Made by a program: the position numbers and the translations under genes
Source of the DNA: Pseudomonadota bacterium
GTDB taxonomy: Bacteria > Desulfobacterota > Syntrophorhabdia > Syntrophorhabdales > Syntrophorhabdaceae
Direction: 5' to 3'
Length of the DNA: 45,633 nucleotides
Assembly (NCBI GenBank): GCA_026388215.1
Contig: JAPLKF010000012.1
Span: 1-45,633 of the forward strand
Notes under the pieces: model-generated
The model's database searches: none
Seen by the model: only the letters and a program-made list of their open reading frames with translations
What the model was told of the DNA's origin: nothing
Part shown: piece after piece, positions 1 to 45,633 of the stretch
Layout of the letters: every line of letters starts with the position of its first letter
How positions within the stretch are numbered: the stretch's first letter is position 1

Positions 1-272
1 AAACCAAGTACCCTTGTTCCATCAGTTACAATCCCTACCATATTAGCCTTATTCGTATGTTCAAAAACCTTTTCTGGATTTTTCTGAATATCCCTACATG
101 GTTCCGCAACCCCTGGTGTATACCATATAGCGAAATCATTAACATCCCTGATAACACATTTTGGTACTATCTCTATCTTTCCCTTGTAGTAGGGATGCAT
201 TTTCATGGCATCCTGAGCAGGTTTTTTTGCCTTTTCAATAAGCTCCTCTTTTGTTACCTTGGATTCTTTCAT
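1..272 (-). CDS. Malic enzyme, N-terminal part (runs off the window)
   Basis: About 90 residues are visible, read leftwards from an ATG at 270-272 that follows a strong ribosome site (GAGGAGGAGAT). The peptide contains YTPGVAEPC, the N-terminal signature of bacterial NAD(P)-dependent malic enzymes, which oxidatively decarboxylate malate to pyruvate and CO2. The segment around it (HPYYKGKIEI, then VNDFAIWYTPGV) fits the short bacterial form. The rest of the gene lies left of base 1, so cofactor preference and integrity cannot be judged. The family call is firm because the signature sits at the expected distance from the start. Confidence 0.88.
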   Translation of the reverse strand, partial: MKESKVTKEELIEKAKKPAQDAMKMHPYYKGKIEIVPKCVIRDVNDFAIWYTPGVAEPCRDIQKNPEKVFEHTNKANMVGIVTDGTRVLG

Positions 273-481
273 ATCTCCTCCTCAATAAATTTTTCAAACA
301 TATCTAACATGTTATAAAAAATCAAAAATAAAAACAAATGAAAATTGAGAAATCGTTAGCATTACAAACCACTTTCTCATTCGAAACCATTTATAAAACT
401 TATATAGCCCCCAAATGAATAAAACAACCCCGGTACCCAGCCAGATAATTGCATATATTATTATAATTATACTCCCTGTTG

Positions 482-769
482 CTAGGTCGAAAGATCCAGC
501 CTCAGGATCCCTATAAAGACTAAGAAAATCCCAAGGGCGAGTATAAATCTATACGGCAATCTTTTTGGTATAAACTTCGTCATTTTAGAGGAGGATTCAA
601 CCGCTCCCTCATTTCCTGATTTCTCTTCCCTCAGCACAATACTCACGTTATAAATGTTACTAATTATACCCTTTTTGTGGTCATAACCAGTAACCCACAA
701 TAAAGATACGAGAGGTATTAAGGTTCCTATGATGATAAACATAATACCAATCTTTCTCCCCCTGCTCAT
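482..769 (-). CDS. Small two-helix membrane protein, unknown function
   Basis: A 95-residue protein with one hydrophobic segment near residues 8-27 and another near residues 73-90. Between them lies a charged linker of about 45 residues. I recognise no family. It stands alone between the malic enzyme and the Hdr operon, all on the minus strand. Immediately downstream (about 312-540) a different minus frame also encodes hydrophobic residues but has no ordinary start codon. The gene may therefore be the first part of a frameshifted larger membrane protein, or a neighbour may start at a rare codon. The ORF itself is plausible; its function is unknown. Confidence 0.5.
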   Translation of the reverse strand: MSRGRKIGIMFIIIGTLIPLVSLLWVTGYDHKKGIISNIYNVSIVLREEKSGNEGAVESSSKMTKFIPKRLPYRFILALGIFLVFIGILRLDLST

Positions 770-861
770 AATTTATCCTCAATAAATCTACCATTATTAA
801 TTACTGAATAATTGCACATTGTCAAGTATAAGTAGACCGTATCTATTTACAATCAATAGTT

Positions 862-2601
862 CTATGCAGGATAATTTATAACATTGGAGGGGCATGTGGA
901 TGCGCACAGGCCGCAGCCCACACAGGCATCTTCCTTTACGTGGGCAATCGGCACATTGGACACAACCTGCGGTCCAAACAGGGCAATCTGTTTTTCCCGT
1001 ATCTCCATTTCTATTGCATCATGCGTACAGGCATCCTTACAGGAACCACAACCGCTGCATCTTTCTTCATTCACCACAGGCAATACCCTCTCCTCTTCAA
1101 TATCGAGGAGTATCTCACCAAGGGCGCCAAGGATTTCTCTCGTCTCCCACCTCTCTGCCCTCGGATGCCTCATGAAGCCCACATGGTATCTCTTTCTCCC
1201 CCATTTTGTGGGTGACCATCTAAGCTGCGGCTCAGACCTATAGAGAGAAAGGAATTCTTTTTCCTTAAAGAGGTGTACGTAATCGTCAAACCGGATTACT
1301 TTACCGGCATTCAAAACGAGTTCCCTTTTGAGTCCGGCAATACGCGCTTTACCATCATCAAAAGCAACTGTCTCCCCCTCTTCAAGGTGGATAAATACAA
1401 TGCCCTCCCGTCTTGCTTCCTCGTAGATAAGCTCGCCGTATGAGGGCGTGACCATATTTTTCGACACCACGTAGACTGTTTTCCCCGCTTTGTTGAGGTC
1501 TCTTGCCATGGCGATGAATTTTGCTGAGACAAACTCATAGAACATCCTGGCCCCTGCATCTTCCGTTCCAAGGTAGAACAGACAGGAGGCAAAATTGCCG
1601 TCAGGCAGGACAATTTCAGGCTCAGGCTCCCTGTAGAGCCTCTCATCATTCCTGATAGCTTCCGACGGGAAGTCCGATCCTCTGATGGCGAGCATGCCTG
1701 CACCAAAACCCGTGAGGATCGCATCCTTTATACTCATAGGCTCAAGAGCGCCGCCGGAAACATAGACGCCTTCAACATCCGTTCTTAATGGCGCTTCCTC
1801 CTTTACAAACCCGAACTCATTGAGGGAAAATCCAAACAATTTGCTCAAGGGTACAAGCTGTGGGTTGGGGCGTAGCCCGATGGCAAGGACCACATAGTCA
1901 AAGCACTCTTCCTTAAGCTCTCCACCTGTAAAATACCTTACACTCACTCCTTTCTCATCCTCTTCAAAATACCGCGAATTGGCCCGTACAAAAGTAACAC
2001 CTGCATCCCTAAATGCCTTCTCCATGTAAAATTCCTGGCCAAAAAACCGGAGGTCGTTATAAAAGACGGTAATTTCCGGCTTGGCCCTTTGGAGGGTCCA
2101 TTTAATCTCCCGTATGGTGTAAGAACAGCAGACCGATGAACATAGAGGATACTCCTTGGAACGGGACCCGACGCAGAGCACGAATGCCACCTTATTCATG
2201 TCCGGGGGAAACTCCGCATTCCGCTGGTCTATAAGGGCGTCGTACTCAAGGCTCGTAAGCACCCTCTTCCCCTTAAACTCAATAGGATCATAAGGGGAAA
2301 GGCCTGTTGCTATGATAACTTTGTCCACTGTCAGAGATTGTCCGTCTTCAAGGGTGACGGTGAAAGCATTGTCTTTCTTTTCCACTGCCGAGATCTTACC
2401 TTCCCTTATAACCGTGAGACGGGGGTTATCGCGTATCTCATCGAAAAACGTCCTGAACCCGACCCTGCAGTTTGCGATACGCGCCATAAGGCCACCGGGC
2501 TCAGCAGCACATTCGAGGATGGTAACGTTATGGTGTTCTTTCAGGGTAACCTTTGCAGCAGATATCCCGCTTATACCGCCACCTACTATCAATACGTTCA
2601 T
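862..2601 (-). CDS. hdrA: HdrA-like FAD / iron-sulfur protein (HdrA3)
   Basis: A 579-residue flavoprotein of the HdrA family, the FAD subunit that splits or merges electron pairs in heterodisulfide-reductase-type complexes. The FAD-binding GGGISG lies at residues 7-12. The HdrA hallmark CVGSR followed by a CSSVCC cluster appears near residue 145. Two four-cysteine [4Fe-4S] motifs close the protein (CSGCGSCKDAC near 515 and CVGCGLCASTC near 560). It lacks the N-terminal HdrA domain seen in the 557-residue paralogue in this operon. A segment of roughly 165 residues between the flavin core and the ferredoxin part (about 345-510) is not part of the usual HdrA plan and I do not recognise it. It is the last gene of the operon and overlaps hdrB by 4 bp, so coupled translation is likely. 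Family call sure; partner and substrate inferred. Confidence 0.85.
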   Translation of the reverse strand: MNVLIVGGGISGISAAKVTLKEHHNVTILECAAEPGGLMARIANCRVGFRTFFDEIRDNPRLTVIREGKISAVEKKDNAFTVTLEDGQSLTVDKVIIATGLSPYDPIEFKGKRVLTSLEYDALIDQRNAEFPPDMNKVAFVLCVGSRSKEYPLCSSVCCSYTIREIKWTLQRAKPEITVFYNDLRFFGQEFYMEKAFRDAGVTFVRANSRYFEEDEKGVSVRYFTGGELKEECFDYVVLAIGLRPNPQLVPLSKLFGFSLNEFGFVKEEAPLRTDVEGVYVSGGALEPMSIKDAILTGFGAGMLAIRGSDFPSEAIRNDERLYREPEPEIVLPDGNFASCLFYLGTEDAGARMFYEFVSAKFIAMARDLNKAGKTVYVVSKNMVTPSYGELIYEEARREGIVFIHLEEGETVAFDDGKARIAGLKRELVLNAGKVIRFDDYVHLFKEKEFLSLYRSEPQLRWSPTKWGRKRYHVGFMRHPRAERWETREILGALGEILLDIEEERVLPVVNEERCSGCGSCKDACTHDAIEMEIREKQIALFGPQVVSNVPIAHVKEDACVGCGLCASTCPSNVINYPA

Positions 2602-3278
2602 ATTACGTTATTCTCTCCCATGATATAGAGTACAAGGTCCGTAAGATAGATGATCTTCCTGTCCTTTGAGAAGGTCTTAAGTGCCATATGGCAGAGTGGG
2701 CAGAATACCACCATGATCCCTTTCGACTTTTCGAGAATCAGGGTAGAGAGCCTCTCCGTGGCCCATTTGTTGACAAAGAACTGGTTGCCTCCGCAGCACC
2801 GGTCTTTTATCTTCTCCCCTTCAATCTCCCCGCCGAAGAAGGTGATTAACTCTTCCATAACATTTCTATTCCTGATGGATGTCTCTTCGGGTCTGAGAAG
2901 GACACAGCCGTAATAAGGCGTAAATACTTTACCTTTCAAGTCCCGCTTGACGTTGAGAGAACCCATAATATCCTTCTCAAAAAGCTCAAGGGGATGTAAT
3001 ATGGCAAACTGGTTACCTGAATTGGCCTCCTTCAGGTTTTTGTAGCATGCAGGGCATGGCGCCACGATCTCGCTGCACATGCCTTCTGCCTTTTTCAAAT
3101 TCTCCCGAGACAGTCTGGTAAGCTCACTACGGTCTCCGTATTCCAGTGCCCCGCAGCAATTCCAGTCGGGGATCTCGTTGAGGCTATGGCCCAGCTTTCT
3201 GAATATCTCCCGTACGCCTTTATCAAGCTTGCGGGCAGAACCTGTCAAAGAACAACCGGGGTAATAACCGTAATCCAT
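2598..3278 (-). CDS. hdrB: HdrB-like CCG-domain subunit
   Basis: A 226-residue protein with two complete CCG cysteine sets, the ligands of the non-cubane [4Fe-4S] clusters that reduce disulfides in HdrB. The first set is C9, C41-C42, C75 and C78. The second is C125, C161-C162, C193 and C196. Spacing matches the family pattern C-X31-39-CC-X35-36-CxxC to within a few residues. No membrane segment is present, so it is cytosolic. It sits 1 bp after hdrC and overlaps hdrA3 by 4 bp, giving a contiguous C-B-A order. The natural substrate (a disulfide, or none) cannot be read from the sequence; bacteria without CoM/CoB use HdrB-like subunits with other or unknown partners. Confidence 0.88.
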   Translation of the reverse strand: MDYGYYPGCSLTGSARKLDKGVREIFRKLGHSLNEIPDWNCCGALEYGDRSELTRLSRENLKKAEGMCSEIVAPCPACYKNLKEANSGNQFAILHPLELFEKDIMGSLNVKRDLKGKVFTPYYGCVLLRPEETSIRNRNVMEELITFFGGEIEGEKIKDRCCGGNQFFVNKWATERLSTLILEKSKGIMVVFCPLCHMALKTFSKDRKIIYLTDLVLYIMGENNVI

Positions 3279-3279
3279 C

Positions 3280-3747
3280 CTAAATCCTCTTCACTTTATG
3301 TGGCAAATGGACGCTTATATACCCTGTCCATCTTGCCATATATTTTATGTATCCCTCTTTCAGTAAAAAGGGCACTGCTTTCAGAAATACATAGGGCTCG
3401 TAGACCCTGCCCCATATGTCGATCGACCCCTTGAAAGCCTTCTCAAAGGGCGAGGCAACGGACAGGCTTTCCCGCAAAGCCCTCACCACCTCCGGTATCC
3501 TTATCTTCCACGGGCATGCACTGGTACAGCGGTAGCAGTTTGTACAATAACGGACCAGGGGATTATCCTTTTCTATAGTGTTGCCGAGGAATAGCGAGGA
3601 AAGTAGCTCCTGAGGATTCATGTCTATTGAAAGGTCGTTCACAGTACATACAGATGCACATATTTTACATCCCAGGCAGACCGAAAAATCCTCTCTTTTG
3701 TATCCGGCAAGCTCTATAACTTTTTCATATTCAATTACATTCAACAT
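3280..3747 (-). CDS. hdrC: HdrC-like ferredoxin subunit
   Basis: A 155-residue protein with two classical [4Fe-4S] motifs (C24, C27, C30, C34 and C68, C71, C74, C78) in the arrangement of HdrC. HdrC carries electrons from HdrA to HdrB. The remaining helical C-terminal half has no membrane anchor, so this is the soluble type rather than the membrane HdrE/DsrK-linked type. It lies 1 bp upstream of hdrB. An 80-bp gap separates it from the preceding FrhB-like gene, and most of that gap is a heptamer repeat array. Confidence 0.88.
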   Translation of the reverse strand: MLNVIEYEKVIELAGYKREDFSVCLGCKICASVCTVNDLSIDMNPQELLSSLFLGNTIEKDNPLVRYCTNCYRCTSACPWKIRIPEVVRALRESLSVASPFEKAFKGSIDIWGRVYEPYVFLKAVPFLLKEGYIKYMARWTGYISVHLPHKVKRI

Positions 3748-3790
3748 TTAAGTGTACTCAAAATAATCGTTCCTTTTTTACAATAAGTTT

Positions 3791-3826
3791 CATTTCGCAA
3801 TCAGCAATCCGAAATCCGAAATTTGC
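3791..3826. repeat. Heptamer-period repeat array, locus 1
   Basis: Four heptads in register from 3797 (GCAATCA, GCAATCC, GAAATCC, GAAATTT) fill the gap between the FrhB-like gene and hdrC. Each differs from its neighbour by one to three bases while the 7-bp period holds. Loci 5 and 6 use related GATTTCG / GAATGCG units. Confidence 0.75.
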
Positions 3827-3827
3827 A

Positions 3828-4838
3828 TCAATCTTCTGCATCTTTCAACTCTTCCTCAATAAAAGTAAGATAGGGTATACTCTCGTCAAAGTTCCTTCCA
3901 GCCATGTAAGAAAACATACCCTGAAGCCTCTCAGATATACCCTTGAAATATTTTGTCAGGGGAACACCCTGCGGACATGCCTCTTCGCATGCCCCACAGC
4001 CAACACAGGTCTGTGACACATGGTACATCCTGATAAAATGAAAAAGTTCTCTTCCCTGAGGGAGCATGGCAGAACCGGAACGGAAGACTTTATTGAGCAG
4101 CGCATCACCCTTGGGAAGATAATCATCACCGTTGAAGACACAATCAATGCAATAACAGACCGGACACATATCCCTGCAATTCATACACATGATACACTTG
4201 GATATATCTTTTGAGAACGTCTCCATATCACTTTGAAAGCTCTCCACTTTATCTTTTGTCTTGATGAGCATTTCTGCCCCATTTGCTTCATAGCCATCAT
4301 CGAAAAGCGACAGGAACTCTTCTCCACGTTCTGTGTATGGGAATACCAACAGTGAGCCTTTCGTATCAACCCGAATACCTGCGTCCCCCACCACACCTTT
4401 TCTTTCCCTGCAAACGGTGCACGGCCAACGCATAGAATCTGTGCCATCAAAATAATCTTTTAAAGCATCTACTTCAGTGGGTATATCCTGGACATCATTT
4501 TTCAAAGAAACAGCACCAAAGCAATCGACAGATACCCCGATGATACTCTCCCGTTCTATCTGACTCAGTTTCGTTAACTCCCCGTATGCCCTGATTTCAC
4601 ATGGCCTGAGCATGAGAATAATCTTTGTGCCCTTGGAAAAAAGGCGCCTGAGATATATGGCACCATTTACACTGAAATATGGATTAAAAAGTGAATAATC
4701 CTGAAGGTTCTTTTTGAACAGCCTGTGTTTTACCCTGTTTTCTGCTTTCTCAAAACCCAATACGAGGTGTTGCTCGTCTTCTAAGAACTTTCGTAGCGCT
4801 CCTTCAATAAGTCTTTTATCAACCCTTTTCCCTTTCAT
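3828..4838 (-). CDS. FrhB/FdhB-family Fe-S flavoprotein
   Basis: A 336-residue protein of the coenzyme F420 hydrogenase / formate dehydrogenase beta-subunit family. RPCE at residues 78-81 is the family's typical RPC(D/E) motif, and a CTVC pair lies at 140-143. Two [4Fe-4S] motifs follow (C215, C218, C221, C225 and C278, C281, C284, C288), with extra cysteines at 228-233 after the first. Such subunits carry a flavin and pass electrons between Fe-S partners and NAD(P), F420 or formate dehydrogenase. Here it is cotranscribed with MvhD (4-bp overlap) and HdrC, so it probably links the Hdr proteins to a hydrogenase, formate dehydrogenase or soluble cofactor. No hydrogenase or FdhA gene is in the window. 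Which cofactor it uses cannot be told. Confidence 0.75.
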   Translation of the reverse strand: MKGKRVDKRLIEGALRKFLEDEQHLVLGFEKAENRVKHRLFKKNLQDYSLFNPYFSVNGAIYLRRLFSKGTKIILMLRPCEIRAYGELTKLSQIERESIIGVSVDCFGAVSLKNDVQDIPTEVDALKDYFDGTDSMRWPCTVCRERKGVVGDAGIRVDTKGSLLVFPYTERGEEFLSLFDDGYEANGAEMLIKTKDKVESFQSDMETFSKDISKCIMCMNCRDMCPVCYCIDCVFNGDDYLPKGDALLNKVFRSGSAMLPQGRELFHFIRMYHVSQTCVGCGACEEACPQGVPLTKYFKGISERLQGMFSYMAGRNFDESIPYLTFIEEELKDAED

Positions 4839-5239
4839 GTTTTTGCTTCCTTTATCTCATTATACATATTTGAGACCTTCTCCACAAAACGCCTTGCTTC
4901 GCTTGCACTAACCCAGAAGAGCCTGATCTTATTTTTTATGGAAAATGCATTAAACATTTCTTTTAATGCGGCAATTTTCCGGCGCGTATAATAATTCCCC
5001 TTGATAAAATGGCAGTCACCGGGGTGGCATCCCGCAACAAATACACCATCTGCACCTTCAAAAATGGCTTTAATGACAAAAGCAGGGTCAACCCTGCTCG
5101 AACATGGAACCTGGATCAGTTTTACACCTTCAGGGTATTTCATCCTTAAGCTCCCTGCCATTTCAGAAGCCTTGAAGGAACAGAATGAACACGCAAAACC
5201 TACTATCTCCGGGTTTTTGTCTTTTTTCTCTTCAGTCAT
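4835..5239 (-). CDS. mvhD: MvhD-like [2Fe-2S] electron-transfer subunit
   Basis: A 134-residue protein matching the delta subunit of methyl-viologen-reducing hydrogenase (MvhD/FlpD). Five cysteines (C17, C20, C46, C71, C76) lie in CSFC, PCSSR and GCHPGDCH, the family's [2Fe-2S] ligand set. MvhD docks on HdrA and hands it electrons. In some organisms it is fused to the C-terminus of HdrA (QmoB, long HdrA); here it is a separate gene directly downstream of the 557-residue HdrA2, which lacks that domain. It overlaps the FrhB-like gene by 4 bp. The call is sure; the donor on its other side is unknown. Confidence 0.9.
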   Translation of the reverse strand: MTEEKKDKNPEIVGFACSFCSFKASEMAGSLRMKYPEGVKLIQVPCSSRVDPAFVIKAIFEGADGVFVAGCHPGDCHFIKGNYYTRRKIAALKEMFNAFSIKNKIRLFWVSASEARRFVEKVSNMYNEIKEAKT

Positions 5240-5256
5240 GGAACCTCCAGTACTTC

Positions 5257-5350
5257 AGTGAATAGTTGTTAGTGAATAGTAAATAGTAAAATCGAAATCT
5301 TTGGCTCTTTGTTTTTTTGCTATTCACTATACACTATTCACCATACACTG
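5257..5350. repeat. Heptamer repeat hairpin, locus 2
   Basis: The gap between HdrA2 and mvhD holds five heptads of the type AGTGAAT (5257-5291), then a short spacer, then four heptads of the complementary type CTATTCA (5320-5347). The right arm, reverse-complemented, matches the left arm over about 36 positions with scattered substitutions. The RNA could therefore fold into a long imperfect hairpin within the operon transcript. Confidence 0.75.
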
Positions 5351-5353
5351 TTT

Positions 5354-7027
5354 TTATATTGCCTCCAAAATCGCACCTATTTCATCACCAATGTAACTAT
5401 CAAGGTGGCCCTTAAGGCTAATTGCTGATGAGGGACATGTACTGTTACATAACCCACAACCCATACATGCCGCTTCTTCCACGTGTGCCACCCGCCGTGA
5501 CTCGTCAAACTTGATAGCCTTGGCAACACATGTCTGTTCACATGCCCTGCAACCACTACACCTCTTCGTATCCACCAGCGCAATAAATGGTTCCACAAAG
5601 GTATATCCAAGGTTCAACAGGCCATAGAGCTTTATTGCCGATGCACGCCCGTGGTTAATCGATTCTTCTATATCCTTAGGCCCGGAACACGTCCCCGCAA
5701 TAAAGATGCCTTTGAGCGCTGTATCATAAGGCCTGATTTTCGGATGTGCCTCAAGGAAAAATTTATCCTTGTCAAGGATGATCTTGAGGAGCGATGCGAT
5801 ATACTGGTTATCCAGGGGTGGTGACATCCCTATAGATAATACTGCGAGGTCAAACTCCCGTTCAAAAGGCATAGTTAGAAGTGTATCTTCGCCCCTTAAC
5901 AAAAGCCCTCTACTTTCCGGGATTATCTCAGCAATGTTTCCCCTTGTGAAGAGTACTCCTTTCTCCTGGGTATCTTCAAAGTATTCTTCTCCGCCCCGTG
6001 GATGTGCCCTTACATCCATGTAAAATGATTCCACGTAGGAATCCTTATAGCGCTCCTTTACCTTTTCAGCTACCCGTAGAGCATTGATACAACATACCCT
6101 CGAACAATATGGCTTTCCAATCATCTCATCCCGTGACCCCACACAATAGAGTATGGCTATCCTCGGTTTTTCTGGAAGGGTGAGCCTGTCGAATCCCTTT
6201 TCAAAATCCAGCGTGGTAAGTATCCTTTCGTCTTTGCCGTATGCAAATTCTGGCTTAAGTTGGGCATTAAAAGGCGAGAAGCCAATAGCTACAATTACAC
6301 CTCCTGCTATTATCTTTTTTTCACCTTCTAAGGTATCAAGTGCTGCCTGGTAGTTCCCGAAAGAACCCTCAAAGGAACGTATAGTTGTGGAGGTAAATAT
6401 CTCCACGTTATCCCTCTGTAGAAGTGCACTTGCCATCCTCTCAACGATCTCTTTCCCATCTATCCTTGCAGGCCAGATATTTTTAAGATTTCTCACATGG
6501 CCGCCAAGCTCTGCCTCCTTTTCTACGAGATACACCTGCATACCCATCTGTGAGAGAAAAAGTGCCGCACTTAAGCCCGAAACCCCGCCACCTATCACAA
6601 GGGCAGATTTCGTGACATCCACCTGCTTTTCTTCAAGGGGTATATAGTGTACTGATGCATAGAGGCCTGCCTTTATGAGCTTTATCGCCTTTTCTGTATT
6701 TTTTTCTATGTTATCGCCAATCCAGGAACAGTGTTCACGGATACTCACCCGCCTTAGAAGGAATGGATTCATGCCTGCCTTTTTTACAAGGTCTTTAAAA
6801 AGTTCCTGATGGAGTGCAGGGGTACAAGAGGCAATAATCACACGGTCAAGCCTGTGTGTTTCAACATTATTCTTTATCATATCCTGGCCTGGTTCAGAAC
6901 AGACAAAAGGGTAATCTTCCGCAACTTCAACGTTAAAGTAATGCTTGAAGTATTCTTTCAACCTCTTTATATCTACAGTATGTTTTATGTTGTGACCGCA
7001 ATGGCAGATGAATATACCCGTCTTCAT
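5354..7027 (-). CDS. hdrA: HdrA-like FAD / iron-sulfur protein, long form (HdrA2)
   Basis: A 557-residue HdrA with the full N-terminal domain: cysteines at 8, 10, 43, 68 and 100 lie in the contexts typical of HdrA (FICHCGHNI, ASCTPALHQ, REHCSW). The FAD site GGGVSG is near 146-151 and the CVGSRDE / YCSRVCC hallmark follows in the second half. Two C-terminal [4Fe-4S] motifs start near 490 and 521. The ferredoxin insertion present in the central part of HdrA1 is missing here, so the two paralogues complement one another. The next gene downstream is mvhD, so the pair resembles a split version of QmoB or of HdrA-MvhD fusions. It is expected to be the flavin centre that exchanges electrons with MvhD and other Hdr subunits. 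Confidence 0.88.
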   Translation of the reverse strand: MKTGIFICHCGHNIKHTVDIKRLKEYFKHYFNVEVAEDYPFVCSEPGQDMIKNNVETHRLDRVIIASCTPALHQELFKDLVKKAGMNPFLLRRVSIREHCSWIGDNIEKNTEKAIKLIKAGLYASVHYIPLEEKQVDVTKSALVIGGGVSGLSAALFLSQMGMQVYLVEKEAELGGHVRNLKNIWPARIDGKEIVERMASALLQRDNVEIFTSTTIRSFEGSFGNYQAALDTLEGEKKIIAGGVIVAIGFSPFNAQLKPEFAYGKDERILTTLDFEKGFDRLTLPEKPRIAILYCVGSRDEMIGKPYCSRVCCINALRVAEKVKERYKDSYVESFYMDVRAHPRGGEEYFEDTQEKGVLFTRGNIAEIIPESRGLLLRGEDTLLTMPFEREFDLAVLSIGMSPPLDNQYIASLLKIILDKDKFFLEAHPKIRPYDTALKGIFIAGTCSGPKDIEESINHGRASAIKLYGLLNLGYTFVEPFIALVDTKRCSGCRACEQTCVAKAIKFDESRRVAHVEEAACMGCGLCNSTCPSSAISLKGHLDSYIGDEIGAILEAI

Positions 7028-7044
7028 CTTTTAAACCCAGTTTT

Positions 7045-7171
7045 GAGTTCGGAGTGAGGAGTTCGGAGCGTGAAACAGTTCGGAGTTCGGAGACTTAAGC
7101 TGTTTTGACTTCTGACCCCTGAATTTTGAATTCTATATGTAAACTCATCACTCATAACTCACCACTCATCA
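7045..7171. repeat. Two heptamer repeat arrays, locus 3
   Basis: One array of GAGTTCG-type heptads lies at 7045-7094 and a second of ACTCATC-type heptads at 7143-7171. The last unit of the second array includes the stop codon of HdrA1 (7169-7171). The arms are partly complementary. Nothing else is visible in the 141-bp gap. Confidence 0.7.
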
Positions 7172-8449
7172 CTGATTTATATATTCCAGGCATCTTGAAG
7201 CAGCTTCACCACCTGAGGCAACAGTATCAGGTACATCCTTTGGTCCCGAAGCCATTCCACACACAAATACACCTTCCATATTTGTCTTCGATGGGGCAAT
7301 GGGGTCTATTTTTACAAAACCATATTCATCCCTTTCGATAGAGAGCATATTGTAAAGTTCTTCTGAGCCCTTGTGAGGTCTTACACCTGTTGCGAGGATA
7401 ACAAGATCCGCCTCAATCTCCTTCAGCTCACCACTTAACATATCCTCAACTCGAACGAGAAGCCCATTTTCTCCTTTTATGATCTCGCCGGGTATACCCC
7501 GTATATAGTAGGTACCGCTTTCTTGTGTGTTCTTATAAAACTCTTCGTAATTCTTCCCGTAGGCCCTCACATCGATATACGAAACGTAAACCTCCGCATC
7601 CTTTATCCTGTCCTTCACTATACTTGCATGCTTAGCGGTATACATGCAACATACCCTCGAACAGAACCGGGCTCCGCTTAATCTGTCCCTTGAACCTACG
7701 CACTGGATAAAGTAAAAACGTTTTGGCACTTTCCCTTTAATTATCAATTCGCCGTCTGTCGGTCCGGTGACCGAGCAGATTCTCTCGAATTCAATCCCTG
7801 TCATTACCCCATCAAGAATACCATATCCATATTCCCTTTTTTCCGTGGGGTCATAGAGGTCAAAACCTGGCGCTAAAATGATGGCATCGAAATATGACTC
7901 GAGTGTTTCCTCTTTCTCATCAAAATTGATAGCTCCGGTTTCGCACGCCTGAAGACACGCCTTCTTGCATTTGCCCTTTGATACAAAAAGACAACCCTTT
8001 CCGTCAATGATATACTTAAGTGGTACTGCCTGGGGAAAGGGTATATAGATAGCCGCCCTTTTCCCCATACCCAGGTTGAACTCATCACGTAGCCGGCCTT
8101 TCATAACGCATGCATCTGCGCAGAGCCCACAGGCCGTACATTTTTTTACATCTACAAAACGCGGTGTCTTGATGATCTTTACGTTAAAGCCTTTCCCCTT
8201 ATGGTGTGCCTCGAGAGGCTTTGCCATGGTTATGAGGTCTATACGAGGGTTTAGCGCCACTTCCACCATCTTCGGCGTTAGTGTGCATGAAGAACAGTCG
8301 AGGGTGGGAAAGGTTTTATCGAGCTGTATCATCCTTCCACCGATGGAAGGACCTTCCTCAAGCATTGTTACCTTAACACCGCAGGAGGCAAGTTCAAGTG
8401 CAGCGGTAATACCACCAATACCCCCACCGACTACGAGAACCTTTTTCAC
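7169..8449 (-). CDS. hdrA: HdrA-like flavoprotein, short form with internal ferredoxin motif (HdrA1)
   Basis: A 426-residue HdrA/QmoA-like protein. It begins directly with the FAD-binding GGGIGG (8-13), then the DKTFPT / CSSC segment typical of HdrA. An internal [4Fe-4S] motif follows (C104, C107, C110, C114), and further cysteines at 153, 161, 165 and 169 probably hold a second cluster. The QCVGSRD and SRVCC hallmark is present, and the protein ends at the conserved region GxFVCG..SGPKD. It lacks both the N-terminal domain and the C-terminal ferredoxin of HdrA2. With HdrA2 and MvhD it resembles a QmoA-QmoB pair. It follows etfA across a gap filled by heptamer repeats. Electron exchange with EtfAB is a reasonable inference from position only. 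Confidence 0.85.
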   Translation of the reverse strand: MKKVLVVGGGIGGITAALELASCGVKVTMLEEGPSIGGRMIQLDKTFPTLDCSSCTLTPKMVEVALNPRIDLITMAKPLEAHHKGKGFNVKIIKTPRFVDVKKCTACGLCADACVMKGRLRDEFNLGMGKRAAIYIPFPQAVPLKYIIDGKGCLFVSKGKCKKACLQACETGAINFDEKEETLESYFDAIILAPGFDLYDPTEKREYGYGILDGVMTGIEFERICSVTGPTDGELIIKGKVPKRFYFIQCVGSRDRLSGARFCSRVCCMYTAKHASIVKDRIKDAEVYVSYIDVRAYGKNYEEFYKNTQESGTYYIRGIPGEIIKGENGLLVRVEDMLSGELKEIEADLVILATGVRPHKGSEELYNMLSIERDEYGFVKIDPIAPSKTNMEGVFVCGMASGPKDVPDTVASGGEAASRCLEYINQ

Positions 8450-8476
8450 GTGAGAATCTCCATAATAAACACAGCC

Positions 8477-8532
8477 TTTAGCCGTCAGCTATTAGCCCTT
8501 AGCCTTTAGCTGATAGCGGATCGCTGAGTGCT
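8477..8532. repeat. Heptamer repeat array, locus 4
   Basis: Eight heptads stay in perfect register (consensus near NTTAGCC, drifting to GATAGCG and GATCGCT) across almost the whole gap between etfA and HdrA1. TCAGCTA and TAGCTGA inside it are inverted, so a hairpin is possible. Confidence 0.8.
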
Positions 8533-8535
8533 TTC

Positions 8536-9474
8536 TCATCCTTTGACCATCTCTTTAAGTTTATCCCTGACTTTATGCATATCTGCAACAATACCGTAAT
8601 GGGCATACTGAAAGATTGGCGCACCAGCATCCTTATTCACCGCTATGATACAATCAGAGTCTTTCATACCTGCAATATGCTGGAAGGCACCGCTAATCCC
8701 CATGGCGAGATATACTTTTGGTTTGACAGTTTTCCCCGATGTGCCTACCTGGCGTGGTTTTGGCAACCACATCTTATCAATAACAGGTCTTGAACCGGAA
8801 AGCACTGCCCTTAAAAGACCTGCTAACTCTTCATAATTCGGGATTTCATCCTTGTTGCCTATCCCTCTTCCAACGGAGAGAAGGAATTCTGCCTTTGTTA
8901 TATCGATCTCTGTCTTCTCTTCTTCAACATATTCGATGAAGGTCCTGCTCGTATTGACAGCAACGTTCTCAATAAACTCAATCTTTGGAGAAGTTGCTTT
9001 CTCGGCCACAAATTCCTTAAAACTGCCGCTTCTCACGGTAAGTACATAAGGGGCCTGCCCTACGCAACGGAACTCTCCAAAAATCTTATCTGAATAGTAA
9101 CTCTTATAGAATGCACCTGTATCTTTGTCATAACCGCTCACATCCGTAATGAGTGGCAACCCAAAACTACCTGACAGATAGGCAGCGGACTCCATTCCAG
9201 AGGATGAATGGGTGAATAGAACAAAATCAGGTTTCCCATATGTGTTCATTGCCTGCTCAACTATACCTACAAGATTGAGGGGGTTTAAAAAGGCTTCCTC
9301 ATCTGTTTTTACCTTTATTATCGTGTCAACCTGCTTTTCACTTATTGTATATGCGTTATCGGGTATCAACAAACAGGTTTCTTTACCCAGAAGAGAAGAG
9401 ATACCAATAGTATCAAGATTTCTTTCTTCAAAAATGCCTCGCCTCACTTCACCTACGATAAGTGCGCAACTCAT
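8536..9474 (-). CDS. etfA: Electron transfer flavoprotein, alpha subunit
   Basis: A 312-residue EtfA. The C-terminal FAD-binding region is clear: SVGRGIGNKDE near 200, then SGKTVKPKVYLAMGISG and FQHIAGM near 250-275, ending with the NKDAGAPIF segment. EtfAB takes electrons from acyl-CoA dehydrogenases and delivers them to a quinone reductase or, in bifurcating forms, to ferredoxin and NAD. The start overlaps the etfB stop by 4 bp. The divergent regulon contains an acyl-CoA dehydrogenase, its likely electron donor. No extra N-terminal ferredoxin domain is fused. Whether this Etf bifurcates cannot be judged by eye. Confidence 0.93.
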   Translation of the reverse strand: MSCALIVGEVRRGIFEERNLDTIGISSLLGKETCLLIPDNAYTISEKQVDTIIKVKTDEEAFLNPLNLVGIVEQAMNTYGKPDFVLFTHSSSGMESAAYLSGSFGLPLITDVSGYDKDTGAFYKSYYSDKIFGEFRCVGQAPYVLTVRSGSFKEFVAEKATSPKIEFIENVAVNTSRTFIEYVEEEKTEIDITKAEFLLSVGRGIGNKDEIPNYEELAGLLRAVLSGSRPVIDKMWLPKPRQVGTSGKTVKPKVYLAMGISGAFQHIAGMKDSDCIIAVNKDAGAPIFQYAHYGIVADMHKVRDKLKEMVKG

Positions 9475-10250
9475 TGGTACACACCCTTTTCCTTAATTAT
9501 CCCGAGGATCTGTTTGCATATCTCTTCAAGTTCTCCACTCAACATTGTTGCACCACCCTTCTTTAGCGGATAGACCCACTTCACAACTTCTATCAGGGAG
9601 CTCATACTCTCTTCGTAATCTTTTGCTTTAAAGACCTTCCGTTCCACCTTAGACGCCTTTCTCACCCCCATTATAGAAACGTACCGGGGCTCATTTATAC
9701 CGCTCTGTATCGAAAGCACACTGGGGAGCATTACCTTTACCCGCTCCTGTAGTCCACCCTCGAGCTCCCTTCTTAAAATCAAATGGTCATTTTCTACATT
9801 ATCAATACCTATGACCATCGATGAATAAGGGACTTTCAAGAGGGCAGCAAGGATGCCGCCAACAGATGCGAACTGATCATCCTCAGATTGTACCCCTGTA
9901 AGAATCGTATCGAATGGTATGTTTTCCTTCTTCAGGAAATTATATGCCAGCATGGCTCTGGCATAGGGATCCTGTAAAACCTTTTCAACCTCAATCAAAA
10001 AACCATCTTTTACACCCATGGCGATTGCCCTTCGTAATACCTCATCAGATTCGGCATCTCCTATAGAAATCGCCGTCACTGTCCCACCGGTCTTCTCGGC
10101 AATCCTCACCGCCTCTTCAACAGCATAGTTATCCCAGTCATTTACTTTGAACGGTAGCTTCGAAAGGTCAACCTCCTTACCATCACCTAAGATTCTTAAT
10201 TCTTCCTCTTGTGTTGCAGGAACTCTTTTTGTGAATACTAATATGTTCAT
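9471..10250 (-). CDS. etfB: Electron transfer flavoprotein, beta subunit
   Basis: A 259-residue EtfB. The N-terminus (MNILVFTKRVPAT) and the EtfB signature near residues 150-190 (RRELEGGLQERV ... NEPRYVS) are present. TGVQSEDDQFASVGGILAALL is the usual AMP/FAD-facing stretch. It lies between the Fe-S oxidoreductase gene (1 bp apart) and etfA (4-bp overlap), so the three are almost certainly translated together as one electron-transfer unit. Confidence 0.93.
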   Translation of the reverse strand: MNILVFTKRVPATQEEELRILGDGKEVDLSKLPFKVNDWDNYAVEEAVRIAEKTGGTVTAISIGDAESDEVLRRAIAMGVKDGFLIEVEKVLQDPYARAMLAYNFLKKENIPFDTILTGVQSEDDQFASVGGILAALLKVPYSSMVIGIDNVENDHLILRRELEGGLQERVKVMLPSVLSIQSGINEPRYVSIMGVRKASKVERKVFKAKDYEESMSSLIEVVKWVYPLKKGGATMLSGELEEICKQILGIIKEKGVYQ

Positions 10251-10251
10251 A

Positions 10252-11343
10252 TCACAAGACCTCCATTAGTATTTCTGAAAGCTCTTTCACAACCTGTCCC
10301 TTTTCAGTTGCAGGGTCCTCAAGGGTCATTACGCAGAAAGGACAGCTCGTTGCAATTACTTCAGCCCCTTTGTCAACTGCCTCCTGGACACGCACCTCGG
10401 CATTTCTCTGATAGGTGGCTTCCACCTCAAAGAACATCCTTCCGCCACCGCCTTCGCAACAAAGTGAGTTCTCTCTCGACCTTGAAAATTCGAGCAACTG
10501 AAGGCCCTTGATTGCGCTAAGGATATTGCGTGGTTGATCGAAAATGCCGTTCTGTTTGCCGAGAAAACAGGGGTCATGGTAAATGACCTTCTTTTCATAC
10601 TGCCCTTTTATGTCAAGAGCACTGTTCTTTATTAATTCCCAGACCACCTCTGTATAATGGGAAATCTTTATGCCGATGTCACCATACTCCTTTTTTAAAA
10701 CATTCATGCAGTGCGGAGAAAGGGTGATAATCTCTTTTACGCTATATTCCTTAAAATTAGCGATATTCTCTTCCTGAAGCTCCTCAAATAAGCCTGACTC
10801 CCCTATTCTCCTGATTTCATTGCCGCAACAGGCTTCTTCCTCACCAAGTATGCCGAATTCAAAATCAGCCTTTTTTAGTATCTGGGCAACATTTGCAGGG
10901 ATCACCATACATCTCGGGTCATAAGCCTGGATACAGCACACAAAGAGCAATCTTTTTTCCTTTGTTTCCGATACATGGGGGATTTCAAAATCGAGTTTTT
11001 CTGTCCAGGCGTCCCTCTTGCTACGTGAAAGCCCCCAGGGGTTTTTCTGCACAAAAGTGTTTTCAAGGGCTTTCTGAAGAGAGAGAGGAATCTGCCCATC
11101 TTCCACAAGGGCAGATCTCAGTTCTATAATTACTTCAGAAGGCTTTACATCCCTCGGGCATCTGAGTGTGCAGGCACCGCAGGATGTGCAGTACCAAGGG
11201 ACACCTTCTTCGATTGCATACTGGAACTGTTTCTTACGAATCAGCATTCTTATGTTGAATGGTGTCTTGCCAGCTTCCGGGCAGCTCCCTGTGCATTTTC
11301 CACATTGTATACAGGTAAGGACTCTGGTGGGATTGAGACTCAT
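10252..11343 (-). CDS. Soluble HdrD/GlcF-type Fe-S oxidoreductase (DUF224), Etf partner
   Basis: A 363-residue protein with two N-terminal [4Fe-4S] motifs (C11, C14, C17, C21 and C52, C55, C58, C62). CCG-type cysteine regions follow (EACCGNE ... SPHC, and LCCEGGGGR ... SCPFC). This is the HdrC+HdrB fusion layout of HdrD, GlcF and DUF224 Fe-S oxidoreductases. Syntrophic fatty-acid degraders often have a membrane-bound relative beside etfAB that moves electrons to menaquinone; I see no membrane helices here, so this copy should be soluble. The ATG at 11341-11343 is preferred over a TTG three bases upstream because GAGG lies 5 bp before the ATG. It is the first gene of the operon, directly after the operator-covered promoter. 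Confidence 0.85.
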   Translation of the reverse strand: MSLNPTRVLTCIQCGKCTGSCPEAGKTPFNIRMLIRKKQFQYAIEEGVPWYCTSCGACTLRCPRDVKPSEVIIELRSALVEDGQIPLSLQKALENTFVQKNPWGLSRSKRDAWTEKLDFEIPHVSETKEKRLLFVCCIQAYDPRCMVIPANVAQILKKADFEFGILGEEEACCGNEIRRIGESGLFEELQEENIANFKEYSVKEIITLSPHCMNVLKKEYGDIGIKISHYTEVVWELIKNSALDIKGQYEKKVIYHDPCFLGKQNGIFDQPRNILSAIKGLQLLEFSRSRENSLCCEGGGGRMFFEVEATYQRNAEVRVQEAVDKGAEVIATSCPFCVMTLEDPATEKGQVVKELSEILMEVL

Positions 11344-11362
11344 CAATTCCTCTTCGTAGCTA

Positions 11363-11401
11363 ACTAAACGTTTAGTATAACAGAAACTTTTTATTTGTCA
11401 A
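11363..11401 (-). promoter_or_regulatory. Promoter and operator of the Etf/Hdr operon
   Basis: Read on the minus strand: -35 TTGACA (11396-11401), a 16-bp spacer, -10 TATACT (11374-11379). A perfect 14-bp palindrome ACTAAACGTTTAGT (11363-11376) shares its first three bases with the -10 box, so a bound repressor would block RNA polymerase. The likely ligand is the adjacent TetR-family protein. Confidence 0.8.
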
Positions 11402-11427
11402 CCCCTTTTTTCTGTCAAAAATTTCCC

Positions 11428-11476
11428 TTGACTTTTATCAACCCATGGATAAAATATAATATACTGAACGGTTAGT
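11428..11476 (+). promoter_or_regulatory. Promoter and operator of the TetR / transport operon
   Basis: Plus-strand mirror of the previous site. TTGACT (11428-11433) with TAAAAT 16 bp downstream is one possible promoter. TATACT at 11460-11465 runs straight into the imperfect palindrome ACTGAACGGTTAGT (11463-11476), which differs from the perfect operator at two of 14 positions. The operator starts exactly 100 bp from its partner. The regulator probably represses itself and both operons. Confidence 0.7.
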
Positions 11477-11488
11477 AATGAAGGTCTG

Positions 11489-12124
11489 GTGAAAAATATA
11501 GTAAAGAAGAAAGAGAGCACTATGGTAAACATGAAAGACCGGATAATTAAGGAAAGCATCCAGTTATTTCTACAAAAAGGCTTTAAAGGCACCTCAATTC
11601 AGAACATCACCGATGCCCTCGGAATCACCAAAGGTGCATTCTACTGGCACTTCAAAAGTAAGGACGAGCTGCTCAACACAATCATTGAAAAGTTCGAAAA
11701 GGAGTTAATCAATGGCCTCCTTGAGCACATGAAAGGTTTTGAGGGTGATTTTGTAAAAACGTTCCGTGAATATCATAAATATATCAACGAGTATGCACGC
11801 AATAACGGTGAATTGTGCGTCCTGTCTACAACGCTTGCTGCAGAAATATCGGGAAGTGGCACGAGCGCAGAGAAAAAAATAAAAGCGGTGTACAGTAAAT
11901 ATATTGACTTTATCAACTCCTTGCTGGAAGGGGGGAAAAAGGAGAAGTTTTTCAGTGATACCTTTGATACGTTACTCAATGCCCACATCATCCTGGCGAT
12001 TCATAACGGTATCCTTCTCCAGTGGTTTATGAACAGGAAAACAATCGATGGCCCTTCCTTTGCGAGGACTTACCGAGATGTCATACTCTATGGTATGATA
12101 AATAGAAGCAACAAAAAAAACTAA
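11489..12124 (+). CDS. TetR-family transcriptional regulator
   Basis: A TetR repressor of up to 211 residues. The N-terminal helix-turn-helix domain is clear: RIIKESIQLFLQKGFKGTSI, then NITDALGITKGAFYWHFKSKDEL. The C-terminal ligand domain is divergent, as usual. The listed start is GTG at 11489 with AAGG 4-5 bp upstream; an ATG at 11522 (MVNMKDR) would shorten it by 11 residues and is nearly as good. The gene lies divergently between the Etf/Hdr operon and the transporter operon, with operator palindromes in front of both. It probably releases DNA on binding an acyl-CoA or similar intermediate; that ligand is inferred from context only. Confidence 0.88.
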   Translation: MKNIVKKKESTMVNMKDRIIKESIQLFLQKGFKGTSIQNITDALGITKGAFYWHFKSKDELLNTIIEKFEKELINGLLEHMKGFEGDFVKTFREYHKYINEYARNNGELCVLSTTLAAEISGSGTSAEKKIKAVYSKYIDFINSLLEGGKKEKFFSDTFDTLLNAHIILAIHNGILLQWFMNRKTIDGPSFARTYRDVILYGMINRSNKKN

Positions 12125-12139
12125 TTTAAGGGGGTTGTT

Positions 12140-13390
12140 ATGAAAAGATTGGTATTTTATTCATTGGTGTTATTCACTTTTTCTCTTTTTGTTTCTCCAT
12201 CTTTTGCACAACAGTATATTACACTCGGTATTCCGACCTCATTGAAACTCATCGAAGGTTATGAAGGCAATAAGGCTGCTCAGCTCGCCGTGGAAGAGAT
12301 TAATGCAAAAGGCGGGGTAAAGGTAGGGAATCAGAAGATGTTATTAAAACTTGAAGCCCTTGACATAAGGGATGGAGAACCGGGTGTTCCGGTTTCAGAG
12401 GCATTACTCGGCATAGAAAAACTTATCCTTGATAAAAAGATATACGCAGCTATTGTGGGGAATTTCAGGTCTGAGGCACTCCTCGCTGCGATGGATATTT
12501 ACTCAAAATATAAGGTCATCAATATCGGAACGATTGCTATGACCCCTAAATTTCAGGAAAAAATCATGAGTGACAAAGAGAAGTACAAATACTCCTTCAG
12601 GAGCGCCCTTGATTCCAGATATGCCTCCGGCTACGTGCAGAGCTATATGAATTTCCTTAACAAAATGTTTGGCTACAACAAAGTCTACATAGCCACCCAG
12701 GACGTGCTCTGGGCAACCGGAATCGGGTCCCTCATGGAAAAGTGGTTTAAAGATAATGGATGGGCTGTGGCAGGTTTTGATAAATACCCTGTGGGGGCAA
12801 CGGATTTTTCTGCAGGGCTCATGAAAGCAAAATCTGCCGGTGCCCAGGTAATCATGGCTATATTTGACATGCCTACAAGCGGCATACTTGTAAAACAATG
12901 GAAAAGCATGAAGGTCCCTGCTCTCTTGACAGGTTATATCTCACCAATTACGGGTTCGAAGGCATGGAAAACCTTTGGCCAGGACATTGAAGGTGTCTTG
13001 GAGACGGTGTGGGAAATCGGATACTTCCCGATAAAGGCATATCCACCTACTGTAAAATTCTCCGCTGCATATGCAAAGAGATGGAAAGAAGATATTCAAT
13101 CCGGACATGGAGCAGCACCAGCTTATGATACGGTGTATATACTCGCAAATGCGATAGAAAAGGCAGGAACGCTCGACCCTGATAAGGTTGTAAAGGCAAT
13201 TGAAGAGACAGATATGCCCGGGGTAGTTGGCAGGATTAAATTCGATAATAGCCACCAGTTGATATTCGGCAATGACCCAAAAACTACAGCCTGCGGTGGT
13301 GTTTTTCAGTGGCGGAAAGGGAAAATGGTGTTGGTGTGGCCTGAGTCACTTGCAAGTGACAAAATTGAAAAACCTTCATGGATGAAATAG
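12140..13390 (+). CDS. ABC transporter substrate-binding protein, LIV family
   Basis: A 416-residue exported binding protein (Peripla_BP_6 type). Residues 1-23 are a signal peptide ending ...SPSFA|QQYI. The mature part starts with the family pattern (ITLGIPTSL, then GNKAAQLAVEEINAKGGV), and the C-terminal lobe carries AYDTVYILANAIEKA and the terminal VWPE segment. It delivers a small acid or amino acid to the LivHM permease encoded next. It lies 15 bp after tetR with a strong AAGGGGG ribosome site. Neighbouring ligase and dehydrogenase genes suggest a carboxylic acid rather than leucine, but specificity cannot be read from the sequence. Confidence 0.9.
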   Translation: MKRLVFYSLVLFTFSLFVSPSFAQQYITLGIPTSLKLIEGYEGNKAAQLAVEEINAKGGVKVGNQKMLLKLEALDIRDGEPGVPVSEALLGIEKLILDKKIYAAIVGNFRSEALLAAMDIYSKYKVINIGTIAMTPKFQEKIMSDKEKYKYSFRSALDSRYASGYVQSYMNFLNKMFGYNKVYIATQDVLWATGIGSLMEKWFKDNGWAVAGFDKYPVGATDFSAGLMKAKSAGAQVIMAIFDMPTSGILVKQWKSMKVPALLTGYISPITGSKAWKTFGQDIEGVLETVWEIGYFPIKAYPPTVKFSAAYAKRWKEDIQSGHGAAPAYDTVYILANAIEKAGTLDPDKVVKAIEETDMPGVVGRIKFDNSHQLIFGNDPKTTACGGVFQWRKGKMVLVWPESLASDKIEKPSWMK

Positions 13391-13394
13391 GGTT

Positions 13395-14255
13395 ATGTTC
13401 GTATATGGCCTCATAAACAGCGCTGTTCTTGCCCTTATGGCGCTTGGCTTTAACCTGACATTCGGTATCAGCGGAGTAGCCAATTTTGCTTATGGGGCCA
13501 TATACGTAGTTGGTGGGTTTATAACATGGGTTTTTATTAATCATTTAAACCTGCCGTATGCTGTTTCGGCAATTTTGACCATTGTTATCATAGGTATCTT
13601 TGGAGCCCTGGTCTACAGATTCATTATAAAACGGATCAGGGGACTTGTCATATCTGAAGTCATTGCTACTTTTGGGATTTCTATAATATTACTTGAGCTG
13701 CTGAGGTTTATCGGTCTCATTGGGTTCAAATACTCTTTACCTGTCTTTATAGATGGTTCTGTAGAGATTCTTGGCGTCTATGTTGACATTCAAAGGTTGT
13801 TTATCATCGGTTTGGTAATTCTTGTTATCATTTCACTTTATGTATTTACACATCACACCAAGACAGGGCTGGCATTCCGCGGGATTGCCCAGGAAGAACA
13901 TACTTCGCTCTCCCTCGGTATAAATCCTGACCGGATAGCAAGCCTGAGCATGGGTATGGGTTCGGCACTCGGTGCTTTTGCTGCTATTGTGATACTCCCC
14001 CTCGGTACAATTACAGTAGACAGCGGGTATGATGTTTTGATTAATGCCTTATCTGTCTGCATTGTCGGGGGGCTTGGAAGCACATTCGGGGTGATTATTG
14101 CAAGCTTTATAATAGGCTATGCCCAGACTATAACAGCAATGTATCTGGCTCCGCACTGGACGATGATTGTGAGTCTTTTTGCAATACTTGTAATTCTCGT
14201 TATCAAACCCTCAGGTCTACTCGGCCATCAAAAAGAATTAGAGGAGCGGGTGTGA
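13395..14255 (+). CDS. livH: LIV-type ABC transporter permease LivH
   Basis: A 286-residue membrane protein with about eight hydrophobic segments. It opens with NSAVLALMALGFNLTFGISG.VNFAYGA-type sequence, the LivH hallmark. The EAA-like loop near residue 160-190 (FRGIAQEEHTSLSLGINPDRI) contacts the ATPases. It forms the inner-membrane channel together with LivM. The gene starts 4 bp after the binding-protein stop, so the two are cotranslated. Confidence 0.92.
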   Translation: MFVYGLINSAVLALMALGFNLTFGISGVANFAYGAIYVVGGFITWVFINHLNLPYAVSAILTIVIIGIFGALVYRFIIKRIRGLVISEVIATFGISIILLELLRFIGLIGFKYSLPVFIDGSVEILGVYVDIQRLFIIGLVILVIISLYVFTHHTKTGLAFRGIAQEEHTSLSLGINPDRIASLSMGMGSALGAFAAIVILPLGTITVDSGYDVLINALSVCIVGGLGSTFGVIIASFIIGYAQTITAMYLAPHWTMIVSLFAILVILVIKPSGLLGHQKELEERV

Positions 14256-14258
14256 CAC

Positions 14259-14286
14259 GAATTTGCGATTTCGGATTGCGGATTTC
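14259..14286. repeat. Heptamer repeat array, locus 5
   Basis: Four heptads (GAATTTG, CGATTTC, GGATTGC, GGATTTC) start directly after the livH stop. The 68-bp livH-livM gap has little else apart from a weak ribosome site. Confidence 0.65.
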
Positions 14287-14323
14287 AACTCATCTAAATC
14301 AATGATCATTATGTGGAATTCAT

Positions 14324-15337
14324 ATGAAGAATAGGGAAAATTATCGTAAAGAACGGATAGATAGGTGTATAAAGGCTCGTTCTGACGATATATATGCACT
14401 ATCTTCATATAAAGAAATGTGGTATCTCATATTTCCGAGGGTTGTCCCTATTATAGGTATTGCCATACTCGCCTATTTTCTTCCCTTATACTGGAAAAAG
14501 GTTGTAATTACTACATGTATCGTTGCCATGCTCGCCGTTTCATGGGACTTTTTATCGAGTTGTGGATTACTATCGCTTGGCCAGGCGCTATTCTTCGGGA
14601 TAGGCTCATACACCGCCGGTTGTCTTAACCACTATTTTCATGTTCCCATATATCTAACTATTCCTATCGCAACAATATGTGGTGGTTTCATATCGACTAT
14701 TCTACTTCTCCCTGTTATCAGGCTGAGGGGCATCTATTTCGCAATGGTGACACTTATCCTGCCCCTTATGCTTGCAAGAGGAATAGAGGCAACACATATA
14801 TTCGGTGGTAATGAAGGAATAACGGGTTTGAGCCCCTTCCCTAATGTGTGGGTAGAACTTACATTCATCATTGCCGGTATGTGGGCAGCCTTATTTGCAC
14901 TGAGGCGTTTTATCTCGTCGGACTACGGTTTAATCTTTGTGAGCATAAGGGATAACGACAGGGCAACAATGGCATCCGGCATCAACATATACTCATTCAA
15001 GGCACAGGCACTTTTCATAGGGAGCAGCATTTGTGCCTTCTGCGGTGCATTCATGACGCATTCATATATGTTTACCGGCATCCCTGTCTTTACAATGGAA
15101 TTCTCAATCCTTCCAATTGCTGCATCCGCCATCGGTGGTATCGGGACCCTTGCCGGTCCCCTCTTAGGTGCCTTCATCCTTGTTCCCTTATCAGAAATTC
15201 TAAGGGAATTCGGCACATTAAGAGTTGTATTTTATGGACTGGTTCTTGTCGTCTGTGTTGTCGCACTTCCTGAAGGTATATTCCATTACCTCTCAAGAAA
15301 ATATAACGAGATGGAAAGATGGGTAAGGTTAGAATAG
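14324..15337 (+). CDS. livM: LIV-type ABC transporter permease LivM
   Basis: A 337-residue permease with a soluble N-terminus of about 40 charged residues and then eight to ten hydrophobic segments. Typical LivM stretches are SWDFLSSCGLLSLGQALFFG, the RGIYFAMVTL segment, and FGGNEGITGL. The loop IRDNDRATMASGINIYSFKA is the ATPase-contact region. The stop codon directly abuts the livG start, so translation is coupled. The long charged N-terminus is longer than in E. coli LivM core alignments but common in other bacteria. Confidence 0.9.
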   Translation: MKNRENYRKERIDRCIKARSDDIYALSSYKEMWYLIFPRVVPIIGIAILAYFLPLYWKKVVITTCIVAMLAVSWDFLSSCGLLSLGQALFFGIGSYTAGCLNHYFHVPIYLTIPIATICGGFISTILLLPVIRLRGIYFAMVTLILPLMLARGIEATHIFGGNEGITGLSPFPNVWVELTFIIAGMWAALFALRRFISSDYGLIFVSIRDNDRATMASGINIYSFKAQALFIGSSICAFCGAFMTHSYMFTGIPVFTMEFSILPIAASAIGGIGTLAGPLLGAFILVPLSEILREFGTLRVVFYGLVLVVCVVALPEGIFHYLSRKYNEMERWVRLE

Positions 15338-16081
15338 ATGGCCATCCTTGAGATAAAAGGTGTAACAAAAAGCTTCGGAGGTGTAAAAGCTGTAGACGAT
15401 GTCAGTGTAAAGGTTGAGGAGAATACCCTCCTCGGCATCATAGGCCCCAATGGCTCAGGAAAAACAACTTTAGTGAATATAATAACAGGCTTCATCAAAC
15501 CTGATAAAGGGAGTGTGCTTTTTAAAGGAAAGGAATTGATTGGCCTACCTCCATACACAATTACCAACTTAGGGATAGGAAGGGCTTTCCAGATGGTAAA
15601 ACCTTTTTTCCACCTCCCTGCCTTCAAGAACCTCATTGTCCCGCTTTCCTCCAAAAGGGTAAGATCCACATCAGGTGGGGGTTATGGCGATAAAGACGCA
15701 GTTGCCCTCGATATTCTCGAAGAAGTCGGTTTTGAAAGGGATTCCTCTGTCCCTTATAAAACAGCAAGTGTGTTGCCGCATGGGTATTTAAAAAGACTTG
15801 AACTTGCAAGACTCATATCTTTGAAAAGTGAAATATTCATCCTCGATGAACTCTTCTCGGGCCTTTCAATTGCAGAAGTAACAAGCATCTTACCCATTAT
15901 CGAGAAAATCCTGCTTGAAGGAAAAACTGTAATCATGATTGAACACAGATTGAAAGAGCTCTTCAGGATTGCAAATAAAGTAATCGTATTCAATTTTGGC
16001 AGAAAGATTAAAGAAGGAGCACCGAAGGATATACTGGAGGATGAGGAAGTAAAAAAGGCATATCTCGGGGTGGAGGTATAG
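15338..16081 (+). CDS. livG: LIV-type ABC transporter ATPase LivG
   Basis: A 247-residue ABC ATPase. Walker A is GPNGSGKTT (residues 33-41), the Q-loop is GRAFQ, Walker B is FILDEL and the H-loop is MIEH. The signature motif is unusual: LPHGYLKRLELAR stands where LivG proteins normally have LSYGQ-type sequence, and the Walker B glutamate is followed by L rather than P. The catalytic glutamate and switch histidine are kept, so hydrolysis may still occur, but one of the two composite ATP sites could be weak. Frame and position in the operon are unambiguous. Confidence 0.9.
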   Translation: MAILEIKGVTKSFGGVKAVDDVSVKVEENTLLGIIGPNGSGKTTLVNIITGFIKPDKGSVLFKGKELIGLPPYTITNLGIGRAFQMVKPFFHLPAFKNLIVPLSSKRVRSTSGGGYGDKDAVALDILEEVGFERDSSVPYKTASVLPHGYLKRLELARLISLKSEIFILDELFSGLSIAEVTSILPIIEKILLEGKTVIMIEHRLKELFRIANKVIVFNFGRKIKEGAPKDILEDEEVKKAYLGVEV

Positions 16082-16082
16082 G

Positions 16083-16117
16083 GATTGCAGATTTCCGAAT
16101 GCGGAATGCGGAATAGA
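16083..16117. repeat. Heptamer repeat array, locus 6
   Basis: Five heptads (GATTGCA, GATTTCC, GAATGCG twice, GAATAGA) begin 2 bp after the livG stop and fill half of the 65-bp gap before livF. Confidence 0.7.
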
Positions 16118-16146
16118 AGCCGTAGGACAGTACGTGAGGTCAGGGC

Positions 16147-16893
16147 ATGCTGAAGGTCGATAAGCTTATGGTTTTTTACGAAAACGCCCTGGCCATAAAT
16201 GAACTTTCGATCCATGTGGATGAGGGTGAGATTGTGGGTATCATTGGCTCTAACAGTGCCGGCAAGACAACCCTTATGAATACCATCTCAGGATTACTCC
16301 TCGATACAAAATTAAAGGAACAGAGGAAAGGCGGCGAAAGGATAACAATCTTCGGGAGCATCTCTTTTATCGGTAAAGATATTACAAATACATGGGCTGA
16401 CGAGAGGGTGAAAATGGGTATCGTGCTTTCACGTGAAAGGCATCCCGTTTTTGTTGAAAGCGATGTTGAAGAGAATCTGAAGATAGCCTCCTATCTCTCC
16501 CCGAAAAGCAAAATTAAAGAAATGCTATCTTTTGTGTATGATCTTTTCCCTGCCCTTATCCCTTTAAAGAAAAGGAAAGCCGGTTTCTTAAGCGGTGGTG
16601 AACAGCAGATGCTTGCCGTCGGAATGTCGCTGATGGTTAAACCGAAATTGATGTTGCTCGATGAGCCCCTTCTGGGGCTTGCCCCAACAATACAGGTAAA
16701 ACTCATAGAATCCATTGTAAAGATTAGGAAAGAAACAAATGTGACAATTTTGATATGCGAGCAATTTGCAAGACCTGTTCTCCCTATTATTGATAGAGGA
16801 TACGTTCTTGAAAACGGAATGCTTGCCCTCGAGGGTACGGGAAATGAGCTTTTCAACAACCCTGAAATAAAGGCTGCTTATTTTGGAGTTTAA
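16147..16893 (+). CDS. livF: LIV-type ABC transporter ATPase LivF
   Basis: A 248-residue ABC ATPase with all canonical motifs: Walker A GSNSAGKTT, signature LSGGEQQMLAVG, Walker B LMLLDEPLLGLAP and the LivF-specific tail ending in AYFGV. It pairs with LivG to drive the LivHM permease. The ATG follows GAGGTCAGGGC. A spacer of about 15 residues near 55-70 (KLKEQRKGGERIT) is slightly longer than in most LivF proteins. Confidence 0.92.
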   Translation: MLKVDKLMVFYENALAINELSIHVDEGEIVGIIGSNSAGKTTLMNTISGLLLDTKLKEQRKGGERITIFGSISFIGKDITNTWADERVKMGIVLSRERHPVFVESDVEENLKIASYLSPKSKIKEMLSFVYDLFPALIPLKKRKAGFLSGGEQQMLAVGMSLMVKPKLMLLDEPLLGLAPTIQVKLIESIVKIRKETNVTILICEQFARPVLPIIDRGYVLENGMLALEGTGNELFNNPEIKAAYFGV

Positions 16894-16897
16894 CTGA

Positions 16898-18514
16898 ATG
16901 AATGTATATCAATCTTTCGTAGAAGTAGTAGAGCGGTATAAAGGCAGGCCTGCTGTCATCTATCTCGGCGAAGTACTCAATTATGGAGACCTCTTTGAAG
17001 CAGTTGAGTGTTTTTCAACAGGACTCAAGTCTCTTGGAATAAAAGAACGGGAAAAAATAATTCTGTATATGCCCAATACCCCCCAATGGATCATCAGCTG
17101 GCTTTCCATCCAGAAGATTGGGGCAGTGGCAGTTCCCATAGCCCCTATTTATACTTCCCGCGACCTGAGATATATCAGCGGAGACTCAGGCACAAGAACG
17201 GTTATCTGTGCTGATACGAATTTTGGTTATGCAAAAGAACTAAAAGAAGAAGGCGCCCTTGATAATATTATTATTACCAGGATGGGGGACCTTTTGCCTC
17301 GTTATAAAAAGCTCATAGGAAAGGCCTTTGATAGAATACCCGAGGGCAAGATTGAGAAGGGGGAAGGTATCTTTAGGTTTACAGAATTAATGAAAAAAAG
17401 AACTACTATGGAGGGTTTTCCTGTCAATGAGCATGAACCACTTGAGATACTCTATACAGGCGGAACAACAAAGAATCCAAAGGGCGTCCCTATCAATCAT
17501 GCCCTATTCCTTGAATCTGTGAGAGCCCAGATGGAGGAAAGCTATCCCATTGTCCCGCCACCGGAAAATATAACACTCCAGGGCGGTCCCCTTTTCCATA
17601 TCCTTGGACAGGTTTTTGGGCTTGGTCCACTCTGTGTAACTGGCGACTGTGTTGTTGTTATGCCAAAAGTAAATATTGATGCATTCCTGTATTTCGTTAA
17701 AAATTATAGAATTAAGACATTTTTCGGGGTACCAGCCTTATACAGGATGATTCTCGAACATGATAGGGTTGATTACTACGACCTTTCTTCTCTTGTGTAT
17801 TGCTTCAGCGGTGGCGACGTTCTCCCGCAGGAGATTGCGAGGAGATGGAAAGAAAAATTTGGTAGAGAGATATTCGAAGGTTACGGTGCAACAGAGACCT
17901 GCGGTGGTATTACCATGTCGCCGGTTGTAGGAGAAAGGCCTCCAGGGACGATTGGCAAGGTGCTCTATACAAAAAAGGTGAAGATTCTCGATGAATCCAC
18001 AGGAGAAGAAGTCCCTGACGGTGAAGCAGGAGAGCTCATCGTTTCCTCAGAGCATATGGTTTATGCATACTGGAACAAAGAAGAAGAGACAAAAGAGTCT
18101 TACATAGAAAAAGATGGACTGCGATGGTATAAGACAGGAGATATTGTAAAAAGGGATAGCAACAGTTTCTACTATTTCGTTGACAGGACCGCCGACACAA
18201 TCAAACACAAAGGGTACAGAGTATCTTCCTCGGAAATCGAAGCAGCACTACAGGATCACCCTGCTGTTTTTGCTGCATGTGCTGTCGGGGTACCTGACGA
18301 AAAGGTCGGTGAAAGGATAAAGGCTTTTGTGGTATTAAAGCAGGATGTGAAGGGGGTGACAGGCTATAATCTGATACACTGGTGTAGAAACCACCTCGCA
18401 TCTTATAAAGTTCCCCATTATATTGAATTCAGGGATATGCTTCCGAAATCAAAGGTAGGGAAACTCCTCAGGAGAGAATTAAGACAAGAAGAAAGAAAAA
18501 GGTTTGAAGAATAA
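16898..18514 (+). CDS. AMP-forming acyl-CoA ligase
   Basis: A 538-residue ligase of the ANL superfamily, which activates a carboxylic acid with ATP and CoA to the acyl-CoA. The P-loop reads LYTGGTTKNPKGVP near residue 187. The adenylate motif GYGATETCGG lies near 328, and the YKTGDIVKRD hinge near 410. KSKVGKLLRREL carries the C-terminal catalytic lysine. It starts 4 bp after livF and ends 48 bp before the acyl-CoA dehydrogenase gene. Context suggests it activates the acid imported by the transporter. Long-chain, branched-chain or aromatic specificity cannot be assigned by eye. Confidence 0.9.
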   Translation: MNVYQSFVEVVERYKGRPAVIYLGEVLNYGDLFEAVECFSTGLKSLGIKEREKIILYMPNTPQWIISWLSIQKIGAVAVPIAPIYTSRDLRYISGDSGTRTVICADTNFGYAKELKEEGALDNIIITRMGDLLPRYKKLIGKAFDRIPEGKIEKGEGIFRFTELMKKRTTMEGFPVNEHEPLEILYTGGTTKNPKGVPINHALFLESVRAQMEESYPIVPPPENITLQGGPLFHILGQVFGLGPLCVTGDCVVVMPKVNIDAFLYFVKNYRIKTFFGVPALYRMILEHDRVDYYDLSSLVYCFSGGDVLPQEIARRWKEKFGREIFEGYGATETCGGITMSPVVGERPPGTIGKVLYTKKVKILDESTGEEVPDGEAGELIVSSEHMVYAYWNKEEETKESYIEKDGLRWYKTGDIVKRDSNSFYYFVDRTADTIKHKGYRVSSSEIEAALQDHPAVFAACAVGVPDEKVGERIKAFVVLKQDVKGVTGYNLIHWCRNHLASYKVPHYIEFRDMLPKSKVGKLLRRELRQEERKRFEE

Positions 18515-18562
18515 ATAACAAGAATCAATAATATCTAAAAATAAGATACAAAGAGGTGGGTA

Positions 18563-19708
18563 ATGGAACTCACAACAGAACAGGTTGATATAAAAAAGGC
18601 AGCAAGAGAGTTTGCTGAAGGTGAATTTAAAGAAAGAGCAAAGGAATTTGATGAGAAGGAGGAGTTTGATCTATCCCTATGGAAGAAGGCTTGTGAATAT
18701 GGATTTGTTGGCACTTTTATTAAAGAAGCGTATGGAGGACATGGGCTCGGTTTCTTCGAGCATGCCCTCATATCAGAAGAATTCTGGAGAGTTGACCCGG
18801 GTTGCGGGCAATCAATCCTTTCCTGCACCTTCGGTTCCGAAATGATACAGGCCTTTGGTACAGAGGAGCAAAAGAAACTATACCTGCCTCCTCTCGTAAA
18901 GGGCGATGAGATCACGGGATTTGGTATAACTGAACCGGATGCAGGAAGTGATGTAGCATCTACAAAAACAAGTGCAGAGAGAAGGGGTGATAGGTATATC
19001 ATAAATGGTTCAAAGATGTTTATTACAAACGGTTGCATTGCAAACCATCTGCTGGTATTCTGCTTAACCAATCCAGGCGAAAAAGACCCTCACAGGAGAC
19101 ATAGCGCTATAATTGTGGAAACCGACAGAAATGGATTTGAAGCGATAAAAATTAAGGGAAAAATGGGGATAAGGGCAAATAATACAGCTGAACTCCACTT
19201 TAACAACGTTGAAGTACCAGCCAGTAATATTATCGGGAAAGAAGGTTATGGCTTTTACCAGCTTATGGATTTTTTTAATAAAACGAGATTACATGTTGCC
19301 GCCCAGGGGGTTGGTGTTGCCCAGGGGGCATTAGAGATGGCTATCTCCCATATAAAAAAGAGAAAGGCTTTTGGAAAAACCCTATCCAATTTTCAGGGTA
19401 TTCAATTCAAAATTGCAGAAATGGCCACAAGAATTGAGGCAGCCCGTGGCCTCTACTGGAGGGCAGCATATCTCTTAGACAAAGGTAAACCTGATTCTGC
19501 ACTCATATCAATGGCTAAATGGTACGGAGGAGACACGGGTGTATATGTAACAAACGAAGCCTTACAACTACATGGTGGTTACGGGTATATCGCTGATTAT
19601 GATATCCAGAGATTCTATAGAGATGCAAAAATAGTTGAAATCTACGAGGGTTCAAAGGAGGTTGAAAAGGTTATCGTAGGATTAGAACTATTGAAAAAGG
19701 TATTTTAG
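18563..19708 (+). CDS. Acyl-CoA dehydrogenase
   Basis: A 381-residue flavoprotein of the acyl-CoA dehydrogenase family. The segments GFGITEPDAGSDVA and GSKMFITNG are the family's first signature region. QLHGGYGYIADYDIQRFYRDAK is the second. The probable catalytic glutamate lies in VEIYEGSKEV near residue 363, the usual position. It oxidises an acyl-CoA at C2-C3 and passes electrons to Etf. EtfAB is encoded in the divergent operon under a matching operator, so these are probable partners. Ribosome site GAGGTGGG precedes the ATG. Substrate is unknown. Confidence 0.93.
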   Translation: MELTTEQVDIKKAAREFAEGEFKERAKEFDEKEEFDLSLWKKACEYGFVGTFIKEAYGGHGLGFFEHALISEEFWRVDPGCGQSILSCTFGSEMIQAFGTEEQKKLYLPPLVKGDEITGFGITEPDAGSDVASTKTSAERRGDRYIINGSKMFITNGCIANHLLVFCLTNPGEKDPHRRHSAIIVETDRNGFEAIKIKGKMGIRANNTAELHFNNVEVPASNIIGKEGYGFYQLMDFFNKTRLHVAAQGVGVAQGALEMAISHIKKRKAFGKTLSNFQGIQFKIAEMATRIEAARGLYWRAAYLLDKGKPDSALISMAKWYGGDTGVYVTNEALQLHGGYGYIADYDIQRFYRDAKIVEIYEGSKEVEKVIVGLELLKKVF

Positions 19709-19814
19709 AAATTTACACGCTGCAGATTTTAAGACCTTCTTATTTACCCCGTTTTCTTTGTACCAAATATTTATTTTCACACTTCAGGGTTGCTAAACTG
19801 AACAAATAGTATCC

Positions 19815-19843
19815 TTGACAAAGTGCTGTATTATCGGTTAATC
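19815..19843 (+). promoter_or_regulatory. Probable tRNA promoter
   Basis: TTGACA at 19815-19820 lies 37 bp upstream of the tRNA. The -10 region (about 19838-19843, TTAATC) is a poor match, so only the -35 is convincing. The rest of the 149-bp gap after the dehydrogenase gene shows nothing I can name. Confidence 0.4.
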
Positions 19844-19857
19844 TATATTTAAAATAT

Positions 19858-19930
19858 GGGCCCATAGCTCAGTTGGAAGAGCCACCGGCTCATAACCGGT
19901 AGGCCCCTGGTTCGAGCCCAGGTGGGCCCA
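19858..19930 (+). tRNA. tRNA with CAT anticodon (Met, or Ile-lysidine type)
   Basis: A 73-nt cloverleaf. Acceptor GGGCCCA pairs with TGGGCCC (19923-19929). The D-arm is GCTC/GAGC, the anticodon stem ACCGG/CCGGT with loop CTCATAA, the variable loop is 5 nt, and the T-arm CCTGG/CCAGG has loop TTCGAGC. The discriminator is A and CCA is not encoded. All stems pair perfectly. A CAT anticodon occurs in initiator Met, elongator Met and tRNA-Ile2. An initiator is unlikely because the first acceptor pair is a normal G-C; elongator Met and Ile2 cannot be separated by eye. Confidence 0.93.
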
Positions 19931-19981
19931 AAAAAGATAGAGATGGCAAAAGAATTCATTGGACAAAAGGGCAACAATGTT

Positions 19982-20019
19982 TTTAGAGGGGGTATACCAA
20001 AAGGTATACCCCCTCTAAA
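19982..20019 (+). promoter_or_regulatory. Perfect 17-bp hairpin before the zinc-ribbon gene
   Basis: Arms at 19982-19998 and 20003-20019 are perfectly complementary around a four-A loop. Only three T residues follow before the ribosome site ATGGAGG, so it is not a classical intrinsic terminator. It may end or protect the tRNA transcript, or control entry to the next gene. Confidence 0.6.
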
Positions 20020-20036
20020 TTTATGGAGGTATTAAA

Positions 20037-20747
20037 TTGGAACAAGAATTAAAAACTATTTACGAAGCACAAAAAATAAATATACAAATCATTGAAAATG
20101 AAAGAAAACTACTATTGGCTCCTAAAAAGATTGAGGCAATGGATAAGGAGATTAAGGGGATAAAGGATAAGGTTGAAAAGGAAAAAGGGATGATAGAGGA
20201 ACTTGAAAAAGAAAGAAAGAGAAAAGAGAAAGAGCTTGATGTTGAGAAGGAAAAGATAAAAAAGTTTGAGTCCAGGCTCTATGAGGTAAAAACAAACAAG
20301 GAATATCAGGCATTACTCAAAGAAATAGAAGGGGCAAAAGAAACAAACGACAAGACAGAAGAAGAGATTATAATAATAATGGAAAAGGTTGAGGAATTGA
20401 AAAAGGATTTTGAATCATCACTCACACACCTTAAGAAACGGGAAAAAGAATCAGAAAACGAAAAAAACAGGTTAGAAAAAGAAATAAATTCAATGGACAA
20501 AACCATTATGGATCTGAAACAATCAAGAGATAAATTACTTTCTACAGTGAGTGATAATATAAGGGCAACATACAACACGCTTATAGAAAAAAGGAATGGG
20601 ATAGCAGTAGTAAATGTAAAAAACGGTGTCTGCTTCGGGTGTTTCATGAATATTCCTCCACAACTTTTTATCGAAGTAACAAAAAACAGACAACTCATAT
20701 TGTGCCCCAGCTGTAATAGAATATTCTATTTTATAGACGAAGAATGA
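20037..20747 (+). CDS. Coiled-coil protein with C-terminal C4 zinc ribbon
   Basis: A 236-residue protein. About residues 10-180 are an almost continuous charged coiled coil (Lys/Glu rich). The C-terminus has a zinc ribbon CFGCFMNI ... LCPSCNRIFYF, as in the CT398 / HP0958 family of bacterial coiled-coil zinc-ribbon proteins. Family members in other bacteria bind RNA or assist secretion and flagellar assembly; the role here is unknown. The start is TTG at 20037, supported by GGAGG 7-8 bp upstream. The end overlaps the RNase H start by 4 bp, a neighbourhood common for this family. Confidence 0.82.
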   Translation: MEQELKTIYEAQKINIQIIENERKLLLAPKKIEAMDKEIKGIKDKVEKEKGMIEELEKERKRKEKELDVEKEKIKKFESRLYEVKTNKEYQALLKEIEGAKETNDKTEEEIIIIMEKVEELKKDFESSLTHLKKREKESENEKNRLEKEINSMDKTIMDLKQSRDKLLSTVSDNIRATYNTLIEKRNGIAVVNVKNGVCFGCFMNIPPQLFIEVTKNRQLILCPSCNRIFYFIDEE

Positions 20748-21148
20748 TGGAATGGCATATATACATTGACGGGGCATCCTCAGGCAATCCAGGAGAGTCA
20801 GGAGCAGGTATTATAGTTTTTGATAACAATGGTAATGAATTATTCAGGGATAGTATATACCTTGGGCAAATGACGAATAATATGGCGGAATATGAGGCCC
20901 TAATTTTTGCACTTCAAAAGGCCAAAAAATCATTGATAAAAAAGGTATCTGTCTATACAGATTCCCTTCTTGTCACAAACCAGATACATGGAAAATATAA
21001 GGTTAAAAATACAAAATTAAGGAAATATGTGGAAGAGACAAAAAATATTATAAGAAATTTCAATAGTTTTGCGTTAAAATATATACCAAGGGAAGAAAAC
21101 AAAATAGCAGATAAACTTGCAAAGGATGCAGTAAATAAAAAGGGGTAG
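20744..21148 (+). CDS. rnhA: Ribonuclease HI-type protein
   Basis: A 134-residue RNase H fold protein that should cut RNA in RNA-DNA hybrids. The four acidic catalytic residues are in place: D in YIDGASSGNPG (near 7), E in NNMAEYEAL (near 48), D in YTDSLLV (near 70) and D in NKIADKLAKDA (near 126). The basic protrusion of E. coli RNase HI is missing, as in the short archaeal/Bacillus-like type. It overlaps the zinc-ribbon gene by 4 bp, and its last codons overlap the 5' end of RNase P RNA. Confidence 0.9.
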   Translation: MMEWHIYIDGASSGNPGESGAGIIVFDNNGNELFRDSIYLGQMTNNMAEYEALIFALQKAKKSLIKKVSVYTDSLLVTNQIHGKYKVKNTKLRKYVEETKNIIRNFNSFALKYIPREENKIADKLAKDAVNKKG

Positions 21149-21604
21149 ACGGGTGGTCGCCCCGTTCAACGGGGAGGAAAGTCCGGGCATCAAAGGGCAG
21201 GATGGTCCTTAACAGGGACTGGGGGTAACCCTAAGGAAAGTGCCACAGAAAATACACCGCCCCCCTCGCTTTTAAGCGAGAGTGACAAGTTAAGGGTTAA
21301 GAGTAATGAGTTAAAGATTCTTTAACTTTAAACTCCGAACTCGAAACTTCGAACTCCAAGCAGTAATGCTTGGCGGGGTAAGGGTGAAAAGGTGAGGTAA
21401 GAGCTCACCAGCACTTAGGTGACTAAGTGGCTTGGCAAACCCCATCCGATGCAAGGCCAAAAAGGGAGCTGTCAGAAATGACAGCGAGGATAGCCCATCC
21501 TTCAACCCGGGTAGGCCGCAAGAGATTCAGGGTAACCTGAATCCGTGAGAGAAATGACCACCGGCTGGCTTGCCAGCGACAGAATCCGGCTTACAGTCTA
21601 CCCC
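21141..21604 (+). ncRNA. rnpB: RNase P RNA, bacterial type A, with enlarged P12
   Basis: The catalytic RNA of RNase P. Conserved blocks appear in order: GAGGAAAGTCCGGGC near 21172, CCACAGAAAATACACCGCC at 21243-21261, GGTAAGGGTGAAAAGG from 21377, GGTAAGAGCTCACC-like sequence near 21396, and AGAATCCGGCTTA near 21581. P1 forms from GGGGTAGAC (21141-21149) and GTCTACCCC (21596-21604). A T-run follows. The length of about 464 nt exceeds the usual 350-400 because the P12 region (about 21262-21376) is 115 nt instead of the roughly 25 nt in E. coli. The 5' end overlaps the last 8 bp of rnhA, so the RNA must be cut from, or started inside, that transcript. Confidence 0.93.
21287..21361. repeat. Heptamer repeat array inside RNase P RNA P12, locus 7
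   Basis: Left arm: four heptads of type GAGTTAA (21287-21314). Right arm: complementary heptads of type TCCGAAC (21320-21361). They meet in a small hairpin (GTTAAAG/CTTTAAC). Two more hairpins flank the array (21265-21280 and 21356-21373). The array shares its GAGTTCG-type unit, in reverse complement, with locus 3. Confidence 0.8.
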
Positions 21605-21613
21605 TTTTTTTTT
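21596..21613 (+). terminator. RNase P RNA 3' end and T-run
   Basis: The P1 3' strand ends in CCCC and is followed by nine T residues (21605-21613), consistent with intrinsic termination directly after P1. Confidence 0.6.
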
Positions 21614-21652
21614 AAAATGCAATGAAAAACATAATTCCATAATGGTGGTTAA

Positions 21653-23215
21653 TTGATTACAAGACCTCTGCTTATCATTTTTTTTGTTTGTTCCTGCCTG
21701 TTTTTTTATAACCTGTCAGCAAGAGATTTCTGGGCTCCAGACGAAGGGGATTTTGCAGAGATCGTGAGAGAGTTAGATAATAATTACATCGTACCCCATC
21801 TTAATGGCAAACCGTATGGAGAGAAACCTCCCCTCTTCTATTACATAGTCTATGCATCTAAAAAGGCACTCCACTGGACAAAAGATGAAACATCCATGAG
21901 GATTCCTTCAAGCCTTTTCGCCCTCATAGGCGGGATATTTTTCTTTCTCACAATCCGGAAATTCTTTAACAGGAAAAAGGCGATACTTTCAACCTGTATC
22001 CTTATAAGCGCCCCGCTCTTTTACTGGCAGGCACGATATCTTCAGGTAGACATGGTCTTTGCTGTATTCATTGCCTTGAGCCTCCTTTTCTTTTTCTGGT
22101 TTTACCATGGGGGTAAAAAGGCCTTTTTATATCTCTTTTTTATTTGCTCGTCCCTCGCCTTTATGACAAAGGGACCGCTTTCAATTATTTTAGTATTCCC
22201 CGTAGTTCTGATACATCTGTCTTTAGAAAAGGACTTCAGGGTTCTTAAAATGAAAGAAACCTACATTGGCATCCTCATCTTCATGGCAATCATCCTGCCA
22301 TGGTATCTTGCAATATATTTTAAAGAGGGCATGCCTTACCTTTATGAAAACATCGTGCGTCAAAACCTCACAAGATTCTTTGATGCATGGAGTCATAAAA
22401 GACCCATATATTACTATTTGACCACCCTACCCCTGGATTTTTTTCCCTGGAGCCTCTTTCTGCCTATGGGTATCTATCTCGCCGCAACTCAATTCAGGCA
22501 TGACCCAAAGATAAGGTTTTTTCTCATCTGGTTTTTCTGGATGTTCGTATTTTTATCAATCTCTTCGGGCAAGATAAGTAAATACATGTTACCTGTATTG
22601 CCATCCATTGCACTGATAACTGGCTTCACGATTACAGAAGAAGAAAGTAAATATAACCTCTTCATGTTCATGTTCCTTTCCATACTTTTTTTCATCCTGG
22701 GTATATTTCTTTTCCTTTACAAAACCAGTATATATCCTGAGTTTTATTGTGAACGAATACTATACGGTTCACTGTCCATAGCCCTCTCAATCATCATATA
22801 CCTTCTCTTACGGACTAAAAACCTGACCAATGTATTCATAGCCCTCTTCTCTTTTATGGCAGTACTTTACATGATTGCCAATATATCTGTGTATGAAAAG
22901 TGGAACCAATACAAATCCCCCAAACCCATGTGTGATAGAATAAAACCCTTTGTCAGGGATGGCACCCCCTGGGTGTACTATGGAAGCATGAGGGGCATTT
23001 ATATATACTATATCGGGACATTTGCAATCCCCGTGGATGAACATAAGACCGAGGAATTGAAAAAACTTAAAGGGGAACTCAGGGAATTTTTTATCCTTAC
23101 AAGGAAAAGGGATATTAAAGAGGTATCCGGGACACTAATAGATGTGAACCAGTTATTTGAGGAGAAGATCGGGGACACCGTGATGGTCTTTGCACACTAC
23201 AAGGACAAGATGTAG
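21653..23215 (+). CDS. ArnT/PMT-family glycosyltransferase, copy 1
   Basis: A 520-residue membrane protein with about 11-12 hydrophobic segments. The first periplasmic loop carries APDEGDFAEI followed by KPYGEKPPLFYY, the acidic catalytic motif of the ArnT / GT83 family. These enzymes move a sugar from a polyprenyl-phosphate carrier to lipid A, proteins or glycans on the outer face of the inner membrane. The start is TTG at 21653, preceded by GGTGG. A soluble C-terminal part (about 430-520) has no recognisable motif. The paralogue next door starts 6 bp after the stop. Acceptor and sugar are unknown. Confidence 0.85.
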   Translation: MITRPLLIIFFVCSCLFFYNLSARDFWAPDEGDFAEIVRELDNNYIVPHLNGKPYGEKPPLFYYIVYASKKALHWTKDETSMRIPSSLFALIGGIFFFLTIRKFFNRKKAILSTCILISAPLFYWQARYLQVDMVFAVFIALSLLFFFWFYHGGKKAFLYLFFICSSLAFMTKGPLSIILVFPVVLIHLSLEKDFRVLKMKETYIGILIFMAIILPWYLAIYFKEGMPYLYENIVRQNLTRFFDAWSHKRPIYYYLTTLPLDFFPWSLFLPMGIYLAATQFRHDPKIRFFLIWFFWMFVFLSISSGKISKYMLPVLPSIALITGFTITEEESKYNLFMFMFLSILFFILGIFLFLYKTSIYPEFYCERILYGSLSIALSIIIYLLLRTKNLTNVFIALFSFMAVLYMIANISVYEKWNQYKSPKPMCDRIKPFVRDGTPWVYYGSMRGIYIYYIGTFAIPVDEHKTEELKKLKGELREFFILTRKRDIKEVSGTLIDVNQLFEEKIGDTVMVFAHYKDKM

Positions 23216-23221
23216 AGTTTT

Positions 23222-24865
23222 ATGAAAAAAATATCTATAAATATTATATATTTATCTGTAATACTTATCCTGTCATATTTATTTTTTTTTCATAATATTG
23301 GTAATTATTCATTAAAAGAACCTGATGAAGGCAGGTATGCGGAAATACCAAGGGAGATGATCGAACTTCACGATTATGCTGTTCCGCACCTGAATTATGT
23401 CAGGTATTTTGAAAAACCTCCACTTTTTTATTGGATAGTCGCATTTTCTTACAAGGCCTTCGGAATTAGTGAATGGTCCTTCAGATTCCCAAATGCCCTA
23501 TCTGCACTACTATGTGTAATAATTTTATACTTATTTGTGAGAAGATGGTTCAATGAGGAGGTAGCCTTTATATCCTCAATAGTACTCATGTCATCATTCG
23601 GTTTCTTTTCTATGGCAAGAATCGTAACCCTGGATATGTTCTTCACCCTCTGGCTATTCCTGTCACTCCTCCTCTTTTACGGATACTATAGAGAAAAAAT
23701 ACCGTTTCTACTCTATTCATTCTATGCGAGCCTTGCCCTTGCAACGCTCGCAAAAGGGCCCGTTGCAGTCCTACTTGTAGGCATTACAATCCTCATATTC
23801 CTTTTTACAGAAAAGAAAATATCCTTTCTCAAAGAATTCAAATGGATAACCGGCATACTGATATACGGGGTTATTACAATTCCATGGTTATTGGTCATCT
23901 CCCTGAAGGAAAAGGACTTCTTTTATTTTTTCTTTATTGACCAGCATCTGTTGAGATTTTTGACCTCGAAACACAAAAGAACAGGTTCTGTGTTTTACTT
24001 TTTTCCTGTCCTTTTTGGTGGTATGTTCCCCTGGTCCATCTTTATACCGAGGGGCATTGTCAGCCTCTGGAGGAAAAATGAGTTAAGGCTACTTATTATA
24101 TGGACCCTTGTGGTGTTTGCCTTCTTCAGCATATCAAAATCAAAACTGCCTCCATATATTCTGCCCGTCTTTCCTCCTCTGTCTATTATTATCGGTTACA
24201 TGTTTCATAAAAAATGGGAGGAGGTTATAGAAAGAAAAAGGGAGGTCATTATCTCCATATTTATCTTCTTTATCCTTTCAACCTCAGTATTTCTCTGTAT
24301 GAGCAGTACCTTCAACGAATGGATTGGCAATATTTCAAAAGATGCTGTAGATATTCTTAGAGATTTAAGGGCCTTCTCCATTTATATCTCCCTGGTTTCA
24401 ATCATTTCAGGATGCCTCCTTTGCTTCAAAAGGTTCGACAAGTTTTCTTTTGTGTTCTCCATATTCACAGTATTTTCATCACTTGTTGTGTTCATGCTGA
24501 TGCTCAATGTAAATATAATTGACAGGCTCAACACTACAAAAAGGCTGAGCAATGTAATCAATTACCATAAAGGTGGAATAGATTACCTTATAAACTACGG
24601 CTCCTTTGAAGAAACACTGCCTTTCTATACAAAGAAAAGGGTGATACTCGCATCCTATAAGGGAGAATTGGAGATGGGCTCAAAATATGAAGATACAAAG
24701 GACCTTTTTATGAACGAAGAAGATTTTATAAACCTCTTTGCATCAGACAAAAAGGTATTTTGTGTTCTAAAAGAGAAAAAAATTAAGAGATTAAAGGAGA
24801 GATTATCTGAAAGGATTAATATAGTCATCTGCCAGAATGAAAGGTGCCTGATCTATAACCATTAA
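23222..24865 (+). CDS. ArnT/PMT-family glycosyltransferase, copy 2
   Basis: A 547-residue paralogue of the preceding gene. The catalytic loop EPDEGRYAEIPREM and the second motif YFEKPPLFYW match ArnT more closely than copy 1 does. About 12 hydrophobic segments are followed by a Lys-rich cytosolic or periplasmic tail. The tandem arrangement suggests a duplication followed by divergence; the two share the loop motifs but little elsewhere. Cotranscription is likely. Confidence 0.86.
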   Translation: MKKISINIIYLSVILILSYLFFFHNIGNYSLKEPDEGRYAEIPREMIELHDYAVPHLNYVRYFEKPPLFYWIVAFSYKAFGISEWSFRFPNALSALLCVIILYLFVRRWFNEEVAFISSIVLMSSFGFFSMARIVTLDMFFTLWLFLSLLLFYGYYREKIPFLLYSFYASLALATLAKGPVAVLLVGITILIFLFTEKKISFLKEFKWITGILIYGVITIPWLLVISLKEKDFFYFFFIDQHLLRFLTSKHKRTGSVFYFFPVLFGGMFPWSIFIPRGIVSLWRKNELRLLIIWTLVVFAFFSISKSKLPPYILPVFPPLSIIIGYMFHKKWEEVIERKREVIISIFIFFILSTSVFLCMSSTFNEWIGNISKDAVDILRDLRAFSIYISLVSIISGCLLCFKRFDKFSFVFSIFTVFSSLVVFMLMLNVNIIDRLNTTKRLSNVINYHKGGIDYLINYGSFEETLPFYTKKRVILASYKGELEMGSKYEDTKDLFMNEEDFINLFASDKKVFCVLKEKKIKRLKERLSERINIVICQNERCLIYNH

Positions 24866-24900
24866 TTATGTTACTGGATTCACAAAGTTAGCAGTTTTTC

Positions 24901-24929
24901 TTGACATTTAGTTTGTTGTACGTTAAAAA
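24901..24929 (+). promoter_or_regulatory. Promoter for the acetyltransferase gene
   Basis: TTGACA (24901-24906), a 17-bp spacer and TAAAAA (24924-24929) lie just ahead of the AAGGGG region and the ATG at 24950. Confidence 0.6.
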
Positions 24930-24949
24930 GGGGACAAGCAAAGGCTTAT

Positions 24950-25402
24950 ATGAGCAACTTTTTTGACAAACTTTCAATCAGAGAAATGGTAAAAGAGGAC
25001 CTTGATCCTATTGTAGAAATAGATACAAAGGTACTCGGAGAAACAAGAAGGGACTACTGGGCTACAAAGATTATAAAACAGGCAGATACAAGGCCCCTGG
25101 ATGCTTCACTTGTCTCAGAGATAGACGGAAAAGTAGTAGGCTTTATATTTGGAGAGGTAAGTGGATGGGAATTTAAGGTTCCTAACAATATTGGCTGGAT
25201 TGACATAATAGGTATAGACCCGGATTATCAAAACAGAGGCATAGCAAGGGTGCTTGCGAATACCCTGATAACTAATATAAAAAAATACGGCGTTGATACA
25301 ATCTATACACTTGTAAACTGGAATGACTGGGACCTTCTCCAGTTTTTCCATGCCATGGGCTTTTCACGGGGTGATATGATAAACCTCGTTTTAAAGGTAT
25401 AA
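24950..25402 (+). CDS. GNAT-family N-acetyltransferase
   Basis: A 150-residue single-domain acetyltransferase. The acetyl-CoA binding motif A reads IIGIDPDYQNRGIARVL near residues 85-101, with the Q-x-x-G-x-A pattern. The C-terminal motif B region contains NWNDWDLLQFFHAMGF. It resembles RimI-like and small archaeal-type GNAT proteins. The target, protein or small molecule, cannot be told. It has its own promoter and does not belong to the glycosyltransferase operon. Confidence 0.85.
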   Translation: MSNFFDKLSIREMVKEDLDPIVEIDTKVLGETRRDYWATKIIKQADTRPLDASLVSEIDGKVVGFIFGEVSGWEFKVPNNIGWIDIIGIDPDYQNRGIARVLANTLITNIKKYGVDTIYTLVNWNDWDLLQFFHAMGFSRGDMINLVLKV

Positions 25403-25421
25403 ATCATTCACTATCTGAGAA

Positions 25422-25534
25422 AATAACCAATAACCAAATTACACCATCCAAACAAATTCCAACCATCAATGATTAATGGCTAACATATTGAATTTAATAT
25501 TATTTAGAGCTTGATTATTGGTGATTGGTTATTG
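25422..25534. repeat. Heptamer repeats between convergent genes, locus 8
   Basis: AATAACC heptads at 25422-25449 face complementary GGTTATT-type heptads at 25513-25533, followed by seven T residues. The arms can pair, so the element may also end transcription of the GNAT gene and, in the other direction, mltD. Confidence 0.6.
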
Positions 25535-25545
25535 TTTTTTTATTG

Positions 25546-27039
25546 CTATCCTTCAATTACAATCTTTAACTTCATCCTTGGATAGACTTTGCTGGTTTTC
25601 AAGTTGTTTGCTGATTTGATGGTTGCTACATCTACCCCGTATTTACTGGATATTGTTGATAGTGTTTCACCCTTCTTCACGATGTGGTAGGTTTTAGTGG
25701 TCTGCTGTTCAGGCTTATCCGGTCTATCGGGTTTCTCTGATTTCGTAAGTGAAGCAGTCTTTACCTCGGTGTTCTCCTTCTTCACATTCTTTGCAACCGC
25801 TGTTTTTTTAGAAGGCGTTGAAAATCTCGGTATGTTTAAAACCATACCAGGCCTTAATTTTAATCCTTCCTCACAATCGTTTACCAGATAAATATCTTCC
25901 TGTTTCACTCCGTATCTCTTCAGAATTTTCGCCAGGGTGTCTTTCTTTTTGACCTTATAAGCCACCACATCCCTTACCTTCCTCTCCTTGCTCAGTGCAA
26001 TTTCGAGATTCCTATTAAATTCTTCCAAATTCACGGGAGATGACAGTTTGATGGCATAATTATCCATCTTCGGTGGTGTTATTCCCCTTAAGATTTCAGG
26101 GTTGTACGATTTCAATTCAGATAAATCCATAGAGTTTGCCTTTGCTATAGCCGAGAGTGGGGTTGCACCCGGAACCTTTATTTCAATAAATCTTATGGGG
26201 TCGTCATACTTTATACTGCCAAAACCAAATTTTTCTGGATCCTTGGCAATTATTGCCGCAGCAATAAGTTTCGGGATATACTCCCTTGTCTCCCTTGGAA
26301 GGGCATTATACTTCGCAAGCTCCCAGAAATCGTTTGTATTGTGCTTTTCAATCGCCCTTTCTACCCTCTTTTCACCTGCGTTATAACCTGCTGCCGCAAG
26401 ATACCAGCATCCGAATTGATTGAAAAGGTCTTTTAAATATTTTGCCGCTGCAACAGTAGACTTTTCAGGGTCCTTTCTTTCATCTATCCAGTAATTCACC
26501 TTAAGTCCATATCTTCCACCCGTTGAGTAAATAAACTGCCATGGTCCGCATGCCTTAGCGCGAGAATACGCCTTGGGGTTAAAACCACTTTCTATCATGG
26601 CAAGATAGACAAGGTCTTCAGGCATGCCATGTTCCTTTAATATCTCCTTTATAATGGGGACATAGTACCTTGCCCTTTTTAACCAGTTCACGAAAACCTT
26701 TCTTTTTTCTGTGGTGAAATATCCTATATAATATTTAACAGCATCGTTAAATACAATGGGTATGTCAAAATCTTCGAATGTATCATGTTCTAAAAGTGAT
26801 ATTATATCATCTTCATCATCAATATTTTGTTCTCCATTTTTAACTGAAGTGATATTTTTTTTGTCGACGGTGCTTAACCTTTTTGACACTTCACCCTTTG
26901 ATGTTTGAACGGGGTCTTCTTTATCTAAAAGAGTTTCACTTTCAAGATAGGGGGTACTACCAATTGTGACAACCTGTCCGCTTGTTGCACATCCTGCCAA
27001 AAATAATAAAGCGACAACGATTATAGTTATCCTTTTCAT
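25546..27039 (-). CDS. mltD: Membrane-bound lytic murein transglycosylase D
   Basis: A 497-residue lipoprotein that cleaves peptidoglycan glycan strands. The signal peptide ends in the lipobox LAGC with Cys17. The SLT domain starts near residue 145 with the catalytic glutamate in AMIESGFNPKA, followed by GPWQFIYSTGGRYGL and AAAGYNAGE. Two LysM-type segments lie near 358-405 (YKVKKKDTLAKILKRYGV) and 450-495 (YHIVKKGETLSTISSKYGV). A Lys/Pro-rich linker separates them. This matches MltD in order and length. It is the last gene before the convergent gap. Confidence 0.93.
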   Translation of the reverse strand: MKRITIIVVALLFLAGCATSGQVVTIGSTPYLESETLLDKEDPVQTSKGEVSKRLSTVDKKNITSVKNGEQNIDDEDDIISLLEHDTFEDFDIPIVFNDAVKYYIGYFTTEKRKVFVNWLKRARYYVPIIKEILKEHGMPEDLVYLAMIESGFNPKAYSRAKACGPWQFIYSTGGRYGLKVNYWIDERKDPEKSTVAAAKYLKDLFNQFGCWYLAAAGYNAGEKRVERAIEKHNTNDFWELAKYNALPRETREYIPKLIAAAIIAKDPEKFGFGSIKYDDPIRFIEIKVPGATPLSAIAKANSMDLSELKSYNPEILRGITPPKMDNYAIKLSSPVNLEEFNRNLEIALSKERKVRDVVAYKVKKKDTLAKILKRYGVKQEDIYLVNDCEEGLKLRPGMVLNIPRFSTPSKKTAVAKNVKKENTEVKTASLTKSEKPDRPDKPEQQTTKTYHIVKKGETLSTISSKYGVDVATIKSANNLKTSKVYPRMKLKIVIEG

Positions 27040-27134
27040 TCTCCCCCGATAATAAGCAAAAATGATACCAAACTCATTACCTTGATAATAAAGGTTAAAC
27101 CCTTATCATGTCAACAAAAAAATGTGTTTTTACG

Positions 27135-28055
27135 CTACCCCAGTGTTTTTCCATTGAGTTCCCTGTAACCATTTGCAAATTCATAGGCCTTCATCCTCTT
27201 TTTGTTCTCCAGCTGCACTTCCTTTATAACCAATGCCCCATTGTGGGTAGACACATAAATTCCATCTTTACTCACACCAGAAACTACACCGGGACCCTCT
27301 TTTCCGTCATAGCCTTTCATCTCTCCATCAAATATCTTCAGTATCCTCCCATCCAGAAATGTGTAGGCTGTCGGCCAGAGAACGAGGGCCTTTATCTGTC
27401 TCACTATCTCCATTGCCCCTGCATACCAGTCTATCCTGCCCATCTCCTTCGTGATGATAGGTGTGTATGTGGCTTCTTCATGGTTCTGTACAATACCATC
27501 TTCCATGCCAAAATTACCTACCCTTTCAATAAAACCCGGAAGTATTTCAGAAGCCCTTTTCGAAAGCCTTTCAGACAGGGTAATCATATTATCTTCCCTT
27601 TTAATCACCATATTTTCCTGATAAAGAATATTACCGGCATCCATCTTTTCATTCATCCTGATTAGCGTGATACCTGTTTCCTCTTCCCCATTCCATATTG
27701 CCCACTGGATAGGTGATGGGCCTCTATACTTGGGAAGCAGCGAGGGATGAACGTTTATTGCACCGATAATCGGTAAATCCAATGCCCATTTGGGGACAAT
27801 AAGACCAAAAGAGGCTACAACAAACAATTCGGGTTTCAATTGCTCAAGCTGGCGGGCTGATTCATCCTTGAAGGACTCTATTTCTATTAATGGGAGGTGC
27901 ATATCAAGGGCAGCCCTTTTAACCTCATTATCTTCAAATATATAACCCCTGCCCTTCGGCTTTGCCTTTTTTGTGACCACACATATTACAGAATGAGAAA
28001 TTGATTTTAATGCAGGCACTGAAAAGCTTGAAGAACCGAAGAAAACTATGTTCAT
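27135..28055 (-). CDS. fmt: Methionyl-tRNA formyltransferase
   Basis: A 306-residue Fmt, which formylates initiator Met-tRNA. The N-terminus MNIVFFGSSSFSVPAL is typical. The catalytic region INVHPSLLPKYRGPSPIQWA holds the conserved Asn and His, and MDAGNILYQ carries the Asp. The start overlaps the end of def by 4 bp, the classical def-fmt pair. Confidence 0.94.
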   Translation of the reverse strand: MNIVFFGSSSFSVPALKSISHSVICVVTKKAKPKGRGYIFEDNEVKRAALDMHLPLIEIESFKDESARQLEQLKPELFVVASFGLIVPKWALDLPIIGAINVHPSLLPKYRGPSPIQWAIWNGEEETGITLIRMNEKMDAGNILYQENMVIKREDNMITLSERLSKRASEILPGFIERVGNFGMEDGIVQNHEEATYTPIITKEMGRIDWYAGAMEIVRQIKALVLWPTAYTFLDGRILKIFDGEMKGYDGKEGPGVVSGVSKDGIYVSTHNGALVIKEVQLENKKRMKAYEFANGYRELNGKTLG

Positions 28056-28549
28056 TTCCCGCTTTTTGTATATTTCTTCTTAAAGAGGTTTCTCTTTATC
28101 GGACTCAGATAGTCAATAAAGAGGATACCGTTCAGGTGGTCTATCTCATGCTGGAAGGCCCTCGCCAATTGACCTTCACAGAACATCTCGAATGGCTTTT
28201 CCTTTAACGTTACGCCCTTCACCAGAACATTCTTCGCCCTCTTCACAAATTCATAAAAACCAGGCACACTCAAGCACCCCTCCTCAGTAATAACTTCAGA
28301 CTCCATTGTAACAATTTCCGGGTTAAAAAGTATAATGGGTTCGTTTTCCTTATTTAAATGGGTATCTATTACAATAAGCCTGATAGGCACTCCAACCTGG
28401 TTAGCGGCAAGTCCAGCACCATTCGACAGCCTCATTGTCTCTATCATGTCTCCCGAGAGCCTTATTATTTCATCTGTGACCTTTTTTATTGCTACGGCCT
28501 TTTTCCTGAGTACAGGGTCTGGATACGTTTTAATCTTTATAAACGCCAT
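28052..28549 (-). CDS. def: Peptide deformylase
   Basis: A 165-residue metalloenzyme that removes the formyl group from new proteins. All three motifs are present: GAGLAANQVG (44-53), EGCLSVP with the metal-ligand Cys92, and QHEIDHL with ligands His134 and His138 and catalytic Glu135. It is cotranscribed with fmt. Confidence 0.95.
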   Translation of the reverse strand: MAFIKIKTYPDPVLRKKAVAIKKVTDEIIRLSGDMIETMRLSNGAGLAANQVGVPIRLIVIDTHLNKENEPIILFNPEIVTMESEVITEEGCLSVPGFYEFVKRAKNVLVKGVTLKEKPFEMFCEGQLARAFQHEIDHLNGILFIDYLSPIKRNLFKKKYTKSGK

Positions 28550-28605
28550 GCTATATTTTTAAATCATATTACTGCGTTAGTCAACCATTCTATTGATTCC
28601 GGAGG

Positions 28606-29352
28606 ATGACATTTCCTCGCCATAAGCTGTATAATCTTCCCATGAGATGTCTTGTTGGTACCTCTGGCTGGCAGTACTCGCACTGGAAGGGCATTTTTTA
28701 CCCTGAAGGTCTCAAATCAGCTGACTGGCTATCCTTCTATGCACAACATCTCAACACCATTGAGATCAACGTGACCTTCTACAGGGATGTAAAGGCTTCA
28801 ACATATAAGAAGTGGTACAGCACAGTGCCCGATGGTTTTTTGTTTTCCCTCAAGATGTCAAGGTTTATTACCCATATAAAGAGGCTTAAAATAGAAAGCA
28901 CCTCAATAGCCCGTTTTATGGAAAATACTTCCGTCCTTCAGGATAAGCTTGGTGTAATTCTGATACAGCTTCCGCCGGGACTTAAATTTGACGAAAAGCT
29001 TATGCATGACTTTCTTGAGATGCTGGATAAGGGGTTCAAATACACGATAGAAGTGCGTCATAACACCTTCATTAATGATACATTTTTTTCGCTCCTCAAA
29101 GAGAAGGGCATTGCCCTGTGCATAGCGGATACTGCAGGCAGGTTCCCTTACTGTGAGGAAATCACCGCTCAGTTTGTCTACATAAGGCTCCACGGTGCAG
29201 AGAGGCTCTATGCATCAAATTACAGCGATAGAGAACTGCGCATATGGAGAGACAGGATACTTCTATGGGGAAAGGATACCTTTATCTACTTTGATAATGA
29301 TTTTATGGGCTATGCAGTTAAGAATGTGATCGCCTTGAAAAAGATGCTTTGA
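28606..29352 (+). CDS. DUF72 (YecE-like) protein
   Basis: A TIM-barrel DUF72 protein of 236-248 residues. CLVGTSGWQYSHWKGIFYPEGL, the NTIEINVTFYR segment and FSLKMSRFITH are the family marks; the C-terminal YIRLHGAERLY and YFDNDFMGYAVKNV complete the pattern. The biochemical role is not established. The listed ATG at 28606 has GGAGG directly abutting it, which is too close. The ATG at 28642 (MRCLVGTSGW) aligns better with the family start but has no clear ribosome site. It is divergent from def. Confidence 0.88.
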   Translation: MTFPRHKLYNLPMRCLVGTSGWQYSHWKGIFYPEGLKSADWLSFYAQHLNTIEINVTFYRDVKASTYKKWYSTVPDGFLFSLKMSRFITHIKRLKIESTSIARFMENTSVLQDKLGVILIQLPPGLKFDEKLMHDFLEMLDKGFKYTIEVRHNTFINDTFFSLLKEKGIALCIADTAGRFPYCEEITAQFVYIRLHGAERLYASNYSDRELRIWRDRILLWGKDTFIYFDNDFMGYAVKNVIALKKML

Positions 29353-29426
29353 TACTGAGTATCTTATGTTATTTAATGACCTCCGGCATTATCATCCACC
29401 CATAATCTTCACAAAGGTATTTCCCC

Positions 29427-30032
29427 TCATTCATCGAGAAAATTAATGACCTCGCCATCCGGTATAGGTCGCATTTTCCCTCCCTGATTCATATCACGCA
29501 CCATGCCTGCTTCAATCACAGCATCGTCTGTATAACCCCGCTTTTCCCAGAATCCAGGAAGATAGTAATCCATCAGTTCTATCTTCACAACACTCTTTGC
29601 TGATTTATAGCCCCACAGGTAGGGACAGAATACCCTCATAGGACCCCCATAATCCTCATCCAGATATTCCCCATCAAATTCATAAGCCAATAGGGTTCTT
29701 TCCCTGAGAGCCACATTGATAGAGATTGATGTATCGTATATTTTCCTCATTGACCAGAAACGGACATATTTTACAGAATGTACTGCATTCACTGCCTCCA
29801 GCATATCCGAGACCTTTATCCCGCCCCATCTCCCCCGAACTGAAAACCTGGTGACACTCGTAAGACGGGCATCGGCAATAGTTTTGGGCATTTTAGAGAA
29901 TTCCTGCCAGGTGAAAGTTTTCGGTTCTTTACACAATCCTTGAACCTCAATCTTCCAGCTCTCGCGGTCTAAAATGCCTGGATGACCCTCTACCCAGAAT
30001 ACCGGCACATTTAACCTTTTTAACTTGCTCAT
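29427..30032 (-). CDS. Sulfite-oxidase-fold (Oxidored_molyb) protein lacking the Mo-ligand Cys
   Basis: A 201-residue cytosolic protein of the molybdopterin-binding sulfite oxidase family (YuiH/YedY-like). Family marks are the VQGLCKEPKTFTWQEFSKMP start, SVTRFSVRGRWGGI in the middle, and GGPMRVFCPYLWGYKSAKSV towards the end. Where homologues read HCVT(R/G)WS with the cysteine that binds molybdenum, this protein reads TSVTRFS: the ligand is serine (codon AGT). Either the protein has altered chemistry or it is inactive. No signal peptide or membrane partner is visible. It stands alone, divergent from a very small ORF and the lectin gene. Confidence 0.82.
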   Translation of the reverse strand: MSKLKRLNVPVFWVEGHPGILDRESWKIEVQGLCKEPKTFTWQEFSKMPKTIADARLTSVTRFSVRGRWGGIKVSDMLEAVNAVHSVKYVRFWSMRKIYDTSISINVALRERTLLAYEFDGEYLDEDYGGPMRVFCPYLWGYKSAKSVVKIELMDYYLPGFWEKRGYTDDAVIEAGMVRDMNQGGKMRPIPDGEVINFLDE

Positions 30033-30075
30033 GGGTTTACCTCCCTACCATTCACATTCTCACCTATAAGGAACC

Positions 30076-30177
30076 ATGCTCCCTTCATATTATGACCTTT
30101 TTTCTATGATACCAGATGTCCTGGACGAAGAGAACAAGCTTATTTTCCTGAATCCCTATCCTTACAAAAATAAATAG
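30076..30177 (+). CDS. Possible 33-residue protein
   Basis: ATG at 30076, preceded by AAGGA, opens a 33-codon frame rich in aromatic and acidic residues, ending NPYPYKNK. It lies in the 224-bp gap between the sulfite-oxidase-like gene and the lectin gene, where nothing else is visible. It could be a real micro-protein, a fragment of a lost gene or chance. Confidence 0.25.
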   Translation: MLPSYYDLFSMIPDVLDEENKLIFLNPYPYKNK

Positions 30178-30256
30178 AATAAAAAGGTATGGTATTTCCC
30201 TCTCCTATATTGTAATACTATTTTCATTATTTCAAATACCATATAAGGGGGTTCAA

Positions 30257-30694
30257 ATGCGTAAAAAAAGAATCTTTCTTGCAGTTTGTGCGGTTTCTAT
30301 GGTTATCGGTGTATTCTTTCTCACAAACAACGCCTTTTCCTTGCCCGATGGAAGCTATCAACAAACCTGTAAGAATTGTACTGACGATGGCAATACGTTA
30401 AGGTGTGATTGCAGCTACAAGGGCAAATTCAAATCCACATCTCTCGCCTACAAAATCTGTGAAAGTGGCCAAATCTGGAATGATAAGTCAAAGTTGAGAT
30501 GTACACCTCAGGGGAGCTTCAAGAGATCCTGTAGCAATATCTCCTGGAACGAGAATTTCTTAACAGCTATTTGCAAAAGGATACAAAAAGGTAAGACGAT
30601 CCCGAATTCTGGTTTTAACTACAACGCATGTATCAATAATGGTCAGGACATTACAAACTGTGATGGTTCTTTGCGATGCGGTGGCTGTAACTAA
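30257..30694 (+). CDS. Exported cyanovirin-N (CVNH) domain protein
   Basis: A 145-residue protein with a signal peptide (Lys/Arg start, hydrophobic core, cleavage near 28 in NNAFS|LPDGS). The mature part repeats the CVNH pattern twice: GSYQQTCKNC ... LRCDCSYKGK, then GSFKRSCSNISW ... LTAICKR, and closes with NCDGSLRC, matching the IDGTLK end of cyanovirin-N. CVNH domains bind mannose-rich glycans. Extra cysteines (near 40, 52, 143) exceed the four of cyanovirin, suggesting added disulfides. The two ArnT-like enzymes 5-9 kb away could make surface glycans, but a link is only speculation. Confidence 0.85.
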   Translation: MRKKRIFLAVCAVSMVIGVFFLTNNAFSLPDGSYQQTCKNCTDDGNTLRCDCSYKGKFKSTSLAYKICESGQIWNDKSKLRCTPQGSFKRSCSNISWNENFLTAICKRIQKGKTIPNSGFNYNACINNGQDITNCDGSLRCGGCN

Positions 30695-30751
30695 CAACTG
30701 AATATGAAATATGGTCTTTGAACACCACTTGACGAGAAAAAGGATAAAACA

Positions 30752-30865
30752 ATGTCACAGGCAAAAAAGGATGATAGAGTGAAGGTCCACCCGAAAGATG
30801 GCTATGGCCAGTATAAACAAGAGCTTATTGGTGTTGCTCAAAGATCAAAAATACCTCTCTATTGA
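30752..30865 (+). pseudogene. FKBP-type prolyl isomerase remnant with internal deletion
   Basis: A 37-codon frame with an AAGG ribosome site. Its first 13 residues (MSQAKKDDRVKVH) match the start of SlyD/FKBP-type isomerases. The rest (PKDGYGQYKQELI, QRSKIP) matches the flap region some 60 residues further on in that family. The middle, with the beta-strands of the catalytic domain, is missing without a frame change, and a stop follows soon after. It is best read as a decayed gene. Confidence 0.65.
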
Positions 30866-30872
30866 CATATTT

Positions 30873-30920
30873 AAGGCGCCTTCATATCGGATAGTAGGAA
30901 GACGCCTTGTCATTTTTGTT
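30873..30920 (+). terminator. Intrinsic terminator after the FKBP remnant
   Basis: AAGGCG (30873-30878) plus CTTC (30880-30883) pair with GAAG (30898-30901) and CGCCTT (30903-30908), with one mismatch. A T-rich tail starts at 30909. It probably ended the lectin / isomerase transcript. Confidence 0.7.
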
Positions 30921-31010
30921 TCGGATGCTTTATAAAATATATGCGTATCCCCGCTTCTTATGATGGTTCCCCGGAGAATGGTAGTACCTTTTTATCTTTA
31001 AACTGCAGCC

Positions 31011-31121
31011 TTAGTATAACTCTTCCACTTTGACAAATGCACAATTTTTTTCTTTATCGAGAAATTTGCACCAACTCCCGCATTCTCTATCGATATATGG
31101 ACACCTCTTATGCTCTGTCAT
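31011..31121 (-). CDS. 36-residue cysteine-rich protein
   Basis: ATG at 31119-31121 follows GGAAGGA 6-8 bp upstream. The peptide has four cysteines in the pattern CPYIDREC, then GSWCKFL and NCAF, as expected for a small metal-binding or Fe-S/zinc-knuckle protein. No family is recognised with certainty. It is divergent from the transglutaminase-like gene whose start lies 169 bp away, so the gap would carry both promoters. Base 30909-31010 holds nothing else I can name. Confidence 0.5.
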   Translation of the reverse strand: MTEHKRCPYIDRECGSWCKFLDKEKNCAFVKVEELY

Positions 31122-31289
31122 GTTATTTCCTTCCGGACTTTTCGCCAGCCTTTTATGTTTTACCAGATTATTGCAGGAAAAGAAAGTTGTCTAAACCTTT
31201 GTAGTATACAATTGACACTTAAGCAGGGTTTTCTATATACTGGACACAAGGCCATTCTGAAGAAACAAGGAATTAGGAAAGGAGAAGTC

Positions 31290-32813
31290 ATGAGAAAAAT
31301 AAGACAGATATACGTGGTAATGGCAGTATTTATTGTCTCTCTGTTCGTGATACAAACATTCGCCTTTGCCACTTTCGCAAGTAGTGGAGATACACAGTAT
31401 GCAGAGGCAGAACAGTTCGAAACAAAGGCATATTACCAAAAAGCCCTCGAGCTATATAAGGCTGCCAGGTCGCAGTATTTAAAAACAGGCAATGCTGTAA
31501 AAGCCCAGATGTGCCGCGATAAAATATTCAAGATGACTGCGATTCTTATAGAGTTTCCTTTTAGCGAAGAACAGGCGATGGCAAAGTTAAATGAGGTATT
31601 TGAAGGCTTTTCCGCAGAAGAAAAAAAGGCGCTTATTGGCAAGCTTAAAGGTGAACGAGTGATAATCGACGGCAATCCCCGTTATTTCGAGCAATTCACA
31701 TCGAATATCCTTTTCAGGCATCCCGAACTTAGAAAAAGGCTTCCAAAAATATACGAACATTATAACGTAATTGCGAAAAAGTACGGCGATATCATATTCA
31801 GGCAGCTCGATAACACATACATGCTAAAACAATGGAATTCATACATCAACCCTCAAACGTACATTGCAGATGTGAAGGTCGACATCCCGAGGAAGGAACT
31901 TCCTGAAAAAGGGATATACAGGCTCTGGATTCCTGTGCCAATACTACTCGATTCCCAGAGGGATGTAAGGGTCATTTCCATTGAACCACAAAAATATCTT
32001 AAAAGGACCCCTCAGCTCGATTATGACATCGGGAGCGCCTATTTTGAAATTCCCCTTGATACGGTAAAGGAAGACATCCACATCTCCATGAAATACTCAT
32101 TCACTCACTACGAGCAGTATTTCACCGTTGACCCGGGAAACGTTGGTGAATACGACAGGACATCCGAACTCTACAGGCATTACACCTCATCGAGTGACAA
32201 CATCATCGTGAATCCGGAGATAAAGAGGAAAGCCCTTGAGATGGTTGGCAACGAGAAAAACCCGTACCTACAGGCAAAAAGGATATATTATGAAGTGGTA
32301 AACAAATACCGGTACAGCTATATGCCCCATCTGTACCTTTATGAGACGCTTAAGCCAGAATCGCTCTTTGTTTTGGAGAATGGCTATGGCGACTGTGGCT
32401 CACAGTCAATGATTTTTGCTGCTCTCTGCCGCTCCATAGGGATTCCCGCCAGGGCAATCGGAGGGATGCTACTTACCCCCGGGTCACCCTCGACACATTT
32501 CTGGGCTGAATTCTATATCCCCAACTACGGCTGGATACCTGTTGATCCAACGATAGACGAGGTTGTGCTCTATTCAGACGAACTGACAGAGGGTGAGCGG
32601 AAGAAGGTGCATGAGTATTTCTTCGGTCACCTGGACAACCGGAGGATGGTAATCCAGAAGGATGCGGACGTACCTGTCGAGCCGAGGGAGAGGGAAAGGT
32701 CTGTCTTTAACACAACCCTCCAGATACCAAAAGCAGAGTGTGAGACAATGGAGGACCTCCCCATCATACCCGCACTGAAAGGTTATGATATTACAATCGA
32801 GACGCAGTATTAA
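31290..32813 (+). CDS. Exported transglutaminase-like protein
   Basis: A 507-residue protein. Residues 1-27 form a signal peptide (AFA near 25-27), and the start is the ATG at 31290 after AGGAGAAG; the frame stays open 60 codons upstream but that part lacks a ribosome site. Residues about 35-70 look like one TPR-type helical pair (YYQKALELYKAARSQY). The transglutaminase/protease core lies near 365-425: Cys369 in GDCGSQSM, His403 in THFWAEFY and Asp419 in PVDPTID form the triad. Such proteins act outside the cytoplasm as peptidases or amidases; the substrate is unknown. Confidence 0.85.
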   Translation: MRKIRQIYVVMAVFIVSLFVIQTFAFATFASSGDTQYAEAEQFETKAYYQKALELYKAARSQYLKTGNAVKAQMCRDKIFKMTAILIEFPFSEEQAMAKLNEVFEGFSAEEKKALIGKLKGERVIIDGNPRYFEQFTSNILFRHPELRKRLPKIYEHYNVIAKKYGDIIFRQLDNTYMLKQWNSYINPQTYIADVKVDIPRKELPEKGIYRLWIPVPILLDSQRDVRVISIEPQKYLKRTPQLDYDIGSAYFEIPLDTVKEDIHISMKYSFTHYEQYFTVDPGNVGEYDRTSELYRHYTSSSDNIIVNPEIKRKALEMVGNEKNPYLQAKRIYYEVVNKYRYSYMPHLYLYETLKPESLFVLENGYGDCGSQSMIFAALCRSIGIPARAIGGMLLTPGSPSTHFWAEFYIPNYGWIPVDPTIDEVVLYSDELTEGERKKVHEYFFGHLDNRRMVIQKDADVPVEPRERERSVFNTTLQIPKAECETMEDLPIIPALKGYDITIETQY

Positions 32814-32831
32814 CTATACAGAATAATCCTC

Positions 32832-32945
32832 TATAGATTCCCACGGGCAAGCCCGTGGGAATCTATACAGCGAACACCGTGAGCGAGAGGGGGAGGCTCT
32901 GCGGGCTTTGCCGGTGGAGGGGGCGACGCAAGCCCCAGTAATAGA
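32832..32945. repeat. 17-bp perfect palindrome with GC-rich tail
   Basis: Arms at 32832-32848 and 32851-32867 are perfectly complementary around AA. No T-run follows. Instead a GC-rich stretch to about 32938 contains GGGGC / GCCCC, another short hairpin. The composition differs sharply from the AT-rich surroundings, so this may be an inserted miniature or REP-like element rather than a plain terminator. Confidence 0.55.
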
Positions 32946-32947
32946 TT

Positions 32948-33190
32948 TTAGTTGAGTATATTAAAGTACGCCGTGATCCTCCGCTTGCATACCGGACACA
33001 AAGGTTCTATCAGGGTGAAGGTCTTTCCGAAGACATCCACTTCCCTGAAGAAAACCCCCGGCGCATCGTAGAGTTCTTTTTCGTTATAAACCTTACCGCA
33101 CACACAGGCCGGAATCTCCTGACGGATTGTCTTTCCATGGAACACCTTATCTGCATATATCGTAATTAAATGTCTTTCTTCTGCTGTCAT
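32948..33190 (-). CDS. Small putative zinc-binding protein
   Basis: An 80-residue protein from the ATG at 33188-33190 (MTAEERHLITIY); the frame continues upstream to a TTG at 33277 but that part does not look coding. Two cysteine pairs (CVC near 29-31 and CPVC near 65-68) suggest a zinc ribbon. No ribosome site stands out. I do not recognise a family. Confidence 0.5.
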   Translation of the reverse strand: MTAEERHLITIYADKVFHGKTIRQEIPACVCGKVYNEKELYDAPGVFFREVDVFGKTFTLIEPLCPVCKRRITAYFNILN

Positions 33191-33361
33191 ACTATAAATA
33201 TAACACCGGTTTTGATGTTGTGCAACACCTATAAAAATCCCTTTACCGTATAACCCCATGAGGTAATTAAGGGACAAAAATGTTATGGTTCAAGCTCTGA
33301 CTCCAATTATGTTTCCAAGGGATTGAGTGAAAAGTAAAGATGTGATCTTTAATAATTTCCA

Positions 33362-34132
33362 TTATTTTCTAAATATTCCCTTCAGCTTTTCCGTTGCTGA
33401 CCCAACTTCTTTCTGCACACCTTTACCCACATCCCTCGATGCGGAATCGGCTGCCTTGAGTCCTTCCTGAAAAGCTTTGGTTACGGCTGAAGAGGTGATC
33501 TTCTCATATAGCCTCGCGAAAACCTCACTAAACGCCTCCGCAGGGGACTTACCATTCTTTCCAGTACCTAAATTCCTGAGGTGGAGTTCTGGAAGTGAGG
33601 CGCTTATACGCTGACCTGCAAGCCCGGGTACAACAAGATTGACTTTACCATCCTTTACGATGAAATTCCTTATCAGGATTTTCTTTTGTTTGCCCTCCTT
33701 GCTGGGTTCCTTCCTTGCTGTATCCTCGGTGCCCGTTTCCCTTTTGATATTTTCGAGAATGGCCTTGAAGTTGTCGGTGTTGCCCCTTCGCTCGTAGGTT
33801 ATCTCTGGACGAAGTAGCTCAATCCTGTCTATAATAATTGTATCAGAAGTTATGGATTTCTTTTCCAGATTAATAGAGATTAACGCCACAGTCATTGCCT
33901 CCGGCGATGTGAATCCCCGGGGGTTGCCGAGGTGAAAGTCTTTGAGCGTTGCCTTCCCGCCAAAAAGAGAAATGCTTACATTTCCCAGGCGGACCTCAGT
34001 CCTGGTGATCTTCGGGCCATAGACATTGACAGCCTCCCTGATGATAGGTCCGAGGTTAGAAACGAGGACTACAAAAAGGATCACAACGATCAGGACAAAG
34101 GCACCAGCACCAAGAAAAATCCATTTTTTCAT
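33362..34132 (-). CDS. AsmA-like membrane-anchored protein
   Basis: A 256-residue protein with one N-terminal membrane helix (about 5-27) and a periplasmic part. GPKITRTEVRLGNVSISLFGGKATLKDFHLGNPRGF is typical of the start of AsmA/DUF748-type proteins, which bridge or organise the outer membrane. The C-terminal 60 residues are helical and Lys/Ala rich. It is much shorter than AsmA or TamB, so it is a mini member of the group. A gene of its own, with no clear operon partner. Confidence 0.7.
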   Translation of the reverse strand: MKKWIFLGAGAFVLIVVILFVVLVSNLGPIIREAVNVYGPKITRTEVRLGNVSISLFGGKATLKDFHLGNPRGFTSPEAMTVALISINLEKKSITSDTIIIDRIELLRPEITYERRGNTDNFKAILENIKRETGTEDTARKEPSKEGKQKKILIRNFIVKDGKVNLVVPGLAGQRISASLPELHLRNLGTGKNGKSPAEAFSEVFARLYEKITSSAVTKAFQEGLKAADSASRDVGKGVQKEVGSATEKLKGIFRK

Positions 34133-34451
34133 ATATCATGCCTCCTTTTCAAAATGTAAATGCCTTAGTGTAAAGGACAAGCGTTAAGTGATTGTCGCAA
34201 AATAAATATTATATTTCAAGACCTATCCTAAATAGGTTGTCATATTTAATGGGTAGCCCCCAATTAATCGTTGAATTACGACGGAATGTGTAGTAGAATA
34301 AAAACATATACGCAGCCGCTTCACACACCTGCCTCAAATAGAAGTACCATATGTAGTTGTTTTGAGAGACCACGAAATAGTTTTACACCAAAACGGGCTG
34401 CATCGCATTTTGAATCAAGAATGTGTGGCCTATATAAAGGATGGAGATTTC
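34133..34451. other. Non-coding gap before the PC4-like gene
   Basis: About 320 bp without a convincing gene. It contains the divergent start region of the AsmA-like gene, a 6-bp-stem hairpin ACCTAT / ATAGGT at 34221-34237, and AT-rich sequence that could hold promoters. Short open frames here have no ribosome site. Confidence 0.5.
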
Positions 34452-34673
34452 ATGTTAATAGGAAAGATTATGACAAACTCTAAACAAAGGCTCCTGGTGA
34501 CGGTAGAGGACCACAAGGGGATAAAGGTTATTGATTTACGGGTGTATCAGATTATCAATGACGGTGAACTGATGCCAACCGCAGAAGGCATTTCCTTTGC
34601 GCCTGAAAAGGTTGATACTGTGATCAATCTCCTGCGGGAAGCACAAAAGAAACTATCGGGAATAGAAGCATAA
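34452..34673 (+). CDS. PC4-like (transcriptional coactivator p15) single-strand DNA-binding protein
   Basis: A 73-residue protein. VTVEDHKGIKVIDLRVY followed by GELMPTAEGISFAPEKVDTVINLL is the PC4/p15 fold pattern. Bacterial members bind single-stranded DNA as dimers. The ATG at 34452 has GGAG 5 bp upstream, and MLIGKIMTNSKQRLL matches the usual beginning of bacterial homologues; the frame is open 30 codons further upstream but without support. Part of a run of small nucleic-acid-related genes with the cold-shock gene. Confidence 0.75.
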   Translation: MLIGKIMTNSKQRLLVTVEDHKGIKVIDLRVYQIINDGELMPTAEGISFAPEKVDTVINLLREAQKKLSGIEA

Positions 34674-34788
34674 TAAGCCCATCCCCTCCGGTATCTGATC
34701 GTTCTTTGAAGTTGTGTTATATAGAGCTTATAAAACCTCATGCTATTTAATTGCATGTCCGGCAAAACATGGGGATTAGGAGGTTATC

Positions 34789-34953
34789 TTGGCAAAACAC
34801 GGTGGAGAGTTCAGGAGTAAGAAAAGGCAAAAGGAATTATCACGATTGCAAAAACAAGAAGAAAAGAGGCAGCGTCGGTTTGGTGGACAGACAGCGAAGG
34901 AAACCGGCACAGTAGAAACAGTTCCAGAGGAAAGCAAGAAAGATCTCGAATAA
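34789..34953 (+). CDS. 54-residue basic, highly charged protein
   Basis: TTG start at 34789 with a near-perfect ribosome site AGGAGG 5 bp upstream. The N-terminal 30 residues are rich in Lys, Arg and Gln (RSKKRQKELSRLQKQEEK) and probably helical; the C-terminal part is acidic. This looks like a nucleic-acid or ribosome-associated micro-protein. It lies between PC4-like and cold-shock genes. A similar Lys-rich TTG-start gene occurs at 40008-40136. Confidence 0.6.
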   Translation: MAKHGGEFRSKKRQKELSRLQKQEEKRQRRFGGQTAKETGTVETVPEESKKDLE

Positions 34954-35100
34954 GTATTGCAATCATCCTGGTTTTGTGATATGATTCAACTGGAGTTTCG
35001 GAAACCTTTGTTAGTTGCTACCACAAGAATCTTCATTTTTGTCGTCACTTCGTAACACAGTTCCGTATTCTTCCACATTCTAAAAAGGAGGTATGTCGAT

Positions 35101-35301
35101 ATGGCGAAAGGAACTGTGAAATGGTTCAACGAGTCAAAGGGTTTTGGTTTTATTACAAAAGATGACGGCGGAGATGTTTTTGTTCACTATTCTGCCATTC
35201 AGGACGGTGGTTTCAAATCCCTGGCTGAAGGCGAAAGTGTAACCTTTGATGTTGTAAGTGGCCCAAAAGGCCCCGCAGCATCAAACGTAGTAAAAGGCTA
35301 A
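35101..35301 (+). CDS. Cold-shock protein, CspA family
   Basis: A 66-residue single cold-shock domain. [16 protein letters not shown] contains RNP-1 and DVFVHYSAI contains RNP-2. It binds single-stranded RNA and DNA. Ribosome site AAAAGGAGG is strong. The 147-bp upstream gap could be the long structured leader typical of cold-shock mRNAs. A terminator follows. Confidence 0.95.
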
Positions 35302-35308
35302 GCCCATA

Positions 35309-35344
35309 AAGCAGGTTCAGGTTATCTGGACCTGCTTTTCTTTA
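35309..35344 (+). terminator. Terminator of the cold-shock gene
   Basis: A 12-bp stem (35309-35320 with 35326-35337, one G-T pair) with loop GTTAT, followed by TTCTTT. Confidence 0.85.
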
Positions 35345-35410
35345 GAACACCCCGAGATAGGACTGTTAATCAGAACCGCCACCGAACCATTCATACTATA
35401 ATGAGGGAGT

Positions 35411-37231
35411 ATGGAACAGAGCAAAATTAGAAATATCGCAATCATCGCCCATGTGGATCACGGGAAGACAACACTTGTAGACCAGCTTTTCAGACAGAGC
35501 GGAATGTTCCGCGATAACGAAGTGGTCGAAGAACGACTCATGGATTCTATGGATCTTGAGAAGGAACGTGGCATAACAATTTCTTCAAAGAATGGTTCCT
35601 TTATGTATAAGGATTTTTTTATTAATATTATCGATACACCAGGACATGCAGATTTCGGCGGCCAGGTCGAAAGGGTCCTTAAAATGGCTGATGGCGTGCT
35701 TCTCCTTGTGGATGCAGCGGAAGGGCCAATGCCCCAGACCCGTTTCGTCCTCAAAAAGGCGCTCATCCTTAACATACCTGTTATTGTCGTTATCAACAAA
35801 ATAGATAAACCGGCAGCCCGGTGCGACTGGGTAGTAGATCAGGTCTTTGATCTTTTTGTAAAACTGGGCGCACCAGATGATATACTTGATTTCCCCGTTA
35901 TTTATACCTCCGCAAAGAGAGGTTACGCAACGCTTGATCATACCCGGAACCACGGTACGATGATTCCGCTTTTCAAAATGATCGTAAATTCTATTCCGCC
36001 TCCAACCGGAAATCCCGAAGCCCCCCTGCAGATGCTTGTGAGCTCGCTCGCCTACTCTTCCTTTCTCGGAAGACTGGCAATAGGAAAAATAACCTCGGGA
36101 CTTCTAAATATAAACAAAGACGTTATTGTTGCAAAAACTGACGGTTTCACAACACCTGCCCGTATCACAAAGATCTACCGGTTCAAAGGTAGTGGCAAAG
36201 AAGAGGTCGAGACTGCCGGTGTCGGCGAAATAGTTGCGGTAGCCGGTATGGAATCTATTATGGTTGGCGAGACCCTTACCGACCCTGAAAACCCCCTCCC
36301 TCTGCCCGGTATCGAAATAGACCCGCCAACAATATCCATGAACTTTATCCCTAACGACTCGCCTTTTTCCGGAAACGAAGGGAGATTTCTTACTTCGAGA
36401 CATATCCGTGAAAGACTCATTCGTGAGACGCTATCGGACATTGCACTCATCTTAGAAGAATTAACCGATGGTATTGGATACAAAGTATCCGGGAGAGGTG
36501 AGCTTCACCTCTCGATCCTTATCGAAAAGATGCGCAGGGAGGGCTATGAATTTCAGGTTACACGACCCATGGTTATATTCAAAGAGGGAAATGGGGGAAG
36601 GCTTGAGCCTTATGAAGAACTCACGATTGATGTCGATGAACCTTACTCAGGAAACGTGATCGAAAACCTCGGGAAAAGGAAAGGCCAGATGGTCGAAATG
36701 CACCAGAATAACGGGACGGTCAGGATGAGGTACAGGGTTCCAACCAGAGGGCTTATTGGTTTCCGTTCAGAATTTATGACCGAGACAAAAGGTATGGGTA
36801 CGATGAGCTACATATTTGACGGTTACGACCGGTATGCCGGTGAAATAAAGAACCGCAACAACGGGGCTCTCGTGGTAATGGAACAGTGCAGTACCGTGGC
36901 GTATGCGCTCTTTAACCTTCAGGAAAGAGGACAATTATTTATAGGCCCCGGTGAAAAGGTTTACGGTGGCCAGATTATCGGAGAACACAGCCGTGAAAAT
37001 GACCTGGTGATAAACCCTGCGAAAGGAAAAAAACTTACAAACATGAGGGCCGCGGGCTCTGATGACGCTGTTATTCTTACCCCCTTCAGAAAAATGAGCC
37101 TGGAAGATTGCATTTCCTACATCAATGAGGACGAACTCGTTGAAATAACGCCCCGCTCAATCAGATTACGAAAGATCATCCTCGACAACCTTCAGCGTAA
37201 AAGGGCACGACTAACCGCAGCAAAGGCTTGA
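35411..37231 (+). CDS. typA: Ribosome-associated GTPase TypA/BipA
   Basis: A 606-residue translational GTPase. G1 is AHVDHGKTT (14-22), followed by ERGITI in switch I, DTPGHADFGG (G3), NKIDKP (G4) and TSAKRG (G5). The BipA-specific C-terminal region is present (RVPTRGLIGFRSEFMTETKG and KKLTNMRA). It binds the ribosome and is needed under stress or cold, which fits its position after the cold-shock gene. Length is standard. Confidence 0.96.
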   Translation: MEQSKIRNIAIIAHVDHGKTTLVDQLFRQSGMFRDNEVVEERLMDSMDLEKERGITISSKNGSFMYKDFFINIIDTPGHADFGGQVERVLKMADGVLLLVDAAEGPMPQTRFVLKKALILNIPVIVVINKIDKPAARCDWVVDQVFDLFVKLGAPDDILDFPVIYTSAKRGYATLDHTRNHGTMIPLFKMIVNSIPPPTGNPEAPLQMLVSSLAYSSFLGRLAIGKITSGLLNINKDVIVAKTDGFTTPARITKIYRFKGSGKEEVETAGVGEIVAVAGMESIMVGETLTDPENPLPLPGIEIDPPTISMNFIPNDSPFSGNEGRFLTSRHIRERLIRETLSDIALILEELTDGIGYKVSGRGELHLSILIEKMRREGYEFQVTRPMVIFKEGNGGRLEPYEELTIDVDEPYSGNVIENLGKRKGQMVEMHQNNGTVRMRYRVPTRGLIGFRSEFMTETKGMGTMSYIFDGYDRYAGEIKNRNNGALVVMEQCSTVAYALFNLQERGQLFIGPGEKVYGGQIIGEHSRENDLVINPAKGKKLTNMRAAGSDDAVILTPFRKMSLEDCISYINEDELVEITPRSIRLRKIILDNLQRKRARLTAAKA

Positions 37232-37255
37232 GAGCACTCTTCCTTCAACCTCCCA

Positions 37256-37294
37256 TTGAAGATTTAAACCTGTGACCTTCCTGTCCTGTGTCAA
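37256..37294. repeat. 39-nt dispersed repeat, copy 1
   Basis: This stretch in the typA-dus gap matches 40277-40315 next to hsdR at 38 of 39 positions, same orientation. Its left part can pair as CTTCAA / TTGAAG with bases just upstream. Confidence 0.75.
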
Positions 37295-37342
37295 CAAGTT
37301 TTTGATATTTGACACCTTCGCAGGCGAGGGTTAGAATGAGGC

Positions 37343-38356
37343 GTGCTCATTATCGGTAACCTTATGCTGCCGCTCCCCTGCATGCTTGCCCCTATGGCCG
37401 GGGTAAGCGATCTGTCCTTCCGCCTGATTACCCGTGCCTTTGGCGCTCCCCTTGCCTTTACGGAGATGATTGATGTGAGGGCTTTACACCACAAGGATAA
37501 GAGAACCCGCCACATGCTCTCCTCAACCCCTGATGACCGCCCCTTGGGTATACAGTTGCTGGGTAACGATGAAAAAAATATATTGAAAGCCCTTGACGCC
37601 CTCGAAGGATACAAGTTTGACCTTCTCGATTTCAACGCTGCCTGTCCCACCCCCAAAATTACGCGCAAGGGAAAAGGGGCAGCACTCCTCAAAGAGCCCC
37701 GCAAACTCAGGGAACTTCTCAAGGTACTGGTTGACCATTCGAAAGTCCCTGTAACTGTGAAGATCAGGGCAGGGTGGGACCCCGATTCGGTAAATGCAAG
37801 GGAGATTGCCCTCTATGCCGAAGATGCCGGCATCAGCGCCCTCTTTATCCATGGTAGGACAAAGACCCAGGGATATAGTGGGACCGTAGATTATCAGGTA
37901 GTCAAAGAGGTGAAGGAAGCCTTAAAGATACCCGTGATTGCGAGCGGCGATAATATTTCAGTGCCCTTAATCAAGAAGATGTTTGACGAGACCGGCTGCG
38001 ACGGCGTGGCGATCGCCCGGGGCTCTCTCGGAAATCCCTGGATATTCAGGGAAATAATCCGCTTCTTTCAGGATGGCACGCTTTGCGAAAGACCAGATGT
38101 ACATGAGCGCATAGCTGTAATGAAGAACCATCTGCACCTGTCGGTGGAACATTATGGGGAAAGAAAGGGTGTGAGCAGCTTCCACAAATTCTTTATCTGG
38201 TACACGAGGGGACTTGCGGGCATGAAACTGCTCCGCGACAAGGCTTTCAGGACAGACATGGCAGATGCACTCCTTGACGTCATCGAAGAGCTAAAAACGC
38301 TCGATAAGATAGACGACAGCATCTGCTCTCAAGGTCACTTCCCATTGCTTAAATAA
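37343..38356 (+). CDS. tRNA-dihydrouridine synthase (DusB-like)
   Basis: An FMN-dependent Dus of 330-337 residues that reduces uridines in the tRNA D-loop. The N-terminal LAPMAGVSDLSFR, the catalytic Cys101 in NAACPTPKIT, VTVKIRAGWD, FIHGRTKTQGYSG and ASGDN match the family. The listed start is GTG at 37343; an ATG at 37364 is possible. It converges on and overlaps the YajD-like gene by 22 bp. Confidence 0.93.
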   Translation: MLIIGNLMLPLPCMLAPMAGVSDLSFRLITRAFGAPLAFTEMIDVRALHHKDKRTRHMLSSTPDDRPLGIQLLGNDEKNILKALDALEGYKFDLLDFNAACPTPKITRKGKGAALLKEPRKLRELLKVLVDHSKVPVTVKIRAGWDPDSVNAREIALYAEDAGISALFIHGRTKTQGYSGTVDYQVVKEVKEALKIPVIASGDNISVPLIKKMFDETGCDGVAIARGSLGNPWIFREIIRFFQDGTLCERPDVHERIAVMKNHLHLSVEHYGERKGVSSFHKFFIWYTRGLAGMKLLRDKAFRTDMADALLDVIEELKTLDKIDDSICSQGHFPLLK

Positions 38357-38667
38357 TCGCCGAGCAGTCCCCTGCTGTGTTCATCATCATGGCAGTAGAC
38401 ACAAAGGTTTTCCCAGTTAGAACCATCCGGTGGATTATTCCTGTGATTGCCGTCTTTATGGTGAACGGTGAGAAGATGCCTGTCCTTATAGTCAAACTCC
38501 CGTGCGCACTTGGCACAGATGAGGCCGTGGATTCGGAGCGACTGTTCTCTATAATCATTTTTCGGGAGATTGTCCTGCAATTCCTTTACTATTTCTTCAG
38601 TGGACTTACCGCTCTCCTTCCACCTTGTTCCTGTCTTGCTACGCACCGTATATCTTTTTTTTCTCAT
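38335..38667 (-). CDS. yajD: YajD-like HNH nuclease
   Basis: A 110-residue HNH-fold protein. CAKC near residue 52, TVHHKDGNHRNNPPDGSNWE with the HH and N residues, and CVYCHDDEHSR form a zinc-bound HNH motif as in E. coli YajD. A helical Lys-rich N-terminus precedes it. Its 3' end overlaps dus on the opposite strand. Upstream lies the left end of the RAYT element, so its native promoter region may have been changed by that insertion. Confidence 0.88.
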   Translation of the reverse strand: MRKKRYTVRSKTGTRWKESGKSTEEIVKELQDNLPKNDYREQSLRIHGLICAKCAREFDYKDRHLLTVHHKDGNHRNNPPDGSNWENLCVYCHDDEHSRGLLGDYLSNGK

Positions 38668-38684
38668 CTTCGCACCCCTGACAA

Positions 38685-38700
38685 CCGCATATGGGGGTCA
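38685..38700. repeat. 16-nt repeat at the left RAYT boundary
   Basis: CCGCATATGGGGGTCA is present here and, identically and in the same orientation, at 40207-40222. It overlaps the outer end of the left inverted repeat. Confidence 0.75.
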
Positions 38701-39738
38701 AATCTTTATCCTTGACTTATATATTCAATAATTCCTTGAATCTGCCTTTGCAGTTGGGCATCTTTCTCCAGTTGAATATGCAATCTTTTCCTTCCTACGC
38801 TTACTGAACTGTAGTCAACCCCCATAATCTCACCAATCTCTCTCTGATTCATACCAGCGTATCGGTATAAGAGATCCATTGTGAGGGGACGCGCAATGCT
38901 CTGGTATCCTTTTTTTAGAATCTCTTCCTTTGTTACCCCCACATGTTTGGTGACTGCTTGAAAGATCTTTTCTGGTTCAACCTGTTTCAATATCATCTTT
39001 ATGGCCGGCATTTCTCTCTTTGTTTTGATAGGTTCAATAATATGTTTTTTTATATTCTCTACGAAAGGATTGTCACCAACAATACCGTGTCCTTTTCCTT
39101 TTTCTAATGGATTGAATGTTTTTGATAATCCACTTTCAACAAAGTCTCTATAGCGCTTTTTGTCTCCTCCACAGTAGTTCAGGGTATCGTCCAGGGAAAG
39201 GAACGGATACCGATTCTTTTTCGCACTGTAATCCGGATAACTGCTCCACGGGTAATCCCTCAAATACTTTTTCTTCTCATCGATAGGAAGATTGGATAAT
39301 CCTCTCATCCGAACCGGGTTGAAATGGATGTACCGGGAAACCTCTTGAAGATAACTATCTGCATCTATAACAAAGGATTTGTAACGTCCCTGGTAGAGAT
39401 GGCCAGTTTTTTTATGTCGTTTGTTAAAGTATGATGTGTAGGAGATATTAAAATGGCGCATAAACTCCTGAAGATTGGCCAAGGGTGTCTTAACAATGAG
39501 ATGGAAATGGTTTGCCATGAGGACAAAGGCTAATATCTGCACCTGATAGATCTCACTTGAACGTTTCAGGAGATCCAGGAAATATTTGCGGTCGTAATCA
39601 TTAAAAAATATCTTTTGCCGGGCATTCCCCCTGCAGGTAAGATGATAGTATGCATTCTCAAATTGAATGCGGAGAGGTCTTGCCATGCTGAAAGTTAAGT
39701 TAAATTTATTTGAATGTCAAGAATAAAGATTTGACCCC
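38694..39738 (-). mobile_element. RAYT element bounded by 23-bp inverted repeats
   Basis: GGGGTCAAATCTTTATCCTT.. at 38694-38716 is the inverse of 39716-39738, matching at 22 of 23 positions. Only the RAYT gene lies between. The right repeat ends one base before the stop codon of the zinc-ribbon gene at 39740. No clear target duplication is seen. Confidence 0.7.
38706..39686 (-). CDS. REP-associated tyrosine transposase (Y1/HUH)
   Basis: A 326-residue HUH-type transposase. The N-terminus MARPLRIQFENAYYHLTCRG, the HUH motif HFH at 60-62 (MANHFHLIVKT), and a catalytic tyrosine in SYLQEVSRYIHFNPVR are all present. A C-terminal helix-turn-helix (NQREIGEIMGVDYSSVS) resembles the DnaA C-terminal domain found in long RAYTs. 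RAYTs nick single strands of REP palindromes and spread them. The gene looks intact. Its end overlaps the left inverted repeat. Confidence 0.92.
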   Translation of the reverse strand: MARPLRIQFENAYYHLTCRGNARQKIFFNDYDRKYFLDLLKRSSEIYQVQILAFVLMANHFHLIVKTPLANLQEFMRHFNISYTSYFNKRHKKTGHLYQGRYKSFVIDADSYLQEVSRYIHFNPVRMRGLSNLPIDEKKKYLRDYPWSSYPDYSAKKNRYPFLSLDDTLNYCGGDKKRYRDFVESGLSKTFNPLEKGKGHGIVGDNPFVENIKKHIIEPIKTKREMPAIKMILKQVEPEKIFQAVTKHVGVTKEEILKKGYQSIARPLTMDLLYRYAGMNQREIGEIMGVDYSSVSVGRKRLHIQLEKDAQLQRQIQGIIEYISQG

Positions 39739-39739
39739 A

Positions 39740-39922
39740 TTATTTGCTACCTTCGTTCTTGCGCTTTGAATAGCAATCCTTACAGTATATCGGACGGTCA
39801 TCTCTGGGTTTAAAAGGGACTTCGCATTCTTTCTTACACTCTGCGCAAATCGCCTTGTGCATCTCCCGTGGCCTTCCGCCGTATCCACCGTATCCACCGC
39901 TGCCACCTTTCTGATATCCCAT
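39740..39922 (-). CDS. Small CxxC zinc-ribbon protein
   Basis: A 60-residue protein with a Gly/Tyr-rich start and a zinc ribbon: CAEC (near 27-30) and CKDC (near 47-50) flank VPFKPRDDRPIYC, the pattern of a widespread small bacterial zinc-ribbon family, often next to cold-shock or RNA genes. Ribosome site AAAAGGAGG is strong. The RAYT element begins one base after its stop codon. Function is unknown, perhaps RNA binding. Confidence 0.85.
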   Translation of the reverse strand: MGYQKGGSGGYGGYGGRPREMHKAICAECKKECEVPFKPRDDRPIYCKDCYSKRKNEGSK

Positions 39923-40007
39923 GTTACCTCCTTTTTAGCTTTGCTAAAGATTTTAGTCCCTAAGCTAATTATTATAGGACTTTCGTAGAGGAATTTCAAG
40001 TGTTTCT

Positions 40008-40136
40008 TTATACTACAGTGACGTCCTCATTCGAAGCCTGCTCTGAATCAGCCTTGGCCTGTATGTTTTTTTTATCCAGTTTGCTTTGTTTCTTTTCTTC
40101 TGCTTTCTTTTTCTTTGCCAATTTTTTCTCTGACAA
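40008..40136 (-). CDS. 42-residue Lys-rich protein
   Basis: TTG start at 40134-40136 with GAGG upstream. The peptide begins SEKKLAKKKKAEEKKQSK and ends acidic (NEDVTVV), the same basic-then-acidic plan as the gene at 34789-34953. It lies upstream of the zinc-ribbon gene on the same strand. It could be real or low-complexity chance. Confidence 0.45.
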   Translation of the reverse strand: MSEKKLAKKKKAEEKKQSKLDKKNIQAKADSEQASNEDVTVV

Positions 40137-40206
40137 CCATACCTCTTTTTTATAGTATAGCACAACGGGCAATGGGGTTTATCTACTTCCGTGCGTCAAT
40201 GTACCT

Positions 40207-40222
40207 CCGCATATGGGGGTCA
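40207..40222. repeat. 16-nt repeat, second copy
   Basis: Identical to 38685-38700. No RAYT gene adjoins it, so it may be the scar or outer end of a former element. Confidence 0.7.
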
Positions 40223-40234
40223 CACACCTATACC

Positions 40235-40262
40235 ACGAGCTACGAGCCATCAGCTATTAGCT
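40235..40262. repeat. Heptamer repeat array, locus 9
   Basis: Four heptads (ACGAGCT, ACGAGCC, ATCAGCT, ATTAGCT) in register, related to the units of locus 4. Confidence 0.65.
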
Positions 40263-40276
40263 CAATTGATTGACTT

Positions 40277-40369
40277 TTGAAGATTTGAACCTGTGACCTT
40301 CCTGTCCTGTGTCAAGGACCGACGCCTATCTGTGACCTTCCTGTCCTGTGTCAAGGACCGACGCCTATC
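40277..40369. repeat. 39-nt dispersed repeat, copy 2, and 39-bp tandem duplication at the hsdR end
   Basis: 40277-40315 matches 37256-37294 (38 of 39). Separately, 40292-40330 and 40331-40369 are identical 39-bp tandem copies. The right copy includes the last codons and stop of hsdR, so the gene's 3' end was duplicated. Confidence 0.9.
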
Positions 40370-43300
40370 TCTATCCCAGACTTTTCCGCCCAATCTCTGG
40401 CGATCATTGTTGCCTGCTCAAGTACGGTTTCGGTTGCCTTTTTCTGTTTGTCAGGCGGATACCCATATTTTCGAAGAACTCTTTTTACCGCTACTCTCAG
40501 TTTAGCCTGGACACTTTCTCTTAATGTCCAGTCTATGGTTACGTTGTTGCGGATGGTATTTGCGAGTTCTCTTGCGATTGTTCTCAGCGTCTCATCCCCA
40601 AGCACTTTGACTGCGCTGTCGTTGACTTCGAGGGCATCGTAGAATGCAAGCTCGTCATCTGAGAGGTTTAGCTTTTCCCCTCTCCTGTTGGCTTCGCGCA
40701 TGTCTTTAGCGAGCTGTATGAGTTCCTCAATGACTTTTACGGTTTCTATTGTTTTGTTCTGGTACTTTCTTATGGATTTTTCGAGCATCTCGGCAAAGGA
40801 TTTCGACTGGATGAGGTTCTTCCTGGACCTTGTTTTTATCTCGTCGTTCAGCAGTTTTTTGAGGAGTTCGAAGGCGAGGTTTTTGTGCTGCATACCCCCT
40901 ATTTCTTCGAGGAACTCGTCTGAGAGTATTGAGATATCGGGCTTTTTCAGTCCCAGGGCGTCGAATATGTCCACAACTTTGTCTGAGACTACTGCTTTTG
41001 AGATGATTTGCCTGATGGCTGAATCGAGCTCTTCCTGTGTCTTGCTTGTCGTGGTGGTATTCTTTATGAATTGTGACTTGACGGCTTGAAAAAATCCTAC
41101 GTCATCCCTTACCTTTAAGGCTTCTTCGTTTGGTACTGAGAGTGCAAACGCCAATAATAGCTCCGATGTGTGTTTTACGAATCTTTCTTTGCCGTCTTTC
41201 TGTGCAAGTATGTAGTCCATTGCCTCCGCTATTACAGACATTTTTTCTTTTGGCGCTGCCTTGAAGAATTCTTTGTAGTTGAAACTTTCAAAGAGGGCAT
41301 TGACTAACTCGTATTTTTCGAGCATCTTCGCCACTGCCTCTTCCTGATCAATACCGACTTCTTTCCTGTCGCCTTCTGTGTATTCTGACAAAGCCTTTTT
41401 CAGTTCGTCTGCTATGCCTATGTAGTCTACTATTAGTCCTCCTGGCTTGTCTTTGAATACCCGGTTTACCCTTGCTATGGCTTGCATGAGGCCGTGGCCT
41501 CTCATGGGCTTGTCCACGTACATGGTGTGGAGGTTTTTCACGTCAAAGCCTGTGAGCCACATATCCCTTACGATTACTATTCTTAGCGGGTCGTCGGGGT
41601 CTTTCATCCTGTCGCCGATGTCCCGCCTTCCTTGCTTGTTCCTTATGTGTTCCTGCCAGCTTTGGGGGTCGCTTGCCGAGCCGGTCATGATGACTTTGAT
41701 TACTCCTTTGTCGTTGTCTTTGTGGTACCACTCAGGTCTTAGCTTGATGATTTCGTCGTGGAGTTCTACGCATATTCTTCTGCTCATGCAGACTATCATT
41801 GCTTTGCCGTCCAGTACTTTTAGTCGGTCTTCAAAGTGGTTGATTATGTCTCTTGCGATGTTCCTTATGCGCTTTTCGCTGCCTACCAGGGCTTCGAGCC
41901 GTGCCCATTTGCTTTTGAGCTTTTCTTTCTTCTCTACCTCTTCGCCTTCCATTACTTCCTCGAATTCCGGGTCAATCTTTGGCCTTTCTTCGGGCTTCAG
42001 TTCAAGTTTGGCGAGCCTGCTTTCGTAGTATATCCTGACTGTTGCGCCGTCGTTGACGGCTTTTTCCATGTCGTAGATGTCTATGTAGTTACCGAATACA
42101 GCCGGGGTGTTCCTGTCTGCTTTTTCTAAGGGTGTTCCTGTGAAGCCTATGAATGATGCATTTGGCAGGGCGTCCCTCATGTGCCGTGCGAAGCCGTCTA
42201 TGAAATCGTACTGGCTCCGATGCGCTTCGTCCGCTATGACAATTATGTTCCGCCTTTCAGACAATAGCGGGTATGAATCGCCTTTTTCTTCCGGCAGGAA
42301 TTTTTGTATGGTGGTGAAGACTATCCCGCCGGAGGCTACTTTGAGAAGTTCTCTTAGCCTTGCCCTTGTTTCTGCCTGTACGGGGGCCTGCCTGAGTATT
42401 TCCTGGCACCGTCCGAAGGTTCCGAAGAGTTGGTCGTCAAGGTCGTTTCTGTCTGTGAGCAGGACTATTGTGGGGTTGTCGAGGGTGAGGATGAGCTTTC
42501 CTGTGTAGAATACCATGGTGAGGCTTTTGCCTGAGCCCTGGCTGTGCCAGATTACGCCGCAGCGCTTGTCGCCTTTCGGTCTGGATGCTTCTATTGTGGC
42601 TTCTATTGCCTTGTTTACTGCGTAGTATTGGTGGTAGCCGGCAATCTTCTTGTGGGTGGCATGCTCCTCTTTCTCAAAAACGATGAAGTGCCTTATGATG
42701 TCGAGGAATTTGGTCTTCCCGAACATGCCTTTCAGGAGGACCTCCATTGATTTGCTTTTTATCTCTGACTTTATCTCTTTGCCGTCTGTTGTGCGCCAGA
42801 GCATGAACCATTCCTTGCCCGAGGTTATGGTACCTGCGCGGGCTTCCATGCCGTCGCTCACTATCAGGGCTTCGTTATAGTTGAACAGGGATGATATCTC
42901 ATGCTTGTATGTCTGGAACTGGTCGAAGGCTTTCCAGACCGTGGCGCTCTCATCAACAGGGTTTTTTAATTCTATGACTGTAAGGGGGATTCCGTTGACA
43001 AAGACGACTATGTCGGGCCTGCGGTTGTAATTGTTCTCAATGACGGTGAACTGGTTCACTGCCAGAAATTCGTTGTTCTCAGGGTCTTCGAAGTCAAAAA
43101 GCCATACCGTGTCTCCTGCGATGCGCCCGTCCTTTTTCCTGTATTCTACGCCCACGCCGTTGACGAGCATTGTGTGGAATGCCTGGTTATTGACAAGAAG
43201 CTTAGGGCTTTCAGCCCTCAAGACTTTCTTAACCGCCTCCTCTCTTGCTTCTTTCGGAATGTTCGGGTTAATCCTGTCTATGGCCTTTGAAAACCGCTCT

Positions 43301-43452
43301 ATCAGCACGACGTCCGAGTAGCTCTTCCTCTCAGGTCTTGTGCCTTCAGGCGGTGGGGCGATGTCCGGGCCGTAAAGGGTCTTATAACCGAGTTCCTCAA
43401 AGATGTCCAGGGCTGCCTGTTCAACTTCTGATTCAGTGATTGTGCGCTTCAC
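40351..43452 (-). CDS. hsdR: Type I restriction enzyme, R subunit
   Basis: A 1033-residue HsdR that moves DNA and cuts it. The nuclease core is [19 protein letters not shown] (Asp147, Glu161, Lys163). Walker A is GSGKS (306-310), DEAH is at 408-411, and later helicase motifs include IGFTGTPL and [21 protein letters not shown]. Length is normal and there are no internal stops, so the subunit looks intact. The start overlaps the HEPN gene by 4 bp. hsdM and hsdS are not in the window and may lie beyond the right edge. Codon use is more GC-rich in third positions than in neighbours, compatible with transfer. The final codons lie in a 39-bp duplication. Confidence 0.95.
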
Positions 43453-43928
43453 GGGATACTCCCATTAACGCCTAACGCTTCTTTAATGGTATTCAATACC
43501 GTGCTTGCCTTATAATAAGATTCTACTAATTCATCGAATGTAATATTAATCTCCCTTCCATGGGCAACTAAATGCCTATTGAGAACAATATTGGTAAAAC
43601 GAGCCTCCGCCTCGGTTCCTATAATCTTGCTGTCAAATATTGCCTTGTAACTATCACAAAATCGCCCCAGCAAGTTTCCCCTGATGTCATCCATTTTAAG
43701 GCTTCGAAATGTTTTAATTGTACTTCTCACAAATGATACAAGTTCTTTATCGCCAGCTTTTGCAGCCCTCTGGGTTACCATTTTCTTAATTTCTGTTTCA
43801 TAAGCCCCACAAATGTAGACTAACAGATATTTTGTTAGAATTGACTCGATTTCTGTACCTTTGGATCCAGTATTATCCAAATGTTCTTTGCACAGCTTAA
43901 TCGCTAATTCAACGTTTACTATCTTCAT
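43449..43928 (-). CDS. HEPN-domain protein (RiboL-PSP/MAE_28990-like)
   Basis: A 159-residue helical protein. [11 protein letters not shown] carries R118-x4-H123, the HEPN catalytic RNase motif, and the rest fits the HEPN families that accompany DUF262 genes. HEPN RNases act in toxin-antitoxin and phage-defence modules. It lies between hsdR (4-bp overlap) and the DUF262 remnant (1-bp gap), so the three were one operon. With its DUF262 partner broken it may be released from control or idle. Confidence 0.75.
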
Positions 43929-43929
43929 A

Positions 43930-44366
43930 TTAACCCTTAAACAGCATTTCCTCTGCTTTTTCGAGTCGCCCTTTAACTACTTCAATATCAGTAGTTGAAC
44001 TTCGGGTATATTTATTGAAGTCGTCGTCCGCCTTAAGTGCTTCGTAACGCTCTCGAATGTCACTTGGACATGATCCCAGATGTTTCGCAAATGCCACAAA
44101 CACCGAATCAAATACTGCCGCATTTAGTGCACCTCTTGGATTAAATGGTTTTTCTCCTAGCGAGACTACTATCAAATTACATGTTTTTTTAAACCGTTCT
44201 TGCTCTTGTTCGATAAGTTTGTCAGAAGGGTTACGGTTTCTCTTCATAAAGGTTGACAAAAAATCTTTCATAGGTTTTTTGTAGTCCTTGCCCCAGTGGA
44301 ATAAACCATTATACCTAAGAATCAGCTCCACATCCCTTTGCCTACTGTCCAAATTTGATTTGCCTA
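43930..44366 (-). pseudogene. DUF262 protein, C-terminal remnant
   Basis: About 145 codons of the C-terminal part of a DUF262 (ParB/Srx-like) protein: RDVELILRYNGLFHW, KKPMKDFLSTFM and ALNAAVFDSVFVAFAKH are characteristic. The frame begins at the IS630 insertion point; the TTG at 44352 is only a formal start. If the IS is removed with one TA, the frame joins sequence at 45494 onward. DUF262 proteins (for example GmrS-type) hydrolyse NTPs or cut modified DNA. This copy should be inactive. Confidence 0.75.
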
Positions 44367-45493
44367 GTGTTGCATTCCCAAATTAATATGGTATAATATC
44401 TCTGAAAGGAGGGATGCTATGCCAAGAGGAAAAAAGGTTGTAATCACATTGACAAAGGAAGAAAGACAGACATTAACCATGTGGGCAGCTACAGGAAAAA
44501 TTGAACAGAGGTATGCACAACGTGCAAAAGTAATATTACTTTCCTCTGAGGGATATACGCTTCCAGATATTAGACTTAGAAGCGGGCTAAGCAGGCAAAA
44601 CTGCACCCGCTGGCGTACAAGGTTCATGAAGGATAGGATCGAAGGACTCAAAGATCGCCTCCGTTCCGGGAGACCACCGGTAATTCTTCCCGAACTCAAA
44701 ACACGGGTTACCATGCTGGCTTGTACTAAACCAACCGATGGGAGTAATAGGTGGAATACACGTACATTAGCACAGGCAACAGGTATGGGGAAAACCACGG
44801 TACATCGGATACTGAGCGAAGGGAAACTCAAGCCCCATAAAATTGAGTACTGGTGTGGCAAAAGTCCTGATCCTGAATTTGAGGAAAAACAGGCAGCTAT
44901 TCTGGGGCTCTACCTCCATCCTCCAGAAAATGCCTTGGTTCTCTGTGTCGATGAAAAATCACAGTTACAGGCTTTAGATAGGACACAACCGGAACTCCCC
45001 TTATGTTCTGGGAATCCAAAACGACTCACGGCAACATATAAAAGAAACGGTACAACCTGTCTCTTAGCAGCCCTTTCTGTCCACGATGGGAAGGTTACAG
45101 GGCGGTGTGTGGACAGGAATAACCATATCACTTTTCTCAATTTTCTCAAACACCTCTACCGTACCTATCCCCGAAAATACCTCCATGTGGTCATGGATAA
45201 CTTAAGTCTCCACAAACACAAAGAGGTGATGGACTGGGTGAAACGTAGGAGACGGCTTACCATCTACTATACCCCTACCTATGCCTCATGGCTTTCTCAA
45301 ATTGAAATATGGTTTAACATCTTTTCAAAAGATGTAATCCGCGGCGGCGTATGGAAATCAAAGAAAACAATGGTCGATCAGATTATGTACTACATTAAAC
45401 ACTATAGTGAGCATCGAGCACACCCTTTTGCATGGACATATACGGGGAAACCACTGGTGGCATAATGGACATATTATTTATGGGACGTAACAC
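44367..45493 (+). mobile_element. IS630-family insertion sequence, complete
   Basis: 1127 bp between TA duplications at 44365-44366 and 45494-45495. Terminal inverted repeats start GTGTTGCATTCCCAAATTAA (left) and, inverted, GTGTTACGTCCCATAAATAA (right), imperfect over about 26 bp. One intact transposase. Size, TA target and gene fit IS630 (Tc1/mariner superfamily). Confidence 0.92.
44419..45465 (+). CDS. IS630-family DDE transposase
   Basis: A 348-residue transposase. The N-terminal helix-turn-helix half contains YTLPDIRLRSGLSRQNCTRW, and a second DNA-binding helix set contains ATGMGKTTVHRIL. The catalytic triad is Asp178 (CVDEKSQ), Asp260 (VVMDNLSLH) and Glu296 (WLSQIEIWF), with 35 residues between the last two, as in IS630. 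Ribosome site AAGGAGGG precedes the ATG. No frameshift, so the element may be active. Confidence 0.95.
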   Translation: MPRGKKVVITLTKEERQTLTMWAATGKIEQRYAQRAKVILLSSEGYTLPDIRLRSGLSRQNCTRWRTRFMKDRIEGLKDRLRSGRPPVILPELKTRVTMLACTKPTDGSNRWNTRTLAQATGMGKTTVHRILSEGKLKPHKIEYWCGKSPDPEFEEKQAAILGLYLHPPENALVLCVDEKSQLQALDRTQPELPLCSGNPKRLTATYKRNGTTCLLAALSVHDGKVTGRCVDRNNHITFLNFLKHLYRTYPRKYLHVVMDNLSLHKHKEVMDWVKRRRRLTIYYTPTYASWLSQIEIWFNIFSKDVIRGGVWKSKKTMVDQIMYYIKHYSEHRAHPFAWTYTGKPLVA

Positions 45494-45633
45494 TAGATCA
45501 CTACGCGATTCAAGTTTCATCACAAGTTCATTCTTTGCCGTCAGATTTTGGAAGATTTGGAGACTATGAATTTATTCGAGCATTGTCAAATAAAAGTACA
45601 AGAATTTTTTTGCCGAGTAACAGCGAGCTCCAT
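45494..45633 (-). pseudogene. DUF262 gene, upstream part beyond the IS, with a frame break
   Basis: Reading the minus strand into the IS junction gives LTAKNELVMKLESRSDLGK, which continues in frame into the remnant left of the IS and fits the DUF262 region before RDVELILR. Going upstream, a stop (TAA at 45572-45574) blocks this frame, and the next residues that fit the family (NARI) lie in another frame. A second lesion is therefore likely. The window ends before the conserved N-terminal half. Confidence 0.5.

Follow-up and report, generated by a model that had tools for sequence, protein, structure and literature searches.

Heptameric tandem repeats inside a structured bacterial RNA have been described before. 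In heterocyst-forming cyanobacteria, STRR heptamers were found within RNase P RNA (Vioque 1997, NAR 25:3471, as cited in PMC2858038), and the P6b stem-loop of the Nostoc tRNA-Leu group I intron consists of heptad repeats, for which whole-stem replacement has been inferred repeatedly (PMC4476775). Dispersed intergenic heptamers are also on record: TAACTGA in Beggiatoaceae (PMC4679880), and GGGAATC in Xanthomonas and GGGGA(C/T)T in Nostoc (PMC4692102).

The locus analysed here resembles each of these systems in part. As in cyanobacterial rnpB, the heptad tandem repeats lie inside the gene, in P12; however, Syntrophorhabdaceae, several other phyla and non-heterocystous cyanobacteria are now added, the heptad stem of the present locus is flanked by two hairpins, and the heptamers differ. 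With Nostoc P6b it shares complementary 7-nt repeats that make up a peripheral stem of a structured RNA, but the RNA is another one and P6b heptads are described in cyanobacteria only (in the part of PMC4476775 used here). The intergenic heptamers likewise form 7-nt tandem arrays through bacterial genomes, sometimes as inverted pairs, whereas the passages of PMC4679880 and PMC4692102 cited here place them between genes and do not describe insertion into a ribozyme. Finally, REP and REPIN elements similarly have short hairpins around a variable middle, but in the genomes searched the two hairpins of the present arrangement (hereafter, cassette) were not found dispersed outside rnpB.

The rnpB gene of the window and its P12

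The window is the whole stretch of 45 633 nt analysed here (contig JAPLKF010000012.1 of assembly GCA_026388215.1, Syntrophorhabdaceae, Desulfobacterota). Apart from its rnpB gene, the genome (G000) has no RNase P RNA match, and the full-length RF00010 match above the gathering score, together with the conserved core, places the product in class A (Table 1). A T-run lies at the 3′ end of the gene, and the stop codon of the upstream ORF overlaps its start. In the cmscan alignment, P12 is the site of a large insert relative to RF00010.

Table 1. Coordinates of rnpB, the parts of its P12 and period-7 arrays outside rnpB (window positions)
Feature	Position	Strand	Basis and remarks
rnpB, class A RNase P RNA	21141..21609	+	RF00010, 296.5 bits, E = 3.9e-96, full model 1-367
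ORF, 134 aa, upstream of rnpB	20744..21148	+	ORF list; RNase HI-like by eye
Expanded P12 (121 nt)	21259..21379	+	cmscan alignment and fold
P12 base stem	21259-21263 paired with 21375-21379	+	fold
Hairpin 1	21265..21280	+	fold; equivalents in G005, G016, G213, G118, L142 and L203
Heptad stem	21281-21355	+	fold
5′ heptad arm, AGTGAC AAGTTAA GGGTTAA GAGTAAT GAGTTAA AG	21281..21316	+	period 7 in 18/29 positions, P = 0.00065
3′ heptad arm, CTTTAACTTTAAACTCCGAACTCGAAACTTCGAACT	21320..21355	+	period 7 in 20/31 positions, P = 0.0001 (shuffle test run on 21320-21357)
Hairpin 2, CCAAGCAGTAATGCTTGG	21356..21373	+	fold; equivalents 3′ of the heptad stem in other cassette-type P12s
Heptad hairpin outside rnpB, AGTGAAT / ATTCACT arms	5256..5351	.	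period-7 arrays and complementary arm, P < 0.005
Heptad array ACTCATC, complementary arm nearby	7138..7180	.	period-7 array survey
Period-7 array outside rnpB	8473-8528		period-7 array survey

P12 folds as a four-way junction of the base stem, hairpin 1, a stem of complementary heptads and hairpin 2 (MFE −49.7 kcal/mol, z = −6.3 against dinucleotide shuffles); hairpin 1 is probably the original apical hairpin of P12. Within the heptad stem, short helices of mostly 4–5 bp alternate with mismatched steps of 2 or 3 nt. Self-matching at distance 7 in the core of P12 amounts to 41/70, and the remaining periods between 3 and 13 reach 27/71 at most; the whole-core period-7 score was not reached in any of 20 000 dinucleotide shuffles. 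Each arm taken separately is a tandem, degenerate array of unit 7, as in STRR-type repeats (P = 0.0001–0.00065), and the location in P12 is that of the STRR in cyanobacterial rnpB (by cmscan alignment here, by direct reading of the cyanobacterial P12s). The first-pass annotation had described complementary heptad arms between two small hairpins in a long P12; the RF00010 alignment, the fold it had called for and the shuffle tests all bear this description out, and the period held up under shuffling.

Two observations concern other parts of the window. The stretch 34968-35339 matches the cspA thermoregulator family (91 bits, gathering score 78) and seems to overlap a coding stretch resembling that of a cold-shock protein; coding similarity may be the source of the match. 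At 40291-40370, a 39-bp unit occurs in two exact tandem copies.

Heptad P12s across phyla

A total of 84 980 species genomes were scanned for a P12 with ACTNNNNACT in its distal part, which gave at least 118 stretches. Since it is the 3′ arm that this pattern selects, a separate test for period was run on the initial 36 nt of P12, a segment outside its constraint. Identity at distance 7 in this segment was 0.606, against 0.23–0.29 at distances that are not multiples of 7 (79 loci); pairing to the selected motif could lift the former value only slightly. A fixed heptad criterion with 1.7% false positives on shuffles was then applied, groups being taken from record titles. Among the matches listed, it was passed by 72/74 Cyanobacteriota, 12/13 Bacteroidota, 9/10 Planctomycetota, 5/6 Desulfobacterota or ‘delta’, 2/2 Nitrospirota, one Nitrospinota and one Thioploca. 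The Verrucomicrobiota loci L101 and L150 fail the test, and the lone passes from Clostridia (L156) and Aerophobota (L106), unconvincing on visual inspection, were not counted. All 17 representatives checked by cmscan were confirmed as RF00010.

Heptads were read directly in P12 of Nostoc, Calothrix, Scytonema and other cyanobacteria, and the non-heterocystous carriers include Microcystis, Microcoleus, Chamaesiphon and Aphanothece. The heptamers differ between lineages, their common part being the AGT/ACT core only, which is itself demanded by the search pattern. Heptad P12s are wider than first thought, occurring in several phyla and not only in heterocystous cyanobacteria. The parallel that the annotation drew with cyanobacterial STRR was right, since heptads are seen in P12 of dozens of cyanobacteria. 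Its further claim, that the same kind of repeat had entered the same RNA in an unrelated lineage, stands as to the occurrence but not as to a lone second case, several other phyla being concerned too.

In one Bacteroidetes rnpB (L097, 5929-6511, minus strand), a heptad array, ACTGCTAACTGATAACTGA, is not in P12; it lies in an insert of 134 nt that precedes P12 and probably sits in P9.

Heptad arrays outside rnpB and the folding of the repeats

The genome-wide period survey of G000 covered 266 kb of stretches after removal of two all-N contigs, and the pattern searches covered the whole genome. Period-7 arrays numbered 20 in the 266 kb, whereas none of the other periods between 4 and 24 gave more than six, and a four-unit AGT-heptad pattern matched 132 times genome-wide, compared with 41 times when reversed; like STRR, these repeats are thus dispersed in many copies. 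The unit GAACTCC of the window's 3′ arm recurs in other G000 arrays (best match 29 nt, 93%, E = 1e-5), and a complementary arm (P = 0.01) accompanies 12 of the 35 dispersed arrays. No full-length donor of the insert was found in the G000 sequence searched, only arm matches, the longest of about 30 nt. Over a hand-picked set, genomes with a heptad P12 have the higher heptad load (P = 0.006), an association that is not clear within the phylum (P = 0.086).

A view of the cassette as a dispersed element of the REPIN type found no support: no second hairpin-heptad-hairpin cassette was found in the 11 genomes searched, and no dispersal of the hairpin units in the way of REPIN/REP was seen there, the hairpin 2 motif occurring at most four times per genome searched, with copies outside rnpB that lack the cassette.

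Folding differs markedly between the two settings. The P12 heptad stems have a median z of −6.1, with 97% below −2 (109 loci; mononucleotide shuffles), against −2.1 and 51% for the dispersed G000 arrays (35 arrays; best of three windows). Since P12 copies fold strongly and dispersed arrays do not always do so, repeats in rnpB persist as stems, whereas repeats elsewhere need not fold. For the AGT heptads of P12, pairing involves the AGT core in 93–97% of cases and the remaining positions in roughly 50–75%. Equality of heptad number between the 5′ and 3′ arms is only moderate (Spearman 0.40; 65% within one unit); therefore our claim about the arms is limited to pairing. The ‘length-neutral spread’ suggested by the annotation is better put as arms that keep folding, given that sister genomes differ by about 60 nt in P12 (see below) and the change is thus not neutral in length.

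Turnover and origin of the heptad stems

We consider it probable that the P12 of the window holds a heptad hairpin of the same family as the dispersed arrays, tolerated if it folds and renewed both by slippage and by replacement of the whole stem. Such a hairpin would enter P12 and fold as an extra stem, which could be tolerated because P12 lies at the periphery and its distal part is free to vary, and selection would purge copies that do not fold. Renewal would follow two routes. In one, slippage would add or remove tandem 7-nt units in each arm; in the other, recombination or copying during repair would replace the entire stem with sequence from dispersed heptad hairpins. We infer this copying from dispersed hairpins, tolerance rather than benefit of the heptads in P12, and retention of the insert in the mature RNase P RNA.

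Alternatively, the heptads may have grown in place, a short P12 having gained a heptad and slippage with selection for pairing having lengthened the arms, with no imported hairpin. This would fit the separate homogenization of the arms, as in Anabaena azotica (L132), where (CAGTGAA)n stands opposite (CTGATAA)n and pairing is only via CAGT/ACTG, as well as the single-unit gains and losses reported for Nostoc trnL P6b (PMC4476775). We nevertheless find growth in place unlikely in view of the Nostoc data. Three heptad types (AGTTAGG, AGTGCTG and AGGGAAT) occur in P12 of Nostoc rnpB genes that otherwise differ at 2–4 of 328 compared positions, and when the type switches both arms change together. 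Full-length dispersed homologues also exist: in N. mirabile, relatives of the AGGGAAT hairpin that are nearly full-length (75–85% identity) lie elsewhere in the same genome, such relatives (75–85%) are present in the N. favosum genome too, though its P12 is of another type, and several of the dispersed copies fold as hairpins. For the AGTGCTG type, the genome with an AGTGCTG P12 has 89 matches, versus 3–10 in the three other genomes searched. A nested insertion was noted in Nostoc CCCryo 231-06 (L116), where the palindrome ACAGACGCGATTAATCGCGTCTGT lies inside a P12 heptad arm and is lacking in close relatives.

A Nitrospinota rnpB (L142) also speaks against growth in place. The complete hairpin-heptad-hairpin cassette occurs in it twice, in P12 and near P16/P17, with 3′ arms identical at about 29/30 positions, and its presence in two helices therefore makes growth in place hard to accept. 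The same arrangement is found in Desulfobacterota, Nitrospirota and Nitrospinota, in which the heptad stem between two short hairpins would behave as a cassette. In the L142 gene (7262-7900, minus strand, 639 nt), additional inserts lie close to the 5′ end and in the region of P9. On a broader proposal, which we advance only tentatively, P12 might be a general landing site, in six or more phyla, at which heptad hairpins and dispersed genomic copies are exchanged blockwise as strains or species diverge, and the cassette of the latter three phyla might be a discrete module that moves between ribozyme helices (P12 to the P16/P17 region), possibly even between phyla.

A second alternative is selection for length in P12, to the benefit of RNase P function or stability, heptads being one of several ways of building a longer helix. 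Long P12s do fold strongly, and they need not be heptads: other lineages of the phylum have long P12s without heptads (L077, L078, L081 and L091), and in the genus of G118 four relatives (G083, G150, G178 and G204) have a three-arm P12 with a non-heptad middle stem. The notion that all long P12s are heptads was accordingly rejected, several of those in the phylum being ordinary extended stems; heptad P12s elsewhere in the phylum include G213, G118, G089, G166, G126 and G054. In the family itself, the comparison with relatives' rnpB proposed in the annotation showed that nearly all lack the extension. P12 measures 12–27 nt in the 27 genomes of the rnpB tree except G000 (121), G005 (115) and G016 (73), and the P12 of Syntrophorhabdus sp. 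PtaB.Bin027 (L177) is identical to that of G005. The three long P12s have a common order of hairpin, AGT...ACTCC stem and hairpin; the period-7 signal is clear in G000 and weaker in G005 (0.40), and the P12 of G016, with about two units per arm, is too short to judge. Relatives with the same P12 but no heptads, the finding that the annotation had named as telling against it, did not turn up. In the rnpB core tree built without P12, G016 and G006 are sisters (100/100 support; branches 0.007 and 0.010), and with near-identical cores their P12s measure 73 and 12 nt; whether through gain or loss, turnover of P12 is fast. That sisters so close differ in this way, and that most Syntrophorhabdaceae do without the extension, makes selection for length an improbable explanation.

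Two side observations were made in these genomes. No RF00010 match was found in G012 (Syntrophorhabdaceae, listed as 99% complete). Loci L245 and L246 of G016 have a common motif resembling GGGGGCGACC...AGGCGTRAGCCCCGGTAA, for which no Rfam match was found; it is possibly an uncharacterised structured RNA.

Fragmentation through excised intervening sequences is known in 23S rRNA. The P12 insert could similarly be cut from the transcript, leaving a fragmented RNase P RNA, and some inserts are long near-perfect duplexes and potential RNase III substrates (L122 and L160). The G000 stem, however, is a poor RNase III substrate because a 2-nt or 3-nt internal loop interrupts every heptad, and we give this explanation little credence. 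A chance pattern or a metagenome assembly artefact, conceivable for a window from a 289-contig assembly, can be practically dismissed, being contradicted by the shuffle tests and by the same feature in isolates and complete genomes, including Calothrix NIES-3974, Pontibacter and Rufibacter.

Imported, exchangeable heptad hairpins thus remain our preferred reading. In kind, STRR in cyanobacterial rnpB and stem replacement in Nostoc trnL intron P6b are already known. New, as far as we have searched, are heptads in P12 of Syntrophorhabdaceae and of several other phyla, the cassette with its two hairpins, the occurrence of this cassette in two helices of one molecule, and the wholesale switching of heptads in rnpB at 99% core identity. 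The 1997 observation in cyanobacteria is extended in this way to several phyla. Bacterial genomes commonly contain heptad repeats, for which explanations are poor. For them rnpB, essential and otherwise slow to change, offers a clean clock as well as a clear filter: entire heptad stems are exchanged in the time that it takes two to four other bases to change, and the versions that persist are paired. The mechanism by which heptad repeats spread, and their cost, become testable.
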